This document shows, piece after piece, positions 1 through 34,667 of a stretch of DNA of 34,667 bases. The stretch spans positions 73,045-107,711 of the forward strand of contig JAAZCA010000036.1 of NCBI GenBank assembly GCA_012513515.1, given 5' to 3'. Under the pieces are notes generated by a model. The model worked only from the letters and a program-made list of their open reading frames with translations. It was not told the origin of the DNA and did no database searches. This DNA is from Myxococcales bacterium. Its GTDB lineage: Bacteria > UBA10199 > 2-02-FULL-44-16 > JAAZCA01. Position 1 is the first letter of the stretch; each line of letters begins with the position of its first letter. Both the position numbers and the translations under genes were made by a program.

Positions 1-543
1 TAACCCACTCACACATATTATTCTGACTCCATCTTTCTTCGTGACGAGGCGGGCTTTATACAGCGTCAAGTTTTGCAGATACAGATCGTGCGAGGGGATG
101 TATACCTCGGGTATGTAATGGCCTTCTGAATCAGCAGCGACTACCGCACCGCAGCGGTGTTTTATTATGTAGGCATTTCCGCTTTTTGCCACGCAGCGCA
201 AACCCCCGCGGCTTGGAGTTATTCTGCAGTGCCTTTCTATGGATTCCAGCGCGATTTGAATCGCCTTTTCTGGGATTTCGATACGCAATGTAGGGGGGAG
301 TTTTTCGGGAAATTCGAATTCAGTTTTTTCGATCCTACCCAAATAGGTCTGAACGAAGCTCTCTTCCCTCTTAGCCATTGCCCAGAGCGCCGACTCCCTT
401 CCTGCCGCGCCGGTCACTACACCTGCTGTCGCTGTGGATAAGGGAGCGGTCGCTGCGAAGGTGTGGCTGCCGGGCATACCGGGAAGAAACGCCGGAATGG
501 TGGCAGTCGTCAGCGTTGGAGATGGTCTCGTAATATGAAGCAT
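1..543 (-). CDS. Unknown protein, 3' end beyond the window edge
   Basis: An uninterrupted minus-strand reading frame runs from an ATG at 543 to the first base of the window with no stop, so at least 181 residues are encoded and the C-terminus is missing. An AAGGA sequence just upstream of the ATG serves as a ribosome binding site, although its spacing is short. The first 50 residues are rich in Ala, Thr and Pro. They are followed by a more typical globular region with charged and hydrophobic segments and several cysteines. I do not recognise a family. The gene is divergent from the release-factor-like gene to its right, with about 190 bp between them. Plus-strand frames in the same interval look like shadows of this one. 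Confidence 0.6.
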   Translation of the reverse strand, partial: MLHITRPSPTLTTATIPAFLPGMPGSHTFAATAPLSTATAGVVTGAAGRESALWAMAKREESFVQTYLGRIEKTEFEFPEKLPPTLRIEIPEKAIQIALESIERHCRITPSRGGLRCVAKSGNAYIIKHRCGAVVAADSEGHYIPEVYIPSHDLYLQNLTLYKARLVTKKDGVRIICVSGL

Positions 544-735
544 TGTTCCTTCTTATCGCAAGTTTTTGTCATAAGTTGCGATCTTTTTTGTTCTTTTTTG
601 TTCCTTAAATCTGCTGTGATTGCACATAATTTCTCCCGTCAATGGGCCTGTTTTATGCCTGCAAAAGACTTTTATCTTTTATAGGATGTACTTTACCAGT
701 AGTAGTCGACATATTTCAGCGTGTTAGGGGTAGAA

Positions 736-1140
736 ATGACGGTTTCGAAGGAAAAGTGGGATTTGCTTTATTCCAGGATGAAGGCGGCCGGGATATCCGA
801 GGGAGATATCGAGGAAAAGTTCGTCCGTTCATCCGGCAAAGGGGGGCAGAACGTAAACAAGCTCTCTACATGCGTCGTATTAAAACACCTTCCAAGCGGT
901 ATTATCATCAAATGTCAGGATGAGCGATCTCAGGGGATGAACCGTTTTTTCGCCCGCAGGCGCCTTTTGGAAAGGCTTGAGAGGGCGAGGTTGGGGTGCG
1001 AGAGCGAAGCGGAGAAAAAACGCTGGAAGATCAAAAAACAGAAGAAAAAACGTTCAAAAAAGGCAAAAGAGAAAATTCTTAGGGAAAAAAGAAGGATTTC
1101 TGAGAAAAAATCGCTTAGAAAAAGACCGGTTGAGGGGTGA
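736..1140 (+). CDS. GGQ-domain peptide chain release factor-like protein (ArfB/RF-1 domain family)
   Basis: This 134-residue protein consists almost entirely of the RF-1 catalytic domain. The motif SSGKGGQNVNK has the universally conserved GGQ at residues 36-38, which enters the peptidyl transferase centre and hydrolyses peptidyl-tRNA. The stop-codon recognition domains of RF1 and RF2 are absent. A C-terminal tail of about 45 residues is extremely rich in Lys and Arg, as in ArfB (YaeJ), whose basic tail enters the empty mRNA channel of stalled ribosomes. A ribosome-rescue role is therefore likely but inferred. I chose the ATG at 736 because AGGGG lies five bases upstream; a GTG at 721 would add five residues without a better site. 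A hypothetical gene follows after 11 bp. Confidence 0.85.
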   Translation: MTVSKEKWDLLYSRMKAAGISEGDIEEKFVRSSGKGGQNVNKLSTCVVLKHLPSGIIIKCQDERSQGMNRFFARRRLLERLERARLGCESEAEKKRWKIKKQKKKRSKKAKEKILREKRRISEKKSLRKRPVEG

Positions 1141-1151
1141 GCGATGGATAG

Positions 1152-1961
1152 ATGTTAGAATTCAGCCTCCAAATTTTTTTAGGCCATATAGCAACTCCTC
1201 CCCCACCTTCATCCGATGATGTAGGCATGGGAAGCGAAATTCCAAAAGATGGCATTTGTTTACAGCTCGATAACGGCTTCTATGTCGAGACTCCTGACGG
1301 GTTGAATTTTGAATATTATTCTGGCGACCCAAGCGGAGAGCACTTTGCGAAAGACGTATATAGCAGCACTCCCGATTTGAGCACTTTGGAAAGAAACGCC
1401 GAACGCTGCTATAGGGATTATCAGACCTTACAAGAGATTTTCAAGATGCGTCCTGCCTCAAAAAAGGTTAAAGAAACCCCTTCAGTATCCAAAGGGGAAG
1501 AGGGCGAAAAATCATCTTCCCCGATGTTTCAGGGGAAAACTCCTGGCGAATGGGTTTGGGACGATGATGGTATCACAAAGAGTAGAACCTGGGTTGGACC
1601 TGATGGCTCCGAGGCAACTGAAAGGATAACGAATGATGGGACGGGGGCCAGAACGATGGAATGCGATGATACTATATGTAGTTTTAGAGATGAGCGCCCC
1701 GATGATTTACGTGAAGAAATGAACTCCGCTGATGGATGGGAAGCGACCGATGTCGGTGGTATGAATTTTGATACCAAGATCGTCTATGATAGTGCAAGGA
1801 ACAAGATGTTCGTCCTGGCTCGGGATGAACATGGTAACGTATTAGTCGTAGACACGAATGGTATTACAAATTTTCTAAAGTCCGTGGATGGGCACAAACT
1901 CAGTTGGGAGGTGATGGATAGCCCTGCCTGGAAGGATCTTATTAAGAGGTTTAAACTCTGA
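1152..1961 (+). CDS. Hypothetical protein
   Basis: A 269-residue protein that I do not recognise. It begins with a short hydrophobic stretch and a Pro-rich run, which is not a convincing signal peptide. A Lys/Glu/Ser-rich low-complexity linker lies around residues 100-125. After it comes a Trp-, Asp- and Gly-rich segment with beta-strand-like character (GEWVWDDDG, TWVGPDGSE), and the protein ends with a more helical C-terminus. The ATG at 1152 follows the release-factor-like gene by 11 bp, so the two may be co-transcribed, but no strong ribosome binding site marks this start and a downstream start (for example the Met near residue 26) is possible. No terminator is obvious after it; tRNA-Arg converges from the other strand. 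Confidence 0.55.
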   Translation: MLEFSLQIFLGHIATPPPPSSDDVGMGSEIPKDGICLQLDNGFYVETPDGLNFEYYSGDPSGEHFAKDVYSSTPDLSTLERNAERCYRDYQTLQEIFKMRPASKKVKETPSVSKGEEGEKSSSPMFQGKTPGEWVWDDDGITKSRTWVGPDGSEATERITNDGTGARTMECDDTICSFRDERPDDLREEMNSADGWEATDVGGMNFDTKIVYDSARNKMFVLARDEHGNVLVVDTNGITNFLKSVDGHKLSWEVMDSPAWKDLIKRFKL

Positions 1962-2039
1962 TCTGAAATAGCCATAATCTGACCCGATGACCCGCATTTG
2001 TCGAATCGAGGACCCTCGACGCAACCGATAATCATTCGG

Positions 2040-2112
2040 TGGGCCTAGCAGGAATCGAACCTGCGACCCTCTGCTTAGGAGGCAGATGCTCTATCCACTG
2101 AGCTACAGGCCC
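2040..2112 (-). tRNA. tRNA-Arg (anticodon CCT)
   Basis: On the minus strand a 73-nt sequence folds as a complete cloverleaf. The acceptor arm GGGCCTG pairs with TAGGCCC with one G-T wobble. The D arm has stem GCTC/GAGC. The anticodon arm is TCTGC, loop CTCCTAA, GCAGA, giving anticodon CCT, which reads AGG. The T arm is GCAGG, TTCGATT, CCTGC, and the discriminator base is A. The 3' CCA is not encoded. Confidence 0.96.
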
Positions 2113-2120
2113 GCCAAATG

Positions 2121-2149
2121 ATTATCTAACAGTTTTTAAAAATCAAAAA
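2121..2149 (-). promoter_or_regulatory. Possible promoter of tRNA-Arg
   Basis: Reading on the minus strand, GATAAT (plus 2121-2126) matches the -10 consensus at five of six positions. It lies eight bases before the mature tRNA 5' end. The -35 is unclear: TTGATT is spaced only 14 bp away, and a weaker T-rich hexamer fits at 17 bp. Confidence 0.3.
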
Positions 2150-2160
2150 ACTATGTTGCA

Positions 2161-2215
2161 TCGGGGGGAGGTAACCGACGAAGTCGGTATGCTCTATCCA
2201 GCGAGCTACAGGTCC
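2161..2215 (-). pseudogene. Degenerate tRNA 5'-half copy
   Basis: On the minus strand this segment repeats the first part of a tRNA: an acceptor-like GGACCTG, then TAGCTC, a D-loop GCTGGATA and GAGC, very close to the intact tRNA-Arg 48 bp downstream. The anticodon arm is replaced by a short hairpin (ACCGA, CTTCG, TCGGT). No T arm or matching 3' acceptor strand follows. It therefore cannot form a cloverleaf. It may be a decayed tandem tRNA gene or a recombination remnant. Confidence 0.6.
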
Positions 2216-2435
2216 GCGAAGCGATCCAATTCCGAACGACGAATTTGTGCTCCTACAACAGTTAAAATGGGTCAGTCAATCCTTTTTGAACCATCCTGAG
2301 ATAAACCGTAGCTGATGGACCTTATGTTGTCAGGGAGGATGGTCATAGCCGGGGAGGACCTTCTCGACTTTTTTCGAAGCGGATATTCTCCGTTGACGTC
2401 ATGTCGCTTTAATATGTTTTTGGGAAAGTTCCTCT

Positions 2436-3056
2436 CTATTCCGACAGCGAGTAGTTGAGTGTGACGGTTATCGGCGCAGGATAGTAGGGAAGGGGCTCCG
2501 CCCGCCTTGCTGTTTCCATGGCCGCCTCATCTAAAATATTCGCCCCGCATGAACTCGCCAGCTTTATCCACTTTATGCTGCCATCTTCATTTATTTCGAA
2601 GGAGATTTTGGGTTTTCCCTCGATCCCCTTTTTCTTAGCGGTCATAGGGTAGTACTTTCTTTCATCCAGGCGTCGCCAGACCTTTGAGAGGGTGTCCTGA
2701 GACCTGGCCTCACCGCCTCCGTAGCCGCTACCTGCCGACGTTCCGGAGCCGCCATGGATCGCGCCCCCGGTTCCTCCATCCTCACCGGAGCTTTTCGAGT
2801 GCGAATGTTCAATCCCGCTTTTCTGGGGCGATGCCTGCAAAAGCAGTTTCCTTTTCGTCGCGGAGGGGCTGGTGAATTCCCCAGCCGATCTCCCGGATAT
2901 AACGTCTGTCACCCATACGCTTACAATCGAGCCACCTGAACCCCCTGAACCGCCGCTTTTTGCGTGATAGACTTCATGGCTTAGCCCCAGCGCTACCAGT
3001 ATGGCGGCTACATGGATGAGCAGGGATATGGATAACGATTTTTTGAATCTCTCCAT
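2436..3056 (-). CDS. TonB-like energy transducer, C-terminal domain protein
   Basis: A 206-residue protein with a short basic N-terminus, one membrane helix at about residues 8-25 (SISLLIHVAAILVALGLS), a long Gly/Ser-rich periplasmic linker and a C-terminal TonB-type domain (KYYPMTAKKKGIEGKPKISF, then DGSIKWIKLASSCG and DEAAMETARRA). This layout fits the TonB family, which couples the ExbB-ExbD proton motor to outer-membrane receptors; no exbB or exbD lies nearby. I chose the Met at 3056 because it puts the helix at the N-terminus. A longer frame reaches 3161, but its extra 35 residues cross a 12-bp tandem repeat and look non-coding. No good ribosome binding site precedes 3056. The linker is Gly/Ser-rich instead of the usual Pro-Lys/Pro-Glu. 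Confidence 0.8.
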   Translation of the reverse strand: MERFKKSLSISLLIHVAAILVALGLSHEVYHAKSGGSGGSGGSIVSVWVTDVISGRSAGEFTSPSATKRKLLLQASPQKSGIEHSHSKSSGEDGGTGGAIHGGSGTSAGSGYGGGEARSQDTLSKVWRRLDERKYYPMTAKKKGIEGKPKISFEINEDGSIKWIKLASSCGANILDEAAMETARRAEPLPYYPAPITVTLNYSLSE

Positions 3057-3123
3057 CGGAGAGGCACGATTGCGGGTTTTCCTGTCTAAGTCAACGGAGA
3101 TCGAGGCCAATGGCACAGTCGCT

Positions 3124-3147
3124 TGGGAAGTCCGCTGGGAAGTCCGC
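3124..3147. repeat. 12-bp tandem duplication
   Basis: The unit TGGGAAGTCCGC occurs twice in direct succession in the gap between the divergent tonB-like gene and the small membrane protein gene. No function can be assigned. Confidence 0.85.
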
Positions 3148-3185
3148 CTTGTCCACGCCACCTTATTCTGTTAGCATTGCAGCCC

Positions 3186-3524
3186 ATGATGATGAGGATA
3201 GAGAGTGATTTAAAATCAGGTGCGAGGAGATGGGTCGATCTGGGGGGGTGGTTGCTATTTTTGGGATGGATCGTGGTGAATTTTCTCTTCAAGCCATTTC
3301 CAAAAGGAGTTACTTCGATAGGAGTTGGCACCATCGTGCTCTTCGTTGCGGTGATGAGATTTTTGGCGGGGGGGTCGATCAGCATGTTCTGGCTCATAAT
3401 CGGAGTCGTTTTCATGGGGGCCGGTTTTGGCCACCTCTCTGGAATCGATTTTCCGTTTACTTCGGCAGCCCTTATGGTTTGCGGTGTGATGATGCTTCTC
3501 AACAGTCGCAGCGCGGGTGGTTGA
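3186..3524 (+). CDS. Small integral membrane protein, four helices
   Basis: A 112-residue hydrophobic protein with four predicted membrane segments: around WLLFLGWIVVNFLF, IGVGTIVLFVAVMRFLAG, SMFWLIIGVVFMGAGFG and TSAALMVCGVMMLL. The short polar N-terminus (MMMRIESDLKSG) comes from three consecutive ATG codons at 3186, 3189 and 3192, and any of them could start the gene; an in-frame ATG at 3123 would run through a tandem repeat and is unlikely. Its stop codon lies four bases before the serC ATG, so the two genes are probably translated from one message. It resembles small four-helix membrane proteins of unknown role, and I cannot name a family. Confidence 0.65.
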   Translation: MMMRIESDLKSGARRWVDLGGWLLFLGWIVVNFLFKPFPKGVTSIGVGTIVLFVAVMRFLAGGSISMFWLIIGVVFMGAGFGHLSGIDFPFTSAALMVCGVMMLLNSRSAGG

Positions 3525-3528
3525 CGAG

Positions 3529-4602
3529 ATGAGCGAAAGATTTTCATATAACTTTGGAGCTGGTCCGTCGGTTGTGCCGCATGAAGTTTTAGATGCTGCT
3601 GTTGCCGAACTTTCAAGAAAAGATAGCCAGAGCATATTGGAAATCCATCACAGGTCGACGAGGTTTAAGAATCTACTCGAGGAATGTGAATCTTTATCGC
3701 GTGAGCTTTTGGGTATTCCAAAAAATTACAGGTTTTTGATTTTGCCGGGCGGAGGTAGGATGCAGTTCGCGATGATTCCTATGAATCTGCTTGAGGGAAG
3801 CGCCGACTACGCGATCACCGGGCTTTGGTCGAAGAAGGCTATGGAGGAGGCGGAGAAGGTTGGAAACGTTCGTGTAGCGTATTCTTCCGAAGATGCCTTT
3901 TTTTCGAAGGTCCCTCTGCCGGAGGAAATTGAAATAGATGGTACCGCCAGCTATCTTCATATCACCTCGAACAATACGGTATATGGCACTCAGTATTACG
4001 AGTTTCCCGATGCCGGTGAGCCTCCTCTCATCGCAGATATGTCGTCGGATCTCTTCACGCGCGATGTAGATGTTTCAAACTTTGCCTTGATCTATGCTGC
4101 TTTCCAGAAGAACTGCGGTATCGCGGGAGCTGCGGTGGTGATAATCAGGGATGATCTTCTCGAAAGGAATCCGAGAATTCTTCCGGATTTTCTCAGATAC
4201 GGCATTCATGCCAATCACGGATCCCTTTTTAATACCCCTCCGCTCTTTTCGATATTTATCTTCAGGGAAATGCTTCGATGGATAAAGCGATCAGGCGGAG
4301 TTGAGATGCTTGGCAGATCGAATGACGAAAAATCATCTCTCATATATGAGGTGATAGATAGTTCGGATTTTTATACCGGCGCGGCTGAAAAAGGGAGCCG
4401 GTCAAAGGTTAACGTAGTATTCGATCTCTCCGATGACAAAATTACGAAACTCTTCATAGAGCGCGCAGAGTCCTTAGGCCTCCTTGGTCTCTCCGGGCAC
4501 AGGTCGCGCGGTGGAATTAGAGCCTCGTTATATAATGCCATGCCCGTTTCAGGAGCGCACGCCCTGGCTGAATTCATGAGGGAATTTGAAAAACGATCGT
4601 GA
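3529..4602 (+). CDS. serC: Phosphoserine aminotransferase
   Basis: A 357-residue class V aminotransferase that converts 3-phosphohydroxypyruvate and glutamate to phosphoserine and 2-oxoglutarate in serine synthesis; in many bacteria it also acts in pyridoxal phosphate synthesis. Visible hallmarks are the N-terminal YNFGAGPS, the phosphate-binding GGGRMQFAMIPMN and the PLP-lysine motif AFQKNCGIAGA with Lys at about residue 194. Others are the HANHGSLFNTPP segment and the C-terminal substrate-binding GHRSRGGIRASLYN. Length and motif order are typical. The ATG at 3529 is four bases after the upstream stop; a GTG at 3517 is an alternative. No serA is present in the window. Confidence 0.95.
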   Translation: MSERFSYNFGAGPSVVPHEVLDAAVAELSRKDSQSILEIHHRSTRFKNLLEECESLSRELLGIPKNYRFLILPGGGRMQFAMIPMNLLEGSADYAITGLWSKKAMEEAEKVGNVRVAYSSEDAFFSKVPLPEEIEIDGTASYLHITSNNTVYGTQYYEFPDAGEPPLIADMSSDLFTRDVDVSNFALIYAAFQKNCGIAGAAVVIIRDDLLERNPRILPDFLRYGIHANHGSLFNTPPLFSIFIFREMLRWIKRSGGVEMLGRSNDEKSSLIYEVIDSSDFYTGAAEKGSRSKVNVVFDLSDDKITKLFIERAESLGLLGLSGHRSRGGIRASLYNAMPVSGAHALAEFMREFEKRS

Positions 4603-4630
4603 GGCGGGATTATTTGCCGCCTTCCTTTCT
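4602..4630 (+). terminator. Weak candidate terminator after serC
   Basis: AGGCGG at 4602-4607 pairs with CCGCCT at 4617-4622 around a nine-base loop. A pyrimidine-rich TCCTTTCT tract follows, not a clean T run. The position right after the serC stop supports it. Confidence 0.4.
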
Positions 4631-4637
4631 GCCATTC

Positions 4638-4666
4638 TTGACAGTAGGCGTAAGTAGGCGTAATTT
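4638..4666 (+). promoter_or_regulatory. Candidate sigma-70 promoter for lemA
   Basis: A perfect -35 TTGACA (4638-4643) is followed after 17 bp by TAATTT (4661-4666), a weak -10. The spacer is built from a tandem 10-bp repeat, GTAGGCGTAA twice (4644-4663). The lemA ATG is 19 bp downstream. Confidence 0.5.
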
Positions 4667-4684
4667 GTAGCAAAAGGGGGAGGG

Positions 4685-5218
4685 ATGAAAAGGAGCGTTT
4701 TCTGGGTTCTGGCGATTGCGGTCGTGGCTTTGGTGATAACGTGCGTCTCGAAGCATAATGAGCTCTCAGCGCTCGATGAAGGGCTTGAAAAGCAGTGGAC
4801 TCCACTTGTGAATGTTATTACCCCGATATATATGCAGATCCCCGATTTGGTAAACGAGGTGATTCTCTACAATGGCAAGGAGGATGAAGTGGTCCACAAT
4901 CTTGCCACCGCTTACAAAGATTTCAATGAATCCTCTTCGACCTCTTCTCAGGTGACCGCTGCTAATAGGATAGAAGCTGCGCTTTCCGTGCTGTTCATCG
5001 AGGCTAGTCGGCGCTATCCGGGGATAGCGTCACATTATCAGTTTCAGAATTTGAAACAGATCTTTCAGACGACGTCAGAGGATATAGACAGGTTGGTGGA
5101 GGGGTACAACAATTCGGTCGACAACTTCAACAGCTACGTCAGGCAGTTTCCGAATAACATCGTCGGGATGCTCCTAGGTTCTGGTTCGAGAGCAGACTAC
5201 TTCAGAAAAGAAAACTGA
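4685..5218 (+). CDS. lemA: LemA family protein
   Basis: A 177-residue protein with an N-terminal hydrophobic anchor or signal (residues 5-21) and a helical body. It ends with the LemA signature region: YNNSVDNFNSYVRQFPNNIV followed by a hydrophobic GMLLG, close to the family's usual YN-x-x-V-x-x-YN and FP-x-N motif. LemA proteins are membrane-anchored helical-bundle proteins of poorly defined function. The ATG at 4685 has a strong purine-rich site, GGGGGAGGG, directly upstream. A symporter gene follows after 50 bp with its own ribosome binding site, so the pair may be co-transcribed. The usual TPM-domain partner protein is not adjacent, which makes the local context unusual. Confidence 0.88.
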   Translation: MKRSVFWVLAIAVVALVITCVSKHNELSALDEGLEKQWTPLVNVITPIYMQIPDLVNEVILYNGKEDEVVHNLATAYKDFNESSSTSSQVTAANRIEAALSVLFIEASRRYPGIASHYQFQNLKQIFQTTSEDIDRLVEGYNNSVDNFNSYVRQFPNNIVGMLLGSGSRADYFRKEN

Positions 5219-5268
5219 CCGTATTTTATTTTGGGATCTCTTCAACCTTTTAGGGACATGGAGGTCAT

Positions 5269-6891
5269 ATGCTATCGATGATTGATGTACTGATATTGGC
5301 CGCTTACTTTGTGGTGGTGATGGGGGTAGGATTTTATTTTACCAAGAGGGAGAGCACATCAACCGATTACTTTCTTGCCAGCAGGCATATCGGTTGGATA
5401 GCGATTGGCGCTTCCCTGTTTGCGACCAACATTTCCTCCGAACACTTCATAGGTTTAGCGGGGACAGGCGCTGCATCAGGGCTTGCCGTCGGTCACTTTG
5501 AATGGCTGGCATGCATCATCGTGCTCATTTTGGGCTGGATTTTTGTTCCCTTTTATCTCAAGTCCGGCGTTTTCACGATGCCGGAGTTTTTGGAAAAGAG
5601 ATTCAATAAGACCGCCAGGCGTTACCTAACCATTATCTCGATAGTAGGATATGTTCTGACGAAGATATCCGTGACGCTCTACGCCGGAAGCCTTCTTCTG
5701 AAACACGTTCTCGGCGTTGAACCGATGACCGGCGCCATCATAATGGTGGTGGCTACCGGCGCTTACACAATAGCCGGCGGCTTGAAAGCGGTCATCTATA
5801 CTGAACTCTTTCAGACCTTCGTCCTGATCGGAGGCGCGCTGGTTCTGACAATAATAGGGCTCAATCAGGTAGGGGGATTCGAGGGGCTTTACGCAAAGCT
5901 TCCGCCCGACTACTTTCACATGTTCAAGCCCTGGGACCATCCGGATTTTCCGTGGACCGGCATAATCTTTGGAGCACCTATACTCGGGATATGGTACTGG
6001 TGTACCGATCAGTACATTGTTCAGCGCGTTCTCTCGGCGAAGGGGCTCGACGATGCTAGGAGCGGAACGATCTTCGCCGGCTTTCTGAAGATACTTCCCG
6101 TCTTCATACTCGTGCTCCCCGGGCTCATAGCCGCTGCGCTATGGCCGGAGATCCGTGGAGATATGGCCTATCCAAATCTAGTCACTGGACTTCTACCTGT
6201 AGGGATGAAGGGGCTGGTTATAGCCGGTCTTCTAGCCGCGTTGATGTCGTCGCTTGCGGCGTGCTTTAATTCCACCTCGACGCTTTTTACGATGGATCTC
6301 TACAAACCTTTCAGAAAGTACGCATCGGAGAGGGAGCTCGTCCTTGTGGGCAGGATCGCCACCGCCCTTCTCGTCGTAATCGGCCTTCTGTGGATACCGT
6401 TCATAAAATACCTCAGCTCGCAGATCTACATATACCTGCAGAGCGTGCAGGCCTATATATCGCCGCCTATAGCAGTCTGTTTTCTGCTCGGCCTCTTTTG
6501 GAAGAGAGCCAACGGCAAGGGGGCCATCGCAGCGCTCTTTGTCGGATTTATCCTGGGAGCTGTGCGCTTCGGCTCTGAGCTGGCATTCAAGGCGGGGAGG
6601 ATCGATGGGGGATTGTTGTCCTACTATGCCAGTGCGAACTTTCTGCATATTGCGGTTTTTATCTTTGTCGTCTGCAGCGCGATTTTCGTGTTCGTCAGTC
6701 TCATGACGGATCCGCCTGCGCGCGAAAAGATCGCCGGACTTACCTGGAGTCTCTCCGGCGAGGCGGTGAGCGGAGTCGATGTGATGGCCCTGCCTGTGCT
6801 CGCCGAGCGGCCGTGGTGGAGAAAGATCAATATCCTGATGTCGGTTGTGCTGGTGCTAATCCTGCTGATGCTCTGGTGGAAATTCTTCTAG
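5269..6891 (+). CDS. Sodium:solute symporter, SSS family (SGLT-like)
   Basis: A 540-residue polytopic membrane protein of the solute:sodium symporter family, with roughly 13-14 hydrophobic segments. Family landmarks are SATD-like STDYFLASRHIGW near residue 30, GASLFATNISSEHFIGLAG around residues 47-65 (the region that contributes to sodium and substrate sites) and FTMPEFLEKRFN near residue 103. AGLLAALMSSLAACFNSTSTLF follows near residue 320. These regions look most like the sugar (SGLT-type) branch; the actual substrate cannot be read from sequence. The ATG at 5269 follows GGAGG with good spacing; an ATG three codons later is possible. A strong stem-loop terminator follows the stop. Confidence 0.92.
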   Translation: MLSMIDVLILAAYFVVVMGVGFYFTKRESTSTDYFLASRHIGWIAIGASLFATNISSEHFIGLAGTGAASGLAVGHFEWLACIIVLILGWIFVPFYLKSGVFTMPEFLEKRFNKTARRYLTIISIVGYVLTKISVTLYAGSLLLKHVLGVEPMTGAIIMVVATGAYTIAGGLKAVIYTELFQTFVLIGGALVLTIIGLNQVGGFEGLYAKLPPDYFHMFKPWDHPDFPWTGIIFGAPILGIWYWCTDQYIVQRVLSAKGLDDARSGTIFAGFLKILPVFILVLPGLIAAALWPEIRGDMAYPNLVTGLLPVGMKGLVIAGLLAALMSSLAACFNSTSTLFTMDLYKPFRKYASERELVLVGRIATALLVVIGLLWIPFIKYLSSQIYIYLQSVQAYISPPIAVCFLLGLFWKRANGKGAIAALFVGFILGAVRFGSELAFKAGRIDGGLLSYYASANFLHIAVFIFVVCSAIFVFVSLMTDPPAREKIAGLTWSLSGEAVSGVDVMALPVLAERPWWRKINILMSVVLVLILLMLWWKFF

Positions 6892-6909
6892 ATAAATTTG
6901 CTGAGATAG

Positions 6910-6941
6910 AAAAGGGCTGCCCCGAAAGGAGCAGCCCTTTT
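6910..6941. terminator. Bidirectional intrinsic terminator
   Basis: An 11-bp perfect stem, AAAAGGGCTGC (6910-6920) with GCAGCCCTTTT (6931-6941), encloses a ten-base loop. It has A and T runs on both flanks, between the convergent symporter gene and the minus-strand gene ending at 6960, and can serve both. Confidence 0.9.
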
Positions 6942-6959
6942 AAAATCGACGCGGGATCG

Positions 6960-7298
6960 TTATTCCAGGTCGGAATCGGAGTCGCCCGCTGCATCGCTTG
7001 TGCCTGGATTTTCCGGGTACCACCTCTTCATGATCTCCATGATCTGATAGGCCTGTTTGGCGTTGGTTATCGTGAATTTACTGCGAGGCATGTAGCTGTC
7101 GCCTTTTTTCTGATATCTCTGGATGCGGATCTTCGGCGCGCCGAACTGGCCCGTTTTCGAATCGAGTTCCCTGATGAGGTACATTATGGTAGTCCAGGCC
7201 CCGCGGGTGAGAATTTCTTTCTTGAGTTCTTCGACCTTCTGCTTGCCATCCCTCTCGTCCGTCCAATTCGCCGTTAGTTTATCTATGCTTCCTGACAT
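6960..7298 (-). CDS. Conserved hypothetical small protein
   Basis: A 112-residue soluble protein. The N-terminal part is charged and helical (MSGSIDKLTANW, GKQKVEELKKEI). The middle contains WTTIMYLIRELD and a basic, beta-like stretch GAPKIRIQRYQKK, then KFTITNAKQAYQIMEIMKRW, and the tail is very acidic (Asp/Ser). I do not recognise a named family. The compact, well-formed layout and the acidic tail suggest a protein that binds nucleic acid or another protein, but that is inference. The start at 7298 is well supported: AAAGGAG sits about six bases upstream. A longer frame to 7334 would pass that site. A sigma-70-like promoter lies at 7333-7360. Confidence 0.75.
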   Translation of the reverse strand: MSGSIDKLTANWTDERDGKQKVEELKKEILTRGAWTTIMYLIRELDSKTGQFGAPKIRIQRYQKKGDSYMPRSKFTITNAKQAYQIMEIMKRWYPENPGTSDAAGDSDSDLE

Positions 7299-7310
7299 GA
7301 ATGCTCCTTT

Positions 7311-7438
7311 CAATTCAACAATTGTGCGGGGCAATATACTTTTCCGGGGAAATAGATCAACATATTAAAGGGACGCCACATGCGGAGGCACGTATTGCAG
7401 GATGGGGAGCCTCTTAGAAAGATAGCATGTTGAATTGC
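7311..7438. repeat. Separated 10-bp inverted repeat between divergent genes
   Basis: CAATTCAACA at 7311-7320 is the exact reverse complement of TGTTGAATTG at 7429-7438. The first arm is in the leader of the minus-strand gene and the second is upstream of the PPC-domain gene. It could be a paired operator, or chance. Confidence 0.4.
7333..7360 (-). promoter_or_regulatory. Candidate sigma-70 promoter
   Basis: On the minus strand TTGATC (plus 7355-7360) and TATATT (plus 7333-7338) are 16 bp apart, with a predicted start near 7326. That leaves a leader of about 28 bases carrying the AAAGGAG site of the gene starting at 7298. Confidence 0.55.
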
Positions 7439-7482
7439 CGGAGGATATGATGTAGGGGTTGCTTCAAAATACCGGAGGAGAG

Positions 7483-7962
7483 ATGGATTTCAGGACCTGT
7501 TCCAGGGGAAGGGTTTTTATGGCGAGGTTCGATGCCGGGGAGGATCTCCTATCTTCCCTTGAGCGATTTGCCAAAGAAAACAAAATTTCGGCTGGGCATT
7601 TTTCGGTAATAGGAGGGCTGAAGAAACTTTCTTACGGGTTGCTCGGAAAGGGCGGCCACAAGGTTTTGAAATATGAGGCGGAGAGGTGCTTCGAGATCCT
7701 TCCGACCTTCGGCAACATCACTCTAAAAGACGGGGAGGTCATGATTCACGCTCATATAGCCGCAGCGGATGAAGATGAAGGCGTCCTGCGGGGTGGACAT
7801 CTCTCCGAGGGATGCGAGATATACCCGTTTGCAGAGGTAGTGATAGAGGAGCTTTCTCCGCCGGTATATAGAAGCTACAACAGCGCTATAAATCTGTGGC
7901 CGCTGAATTTTAAGGCGACATCGGAGAATAGTTTTTTGTCGGAAAGAGAAGTTTCAAAATGA
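7483..7962 (+). CDS. PPC/DUF296 domain protein
   Basis: A 159-residue protein made almost wholly of a PPC (DUF296) domain. These small trimeric proteins are found alone in bacteria and fused to AT-hook DNA-binding proteins in plants. Typical features are an opening strand GRVFMARFDAGEDLLSSLE, then ISAGHFSVIGGLKKLSYG, and the metal-site-like histidines in MIHAHIAAADEDEGVLRGGH. The biochemical role of bacterial members is poorly known. The ATG at 7483 is chosen because GGAGGAG lies just upstream; a TTG at 7459 would be before that site. Its last bases overlap the hydF start by four, so the two are translationally coupled, which hints at a shared process. Confidence 0.88.
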   Translation: MDFRTCSRGRVFMARFDAGEDLLSSLERFAKENKISAGHFSVIGGLKKLSYGLLGKGGHKVLKYEAERCFEILPTFGNITLKDGEVMIHAHIAAADEDEGVLRGGHLSEGCEIYPFAEVVIEELSPPVYRSYNSAINLWPLNFKATSENSFLSEREVSK

Positions 7963-9218
7963 TCGTAGATCGCGACCACATAGGTTTTTTCGGAAAGATG
8001 AATTCCGGCAAAAGCACGCTGATGAATCTCATTACGCAGCAGTGCACTTCGATAGTCGACGATACTCCGGGGACCACCGCCGATACGAAATTTTCCGCCT
8101 GTGAAATTCATGGCCTGGGTCCTGTGAAATTGTATGACACTGCAGGTATAGACGAGAGGGCCGCGCTTGGCGAAAAGAAGAGGGCTAAGGTTTTTTCCGA
8201 CCTCAAGGAATGCGATCTGGTTGTGTTGGTTGTAAATCCGGCTACGCAGGATTTCTCCCCCGAAAACGAGCTGCTCGAATTTGCGCGCGATCACGACAAA
8301 CAGGTTATCATATTCTATAACCTATTCAGTGAAGGTGACCGTGCCAGCGTACGTACGGCTGCCGCTGGCATGCCTCTTTCGATGTTCTACAAGAACATAG
8401 CGATAGATGCGAAGGACGATGCTTCGAGGATTCCAGTCATCGATTTCATCAGAGAGAATTTCGAGTCTAAAAATTTCAAGGTTGATCTGTTGCCAAACGT
8501 GGTGCGGGACGGTTTTTACATTCTCAACATACCGATGGATGTTGAAACCCCGGGCGGAAGGTATCTTCGTCCGCAAGCTATGTGCGAGGAATTCATTACC
8601 CGCAACTGGGCTTTTCCGGTTTCATACAGGATGGATCTCGCATCCGCGCGCAGCCACGACCCCGAGGTCGTTGCTGCCGAGCGAGGCAGGTTTGACAAAT
8701 TAATTGCTGGGCTTGGGAAAAAGCCTGAACTCGTCATCACCGATTCTCAAGCGATGGATGTCGCAGGGAAATGGGTTCCTAAAGATATTCTTATCACGAC
8801 ATTTTCCATAGTGATGATCAACTACATGAGCCGCGGGCGCCTCAAGGCCTTCGTCAACGGCGCGCTATCGATAGGTAAGCTGAAAAGTGGCGACAAGATT
8901 TTGATAGTGGAGGCCTGCAATCATTCTCGTGTTGGGGAGGATATCGGCACGGTGCAGATACCAAATTATCTTTCGCATAACTTCCCGGGTGTCATAGTTG
9001 AGCATAATTTCGGCCGCGAATTTCAGCAAAATTCCACACTTTCGCAATATTCGCTCATAATCCACTGCGGCGGTTGCATGATAAGCTCGCAGAAGCTCGC
9101 CGCCAGAATGCGAGATCTCGATGCCCTCGGAGTTCCATACACCAACTACGGCCTCTTTCTTTCGTACATGCAGGGCGAGGATGTCATGCTAAGGGTCGTA
9201 AAGCCTTTTAGCCTGTAG
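7959..9218 (+). CDS. hydF: [FeFe]-hydrogenase H-cluster maturation GTPase HydF
   Basis: A 419-residue protein with the three-part HydF layout. The N-terminal GTPase domain has a P-loop GKMNSGKS at residues 12-19, switch threonines in PGTTADT and DTAGID. A dimerisation region follows. The C-terminal iron-sulfur domain has ligand pattern C320-x-H322, 46 residues, then H369-C370-x-x-C373, matching the family signature CxH-x46-53-HCxxC. HydF is the scaffold that receives the diiron subcluster built by HydE and HydG and passes it to apo-hydrogenase HydA. None of those partners is in this window; the only coupled gene is the PPC-domain protein upstream (ATGA overlap). hydE, hydG and hydA may be elsewhere in the genome. 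Confidence 0.95.
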   Translation: MIVDRDHIGFFGKMNSGKSTLMNLITQQCTSIVDDTPGTTADTKFSACEIHGLGPVKLYDTAGIDERAALGEKKRAKVFSDLKECDLVVLVVNPATQDFSPENELLEFARDHDKQVIIFYNLFSEGDRASVRTAAAGMPLSMFYKNIAIDAKDDASRIPVIDFIRENFESKNFKVDLLPNVVRDGFYILNIPMDVETPGGRYLRPQAMCEEFITRNWAFPVSYRMDLASARSHDPEVVAAERGRFDKLIAGLGKKPELVITDSQAMDVAGKWVPKDILITTFSIVMINYMSRGRLKAFVNGALSIGKLKSGDKILIVEACNHSRVGEDIGTVQIPNYLSHNFPGVIVEHNFGREFQQNSTLSQYSLIIHCGGCMISSQKLAARMRDLDALGVPYTNYGLFLSYMQGEDVMLRVVKPFSL

Positions 9219-9225
9219 CGGCAGA

Positions 9226-9299
9226 GGCCGTAAAATATTGACGACATTGGCGACGACGCGATCGGGTTTGGTGAGCCCCTATCTTTACGGCCGGTTTTT
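9226..9299 (+). terminator. Large stem structure with T run after hydF
   Basis: GGCCGTAAA (9226-9234) is perfectly complementary to TTTACGGCC (9284-9292), followed by GGTTTTTC. The 49-base interior holds a smaller hairpin (GGGTT, loop TGGTG, AGCCC). It lies just after the hydF stop. A long-loop terminator is the simplest reading; a structured leader for the next gene is an alternative. Confidence 0.5.
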
Positions 9300-9373
9300 C
9301 TTGGACTTGAAATCGCTCAGACTAAGTATTATATGCAAGCTTATAACTTGCCATTGCTTGAATCGGAGGGGGT

Positions 9374-11827
9374 ATGGTTAAAAAAAGAATTCTAATAGTC
9401 GGCGGGGTCGCCGGCGGGGCGACTGCCGCCGCGAGGCTCAGGCGGCTCTCTGAGGATGACGAGATCGTCATCTTTGAACGCGGGGAATACGTTTCCTTTG
9501 CAAACTGCGGTCTTCCGTATTTCGTGGGTAAAGTTATCAAAAAAGAGGACTCGCTTCTGGTCCAGACCCCCGAAGGCCTGAGAGCCCGCTTTAACATAGA
9601 TGTTAGAATTCTCTCCGAGGTTGTGGCGATAGATCGCGAAAATCACGAGATAGAGGTGAAGGATCTCTCTTCAGGAAAAATTTACAGGGAGAGATACGAC
9701 AAGCTGATACTTTCGCCTGGAGCGAGCCCGATAAGGCCCCCGATGCCAGGCATCGATGACGAGCGCATCTTCACTTTAAGAACTGTGCCTGATGCACGCA
9801 GGATAAAATCCTTCGTAGATGAGAAACTCCCCCGCCGCGCTATAGTCATCGGAGGTGGATTCATCGGCCTCGAGATGGCGGAGAATCTTCACGAACGCGG
9901 TGTGCATGTCACGGTGGTCGAAAAGCTTCCTCAGGTTATGCCTAATCTCGATCCCGAGTTTGCGAACGTCATCACGCAGCATATGAAATTCAAGGGTGTT
10001 AATTTCATCCTTGGCGCGGGCATTTCCGGATTCAAAAGTGGAGATGCTCTCGTGGTCGAATTGGAAAACGGAGAGTCCCTCGAGGCCGAGATGGCGATTC
10101 TGGCGATCGGCGTTCGCCCCGACACGGCATTTGTGGCCAAGGCCGGAATAGACCTCGAGAAAAACGGTGCTATCAAGGTTGATAGTGCGATGCGCACGAA
10201 CGATCCGGATATTTTTGCGGTGGGGGACGCTGTTATCTCCGACAACCCGATAACTGGCGGAAGGTGGGGGATAGCGCTCGCCGGTCCGGCCAATGCACAG
10301 GCGAGAATAGCAGCCAACGTCATAAACGGGATCGAAGATTATTATGATGGTCCGGTTGGGACATCCATACTAAAGATATTTGATCTGGTCGTTGGATCGG
10401 CGGGGTGCACAGAAGGGTATTTGAAACAAAACTCGATTCCCTTTGAAAAGGTGTACACGCACACACCGAACCATGTTGGCTATTATCCGGGGGCTACCCC
10501 TATATCGGTGAAGCTGATCTTTAATCCAAAAGATGGCAGATTGTTGGGTGCGCAGTTTTCAGGGACGAAGGGGATAGATCGCCGCCTTGACGTCGTGGCA
10601 TCCGTCATCAGGATGAAGGGAACGGTCGCAGATCTTACGAGGCTTGATCTCGCCTATGCACCTCCCTTTGGTGCGGCAAAGGATGTCATCAACATAGCCG
10701 GGTATGTCGCTTCAAACGTGATTTCAGGCGATACAAAGATTATGCACTGGAACGACGTGGACGGGGTGAAATCCGATCCTTCATGGGTCATGCTCGACGT
10801 GAGGACCTCCGAGGAATTTTCGCTCGGCACCATACCGGGTGCCATAAATATTCCAGTCGATGAGCTTCGGTCCAGAATTTCAGAACTAAAGTCCGGAAAG
10901 AAGATCCTGTCCTTTTGCCAGGTCGGGTTGCGCGGATATTTGGCCGAGAGGATGCTGCGCCAGCACGCTTTCGACGTGAGAAACCTTTCCGGCGGATACA
11001 AAACCTACACGCAGGCGACTGACAGAGATTCCAGAAACATAACCGCGCCTGCGGAAAATATCGGGAGCGACGATATGCTTCAACCTGTGCCAGATAAATT
11101 GGCTTCCACGCACTTGCTTGATGCCTGCGGTCTTTCATGTCCCGGGCCGATAAAGCGCACTTTTGAAGAGGTTTCGCGCATCTCAGATGGTGAGATTTTG
11201 GAGGTCAGGGCTACCGATCTCGGATTTGCTCAGGACATCAAGTCCTGGTGTGAGAACACCGGAAATGAACTGCTTTCGGTCTCTTCCGATGACGGTGTCA
11301 TCGTTGCGAAGATACGTAAGCGTTCATATGATGAGGTGAGTTCGGCTAGGTCCACAGGTAACGAGAAGAGTATCGTGGTATTTTCCGGCGACATGGACAA
11401 AGTTATGGCGGCATTCGTAATCGCCACCGGTGCTGCCAGCATGGGGCAGAGGGTGAATATGTTTTTTACCTTCTGGGGACTAAATGCCATCAAGAGGCCG
11501 AACCCTCCGGCAGTGAATAAGGATTTTCTATCCCGCATGTTTGGCATGATGATGCCCAAAGGTGCATCTTCGCTGAAGCTCTCAAAGCTCAACATGGGCG
11601 GAGTCGGCACGCGCCTCATGAAATACGTGATGAAATCCAAAAAGGTTGATTCCCTGACCGATATGATATCCACCGCGCGTTCCGCAGGAATCAGGTTTGT
11701 AGCCTGCCAGATGTCGATGGATGTAATGGGGATATCGCGAGATGAGCTGATCGACGACGTTGAAGTGGGCGGGGTTGCCACATTCGTGGCGGATGCCGAC
11801 CGTTCAAATGCAACGCTGTTCATATAG
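9374..11827 (+). CDS. CoA-disulfide reductase / rhodanese / TusA / DsrE-like four-domain fusion
   Basis: An 817-residue fusion. Residues 1 to about 445 are a pyridine nucleotide-disulfide oxidoreductase of the CoA-disulfide reductase/NADH oxidase group: FAD motif GGVAGGATAAARLRR, redox Cys45 in SFANCGLPY, NAD(P) motif GGGFIGLEMAE, and FAD motif FAVGDA. A rhodanese domain follows (VMLDVRTSEEF near 471) with Cys515 in FCQVGLRG. Then a TusA domain has CGLSCPGP (Cys585, Cys589), and a DsrE/DsrF-like domain fills about 663-817. The order suggests that persulfide sulfur is passed along cysteines within one chain, with NAD(P)H-dependent reduction of CoA disulfide, persulfide or polysulfide. This is inferred from the families. 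GGAGGGGG directly precedes the ATG, and a strong terminator follows, so it is probably monocistronic. Confidence 0.93.
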   Translation: MVKKRILIVGGVAGGATAAARLRRLSEDDEIVIFERGEYVSFANCGLPYFVGKVIKKEDSLLVQTPEGLRARFNIDVRILSEVVAIDRENHEIEVKDLSSGKIYRERYDKLILSPGASPIRPPMPGIDDERIFTLRTVPDARRIKSFVDEKLPRRAIVIGGGFIGLEMAENLHERGVHVTVVEKLPQVMPNLDPEFANVITQHMKFKGVNFILGAGISGFKSGDALVVELENGESLEAEMAILAIGVRPDTAFVAKAGIDLEKNGAIKVDSAMRTNDPDIFAVGDAVISDNPITGGRWGIALAGPANAQARIAANVINGIEDYYDGPVGTSILKIFDLVVGSAGCTEGYLKQNSIPFEKVYTHTPNHVGYYPGATPISVKLIFNPKDGRLLGAQFSGTKGIDRRLDVVASVIRMKGTVADLTRLDLAYAPPFGAAKDVINIAGYVASNVISGDTKIMHWNDVDGVKSDPSWVMLDVRTSEEFSLGTIPGAINIPVDELRSRISELKSGKKILSFCQVGLRGYLAERMLRQHAFDVRNLSGGYKTYTQATDRDSRNITAPAENIGSDDMLQPVPDKLASTHLLDACGLSCPGPIKRTFEEVSRISDGEILEVRATDLGFAQDIKSWCENTGNELLSVSSDDGVIVAKIRKRSYDEVSSARSTGNEKSIVVFSGDMDKVMAAFVIATGAASMGQRVNMFFTFWGLNAIKRPNPPAVNKDFLSRMFGMMMPKGASSLKLSKLNMGGVGTRLMKYVMKSKKVDSLTDMISTARSAGIRFVACQMSMDVMGISRDELIDDVEVGGVATFVADADRSNATLFI

Positions 11828-11846
11828 ATACCTGTCTTAAAATCGT

Positions 11847-11881
11847 GCGCCTGTCCGTATATCGGGCAGGCGCTTTTTTTT
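11847..11881 (+). terminator. Intrinsic terminator
   Basis: GCGCCTGTCCG (11847-11857) pairs with CGGGCAGGCGC (11863-11873) with one mismatch, followed by eight T. It closes the fusion-protein gene and separates it from the Tad operon. Confidence 0.95.
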
Positions 11882-11909
11882 AACTCCCAGTAAAGTCTGA
11901 GAAATTTTC

Positions 11910-11925
11910 TGGCATGCGAAGTGCA
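11910..11925 (+). promoter_or_regulatory. Candidate sigma-54 (RpoN) promoter of the Tad operon
   Basis: TGGCATGCGAAGTGCA matches the RpoN consensus TGGCACG-N4-TTGCA at ten of twelve defined positions, with the GG and GC doublets at the correct 10-base spacing. The predicted start is near 11936, just before the pilin gene. The preceding terminator means the pilin needs its own promoter. Confidence 0.7.
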
Positions 11926-11938
11926 ATTCATCTCATTC

Positions 11939-12142
11939 ATGAAAACAAACCTCTTTAAAATGATTCGTAATAGCAGGGGGCAGGCGGCGACGGAGTATAT
12001 GCTGGTCATAGCGGTCGTTGTCCTGGGGCTCGTATCCGCCGCGAGCCACTTCATCCCCGTGTTCAACAGCGCGGTGGCGGGGCTTGCGCACAACGTCGCT
12101 GGATGGCTCACCACCAACCAACAGATGTCAAATCCGCAATGA
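11939..12142 (+). CDS. Flp-type prepilin
   Basis: A 67-residue protein with the form of a Flp/Tad major pilin precursor. A short basic leader ends in RG, and cleavage by the prepilin peptidase would give QAATEYMLVIAVVVLGLV, with Glu at +5 and Tyr at +6 as in Flp pilins, followed by the hydrophobic assembly helix. The start is uncertain. The ATG at 11939 gives a 14-residue leader, but the predicted sigma-54 start site is only three bases upstream of it. The ATG at 11960 would give a seven-residue leader (MIRNSRG) and a 24-base untranslated region. Neither has a clear ribosome binding site. Its stop overlaps the next ATG by four bases. It heads a cluster of Tad genes. Confidence 0.88.
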   Translation: MKTNLFKMIRNSRGQAATEYMLVIAVVVLGLVSAASHFIPVFNSAVAGLAHNVAGWLTTNQQMSNPQ

Positions 12143-12468
12143 GAAGAGGATATCTGAAATGTGGTGCAGGATTCGCGTCGGTGGAGATGATTCTCGCGAT
12201 TCCATTTGTAGCCGCGCTTATCTTCGGCTTTGCGATGATAGTCTCGGCTTCAATAGGTGGGATGACCGATTCGATGCGCTCCTTTTACATTTCAAGAGGG
12301 CGCTCGATGTTCTGTGAGGGGTTTTGTCTCCCCCGGGTGGAGTCCAAGAAAATCCTGCCTTCTTTGCAAGCGCTTCCCCCTGATCTTTCAAATGAAATTC
12401 TAAGGGGAGGAGATACCCCCTCGCCTTACTGCAGATCTTCCGGAGGATATCGCCTGTGTGCGCTATGA
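12139..12468 (+). CDS. TadE-like pseudopilin
   Basis: A 109-residue protein with a TadE-type N-terminus: a short basic leader, GAGFASVEMILAIPFVAALIF, and a single membrane helix with Glu early in it, like the processed pseudopilins of Tad systems. The C-terminal part is Cys- and Pro-containing and poorly conserved. TadE-like proteins are thought to be minor pilins needed for pilus assembly. The ATG at 12139 overlaps the pilin stop (ATGA), so translation is coupled. It is shorter than typical TadE, and there is a second TadE-like gene two positions downstream. Confidence 0.8.
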   Translation: MRRGYLKCGAGFASVEMILAIPFVAALIFGFAMIVSASIGGMTDSMRSFYISRGRSMFCEGFCLPRVESKKILPSLQALPPDLSNEILRGGDTPSPYCRSSGGYRLCAL

Positions 12469-13283
12469 GATTTGGAAATTGCCGCGGCTTTTCGTTCATT
12501 ATGACGATGATGCTGGTTCCTGCTTTCATGGCGGCGCTTTCCGCCGTGGTCCTGATCGGACAGGTATCGATCGCGAAGATGCGTTTGCAGATCGCCGCCG
12601 ACCGCGGTGCCTATATCGGTGCGATGACGCTCGCAAAATCCCTGAACGAAATCGCATCTTCCAACAGAGCGATCCATTCGGCTTTTAAGTCCATAAGAAA
12701 GGATTTTATCGGCGACATGCAGCAGAGCGAGTCCGCCGCAAGAGAAAGGATAGAGAGGTATCAAAGCGAGATCGGGCTCGAGTTTCAAAAGGTCGGCAGA
12801 ATTTTGACTCGAGCTCCCGAGCTCGCCCGCTCGTACGCCCTTGCGGTAGCCATGTCAAACGCCCCTGCATCTGAGTTGGAAGTCATAGTAAAAGCCGATT
12901 TTGCCATATCAGACCGACTCGATCCGGATTTTCAGTGGAGTCGGCTTTCATACGATTTTGTGGAGGGGGGTAATTTTGCCGATCCGGAGGGGGTCGGGCA
13001 CGGCTATTTCGATGCCCTTTCGCATCTGCTCAAAGAACGGCGTTTCGATGGATGGGTTGCGGTCGTCGCGGCGCAGCCTGTCGCGCCTTTGTCTTTGTCC
13101 ACTTCTTACGGCGGAGTTTTTTCTGTGACGGCGACCTCCGCTGCCAAGGCCTACGGCGGATCGATAGTTAATTACGCTATTTCCCACCATGAAGATCGCC
13201 AGTCTATGTCCAATGAAATTCTACCCGACTGGCTGTATAGGGCGGCGATGATTCCTTTTGAGCTGCTTAAGGGAGGGGGATGA
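12456..13283 (+). CDS. TadG-like / TadE-G family pilus assembly protein
   Basis: A 275-residue protein that begins with a basic stretch and one long membrane helix (FSFIMTMMLVPAFMAALSAVVLIG), followed by QVSIAKMRLQIAADRGAYIGAMTLAKSLNEIA. That layout, with Asp-Arg-Gly-Ala/Ala-Ala residues after the helix, is typical of TadG-like Flp assembly proteins. The rest is a periplasmic helical then beta-rich domain with no recognisable von Willebrand domain, unlike full-length TadG. The start is a GTG at 12456, eight bases after GGAGGA; an ATG at 12465 that overlaps the upstream stop is equally plausible. The product is probably membrane-anchored with its bulk in the periplasm. Confidence 0.75.
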   Translation: MCAMRFGNCRGFSFIMTMMLVPAFMAALSAVVLIGQVSIAKMRLQIAADRGAYIGAMTLAKSLNEIASSNRAIHSAFKSIRKDFIGDMQQSESAARERIERYQSEIGLEFQKVGRILTRAPELARSYALAVAMSNAPASELEVIVKADFAISDRLDPDFQWSRLSYDFVEGGNFADPEGVGHGYFDALSHLLKERRFDGWVAVVAAQPVAPLSLSTSYGGVFSVTATSAAKAYGGSIVNYAISHHEDRQSMSNEILPDWLYRAAMIPFELLKGGG

Positions 13284-13624
13284 TGAGGTTTTCTTTTGGT
13301 GAGGAGGGCTTTGCGGCTCTGGAGATAGCGGTGGCGGCTCCGCTCGCCGCGCTCTTCATAGTCATTGTCATGCAGTTCGCCGGTATCTTTCATGCAGCCA
13401 TGAAAAATATCTCGGATGCGAATCTCGAAAGCTCGCTCGCCGCGCAGAAGTGGGAGATCGCCAATGCGCTCAATGGGATGAATAGGCCGTGCATCGAACG
13501 TTCAGGGGCGGACCGCTATAATTCGCGGAATTTGCGCATACCGACAGGAGTCGGTGACTCAGTTCTTCAAACATTCACGGGTCAGGGGGTTCTCCTCTAT
13601 TATGAAGATATCTGCGATGATTGA
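13280..13624 (+). CDS. Second TadE-like pseudopilin
   Basis: A 114-residue protein with the TadE pattern: basic start, GEEGFAALEIAVAAPLAALFIVIVMQFAG with Glu five residues after the probable cleavage glycine, then a short helical and polar region. It is distinct in sequence from the TadE-like protein at 12139. Its ATG overlaps the previous stop by four bases, and the cpaB gene starts inside its 3' end. Having two TadE-like proteins plus a TadG-like protein is common in Tad loci, where they form a minor-pilin set. Confidence 0.8.
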   Translation: MMRFSFGEEGFAALEIAVAAPLAALFIVIVMQFAGIFHAAMKNISDANLESSLAAQKWEIANALNGMNRPCIERSGADRYNSRNLRIPTGVGDSVLQTFTGQGVLLYYEDICDD

Positions 13625-14432
13625 GTTTCTCAGAAAAAATAAAGGGATTGCTGTTCCCGCTATAGCGGCCCTGGTCGCAGCTTTTTTGGCGATGGGACAT
13701 ATCGAACGAAAGGAGCGCGAGCTGCTGGGTTTTGCCGAACCTGTCGAAGTTATAACGGCTTCGGAGGATATCAAGGCGGGGGATATGATATCGATCTCTG
13801 CGATAACCCGCGCTTCAGTTCCCAGAAAATTTCTCACCCCGCGTCCAATTTTCAATATTGTTGAAGCTGTGGGAAGGGTCGCGGCGGTGACAATACCCGA
13901 AGGGTCTCAGATATCGCAGACCTTTCTGCTGCCTGAAGGGGAGATTCCTCTCTCATCGATAATTCCGGACGGAATGCGCTTGGTCACACTCCCGCTGCCG
14001 GAGTCCTACGGCCAGATGTATATTTCAAGAGGGGATCGCGTCGATCTTATCGCTACTTTCGATCTCAAGGAAAACGGATCTGCAAAGGGAGCCTCGTTCC
14101 ATCTCGTCGAGGGCGCATTGGTTGTTGCGGCCGGGGATAGAAATGATCATTCGGTTTCGCCACGTCCGAAACAAAAGGAGGCAGGGATGTTCGGTGGGAT
14201 TAATGGCATCACTTCAGAAAGGGGAACGAAATCGATCTCGATAGCGGTTGCCCCGGGGGATGACAGCAAAATCTATTTTGCCTCCCACTTTGGAGAACTT
14301 TCTTTTTCCCTTCGGCCTATGGGCGATTCGGAGGATTTCGAAAGCTCCCCGGCCACCATAGAGTCAATCGCAGGAAAGTTTCATGAATTGAATGAGAGGG
14401 GAGTCCGGTTTAAGGAATTTCGTGGGAGATGA
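13602..14432 (+). CDS. cpaB: Flp pilus assembly protein CpaB/RcpC
   Basis: A 276-residue protein with an N-terminal membrane helix (IAVPAIAALVAAFLAMGHI) and then a SAF-type domain (PVEVITASEDIKAGDMISISAITRASVPRKF), followed by IPEGSQISQTFLLP and a periplasmic domain with SISIAVAPGDDSKIYFASHFGELSFSLRP. These are the features of CpaB/RcpC, an inner-membrane-linked periplasmic protein that works with the secretin in Tad systems. Two ATG codons, 13602 and 13617, are possible, and both overlap the end of the upstream gene; I give the longer form without strong preference. The secretin gene starts one base after its stop codon. Confidence 0.88.
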   Translation: MKISAMIEFLRKNKGIAVPAIAALVAAFLAMGHIERKERELLGFAEPVEVITASEDIKAGDMISISAITRASVPRKFLTPRPIFNIVEAVGRVAAVTIPEGSQISQTFLLPEGEIPLSSIIPDGMRLVTLPLPESYGQMYISRGDRVDLIATFDLKENGSAKGASFHLVEGALVVAAGDRNDHSVSPRPKQKEAGMFGGINGITSERGTKSISIAVAPGDDSKIYFASHFGELSFSLRPMGDSEDFESSPATIESIAGKFHELNERGVRFKEFRGR

Positions 14433-14433
14433 G

Positions 14434-15948
14434 ATGCATAGGCGGTTTAAAATTTTTATTACGTTGTTCCTCATCGGTTTCGGGTTATCATCGGAAGCTG
14501 GAGTTTCCGATGCTTCCGATCTGCCGGAGATCATGACCCTCGTCAGGGGACAATCCAGGACCATGAATCTTGAATATGAGGTCGGCGACGTAGCGATAGC
14601 CGACAACAGATGCTGCGACTTCCAGGTCTCAACCGATAGAAAAAACCTATATCTCTCGGCGAAGGATCGAGGTGAGACCTCTTTGACTGTTTGGGATTCG
14701 TCAGGTGAGAAACGCGACGAGTTCAGGATCAGAGTCGTTGTAAGTACTCTGAAAGATATCCTGGATGCCGCTACCGAGAGATTCGGCTCCCTTGATGGAG
14801 TCAGGATTGAGATCAGAAATGGCAGGGTTGAGATAGAGGGAGAGGTGGCTGATCCTCGTGAGTTTAGAGAAATAGAGTCGTTTTCATCACGCGATTCGAA
14901 CGTAAAAAATTCCACGCGGTTGTCTGAAAAATTGATAGGCAGGAGGGCTCAGCTGATCGAGGAGAGCATAGGGATCCATGGAGTTAGGGCGCGCCCGATG
15001 AGGGACAAGATACTTCTCGAGGGGGTTATCTATGGCGAAGCGGATCGAAAGAAGGCCCTTGAGATAGCATCCCTTTACTCCGATGAAATTGTGGATCTCC
15101 TGGAGGTGAGGGATGTCGGGCGCAGGATCGGCGATGGCGAGTTGGTCGAGCTGGAATTTCACATGATGGAGGTTAAGAAGGGGGCCCTGCGCGAACTTGG
15201 GCTTAGCTGGGCTCCGGGCGCCGTACCAAGTGGTGGCTCTGGCAACGGTTCGTTTGGCGGGGATGGAATTCTTTCCTCGATAGGTGATCTGGGAAGGTCG
15301 GTTTTGGGTTTTGTCTTTCAGTTTATACCGAAACTCAAGAGCATACGCGAGCGCGGCGAGGGAAGGGTTCTCGAAAATTCATCGGTGGTTATAAAAAGCG
15401 GCGATGCGGGAGAAATATTCAGCGGCTCCGAAATTCCTTTCTATAGGGATGACGAGGTCGGTTTTAAAAAGGTCGGAATAGAAATAAAGGCTGAGCCGGT
15501 TGTCATTGGAGATTCTGTAGACATAAAGCTCAAGACGACTCTTTCCTCACCTTCTCCCGATATCAGGGGCGCGGTGGATACTCATACCATATCCACGACC
15601 GCGCTTTGTCCGCTGGGATATAGCGTGGTGATAGGAAATATAATCCGCAATGTCGATGTTAAGATGAAAAATCGAGTGCCTCGCGGAATAGACACAAGCT
15701 CGGCTCTGTTTACATTGTTTCTTTCGAGCGATTTTCAATCCAATCGCTCTGAGTTCGTTGTGTTCATCACGCCCAAAAAGGTCAGAGTTCCGTCTCCCGG
15801 CGCCGTTAAGCTTGCTGAATTTCTTTCACTAGAAGAAAAAATAAATTCCGACGCAGAAGGTAAAAGAGGTATCCCGGAGAAATCTGCCTCAGCAAAAAAA
15901 AGGAATCATAAACAGCGGGGTGCGCGCAGGGCAAGGGGGCATAGGTGA
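14434..15948 (+). CDS. cpaC: Tad/Flp pilus secretin CpaC/RcpA
   Basis: A 504-residue outer-membrane secretin. A signal peptide (FKIFITLFLIGFGLSSEAGVSDA) is followed by the pilus N domain (MTLVRGQSRTMNLEYEVGDVAIAD to about residue 105), a BON-like domain (GVRIEIRNGRVEIEGEV) and the secretin core. The core starts with VELEFHMMEVKKGALRELGLSW near residue 235 and includes VVIKSGDAGEIFSGSEIPFY and VFITPKKVRVP. The C-terminal 40 residues are strongly basic, which is unusual. The ATG at 14434 follows GGGAG by good spacing and comes one base after the cpaB stop. The protein would form the outer-membrane channel for the pilus. The gene overlaps the next one by four bases. Confidence 0.92.
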   Translation: MHRRFKIFITLFLIGFGLSSEAGVSDASDLPEIMTLVRGQSRTMNLEYEVGDVAIADNRCCDFQVSTDRKNLYLSAKDRGETSLTVWDSSGEKRDEFRIRVVVSTLKDILDAATERFGSLDGVRIEIRNGRVEIEGEVADPREFREIESFSSRDSNVKNSTRLSEKLIGRRAQLIEESIGIHGVRARPMRDKILLEGVIYGEADRKKALEIASLYSDEIVDLLEVRDVGRRIGDGELVELEFHMMEVKKGALRELGLSWAPGAVPSGGSGNGSFGGDGILSSIGDLGRSVLGFVFQFIPKLKSIRERGEGRVLENSSVVIKSGDAGEIFSGSEIPFYRDDEVGFKKVGIEIKAEPVVIGDSVDIKLKTTLSSPSPDIRGAVDTHTISTTALCPLGYSVVIGNIIRNVDVKMKNRVPRGIDTSSALFTLFLSSDFQSNRSEFVVFITPKKVRVPSPGAVKLAEFLSLEEKINSDAEGKRGIPEKSASAKKRNHKQRGARRARGHR

Positions 15949-17666
15949 GGATCGTGGCGGTTTCAGGGATCGAAGAGGGCAGGGATCTTGCGGATTCGAT
16001 TTCATCTGTCGATTCCGGCATGCGGGCGGAGAAGATCGGCTACATAGTCCTTATTTCTGAATGTGGTTTGAAGCATGGGCTGGCGTCCTATGAGGAATAT
16101 AATCGTCTGTTCGATGAGTTCGATTCCAATTCGTTCAAAAATTATGTGAGGGCTAAGGGAGTATGCGGCCAGGCTCTGGTCGTTGGTGAAAATGAAATTT
16201 CGGAATCGGTTTTTTTCGCCATCGGCGAAGCCTACGATCTAATGATTTTGGATAGACGATATCCATGGAGCGGTAAAATGCCAGGAAATATTCCCATCCC
16301 TCTTGTTTATTTTCTCGGGGCCTGTGAAAGGGCCGAAGTCTCCCGGATGTGTAGGAATGCGGCTAAAGAAATCGGCTCATCTTCACCCTTCGTGCCGGTC
16401 GGTTTTGCCATGCGAAGCCACGACCTTCATTCATCGGTCGTGATCGCGAGAAGGTCGGAATTGGCTTTCATAGGATCTTTTGACGATCCTTCGATTGTGG
16501 CGCGGAGGCTATTCGACCATTCAGCTCTTTACGAATCATGCGTGCGTGTAGGCGAAGTCCTTGGTTATGAAAGTTCTCAAAAACCTCCATCTTTGCCACG
16601 GCCATCGTCACCAGCCGCGGTTATAAATTCCGAACTTTGCGCCACGGATCTCTTGGGATGTCAGGCAATATCAGACCTTCTCGGCGACGAAGATGTCACC
16701 GAGATAATGGTGAACGGATATGATCGGATATATGTCGAAAAATCAGGAATAATATCGAAGGAAAATTGTTCATTTGAAAGCTCTGAGGCCCTTCTCTCTT
16801 CCATCGAGAGGCTTATATCGTATTCAAACAGAAGGATAGACGAGCTTCATCCCATGGCGGACGCCCGCCTATCGGATGGATCCAGAATAAATGCGGCGAT
16901 TCCACCCATATCGATAGATGGTCCGGTCATGACCATCAGAAAGTTCAGACGAGATGTCGCTTCAGCGAAAGACATAGTGGAGGGCGGTACGATTTCCGCG
17001 GATGCTATGGAATTTCTCATGAAATGCGTGGCCAGCCGAGGCAGTATCCTCATATCCGGGGGAACCGGCTCTGGTAAAACTACGCTGCTGGGCATACTCG
17101 GCTCTGCCATACCTTCATCCGAACGCATTATCACAATAGAAGATGCCGCTGAGCTTTCACTAAAGACGGATCATGTGGTCAGGTTTGAATCGCGTCCGCC
17201 TAACATAGAGGGACGCGGAGAGATATCCATCAGGGACCTTCTGAAAAACGCGCTGCGAATGCGGCCGGACAGGATAATAATAGGTGAATGCCGCGGAGCG
17301 GAGGCGGTCGACATGCTGCAGGCGATGAACACCGGCCACGAAGGTTCTCTTGCGACGATCCACGCAAATTCTCCGAAGGATGCGCTCTCCAGGCTTGAGA
17401 CCATGGTCCTTATGGCGAAGGTGGAAATTCCGATATTGGCAATAAGGGAGCAGATAGCCAGGGCGATAGATTTCGTCGTTCAGGTAGTCAGATTTGCCGA
17501 CGGAAGGAGGAGAGTTGTGAGTATTTCAGAAATAACAGGAATAGATTCTGGCGTTATAGGCATGCAGAGTTTGTACGAATACAGAAAGAAGGGTGATCTC
17601 CTCTTTTCCACAGGTATGCGCGCATCTTTTTTTGACTCAGGCGATACTGCGGGAGAATTTTTATGA
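15945..17666 (+). CDS. cpaF: Tad assembly ATPase CpaF/TadA with TadZ-like N-terminal extension
   Basis: A 573-residue protein. The C-terminal two thirds is the secretion ATPase CpaF/TadA. It begins near residue 240 with ISDLLGDEDVTEIMVNGYDRIYVE and has ISIDGPVMTIRKF, Walker A GGTGSGKT at 372-379, ITIEDAAEL, the Walker B region RIIIGECRGAEA and the His box GHEGSLATIHANSP. This ATPase powers Tad pilus assembly. The first 220 residues are not found in ordinary CpaF. They start MRIVAVSG, contain AYDLMILDRRYPW and IPLVYFLGACERAEVSRMC, and so resemble a MinD/TadZ-type alpha/beta fold without its P-loop lysine motif. A Pro/Ser-rich linker (PPSLPRPSSPA) joins the two. The GTG start overlaps the secretin stop by four bases. 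Confidence 0.93.
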   Translation: MRIVAVSGIEEGRDLADSISSVDSGMRAEKIGYIVLISECGLKHGLASYEEYNRLFDEFDSNSFKNYVRAKGVCGQALVVGENEISESVFFAIGEAYDLMILDRRYPWSGKMPGNIPIPLVYFLGACERAEVSRMCRNAAKEIGSSSPFVPVGFAMRSHDLHSSVVIARRSELAFIGSFDDPSIVARRLFDHSALYESCVRVGEVLGYESSQKPPSLPRPSSPAAVINSELCATDLLGCQAISDLLGDEDVTEIMVNGYDRIYVEKSGIISKENCSFESSEALLSSIERLISYSNRRIDELHPMADARLSDGSRINAAIPPISIDGPVMTIRKFRRDVASAKDIVEGGTISADAMEFLMKCVASRGSILISGGTGSGKTTLLGILGSAIPSSERIITIEDAAELSLKTDHVVRFESRPPNIEGRGEISIRDLLKNALRMRPDRIIIGECRGAEAVDMLQAMNTGHEGSLATIHANSPKDALSRLETMVLMAKVEIPILAIREQIARAIDFVVQVVRFADGRRRVVSISEITGIDSGVIGMQSLYEYRKKGDLLFSTGMRASFFDSGDTAGEFL

Positions 17667-18331
17667 CCGGATTCATAGTAGCCGTGCTTCTCTTTGGATC
17701 TGTCTTTGTATTATTTTCGAATCTCTCATTAAAATCGATTTTAGATGAACTCAGGAGGCGTATCGGTGCGTTCTTTTTTTCAAGGAGGATGAAGAAGTGC
17801 AGAGACCAGATTTCTACAGCGCTGGCTGTAGTGGCCAATTCGCTACGCGCAGGGATCTCGCTGCAACAGTCGATAAAATCGGCTTCCGATGAAATTTCGG
17901 CCCCTCTCGGAGAAGAGCTGGCCGCCTTAACTTCCGATGTCGAGAGCGGCGTCTCGATAGAGCGCGCAGCGGATAAAATGGCTCAAAGGGTCGCTTGCGA
18001 GGAGGCGATTTTATTCGCGCAATCGATTTCGGCGCTTCGCAGATGCGGTGGCGATATGATTGCGGCTCTGGATATCGTCATGGCGATATCGGCTGAGAGA
18101 AAACGCCTTTCAGATAAGATCAAGACCTGCGGTGCTCAAGCGCGTTTCCAGATGTGGACGCTTGCTGCAATGCCATGGTTTCTCGTCGTGGCGCTGCATT
18201 TTGTATCTCCCGGATACGTCTCTCCGTTGATTCGAAGCAGGCTTGGAATTTTCTTGATCATGATAGCGTTGAGCCTCGAGGGGGTCGGTATTTTCTGGAT
18301 ACACCTGCTTTCAAAGAGGGCTCTTCGATGA
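17663..18331 (+). CDS. tadB: TadB-like inner-membrane platform protein
   Basis: A 222-residue protein of the type II secretion F family. It has an N-terminal membrane helix and then the cytoplasmic helical domain ALAVVANSLRAGISLQQSIKSASDEI and GVSIERAADKM, followed by SISALRRCGGDMIAALDIVMAISAERKR. Two C-terminal membrane helices complete it. TadB and TadC together form the inner-membrane platform on which the ATPase acts. It is a little shorter than many TadB proteins, which often carry two helices at the N-terminus. Start and stop overlap both neighbours by four bases, typical of this operon. Assignment as TadB over TadC rests mainly on order. Confidence 0.87.
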   Translation: MTGFIVAVLLFGSVFVLFSNLSLKSILDELRRRIGAFFFSRRMKKCRDQISTALAVVANSLRAGISLQQSIKSASDEISAPLGEELAALTSDVESGVSIERAADKMAQRVACEEAILFAQSISALRRCGGDMIAALDIVMAISAERKRLSDKIKTCGAQARFQMWTLAAMPWFLVVALHFVSPGYVSPLIRSRLGIFLIMIALSLEGVGIFWIHLLSKRALR

Positions 18332-18876
18332 GTATCTCCCGTCTTTTTATGATTTTTGTGGCGGCGTGCATGTTCGAATCAACTCCTTTTTCCGCTTACG
18401 CACATCAAGGTCGGTATCTCGTCGCATATTCCTTCGATGAGAAAGGTGCGCGCGTGATTGATAGAAAAATAATAAGGAAGATCGATTGTGTTTCGATGAA
18501 GGGAAAGATGAAAATAACGGCGCCAGAATTTGCGTCGGCTTTTGCATGTTCCGCCATATCCAGCGGCGGAATAGTGCTGGCCGATGTTGAGGGGGAACTC
18601 TTTTCTATTTCCGTTAGGTTGGGAGCTTTGGATGACAGATGCGCGGAATGTCGTAATTTATCCGTCGAGTCTTTCATCGATACTGGAGCTTCATCGCCTC
18701 CAGAGGAACTCGTGTGCAGAAATTTTTCAGGCAGCGGCAAGGTCCTGCTTGATAAAAAGGGAAATGCTACCGCGGGCGTGGCTGAGATCAAATTTAAAAA
18801 TAATTGTGAAGGATTGTTTAAGCGGCGGGATTCAGATGAATCAATTTTCGATATGGCGTGGGCGTATTTGGGGTAA
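18328..18876 (+). CDS. Unknown secreted protein within the Tad operon
   Basis: A 182-residue protein with an N-terminal signal peptide (LFMIFVAACMFESTPFSAYA) and a mature part with many cysteines (in KIDCVSM, AFACSA, RCAEC, VCRNF, NNCEG), suggesting disulfide bonds in the periplasm. I find no family resemblance. It lies between tadB and tadC, which are normally adjacent, and its ATG overlaps the tadB stop by four bases. That makes it part of the operon and a candidate accessory component. The start at 18328 is preferred over an in-frame start at 18154, which would lie entirely inside tadB. Confidence 0.72.
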   Translation: MSISRLFMIFVAACMFESTPFSAYAHQGRYLVAYSFDEKGARVIDRKIIRKIDCVSMKGKMKITAPEFASAFACSAISSGGIVLADVEGELFSISVRLGALDDRCAECRNLSVESFIDTGASSPPEELVCRNFSGSGKVLLDKKGNATAGVAEIKFKNNCEGLFKRRDSDESIFDMAWAYLG

Positions 18877-18884
18877 TAATTTTT

Positions 18885-19769
18885 ATGGAAAAATATATCT
18901 CATCGGCAATAGCGGGGTTTTTGGCATTCAATATGGTTCCACCCCTGATACGCAGAATAAACTCGTTTATGCTGGGGATGGATGCGGCTGCGGAGCGAGA
19001 GCGTTCTCCGCTGCTTAAATTTTTACTTCCGGTGGCATCTTTTGCCTCTGCCCTAGTGGGGGATTGGAAATTTTTCAAGAACGACAAATATGAAAGAGAC
19101 TTTGTCATTTCAGGCCTTTGCATGCGGACCGACTTGAAATCATTCGCGCTTATGCATGCTCTTGTATTTCCGGTGGCAGGGGCTCTTTGTTCGATTCTCT
19201 GTTTTTCCTTCGGGATTCCAACCATCGTCATCGGATTAGCCGCAGGGAGGTTTTTAGGGCATGCATGGATTTCTGCGATGATCAGGGAAAGGGCGCGATC
19301 GATAGAAAGGGATCTCCCATTTTTGCTCGATCTTATGAGTATATCGATAAGCGCGGGGAGCGATTCCATACAGTCGATGATAAGGATATCTTCAAGGCTT
19401 GGAGAGGGTCCTCTCAAAGAATTTATTTCGGAAGCTGCGCGGAAGATGGCGTCAGGTAAATCCAGGAGAGAGGTTATGTCAGAGATGGCGGCCAAAAGCC
19501 CATCTCCAGAACTTGCATCTTTCGCATCGCTGTTGGTCAACGCGGAGAGGCTTGGGGTCGGCGTCAGCAAATTTCTCCGCTCTCAGGGCGCGAGCATGAG
19601 AAGCTCCCGCCTTATGGAACTTGAAAGGCGCGGTATGGTTGCGTCGCAGATGATGGTTATTCCAATAGTCATGCTGATAATGCCGGCAACCTTCATCGTA
19701 TTGTTCGGGCCTGTGATCGTGCGTTTTGCCAGCGGAGGAGTAGCGGCGGTGATGGGAGGTGTTATTTGA
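18885..19769 (+). CDS. tadC: TadC-like inner-membrane platform protein
   Basis: A 294-residue type II secretion F family protein. Hydrophobic helices lie at about 5-20, 45-60 and 100-135, and a cytoplasmic domain has LPFLLDLMSISISAGSDSIQSMIRISSRLGEGPLKEF and SLLVNAERLGVGVSKFL. Two C-terminal membrane helices (MMVIPIVMLIMPATFIVLFG) follow. This is the usual TadC arrangement, the partner of TadB. The ATG at 18885, eight bases after the upstream stop, is chosen; GGGG lies upstream. A GTG at 18858 would overlap the previous gene. The next gene begins inside its 3' end. Confidence 0.87.
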   Translation: MEKYISSAIAGFLAFNMVPPLIRRINSFMLGMDAAAERERSPLLKFLLPVASFASALVGDWKFFKNDKYERDFVISGLCMRTDLKSFALMHALVFPVAGALCSILCFSFGIPTIVIGLAAGRFLGHAWISAMIRERARSIERDLPFLLDLMSISISAGSDSIQSMIRISSRLGEGPLKEFISEAARKMASGKSRREVMSEMAAKSPSPELASFASLLVNAERLGVGVSKFLRSQGASMRSSRLMELERRGMVASQMMVIPIVMLIMPATFIVLFGPVIVRFASGGVAAVMGGVI

Positions 19770-20194
19770 ATCTGTTCTATTTTACAGGCTGGGTCCTCTC
19801 CGTTTGTGCAGCTTTTTTTCTTTTCGTGCTCCCGGCTATCGCAGGCAGGGAATCGAGTTTGCATGAACGCAGTAGCGATTTGGAAATTTCAAAGGCGCTT
19901 CTTGATCTTTTTGTCGCAACAGATGGGAAGGGCGCCATCCTCATCGGCGAGTCAATGAACGTGATCCTTAGCAGTGAAAGGGCGAACTCCCATTTCGCTT
20001 CTGTGGACAGCCAGACAGGGGGGCTTTCTACGGAGTTTAAGAGAGAGTATCTGACCGCTCTCCACATGCTCAAGGAGAACGGCAGCGCTTCTTGGAGGTC
20101 GCCTCGAAAAGGCGGCGAATTGTTTTTTTCAGCCCGTCTGCTGTGCGATCGTGTAACGCTGGTGAGATGTTCCGATGAAGTCTTTGAATCTTAA
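19766..20194 (+). CDS. Unknown small anchored protein with TTG start
   Basis: A 142-residue protein with an N-terminal hydrophobic stretch (FTGWVLSVCAAFFLFVLPAIAG) that may be a signal peptide or anchor, then a soluble region containing KGAILIGESMNVILSSERANSHF. I do not recognise it. The start codon is TTG at 19766, and two features support it: GGAGGTG lies six bases upstream, and the TTGA overlap with the tadC stop repeats the junction type seen along the operon. It belongs to the Tad operon by position only. Confidence 0.68.
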   Translation: MNLFYFTGWVLSVCAAFFLFVLPAIAGRESSLHERSSDLEISKALLDLFVATDGKGAILIGESMNVILSSERANSHFASVDSQTGGLSTEFKREYLTALHMLKENGSASWRSPRKGGELFFSARLLCDRVTLVRCSDEVFES

Positions 20195-20210
20195 GAAAGG
20201 AGCTCCTTCT

Positions 20211-20621
20211 GTGAGCAGAAGAGTTTTTGTCTGGTTTCTCCTTGTCGTTGGGGTCGTTTTTCTGTTCATCGGAAACTTTAAGTTCGACAGGAAATCTGAA
20301 ATCGTGGCTCTTCAGAAAAAAGATTTGGAGGATATGAATGTGCCTGAAACATCACAGGAAATTTCCAGACTCCTCAAGCTCGAAGCGGTTCGCCGTGTCC
20401 AGCTTGGTGATTTCATCTCCGCTGCCGCAATTTGCAGGCGTTCCGCTTTTTTGGATCCAGAGAGCGGTAATTGTCAGGAATATCTTTTGAAAAGAGTCGA
20501 TAAAAAAATGGCCGGATTAAAGTCGGCGGTAATTTCACTGGAGGCGTCGGGGTTTCCCGGTGAAGCTTCGCTGATGGCGCGAAGCGCGGAGAGAATCGAA
20601 AGGATGGAGGTGCCGGAGTGA
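20211..20621 (+). CDS. Unknown single-pass membrane protein
   Basis: A 136-residue protein with one membrane helix near the N-terminus (VFVWFLLVVGVVFLFIGNF), then a helical soluble part. LEAVRRVQLGDFISAAAICRRSAFLDPESGNCQEYLL looks like a tetratricopeptide-type helix pair. The GTG at 20211 is chosen because AAAGGAG sits eight bases upstream; an ATG at 20175 would lie inside the previous gene and has a poorer site. The ribosome site is within the perfect palindrome AAGGAGCTCCTT. By position and TPR character it may be an assembly accessory of the Tad system. Confidence 0.65.
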   Translation: MSRRVFVWFLLVVGVVFLFIGNFKFDRKSEIVALQKKDLEDMNVPETSQEISRLLKLEAVRRVQLGDFISAAAICRRSAFLDPESGNCQEYLLKRVDKKMAGLKSAVISLEASGFPGEASLMARSAERIERMEVPE

Positions 20622-21418
20622 GGTCTCTTATTTTGAGCTCCGTTTTTTTTATTTTTATAGCTTCGGCTATTTCGTGCTCAGGGGCGGGAAGAGTAGGGGA
20701 GGGAATCGCTATCGTGGATGAGGAGTCAGCCGCGGGCGAAATCCCCGCGGGGTTTCTGAAGGATATCAGAGGGCACATATCTAAGGGGGATTTCGTACAA
20801 GCCAGGGCTTCTGTGCTTGAGGCCCTCGAACTTTTTGGGTCAAACCCGAGCATCGTCAAGCTTATGGAGTATATTCAAAAGCAATTTGAGCGGCAGAAAG
20901 ATGTAGATGCCAAGAACTCGGCGAAACTTTCGGCGGTTTCATCCTATGTCGATGCAATTCTTTCCTACGAGTCGGGGGAAAATGAAAAGTCTCTTCGGGA
21001 GATCGAAACTTCCCTTTCCGATCTCAAAAAGTTTGCCGCGGAGCCTCCCATTCTAAAGAGCGTTTTGCGCGCAAAGGGTTTCGTGAGCGGGTTAGTAGGG
21101 GAGTCGTGTCTTGCCTTGGCCGCAGAAATTCAACAAAAAATACGAGAGGCATCAGGCATGGAGGACCCTATGGCGATGCTGTCGGCGCTTCACGATGCGT
21201 GGTATCATCCTGAGCTGTGCGAAAGGGAGAGGGGGCGAGTTTTTTCTGCAGTCGAAGCGGAGCTTGCAGAGCAGATGAGCCTCTTTCAGGAAGAGGAAAA
21301 ATTTTTCGGATGCTCCAAGCAAATTCCTTTCTATAAGGTGCTATGCCAGAAGTTTCCGGATGCGATATCGTGCCGGGATGCAGAGTCGAGGATTGAAAGG
21401 TGTTCAAAGGAATACTGA
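20618..21418 (+). CDS. TPR-like lipoprotein, possible TadD equivalent
   Basis: A 266-residue protein with a lipoprotein signal (LILSSVFFIFIASAISC, lipobox ending at Cys20), followed by a helical protein with repeat-like helices: GDFVQARASVLEALELFGSNPSIVKLMEYIQKQFERQ and YVDAILSYESGENEKSLREIETSLSDLKKF. In Tad systems TadD is an outer-membrane lipoprotein with TPR repeats that helps place the secretin, so this could be its counterpart; that is inference from architecture and position. The GTG at 20618 overlaps the upstream stop by four bases. The C-terminal region has several cysteines. Confidence 0.68.
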   Translation: MRSLILSSVFFIFIASAISCSGAGRVGEGIAIVDEESAAGEIPAGFLKDIRGHISKGDFVQARASVLEALELFGSNPSIVKLMEYIQKQFERQKDVDAKNSAKLSAVSSYVDAILSYESGENEKSLREIETSLSDLKKFAAEPPILKSVLRAKGFVSGLVGESCLALAAEIQQKIREASGMEDPMAMLSALHDAWYHPELCERERGRVFSAVEAELAEQMSLFQEEEKFFGCSKQIPFYKVLCQKFPDAISCRDAESRIERCSKEY

Positions 21419-22041
21419 TTTTAATTTACGCTCTTGTATCGTTGTGCCCGTTTGGCCTCTATGCCGAAGTATGTATGTCCGGCGAATCAGCCTCGGAGAT
21501 CGGAGCAGGTCTTGATGTAGATTTTATGGACTTTGAACTTTGTTCTGGCGACGGCGTTATTTTTAAAGACAAGGGCGTTTCGATCGAAGTTGACTGCCAT
21601 AGGAAGCCCAAAAATAATTTCAAGAAGGGATGGATATATATATCATCTCCTGATGGTGGTTTTCACGCCAGATGCGGAAATAGATCGAGCGAGCCCTCTT
21701 CATTCTACTTCAGATGTCGTGATCTCCTCAGACGATTTTCCAACGAAGGTATCTCGAGCCCGGCGCGATGCTCCAATGAAGATGCGATGTATTTAAACGA
21801 AACCGCATCCCGTTTGCTGTCTGAAGGGGATTTCTCTTCCGCGGAAGCGTTTTCACGCCGTGGAATCGCTGCGGATTCTAAATATCTCCTGAATTATCTT
21901 GTTTTGGGGAGATCTCTTTTGGCTAAGGGGATTCGCGAGGACGAAGTCATCTCCGAGCTTATAAGTCTGGGATCGAAGGCCCCCCACAGCGCAGATGTAG
22001 AAGCGATGCTTTCAAAGCTGTCGAGAATGGAACTCAGATGA
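21400..22041 (+). CDS. Unknown secreted protein with TPR-like C-terminus
   Basis: A 213-residue protein with a signal peptide (ILILIYALVSLCPFGLYAEV), a Cys-containing beta-like middle domain and a helical C-terminus. The C-terminal part (ETASRLLSEGDFSSAEAFSRRGIAADSKYLLNYLVLGRSLLAKG) has clear tetratricopeptide spacing. No named family is evident. It starts with a GTG at 21400, inside the 3' end of the previous gene, with AGGA about eight bases upstream. It is the last gene of the Tad operon; a repeat element begins 13 bp after its stop. Confidence 0.66.
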   Translation: MFKGILILIYALVSLCPFGLYAEVCMSGESASEIGAGLDVDFMDFELCSGDGVIFKDKGVSIEVDCHRKPKNNFKKGWIYISSPDGGFHARCGNRSSEPSSFYFRCRDLLRRFSNEGISSPARCSNEDAMYLNETASRLLSEGDFSSAEAFSRRGIAADSKYLLNYLVLGRSLLAKGIREDEVISELISLGSKAPHSADVEAMLSKLSRMELR

Positions 22042-22054
22042 GAGACTCTTTAGG

Positions 22055-22398
22055 AACCTCTGAAAAGCTAGCTGTAACAATAACTTCGACCATGGACAAT
22101 TGACCATCGACCAAAACATCAAGAAGCTAGAATCTAGAAGTGAGAAGCGAGATTTCTACAGGCGAAGCCTCTCGCTTCTAGCTTCTGTTTTTTCCAGTCA
22201 CGGTCGTTGCTGGATCCCCGATAGAACCATTCGGGGATGACAATCACGCCGTCATTCCCGCATGCTGTAAGCCGCCGCTACCGCGGGGTTCCAACCGTTC
22301 ACCAGTCACAAGTCACGAGTCACAAGTCACGGTCGTTGCGGGGATGACAAGCGCATAGCTTTTAGAGGTGCCCTGAATTTGCTGATTTTTCAGAGGTT
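22055..22398 (+). mobile_element. MITE-like repeat element, copy A
   Basis: A 344-bp non-coding element bounded by perfect 12-bp inverted repeats, AACCTCTGAAAA (22055-22066) and TTTTCAGAGGTT (22387-22398). A second TTTTAGAGGTG lies inside the right end (22360-22370). Internal parts are a hairpin AGAAGCGAGA/TCTCGCTTCT, a hairpin with GATCCCCGA/TCGGGGAT, and four AGTCAC units spaced seven bases apart. About 200 bp match, in inverted orientation, the element at the right edge of the window. No transposase is encoded and no target-site duplication is evident. It fills most of the 450-bp gap after the Tad operon. Confidence 0.75.
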
Positions 22399-22406
22399 AC
22401 TATACT
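22379..22406 (+). promoter_or_regulatory. Possible promoter at the element's right edge
   Basis: TTGCTG (22379-22384) and TATACT (22401-22406) are 16 bp apart. The -35 lies inside the repeat element and the -10 just outside it, so the element may supply part of the promoter for the gene at 22493. Confidence 0.35.
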
Positions 22407-22492
22407 AGACAATGCGTGTGCCACTAAACTTATCCGACTGTCGTTCTTCCGAATGATTGAAAATTATTATTTAATGTGCGAGTATCCGCCGC

Positions 22493-23317
22493 ATGAAGAG
22501 TAAAAGAGCGGCCAAAGGTAAATCACGGGTTAATGCTAAGACTAAGACTAAGTCTAAGACTAAGACTAAGTCTAAGTCTAAGACTAAGTCTAAGACTAAG
22601 TCTAAGTCTAAGTCTAAGTCTAAGGTCAAGCTTAAGCCTAAGAGCAGGACTAAAACCAAGACCAAAGCCGGTGTAAAAAACTCCAAGACGATCAAGGCTA
22701 AAAAGAAAGCCTCTGTGAAGGGTGCGACCAAGAAACCCTCTGACGGAGTCAGGAAATCCAAGCCCCTTCCGGTTAAACCTCCATCGTTAGAAGGCAAGGG
22801 AATAAGGGAGCTTGCGGCTGCAATATCATCTTATATCAAGGCTCTTGGATTTGATCCCGTTTTGACGGGGCAGGGGTGTGCGGCAGTTTACGGCGCTTCC
22901 GGAATTCATCTCAGGGGGCTTGAGTTTGTGATCAGCGAATACATCTCGAAAAAAATCGAGGCCGCGATGAAGGAGCTCGGTTTCAAGCACCTTGTCCATC
23001 GCACATATGGGTCAGAGAAATTGGGGATAGAGGTCAGCTTCCTTCCCCCTCCAGTATGTGTTGGCGACGAGATGGTTGGCGATATTCCTGTGATCAAGAC
23101 CTCCTCTGGTGATCTGAGCCTGCTTTCGCCGACCGACTGTGTAAGGCATAGGCTTGCGTACTATTACCGGTTTGGAAACAAGGACGGACTTGATGAAGCC
23201 CTGATCGTCGCCCGCAAAAACAAGGTAGATCTGGATCTTATAGAGCGCTGGTCTCACTGGGAGTGGGCTTCGGATAAATTTCAGGATTTTCACGACCTTC
23301 TCCGCGGCTTCATGTAG
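22493..23317 (+). CDS. Nucleotidyltransferase-like protein with long Lys-Thr/Ser repeat N-terminus
   Basis: A 274-residue protein in two parts. Residues 1 to about 95 are extremely basic low-complexity sequence, with a run of Lys alternating with Thr or Ser at about residues 16-44 encoded by a hexamer repeat. From about residue 100 a globular domain resembles bacterial nucleotidyltransferase-superfamily proteins: VLTGQGCAAVYGASGIHLRGLEFVIS corresponds to their GG-x-A-x-x-x-Y region and LSPTDCVRHRLAYYYRFGNKDGLDEALIVA to their conserved C-terminal segment. The acidic metal-binding residues expected after the first motif are not evident, so catalysis is doubtful. The Lys-rich tail could bind nucleic acid. 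No clear ribosome binding site precedes the ATG. Confidence 0.72.
   Translation: MKSKRAAKGKSRVNAKTKTKSKTKTKSKSKTKSKTKSKSKSKSKVKLKPKSRTKTKTKAGVKNSKTIKAKKKASVKGATKKPSDGVRKSKPLPVKPPSLEGKGIRELAAAISSYIKALGFDPVLTGQGCAAVYGASGIHLRGLEFVISEYISKKIEAAMKELGFKHLVHRTYGSEKLGIEVSFLPPPVCVGDEMVGDIPVIKTSSGDLSLLSPTDCVRHRLAYYYRFGNKDGLDEALIVARKNKVDLDLIERWSHWEWASDKFQDFHDLLRGFM
22538..22624 (+). repeat. In-frame hexanucleotide repeat tract
   Basis: Eighty-seven bases of AAG alternating with ACT or TCT, 29 codons in all. Every Lys is AAG and all Thr/Ser codons are ACT/TCT, suggesting recent expansion by slippage. Because the unit is six bases, copy changes alter tail length but keep the frame. Confidence 0.95.
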
Positions 23318-23390
23318 CTTGAGCGGTCTTTCTGCTTGGTCGGGCATATCTAGGTGATATTATTAATGATTTTATGATATATGAATTTCC

Positions 23391-23412
23391 TATCCACGCT
23401 GTATATCCACAG
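23391..23412 (+). promoter_or_regulatory. Two DnaA-box-like motifs in an AT-rich gap
   Basis: TATCCAC occurs at 23391-23397 and 23404-23410, 13 bases apart. The second, in ATATCCACA, matches the DnaA box TTATCCACA at eight of nine positions. They sit in the AT-rich 235-bp gap before tRNA-Leu. Binding is unproven and the match could be chance. Confidence 0.3.
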
Positions 23413-23552
23413 AATTCTTCACAAAATGCATATCAACTACCAAAAAAACAGAAAAAAATCCCTTTAACTTGCCTTTAAATAAAAAAATCGCTACGTTTCA
23501 GCAGGTTTTTGGACGTTTTTTACTTTATAGAGCAGATAACGTCCTAAAGTTA

Positions 23553-23634
23553 GCGAGGATGGCGGAATTGGCAGACGCGCTAGACTTAGGATCTAGTGGA
23601 GCGATCCATGGGGGTTCAAATCCCCCTCCTCGCA
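23553..23634 (+). tRNA. tRNA-Leu (anticodon TAG)
   Basis: An 82-nt class II tRNA. Acceptor GCGAGGA pairs with TCCTCGC, the anticodon arm is CTAGA, CTTAGGA, TCTAG giving anticodon TAG, a short variable arm follows (TGGAGCGATCCA) and the T arm is GGGGG, TTCAAAT, CCCCC. The discriminator is A and CCA is not encoded. It stands 53 bp before tig. Confidence 0.96.
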
Positions 23635-23687
23635 CAGCTTTTAAGTAAACCGACGATCGCGGTGAGATCGAAGATTTGGAGAGAAAG

Positions 23688-25016
23688 ATGCCCACACAGA
23701 TTACGCAGGTTGATTCCATACGTCAGTCGATAGAGGTCGAGGTCAGCGCAGAAGGGGTCGATAAGGCTATCGCCGCTGCTATGAAAAAGATGAAGGCGAA
23801 GTTAAAGCTTCCGGGTTTTCGCAAGGGGAAGGTTCCGGACAGTATGATACGTCAGAGGTTCAGCGATGAGCTTCTCTCTGATGCTATGCGCGAGGCGGTC
23901 AAAGCGAGCTACCCGAACGCTATAGACGAGTCCGGTGCTAGTCCAATAACCCCTCCCGACATACTGCCGGAGAGCGAGTTTAAGTCGGGCAGCCCTTTTA
24001 AATACAAAGCGACCTTCGAAATATATCCGGAGGTCGATCCCAAGGGGTACGATTCCCTCTCCCTTGAACGTGTGAAGGCTGAGGCTACTGACGAGGAGGT
24101 TGAATCCGAACTGAAGAGGCTTCAGCATCAGATGACTCAGCTCGAACCTGCACCAGATGTTGGGATAGGACACGGGTTTGTCGGTCTCATCGATTTCAAA
24201 GGTACAGCCGACGGCAATGCATTTCCAGGCGATGCGGCTGAAAATTATGTCGTCGATTTCGGGACCGGCAATCTTCTCAAGGAATTTGAAACGCAGATCG
24301 CCGGAATGAAGGCTGGCGAAGAGCGCGACATAGAGTTCCACTATCCGAAGAATTACTTTCGTGTTGAGGTGGCCGGGAAGAAGGGCTTCTTCAACGTTAA
24401 GATGAAGGAGGTGCGAAGGAAGATAGTGCCTGAAATCAACGACGATTTTGCCAAGGAGATCGGAAAATTCAAGGATCTGAAAGAGGTGAAGGCCGACCTC
24501 AAGAAGCGGATACTCGAATATAAAGAGGTGATGATTAAAAACGACCTGATGGCTCAGGCAGTTAGAAAGCTGGTAGAAAAACACAAGGATATCGAGGTTC
24601 CGACGCCGCTCGTCGACTCCGAACTGAAAAACATGCTCGAACAGATAAAGCGTCAGTACGAATCTCAGGGCAAGAAATTCGAAGAGGTGAAACTCGACCC
24701 CAGGCAGTTTGTAGAGGCCAACGTCGAAGAGGCTACGAGCCGCGCCCGCGGTTTCCTGCTCGTCAATGCGGTATCAAGTAAGGAGAACGTCCAGGTGTCC
24801 GATGACGATGTCGAGGAGCGAGTTTCGCAGATAGCGCAACAGTCGCGTCAGACTCCTGAACAGATCAAGGAATATATCGAGAAAAGTAACCAGATGGAGT
24901 CGCTCAAGGCACAGTTGATATTCGAAAAGACCTTGGAGTTGATCATCTCCAAATCCAAGATCAAGTATGTGAAGCAGGGAAAATCCGAGAAGAAGGAAAA
25001 GAAGGAGAAAAAATAA
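23688..25016 (+). CDS. tig: Trigger factor
   Basis: A 442-residue ribosome-associated chaperone with peptidyl-prolyl isomerase activity that meets nascent chains at the exit tunnel. The N-terminal ribosome-binding domain has the signature LPGFRKGKVPDSMI at about residues 40-55. The central FKBP-like domain includes GHGFVGLIDFKGT, NYVVDFGTGNLLKEFE and GMKAGEERDIEFHYPKNY. The long helical C-terminal domain forms the chaperone arms. It ends with a Lys/Glu-rich tail. The ATG at 23688 follows GGAGAG; a TTG at 23676 precedes that site and is rejected. The order tRNA-Leu, tig, clpP, clpX, lon is common in Gram-negative bacteria. Confidence 0.96.
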   Translation: MPTQITQVDSIRQSIEVEVSAEGVDKAIAAAMKKMKAKLKLPGFRKGKVPDSMIRQRFSDELLSDAMREAVKASYPNAIDESGASPITPPDILPESEFKSGSPFKYKATFEIYPEVDPKGYDSLSLERVKAEATDEEVESELKRLQHQMTQLEPAPDVGIGHGFVGLIDFKGTADGNAFPGDAAENYVVDFGTGNLLKEFETQIAGMKAGEERDIEFHYPKNYFRVEVAGKKGFFNVKMKEVRRKIVPEINDDFAKEIGKFKDLKEVKADLKKRILEYKEVMIKNDLMAQAVRKLVEKHKDIEVPTPLVDSELKNMLEQIKRQYESQGKKFEEVKLDPRQFVEANVEEATSRARGFLLVNAVSSKENVQVSDDDVEERVSQIAQQSRQTPEQIKEYIEKSNQMESLKAQLIFEKTLELIISKSKIKYVKQGKSEKKEKKEKK

Positions 25017-25023
25017 AATTCGG

Positions 25024-25066
25024 TTGTCATCCTCGGTGCTTTAATCCACTGCATGCGGCGGCTTAA
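25024..25066 (+). repeat. Degenerate fragment of the repeat element
   Basis: TTGTCATCCTCGGTGCTTTA resembles TTGTCATCCCCGAGTGCTTTA in the right-edge element, and GCATGCGGCGGCTTA joins pieces found nearby in that element. It lies in the 123-bp gap between tig and clpP. Confidence 0.5.
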
Positions 25067-25139
25067 ATTTGTGGGAGCGATGGATCTTCGAAATTGAGTT
25101 TTTAGATAAATCAACTCAGGACAAAGAGAGGGCTTCGAT

Positions 25140-25763
25140 ATGATCAAGAACGAGCTCATTCCGATGGTGATAGAACAGACGCATAAGGGCGAAAGGGCCT
25201 ACGACATATACTCCAGGCTTTTGAAGGACAGGATAATCTTCATAGGCTCTCCCATAACCGATGATCTTGCGAACGTAATAATTGCACAGCTTCTGTTTCT
25301 CGAATCCGAGGACCCGGACAGGGACATACACCTGTATATAAACTGTCCAGGAGGGGCTGTGACAGCCGGTCTTGCGATATACGATACGATGCAATACGTT
25401 CGCCCCGATGTGTCGACGCTGTGCATGGGACAGTCGGCGAGCATGGGCGCCGTTTTGCTTGCGGCAGGCGCGAAGGGGAAGAGGTTTGCGCTTCCTCATG
25501 CCAGGATGATGATTCATCAGCCGATAGGCGGCTTTCAAGGGCAGGCCTCCGATATCGCCATACAGGCACAGGAAATTTTGTGCCTTCGCGAGAAGCTGAA
25601 TCAGCTTTTAGCCAGCCATACCGGTCAGGCCTTGGACAAGATTAAGAATGACACGGACCGAGATTTTTTTATGAGCGGCGATGAAGCGAAGGCCTACGGC
25701 ATAATCGACGAAGTAGTGCACTACAGGTCCGCCAAAGAACGCGGCAAAGACGGCAAAAAATAG
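25140..25763 (+). CDS. clpP: ATP-dependent Clp protease proteolytic subunit
   Basis: A 207-residue serine protease that forms the tetradecameric barrel fed by ClpX. The catalytic triad is visible: Ser101 in [11 protein letters not shown], His126 in MMIHQPIGG and Asp171 in [26 protein letters not shown] is the usual oxyanion and handle region. The N-terminal sequence ([29 protein letters not shown]) is typical. The C-terminus is short and Lys-rich. GAGAGG precedes the ATG at 25140. clpX follows after 47 bp and presumably shares the transcript. Confidence 0.97.
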
Positions 25764-25810
25764 AACTTAACTCCCTTTCGCGAGATGCGGAAAGTTTTGG
25801 AGGTTTTAAA

Positions 25811-27088
25811 ATGGGTAAGACTACCGATGATGGCGGCAACGACGTTATGAATCTATCATGTTCCTTCTGTGGCAAGAGCCAGAGGGAAGCCAGGAAGCTC
25901 ATAGCGGGCCCCACCGTATATATCTGCGATGAGTGCATAGAGCTTTGCAACGATATTATAGCGGAAGAGAATATACGCGCTCCGATATCCGGGGACAGGC
26001 TCGGCGTTCCTAAGCCGGCAGAAATTAAAAAAGTTCTCGATGAATATGTAATCGGTCAGGACTATGCAAAACGCGTTTTGTCCGTAGCGGTTCACAATCA
26101 TTATAAGAGAATCGAACATGGCTACAGGCGGCATAGCGATGATGTGGAAATTCAGAAATCGAACATATTGCTCATAGGCCCAACGGGGACGGGAAAAACT
26201 CTCCTGGCGCAGACGCTGGCGAGGCTTTTGAAGGTACCTTTTGCGATCGCTGATGCGACGACGCTTACCGAGGCCGGATATGTCGGCGAAGATGTTGAAA
26301 ATATAGTTCTAAATCTTTTGCAGGCCGCGGATTTCGACAAGGCCAGGGCGGAGAGAGGGATTATCTATATCGATGAAATCGACAAGATCAGCAGGAAATC
26401 CGAGAATCCGTCGATAACTAGGGATGTGTCGGGGGAAGGTGTTCAGCAGGCCCTTCTCAAGATCATAGAGGGAACCGTCGCAAGCGTTCCGCCCAAGGGT
26501 GGGAGGAAACATCCTCAGCAGGAATTCATACCCGTCGATACGACTAATATCCTTTTTATATGCGGTGGAACCTTCGTAGGTTTGGAGGATATCATAGAAA
26601 GAAGGGTTGGGGAGAAGAAGCTCGGCTTTGGAGCGGAGGTAAAGGGCAAGACCGACCGCAGACCGGGCGATCTCCTGAAAGACGTCCAAACCGAAGATCT
26701 CCTGAAGTACGGCCTTATCCCGGAATTTCTTGGGAGGCTCCCGCTTACCGCTACGCTGGAAGAACTCTACGAGCCTGCTCTCATGAAAATTCTGACCGAG
26801 CCCAAAAATGCTCTGGTTAAGCAGTATCAGAGGCTTTTCGAGATGGAGAAGATCAAGCTGGAGTTCGCATCAAACGCGATAGAAGCGATTGCAGAGGATG
26901 CCGTCAATAAAAAGTCCGGCGCCCGCGGTTTGAAGTCCATCATAGAAAACGTGATGCTGGACATCATGTATGATATTCCATCTCGCGACAACGTTCGAGA
27001 AGTCCTTATTGACGCCGATGTGATAAGAAAGAAAAAGCCACCAGTCGTTGTCTACGACAATGAGGAGAAGAAGGCCGATTCGGCATAA
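25811..27088 (+). CDS. clpX: ATP-dependent Clp protease ATP-binding subunit ClpX
   Basis: A 425-residue AAA+ unfoldase. The N-terminal zinc domain has Cys17, Cys20, Cys39 and Cys42 (CSFC and CDEC). The AAA+ core has Walker A GPTGTGKT at 123-130, pore loop GYVG, Walker [10 protein letters not shown], a sensor region and the ClpP-docking loop KLGFG. The C-terminal small domain includes [20 protein letters not shown]. It unfolds substrates and feeds ClpP, whose gene is immediately upstream. GGAGG precedes the ATG at 25811. Length is typical for the family. Confidence 0.98.
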
Positions 27089-27132
27089 TTTTGTTGAGGT
27101 TTAAATTTACAACAACAGGATAAGGGGGAAAT

Positions 27133-29595
27133 ATGTCAGATGATGTAGCAGGGGCAGGAGTTAACGCCAAGAATTCCGTATCCGGTGGTAATAGAATTTT
27201 AGTTCCGCTTCTTCCGCTGAGGGATATCGTAGTTTTCCCTCACATGGTCGTTCCGCTTTTTGTGGGCAGGGAGAAGTCCATCGCTGCGCTGGAAGAGGCT
27301 ATGAACAAGGAGAAGGATATACTTCTCTCCGCGCAGATCAATCCGAAGACCAACGACCCCAAACCGGAGGATATCTACAAGGTCGGAACTCTGGCTGCGA
27401 TAATCCAGCTCTTGAGGCTTCCCGATGGGACGGTCAAGGTCCTGGTGGAAGGCAAAGGACGCGCTACTGTCATACAGTATCTCACCAACCCAGATTTCTT
27501 TTTGGCCGAGGCAGAGCCTTTCACGGAAGAGAGCGAAGTTACCGTGGAAGTGGAAGCCTTGATGCGCGGAGTGAAAAACACCTTCGAACAGTATGTAAAG
27601 CTCAACAAGAGGATACCGCCTGAGATGCTCGCTTCCGTTTCCGCGATAGACGATCCGTCCAGGCTCGCCGATACTATCGTGGCGCATCTCTCACTGAAAT
27701 TGCCTGATAAGCAGAGCATACTTGAAATTTCGTTTGCTGGCGAGAGGCTTGAGAAACTCCTAACATTGATGCAGTCAGAGATAGAGATATTGCAGGTTGA
27801 GCGCCGCATACGTTCTCGCGTGAAGAAACAGATGGAGAAGACGCAGCGCGAGTATTATCTCAATGAACAGATGCAGGCTATTCAGAAGGAGCTTGGGGAA
27901 AGGGATGAATTCAAGGCTGAGATAGCCGAGCTTGAAGAAAAGGCCAGGAAACTCCGTCTCACCGACGAAGCCCGCGATAAGGTGATGAAGGAGATTAAAA
28001 AACTGAAGATGATGAGTCCGATGTCGGCGGAAGCTACAGTCATTCGCAACTACATCGACTGGATTCTCACCATACCATGGAGTGAATTCACCAAAGACAA
28101 GATAGATATCAAGGAGGCTGAAAGAATTTTAAATGAGGATCACTACGGCCTCGAACAACCTAAGGAGAGAATCGTCGAATATCTTGCGGTCAGGGCTCTC
28201 GTAGATAAGATGAGAGGTCCGATACTTTGCCTGGTGGGCCCTCCGGGAGTTGGAAAAACTTCGCTGGGGCGTTCGATCGCCAGATCGACGGGAAGAAAGT
28301 TCATAAGGCTGAGCCTAGGTGGCGTTCGTGATGAAGCGGAGATCAGAGGTCACAGAAGAACCTATATCGGCGCAATGCCCGGCAAAGTGGTGCAGAGTAT
28401 GAAGAAGGCCGGATCTAGCAATCCTGTTTTTCTCCTAGACGAAATCGACAAGATGAGCATGGATTTCAGAGGAGATCCGTCTGCGGCGCTGCTTGAAGTT
28501 CTCGATCCGGAGCAGAACAGCACATTCAGCGATCACTATCTGGACATCGATTACGACCTCTCTCATGTCATGTTCATAACTACCGCCAATACCCTCCCTT
28601 CTATACCTGCCCCGCTGCAGGACAGAATGGAGATCATAAGGATACCGGGGTACACGGAGCTTGAGAAAATAAAGATCGCCGAGATGTACCTCATAAAGAA
28701 ACAGCGTGAGGCAAATGGAATCACAAAGAAGAACATCAATTTTACCGAGTCCGCCATCAAGTCGATCATACGACGTTATACCCGAGAAGCTGGGGTGAGA
28801 AACTTGGAGCGTGAAATAGCCTCGATATGCAGAAAGGTCGCGCGCGAGGTGGTGGCCAGCGGAAATCACGAAAAGATGGTCAGGATAACTCCGAAGAAGG
28901 TTCAAAAATATCTAGGTGTTCCGAAATTCCACTATGGCTTGGCGGAAGAGCACGATCAGATCGGTGTTACCACAGGGCTGGCCTGGACCGAAGTTGGCGG
29001 CGAGCTTCTGACCACCGAAGTTTCAGTCATGCCCGGCAAAGGCAAGCTCACAGTCACTGGTAAACTCGGCGAAGTTATGCAGGAATCAGCGCAGGCGGCG
29101 ATGAGCTATGTCCGTTCGCGAGCTGAGGATCTCGGATTGGGAAGGGAATTCTACAGCAAACTCGATATTCACATCCATCTTCCTGAAGGTGCGATTCCAA
29201 AGGATGGGCCAAGCGCGGGTATAACCATGGCGACCGGAATAGCTTCAGCGCTTCTAAAACTTCCGGTCAAAAAAGATATAGCTATGACAGGGGAGATTAC
29301 GCTGCGCGGAAGAGTTCTGCCGATCGGCGGTATCAAGGAAAAGCTTCTTGCGGCGCACCGGGGCAAGATCAAACAGGTCTTGATACCAAGGGAGAACGAG
29401 AAGGACCTTAAAGAAATTCCCAAGAAAATTCTGAAGGAGCTCAATATAGTTCTTGTCGATCATATGGATGGGGTTCTCATGCACGCATTGAGGATCGACG
29501 ATCCGAAAAAGCTGTTCAGACACGGCAAGAAGGGTTTTGTCCCGATGGGAATGGAGGAGGGACGGGACTCGCAGCATTCCCCTGCAATATCATAA
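27133..29595 (+). CDS. lon: ATP-dependent Lon protease
   Basis: An 820-residue LonA-type protease. The N-terminal substrate domain ([22 protein letters not shown]) is followed by a coiled-coil region, the AAA+ module with Walker A GPPGVGKT at 369-376 and Walker [10 protein letters not shown], and the protease domain. The catalytic Ser694 is in KDGPSAG, and Lys about 737 lies in [13 protein letters not shown]. It degrades misfolded and regulatory proteins in the cytoplasm. A C-terminal extension of about 30 residues ([14 protein letters not shown]...) is charged and probably disordered. GGGGGAAAT precedes the ATG. A terminator follows. Confidence 0.98.
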
Positions 29596-29604
29596 CGTTT
29601 GATT

Positions 29605-31206
29605 TTACAAGGAAACCCGGCCCTGTTTTGAGGCCGGGTTTTTATTTGATCGGGCCCGATCAAAGTGCGGCCAATTAAACGATGGGGGCCGCTTCTCCAC
29701 GTCTACGTGATCCGATATGATTTTTTCGACAACATTTCTGTCGAACTCAGGATAGAGTCCGATTTTGTGGAGCCAGGAAGCTATTTCGAGCCAGGTTGTT
29801 CTGGGAGAGTCTTTGCCAATTACGGTTGTGAAGTGATCACCGTTTTCGACGATGTGAATTTTCTTGCTAGATGAGCCTATCTTTTTAAACTCGGGTTCTA
29901 TGTTTTGTTCCGCTTTAGCGAGTCCATCCCTTCCTCCGGCTATAGCCATGACAGGGATCGATATGTTGGGCAGCACCGCCGATATTGGTCTTCCCTCCGA
30001 GGTGGTCAGTGAACCATCACTCGATGAAAGTATCTTCATGAAATGTTCTATCATCGGAGTCGGCATCGGCTCGAGGCATTTTCTTATGAATTTTCCTATG
30101 ATCCTCTGGTTTATGTGTGCAAAGTCCTCTCCAGGATAGTAGAGAGTTGCCAGGGCCTCACGCAGCAAAGGAATCTGCGCACTGACTTTGAAAGCCACCT
30201 CTGTGAGGGGCGAAAATCCAGCGAGGAGTTCGGAGGCAAACCTGACCCGTTCGCTCACAAATCCCAAAGGATCCGCGCGCCTTTCGACGCCGGCCTGTTC
30301 CATGAATGAATTTAAAGCATCCGCGCTTTTGCTGACTTTCAGAAGGATCCTGATGAGCATTTCATCCGGATATTTCCATCTTAGCGGACTGCATAGAGGA
30401 ACGAACCCGGCTATCTTGCTGGAATATGGGAGCTTGCTGCCGATGTAGTCATAAAGCATATCTCCGCCGAGGCTGTGGGCTATAGCGACTATCTTGTCAT
30501 ACCCCATCTCGACGTTTATATACCTGAGTGCGCTGCCTATGTCGTTTTCTTTTACGACATCGAAGGTCGTGCCAGGAGGGATTTCATATTTTACTCCGCG
30601 CATATCCGGCCTTGCTGACGGATCTGTTACATATGCGCTCGTGTTTCTTACATATCTGTTCTGAACCTGAACGCAGTTGCGCATGTGAAGATAGAACACC
30701 TTGAATCCGAGATAGGCAAAAAAACCAAGAAAAGTTTTTAGCGTGTCTATATTTGGGATCTGACCTCGGCCGTCGATAGGAAATAGGCCGAAGTTTGCGT
30801 TCATGAACATGCCGTGGGAAAAAAATATCGCAGGTAACTCCTCGCTTCGTTCGATATCGTTCGCGGAGGATGACGCTGCTATTCTGTCAAAGGAGATCTC
30901 TCCAAGCAGTAGGTCGACCTTTTCATCCAGGCTTTTTATGAAATGATCCCGTTTGGTCAGAAAATACGGCGCCCTTCCGCTTATGCGTTCGGTTTCCCTT
31001 TTTTGCATACCGGTTTCGCGTAGCCCGCTTACAATTCTTGTCAAATTGAGTCCGGCAGAGGAGTATGCGGAGGCTGCAGCATTCAATCCGAAATAGGCGG
31101 CGTCAAGGGCCGCTCCTGTTGCCATCCCTCCGATCCTGTGGATGAAGTTTGGCAGGATCGGTGAGAAAGGCGGGCGGTATAATCCGGCGAGGCTTTTAGG
31201 CTGCAT
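29605..31206 (-). CDS. Alpha/beta hydrolase, lipase or esterase-like
   Basis: A 533-residue protein with an alpha/beta hydrolase core. The nucleophile elbow is IAHSLGG with Ser245, the acid is Asp427 in AGGRDGL and the base is His458 in ENGDHFTT, in canonical order and spacing. FFSHGMFMNANFG is the oxyanion-hole strand. An N-terminal 120-residue region with several hydrophobic, Ala-rich stretches has no clear signal peptide. The substrate is unknown; the general look is of lipid or polyester hydrolases. Start at 31206 has AAGGTGG upstream. Its last 10 to 13 codons run through the stem-loop that terminates lon from the other strand, so the C-terminus doubles as a terminator. The next gene upstream (31314) has the same direction. 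Confidence 0.85.
   Translation of the reverse strand: MQPKSLAGLYRPPFSPILPNFIHRIGGMATGAALDAAYFGLNAAASAYSSAGLNLTRIVSGLRETGMQKRETERISGRAPYFLTKRDHFIKSLDEKVDLLLGEISFDRIAASSSANDIERSEELPAIFFSHGMFMNANFGLFPIDGRGQIPNIDTLKTFLGFFAYLGFKVFYLHMRNCVQVQNRYVRNTSAYVTDPSARPDMRGVKYEIPPGTTFDVVKENDIGSALRYINVEMGYDKIVAIAHSLGGDMLYDYIGSKLPYSSKIAGFVPLCSPLRWKYPDEMLIRILLKVSKSADALNSFMEQAGVERRADPLGFVSERVRFASELLAGFSPLTEVAFKVSAQIPLLREALATLYYPGEDFAHINQRIIGKFIRKCLEPMPTPMIEHFMKILSSSDGSLTTSEGRPISAVLPNISIPVMAIAGGRDGLAKAEQNIEPEFKKIGSSSKKIHIVENGDHFTTVIGKDSPRTTWLEIASWLHKIGLYPEFDRNVVEKIISDHVDVEKRPPSFNWPHFDRARSNKNPASKQGRVSL
29613..29643 (+). terminator. Intrinsic terminator after lon
   Basis: AAACCCGGCC (29613-29622) pairs perfectly with GGCCGGGTTT (29632-29641) around a nine-base loop, followed by TT. 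It lies 17 bp after the lon stop and overlaps the coding 3' end of the convergent hydrolase gene. Confidence 0.88.
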
Positions 31207-31313
31207 TGAGGGCCACCTTCTAAAGCCGATTCCCTTTGGAATTCGTCTTACCAGCGAAACCCCGGATGACGTACTACGTATAACGTGCTATGTCAAATCG
31301 TTCGATATTATTG

Positions 31314-32327
31314 CTATTTTTGAACTTCCCACCCTTCGGCTCTGGCTCTTAACAATATTTTTTTTGCAAATTCAGCACCCAGATATCTTTCGTAGGCATA
31401 TCGCTCGGTGACGAAGACCGCCAGCCAAGAATCGGCTGCAGCAGCCACGGATGATATGATTAGCGTATAGTCAAGCGGTGAACCCTCGTATTCAACCGAA
31501 ACAGGGAAATAGACGCGGAATCCGTTGTCGAATTCCAGGTCTTTGGCGCTGATATCGGCGCCGGAATTTGCGGTGCAGCTCTTGACGAGATTCCAGTAGG
31601 ATAGCCCCTCTTCTTTTCCTGCGGAAAGTATGTATCGGAATTTCTGTCCGACGACCTTCATGGCGTATAGGAATGCCTCTTCGCCCCTTTCCGAGTCTCT
31701 GGAATTGCAGTTGGTCGGGGTCGAGTCAACATAATCGGATAGGAATCTTATATTGTCCGGTCCATCTATGATCTCCTGTGCCTTTCTTGCATTCATCGGA
31801 GTTGCGTACATACTAACCGGCAACCCGATCTTGAAATGTTTGGTGATGTCGCTGCATTTGGATATGCCGCTGAAATGCGGGGAATTTGCCCAGTCGTAGC
31901 CTTCCTGACAGTCGGCCTTTACCGGAAGGGTCTTGCCTATAAGTCCCAGCTTCATGGCATTGCTTGGCTTCAATCTGGATGACCTGTAGCTTTCCCTTTT
32001 TTTATTGTGATTTTGAGGAGTGATCTCGTCATCGGCTGTGATGACCTGGCAGATGTTTTCCTCTGTAAAAAACGAGCTCATCGTGCGGGAGAGTATCTCC
32101 GGTTTGTTCATCGGGAAATCTTTATATCCCTTTGTGAAGCCGGATCTTACAAAATCGCGGGCCTTCGATCTGATCGCCTTGAGCCCCCCTTCGCTTATAG
32201 AGCATTGCAGTTCGCCGCTATCATCGGTCCAAAGATGCACGGAGTCATGATCTCTCCAGGTGATGGCAGAGGTTCGAAGTTTCGTAGTTTCACCTGATGC
32301 ATCCCTTCCTGTATCTATCGTTGACAT
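31314..32327 (-). CDS. Hypothetical protein
   Basis: A 337-residue, mostly polar and acidic protein with no signal peptide or clear membrane helix. It has a Trp-containing N-terminal region (TWRDHDSVHLWTDDSG), a charged middle with QNHNKKRESYRSSR, a Cys-containing segment (KADCQEGYDW), and a better-formed C-terminal domain with RVYFPVSVEYEGSPLDYTLIISSVAAAADSWLAVFVTERYAYERYLG. I do not recognise a family. The start at 32327 is strongly supported: GGAGG lies five bases upstream. The gene ends 107 bp before the hydrolase start and runs the same way; co-transcription is possible but not shown. Confidence 0.7.
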   Translation of the reverse strand: MSTIDTGRDASGETTKLRTSAITWRDHDSVHLWTDDSGELQCSISEGGLKAIRSKARDFVRSGFTKGYKDFPMNKPEILSRTMSSFFTEENICQVITADDEITPQNHNKKRESYRSSRLKPSNAMKLGLIGKTLPVKADCQEGYDWANSPHFSGISKCSDITKHFKIGLPVSMYATPMNARKAQEIIDGPDNIRFLSDYVDSTPTNCNSRDSERGEEAFLYAMKVVGQKFRYILSAGKEEGLSYWNLVKSCTANSGADISAKDLEFDNGFRVYFPVSVEYEGSPLDYTLIISSVAAAADSWLAVFVTERYAYERYLGAEFAKKILLRARAEGWEVQK

Positions 32328-32694
32328 CGTTCCTCCATTTTGAATCCGTGGTCTGTAGCTGAATTGGAGCTATCATCAATATGCGATGCAGCATAAAAGT
32401 AGTTTGTTAGGTCCAAAATCAAAATTTGTATTTTTCTACTTCAAATCATCGTATGGCGGGTCATCCTTCTTCCTTTCAGACCTCGCAGGTCGTCAGCTTG
32501 CCATGGAGCTTTATCGTCATCCATGCAAAAAGGTTGTGATATTTAATCAAAAGACCCCTCAAGTCGGGAGATGCTCTCAGGGACTCAATTTGCAGCGTGC
32601 AGCGTTAAATTATCGTGGCTGATTAGTCAATGAGAGTTGTTCTTGATCGCTCGCCTTTCTGAGGCTATACAATGGCAAAGGAAATTCGATCAAT
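32328..32694. other. Intergenic gap between divergent genes
   Basis: Between the hypothetical gene on the minus strand and the transporter on the plus strand. It holds a candidate promoter for the transporter near its right end. Short reading frames here lack ribosome sites and look spurious. Otherwise I see no clear structure. Confidence 0.7.
32643..32673 (+). promoter_or_regulatory. Candidate sigma-70 promoter of the transporter
   Basis: TTGATC (32643-32648) lies 17 bp before TATACA (32666-32671), with TACAAT overlapping it. The predicted leader is about 16 bases before the ATG at 32695. Confidence 0.5.
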
Positions 32695-34323
32695 ATGGAA
32701 ATGATACTCGGCAATGAGGTATTAGTCCTTCTGGCGGTTATATTCACCGGTTGTTCACTTGGCCTAGTTCGCATACGCGGGATAGGTATGGGCAATACGG
32801 CCTGTCTTTTTACCGGTCTCGTGGCTGGGGCCATGGGGGCGTCGGTGCCTCAGATAATAGAACAAATAGGGATACTTTTTTTCGTCTATTCGATCGGCCT
32901 TTCGATGGGGCCCCGGTTTTTTCATCTGTTCAAGGGCAGAACTGGCTTGAACATGATAATCCTTTCGGTTTCGACGGTTGTCGTCGGCGTATTGATCTCG
33001 GCGGTAGGATCCCTGATCTTCGAACTTCCGGAAGGAGCATTCATAGGAGCTTTTGCTGGCTCTCTCACAAGCACCCCTACGTTGGCCTCTGCGCTGGATG
33101 CGCTGATAGGAGGTTCCTCGATTTCTCCGGAGAAGATGTCGATAGCCTACACTGTGACATACCCCCTGGGCTTTCTCTTGATAGTTCTTTTTGTCCAATA
33201 CATACCGAGGATCTACAATAAAAAATTTCAAAGTGAGATGGAGCTGGAGAAAAACAGGCACATACAGAACGATTTTCAAACGAAGTCCTTTCTTTTAGCT
33301 AATAAAAATTTCATCGGTAAGAACCTGAAAGGGATGGCTGTGCACAGGTTCTGCCATGTGAATGTTACAAGGATCAAGCGCGGGAATGAGATGATCTACG
33401 CCTCTCCGGACACCGTGTTCGAGGATGGCGATATTGCAATAGTCGTCGGCCTTCCGGAAGAGCTTTCCAAATTTGAAAGTTTTTTTGGCGGAAGGTGTGA
33501 GGTCGGGTTAGAGCCTCTCTCCGGCATGAATGTCAAAGATATCGTTCTTGCGAATACGAGGCTAACACGATCAGCGCTGAGGGATCTACGAATTCCTTCG
33601 GCCTATGGTGTGACGGTTACGAGGATCAGGAGAAGCGGCACTAATATAACTCCGCACGGAAACACGATGCTTGAAATGGGAGACGAGATAAGGATCTTCG
33701 GCAGTGCCGAAAATATAAAACGTTTTGCCGAGATTGCCGGTTCTGAAAGAAAGAAGCTGGACGAGACCAATATCGTGATTCTCTCCCTCGGGATGTTTGC
33801 CGGGCTTGCGCTCGGTCACGTACCCTTTGAGATGGGCGGTATGACTTTCCGTCTTGGAACTGCGGGAGGGTCCCTGCTGGTGGCGCTGCTTCTCGGCCAT
33901 TTCGGGAAGATAGGCCGATGGTCCGTCAGGCTTCCAATAGCGACCAGAATATTTTTGCGCGAATTCGGGCTCGTATTTTTTCTTTCCTCTGTCGGCGTTT
34001 CGTCCGGAAGCAAGCTTATCGGAGCAATGATGGGAGCGGACCTTATCCTGCTGATCCTTCTCGGCGCGGTCGTCGCCGTGGTTACCATGGTGGTCTCGTA
34101 CTTCATAGCTGTAAAAGTCCTCTCCATGCCGATAGCGGACTCGCTTGGAGCGGTATGCGGCGCGATGACCAGCACTCCCGCTTTGGGAGTTTTGATAAAT
34201 CAAATTGATGATGACTCTCCCACGTTTGCGTACGCAAGCGTGTATCCCATCGCCACCATTCTTCTTACGGTATCGGGGCAACTACTTGTCTGGTTTAGCT
34301 TGATTCTAGCTTCTTCGTCTTGA
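32695..34323 (+). CDS. Aspartate:alanine exchanger (AAE) family transporter with RCK_C domains
   Basis: A 542-residue membrane protein of the YidE/YbjL/AspT family. Two homologous membrane halves of about five helices each flank a cytoplasmic region with two TrkA-C (RCK_C) domains at roughly residues 200-350 (IGKNLKGMAVHRF and VTRIRRSGTNITPHGNTMLEMGDEIRIFG). Each half carries the family repeat motif GSLTSTPTL and GAMTSTPALG. The archetype AspT exchanges aspartate for alanine; other members have unknown substrates, so the substrate here is not assigned. A purine-rich AAAGGA lies 12 bases before the ATG. The last few codons share a 14-base match with the downstream repeat element. Confidence 0.92.
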   Translation: MEMILGNEVLVLLAVIFTGCSLGLVRIRGIGMGNTACLFTGLVAGAMGASVPQIIEQIGILFFVYSIGLSMGPRFFHLFKGRTGLNMIILSVSTVVVGVLISAVGSLIFELPEGAFIGAFAGSLTSTPTLASALDALIGGSSISPEKMSIAYTVTYPLGFLLIVLFVQYIPRIYNKKFQSEMELEKNRHIQNDFQTKSFLLANKNFIGKNLKGMAVHRFCHVNVTRIKRGNEMIYASPDTVFEDGDIAIVVGLPEELSKFESFFGGRCEVGLEPLSGMNVKDIVLANTRLTRSALRDLRIPSAYGVTVTRIRRSGTNITPHGNTMLEMGDEIRIFGSAENIKRFAEIAGSERKKLDETNIVILSLGMFAGLALGHVPFEMGGMTFRLGTAGGSLLVALLLGHFGKIGRWSVRLPIATRIFLREFGLVFFLSSVGVSSGSKLIGAMMGADLILLILLGAVVAVVTMVVSYFIAVKVLSMPIADSLGAVCGAMTSTPALGVLINQIDDDSPTFAYASVYPIATILLTVSGQLLVWFSLILASSS

Positions 34324-34445
34324 TTCCTAATCTTCATCTTCATCTTAATCCCGATTCTGATTTTGATCTTAATAACGATTATTTTCGAATATAAATTAGT
34401 CTTACAAAAGGCGGATCAAAGATCAGGGATCATGATTCGACCCAC
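34324..34445. other. Low-complexity AT-rich spacer
   Basis: After the transporter stop comes a run built of ATCTTC/GATTTT-like hexamers (about 34327-34375), then AT-rich sequence up to the repeat element. No gene or terminator is evident. Confidence 0.6.
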
Positions 34446-34667
34446 TCCCGTAACAGCCGTGACTGGTGACTGGTGACTAGTGAACGGCTGGAACCCCGCG
34501 GTAGCGGCGGCTTACAGCATGCGGGAATGACGGTGTGATTGTCATCCCCGAGTGCTTTAATCGGGGATCCCGCAACGACCGTGACTGGTAACTCACTTCT
34601 AGATTCTAGCTTCTTGATGTTTTGGTCGATGGTCAATTGTCCATGGTCGAAGTTATTGTTACAGCTA
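34446..34667 (-). repeat. Repeat element copy B, truncated by the window edge
   Basis: In reverse complement this matches copy A (22055-22398) for about 200 bp, from the conserved TAGCTGTAAC at the edge to the CACGG near 34455. It lacks the AGAAGCGAGA hairpin insert of copy A, has three AGTCAC units instead of four and does not carry the right-end TIR. The left TIR, if present, lies just outside the window. Confidence 0.85.

Follow-up and report, generated by a model that had tools for sequence, protein, structure and literature searches.

The window, which is the whole stretch of DNA analyzed (34,667 bp from an assembly labelled Myxococcales bacterium), contains a Tad pilus operon with the gene order Flp, TadE-like, TadG-like, TadE-like, cpaB, cpaC, fused gene, tadB and tadC:

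11939–12142, + strand: Flp-type major pilin (GQAATEYMLVIAVVVLG), from its sequence, with orthologues in the same place in the family genomes
12103–12468, + strand: TadE-like minor pilin ORF, syntenic in three family genomes, no Pfam match
12456–13283, + strand: TadG-like (Pfam Tad) protein, PF13400, syntenic
13280–13624, + strand: TadE-like minor pilin ORF, weak PF07811 match, syntenic
13554–14432, + strand: CpaB/RcpC (TIGR03177, PF16976, PF08666)
14392–15948, + strand: CpaC/RcpA secretin (PF00263, PF13629)
15945–17666, + strand: predicted fused pseudo-TadZ/TadA (CpaF) ATPase, 573 aa (ORF and translation; T2SSE; TIGR03819 TadA-family match at 228–528)
17663–18331, + strand: TadB platform protein (PF00482)
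18858–19769, + strand: TadC platform protein (PF00482)

An ORF at 18154–18876 overlaps the end of tadB and reaches tadC; it has an apparent signal peptide (MSISRLFMIFVAACMF) and likely codes for a small secreted or periplasmic protein, with no family assigned. Downstream of tadC there is a putative lipoprotein (SAISCSGAG; 20618–21418) with a possible TadD-type role, followed by a repeat-rich ORF. We also note a predicted protein with a very Lys/Ser/Thr-rich repeat (KTKSKSKTKSK; 22493–22700) at its N-terminus, and an 817-aa ORF (9374–11827) that by eye seems to join CoA-disulfide reductase, rhodanese, TusA-like and DsrE-like segments. A prepilin peptidase is encoded elsewhere in the genome.

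The fused gene and its motor half

The fused gene has a GTG start and 573 codons without an internal stop, and overlaps both cpaC (5′) and tadB (3′) by 4 nt. The GTG is immediately 3′ of an in-frame stop codon, so the frame cannot be extended upstream to a hidden P-loop, and no P-loop is encoded in either of the other two frames across 15841–16140. A first-pass annotation had described about 220 residues ahead of a normal CpaF core, beginning MRIVAVSG, and both descriptions hold: residues 1–8 have this sequence, Pfam T2SSE matches residues 240–517 (E = 8.6e-57), and no Pfam family matches residues 1–225. The TIGR03819 match has an E-value of 1.6e-93, yet at 313.6 bits it falls short of the curated cut-off of 373. 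The motor Walker A motif reads GGTGSGKTT in the translation. The ORF is confirmed to be real and intact, with a P-loop-less N-terminal domain fused to an intact motor core, and it is divided as follows:

15945–16544, + strand: probable TadZ/MinD-like pseudo-ATPase domain, residues 1 to ~200 (family profile against fused TadZ profile, P-loop-masked profile, model topology)
15966–15998, + strand: GIEEGRDLADS, residues 8–18, at the position of the relatives' deviant Walker A (alignments)
16083–16160, + strand: helical segment of the Tad type, residues 47–72, kept between strands 2 and 3 (alignments)
16233–16259, + strand: Walker B strand position, YDLMILDRR, residues 97–105 (alignments)
16545–16661, + strand: short Pro/Ser-rich linker, TadA NTD1 three-helix module absent (comparison with L007, L094, L095 and L098; TIGR03819 start)
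16662–17495, + strand: TadA/CpaF motor core, NTD2 and RecA-like domain (Pfam T2SSE, 240–517)
17058–17081, + strand: motor Walker A GGTGSGKT, intact (translation, motif position)

The motor half is like other TadA/CpaF proteins in having NTD2 and a RecA-like core with an intact Walker A, and in being encoded in a Tad operon with tadB/tadC, cpaB/cpaC and flp, but the three-helix NTD1 ahead of NTD2 is absent. CpaF of C. crescentus carries a disordered NTD0 and a three-helix NTD1 (PMC11300603), whereas the window protein has the putative pseudo-TadZ domain instead. Only ~50 residues lie between the N-domain and VTEIMVNG, and the TIGR03819 match begins at profile position 41 compared with position 15 in the fused relative L007. 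L007, L094, L095 and L098 have the NTD1 module, and the window protein and L096 do not; in the window protein the Gly hinge region is also altered, from GLG to GCQ. The absence of NTD1 would therefore place the pseudo-TadZ domain almost directly on the motor ring. Neither this absence nor the changed hinge was mentioned in the first-pass annotation.

At other Tad loci a standalone tadZ is directly ahead of tadA, and in the window the N-domain fills this slot between cpaC and tadA. The operon contains no separate tadZ, as had been claimed. A separate complete copy in the operon or genome, named beforehand as counter-evidence, was looked for in the whole genome (99.3% complete) and is absent among the clear ParA/MinD-type matches, which on reading the sequences are a chromosomal ParA-like protein, two MinD-like ferredoxin-type ATPases and SRP-type GTPases. 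Four candidate TadZ-like genes in two sister genomes (L117–L120; G001 and G003) were rejected as MinD/FlhG- or ParA-like rather than TadZ, with no matches to the window's Tad operon proteins on the same stretches; these MinD/FlhG-like ATPases were not found in the window's genome.

The N-terminal domain and its nucleotide site

The window N-domain alone gives no signal against Pfam and only 2.8% against the TadZ profile; a family profile was therefore used, and the claim of TadZ homology depends on the family. BLAST of the window N-domain against the family gives E-values of 1.7e-6 (L095), 2.1e-5 (L094) and 0.006 (L096). Comparison of the family profile with that of the fused TadZ domains by hhalign gives 96.9% (E = 1.4e-10, for a single comparison) over 182 collinear columns, with 96.7% both when the P-loop columns are masked and when the window sequence is left out; against the profile of the window's class alone the values are 96.6% and 6e-10 (likewise for one comparison). 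Control profiles of TadB, TadC, CpaB and CpaC all give less than 1%, and 50 column shuffles score no more than 19, compared with 75 for the real comparison. With the class profile, the ParA-family structure 3ea0 is matched at 1.7e-19, and class relatives match AAA_31/ParA/CbiA directly. Searching the P-loop-less set as a profile straight against Pfam and the PDB gave nothing meaningful. The earlier proposal of a TadZ/CpaE-like, MinD/ParA-type domain that has lost its Walker A is thus supported by the profile comparisons that it called for, in which no different fold was encountered. The window sequence on its own lacks a family match, as it would if the domain were unrelated to TadZ or the product of a frameshift in the P-loop region, but the family-level homology with its controls, the recurrence of the loss in three further, independent assemblies and the lack of a P-loop in other frames make this explanation barely credible.

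An AlphaFold2 model built with 24 alignment rows (pLDDT 61.6, pTM 0.56) has strands and helices in MinD order, and Foldseek matches it to FlhG (E = 5.8e-5), MinD, NifH and ParA with probability 1.00. The rows are TadZ sequences, a subset picked from 400 random subsets to keep the hhalign register, a choice that biases this second model; because of this composition the model demonstrates compatibility and is not independent proof. We regard the MinD/ParA topology of the N-domain as predicted with moderate confidence. A first model, from eight near-identical fused rows, was discarded (pLDDT 42, no Foldseek match), and several alignments were rejected with residues 118–150 in the wrong register.

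There are several departures from a working nucleotide site. First, where the alignments of relatives have a deviant Walker A (G-x-x-K/R-D-G-V-G-K/A/T-S/T), the window protein has GIEEGRDLADS, as previously noted, and loss of the P-loop is common to the family. Second, the Asp residues after strand 2 are gone (DLD in L007 versus SEC in the window protein). The core strand AYDLMILDRR had also been recognized correctly, with YDLMILDRR followed by IPIPLVYFLGACERAEVSRMC; the Walker B residue Asp103 is present in the window protein, and absent in its family relatives. The helical segment at residues 47–72, ASYEEYNRLFDEFDSNSFKNYVRAKG, aligns with RTIAEFLPYVDQLTPQTFGPYIQAHG of fused relatives. There is no N-terminal REC-like domain, with the TadZ-like domain starting at residue 1, and this is true of the closest intact fusions too. 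Hydrophobic moments from residue 176 onwards are only 0.14–0.32, and no strongly amphipathic helix of the membrane-binding kind was seen where the domain ends. Because Walker A is lost, the Asp residues after strand 2 are lost or changed and most of Walker B is gone, the N-domain is very probably a pseudo-ATPase, incapable of the ATP-gated dimerization used by free TadZ/CpaE.

Standalone TadZ/CpaE proteins (e.g. E. rectale TadZ, C. crescentus CpaE) share the MinD/ParA-type domain and a place in the Tad operon directly ahead of tadA, but are encoded by a separate gene, usually have a REC domain in front, and keep KGGxGxT. Their atypical Walker A still binds ATP, and they localize early to the assembly pole (PMC6668835, PMC13170226). 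Many standalone TadZs lack the second Lys and the window protein keeps Asp103, and one could suppose that it still binds nucleotide at a non-canonical site and still switches. However, the Gly-rich loop itself is gone and is replaced differently in each relative, whereas the atypical standalone TadZs retain KGGxGxT, and we consider a switching domain very unlikely.

Relatives and history of the fusion

The TadZ-TadA fusion is itself widespread, being the rule in the window's class and also occurring in Deltaproteobacteria-labelled MAGs and in one Bacillota MAG (L049, same architecture). Among outside matches the top ones are mostly proteins of 731 aa from the Deltaproteobacteria-labelled MAGs. 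Their first 250 residues make up a TadZ/MinD domain whose deviant Walker A (GGARDGVGKT) is intact; NCBIfam MinD models match the N-terminal part of L007. Within the window's class this TadA is present in 14 of 46 genomes, and all matches are in open frames of at least 553 aa with an N-terminal extension. In nine of the class sequences a MinD-type loop remains that lacks the second Lys, for example KDGVGAST (seven of the nine are matched by Pfam AAA_31), and the loop is lost in L094, L095 and L096 of the window's own family and in L103 and L105 of the same order, with a different replacement in each. The P-loop states among relatives are thus stepwise: GVGKTT, KDGVGAST, gone. Searched across the class at E = 0.01, a profile of the P-loop-less domain matches only in the four family genomes, with a single, fused copy in each; because of this regularity the domain is not a chance occurrence. 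The first-pass annotation had suggested looking for the fusion in other genomes, although it missed how common the fusion is in relatives whose P-loop is wholly or partly preserved.

The fusions L007–L011, L013–L016, L023, L097–L102, L104, L106 and L107 have the same domain order as the window protein, a homologous N-domain and, where checked, the same Tad operon position. They differ in their deviant Walker A, which is full (GVGKTT; GQGRST in L010 and L011) or partial (KDGVGAST and the like), and in NTD1, which is present in those checked; the window protein lacks both. Related genomes show cpaC-[TadZ-TadA]-tadB synteny with no tadZ in between. Two members of the Deltaproteobacteria-labelled set, L009 and L023, derive from MAGs titled Klebsiella pneumoniae, and these record names are probably wrong.

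N-terminal fusion to TadA is already known in KilF of Myxococcus xanthus, in which an FHA domain, unrelated to TadZ, precedes the TadA motor of a single-ATPase system (PMC8460266). By eye, FHA-like N-termini are also seen in the TadA proteins L012 and L039, from MAGs labelled Thiohalobacter sp. and Gammaproteobacteria. We found no paper describing a TadZ-TadA fusion in the part of the literature covered, and a pseudo-TadZ fused to an NTD1-less TadA is a new variant among TadA N-terminal fusions.

Descent of the protein from a tadZ-to-tadA gene fusion is shown by this homology and synteny. A tree built from the motor core unites the four family proteins (support 96/96). A single branch (89/93) also sets all six P-loop-less sequences apart from the rest, which fits one loss of the P-loop. 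The fusions other than L049 are on one side of a weakly supported branch (46/35), and a single clade of all fusions is neither shown nor rejected (AU p = 0.31). For the window's own class alone as one clade p is 0.049, and transfer or long-branch effects may therefore have contributed; the window protein, L105 and L106 have long branches, so that tree placements are to be read cautiously.

The family N-domains share only 15–31% identity, the nucleotide motifs are lost and the sequence is shorter than those of relatives, which is what would be expected if the TadZ half had become functionless after the fusion and were merely tolerated. However, four genera keep the frame open at almost its full length, and at equal core identity the N-domain has diverged about as much as in class relatives with a partial P-loop; the fold therefore still seems constrained. 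A search for relaxed selection did not clearly set the domain apart from that of P-loop-bearing relatives when core divergence was equal, and a decaying relic seems improbable.

Proposed function of the fused domain

A probable explanation is that the fused TadZ half, without its nucleotide site, is a permanent docking or crown module that keeps the pilus motor tied to its site of assembly and here also replaces NTD1. From the sequence relationships we infer a positioning factor constitutively coupled to its motor as the preferred function. After tadZ was fused to tadA, covalent attachment would give six copies of the N-domain per motor hexamer, and because of this the oligomerization of the motor could replace ATP-driven dimerization. 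With local concentration and symmetry supplied by the motor, nucleotide-driven dimerization would be superfluous, so the site would be free to erode, as it may have done in this family after the fusion, with the domain remaining as a docking or crown module; in this species it may also stand in for the absent NTD1 atop the ring. In C. crescentus, an in situ fit places CpaE in a ring that surrounds the CpaF hexamer (PMC13170226). The failure to see a strong membrane helix at the end of the domain speaks against this proposal.

A bolder and more tentative form of this proposal, which we think has somewhat less than an even chance, is that a ParA/MinD-type switch has become a non-switching motor subunit, with six pseudo-TadZ domains crowning the TadA hexamer in place of NTD1 and with localization and assembly becoming one event without a nucleotide switch.

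The missing NTD1 also bears on another explanation, that the pseudo-TadZ domain no longer positions anything and is mainly a mechanical or regulatory cap replacing NTD1 and tuning extension and retraction. It draws on the lack of NTD1 in the window protein and L096, on the GLG to GCQ change at the hinge, and on the finding in C. crescentus CpaF that the NTD1-NTD2 hinge is essential and that NTD0 influences retraction (PMC11300603). However, L094, L095, L103 and L105 are P-loop-less yet keep an NTD1-like stretch, so that loss of the P-loop came without NTD1 replacement in these, and we regard a pure cap as unlikely.

This lineage bears on the role of the TadZ nucleotide in Tad pilus assembly and shows graded states with the operon intact: fusion, loss of the catalytic Lys, loss of the whole P-loop and, in two genera, loss of the motor's own NTD1. 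Because the loss is staged among related genomes, they offer a useful natural test of what TadZ ATP is for. The prediction is that TadZ ATP would be dispensable once TadZ is covalently on the motor.
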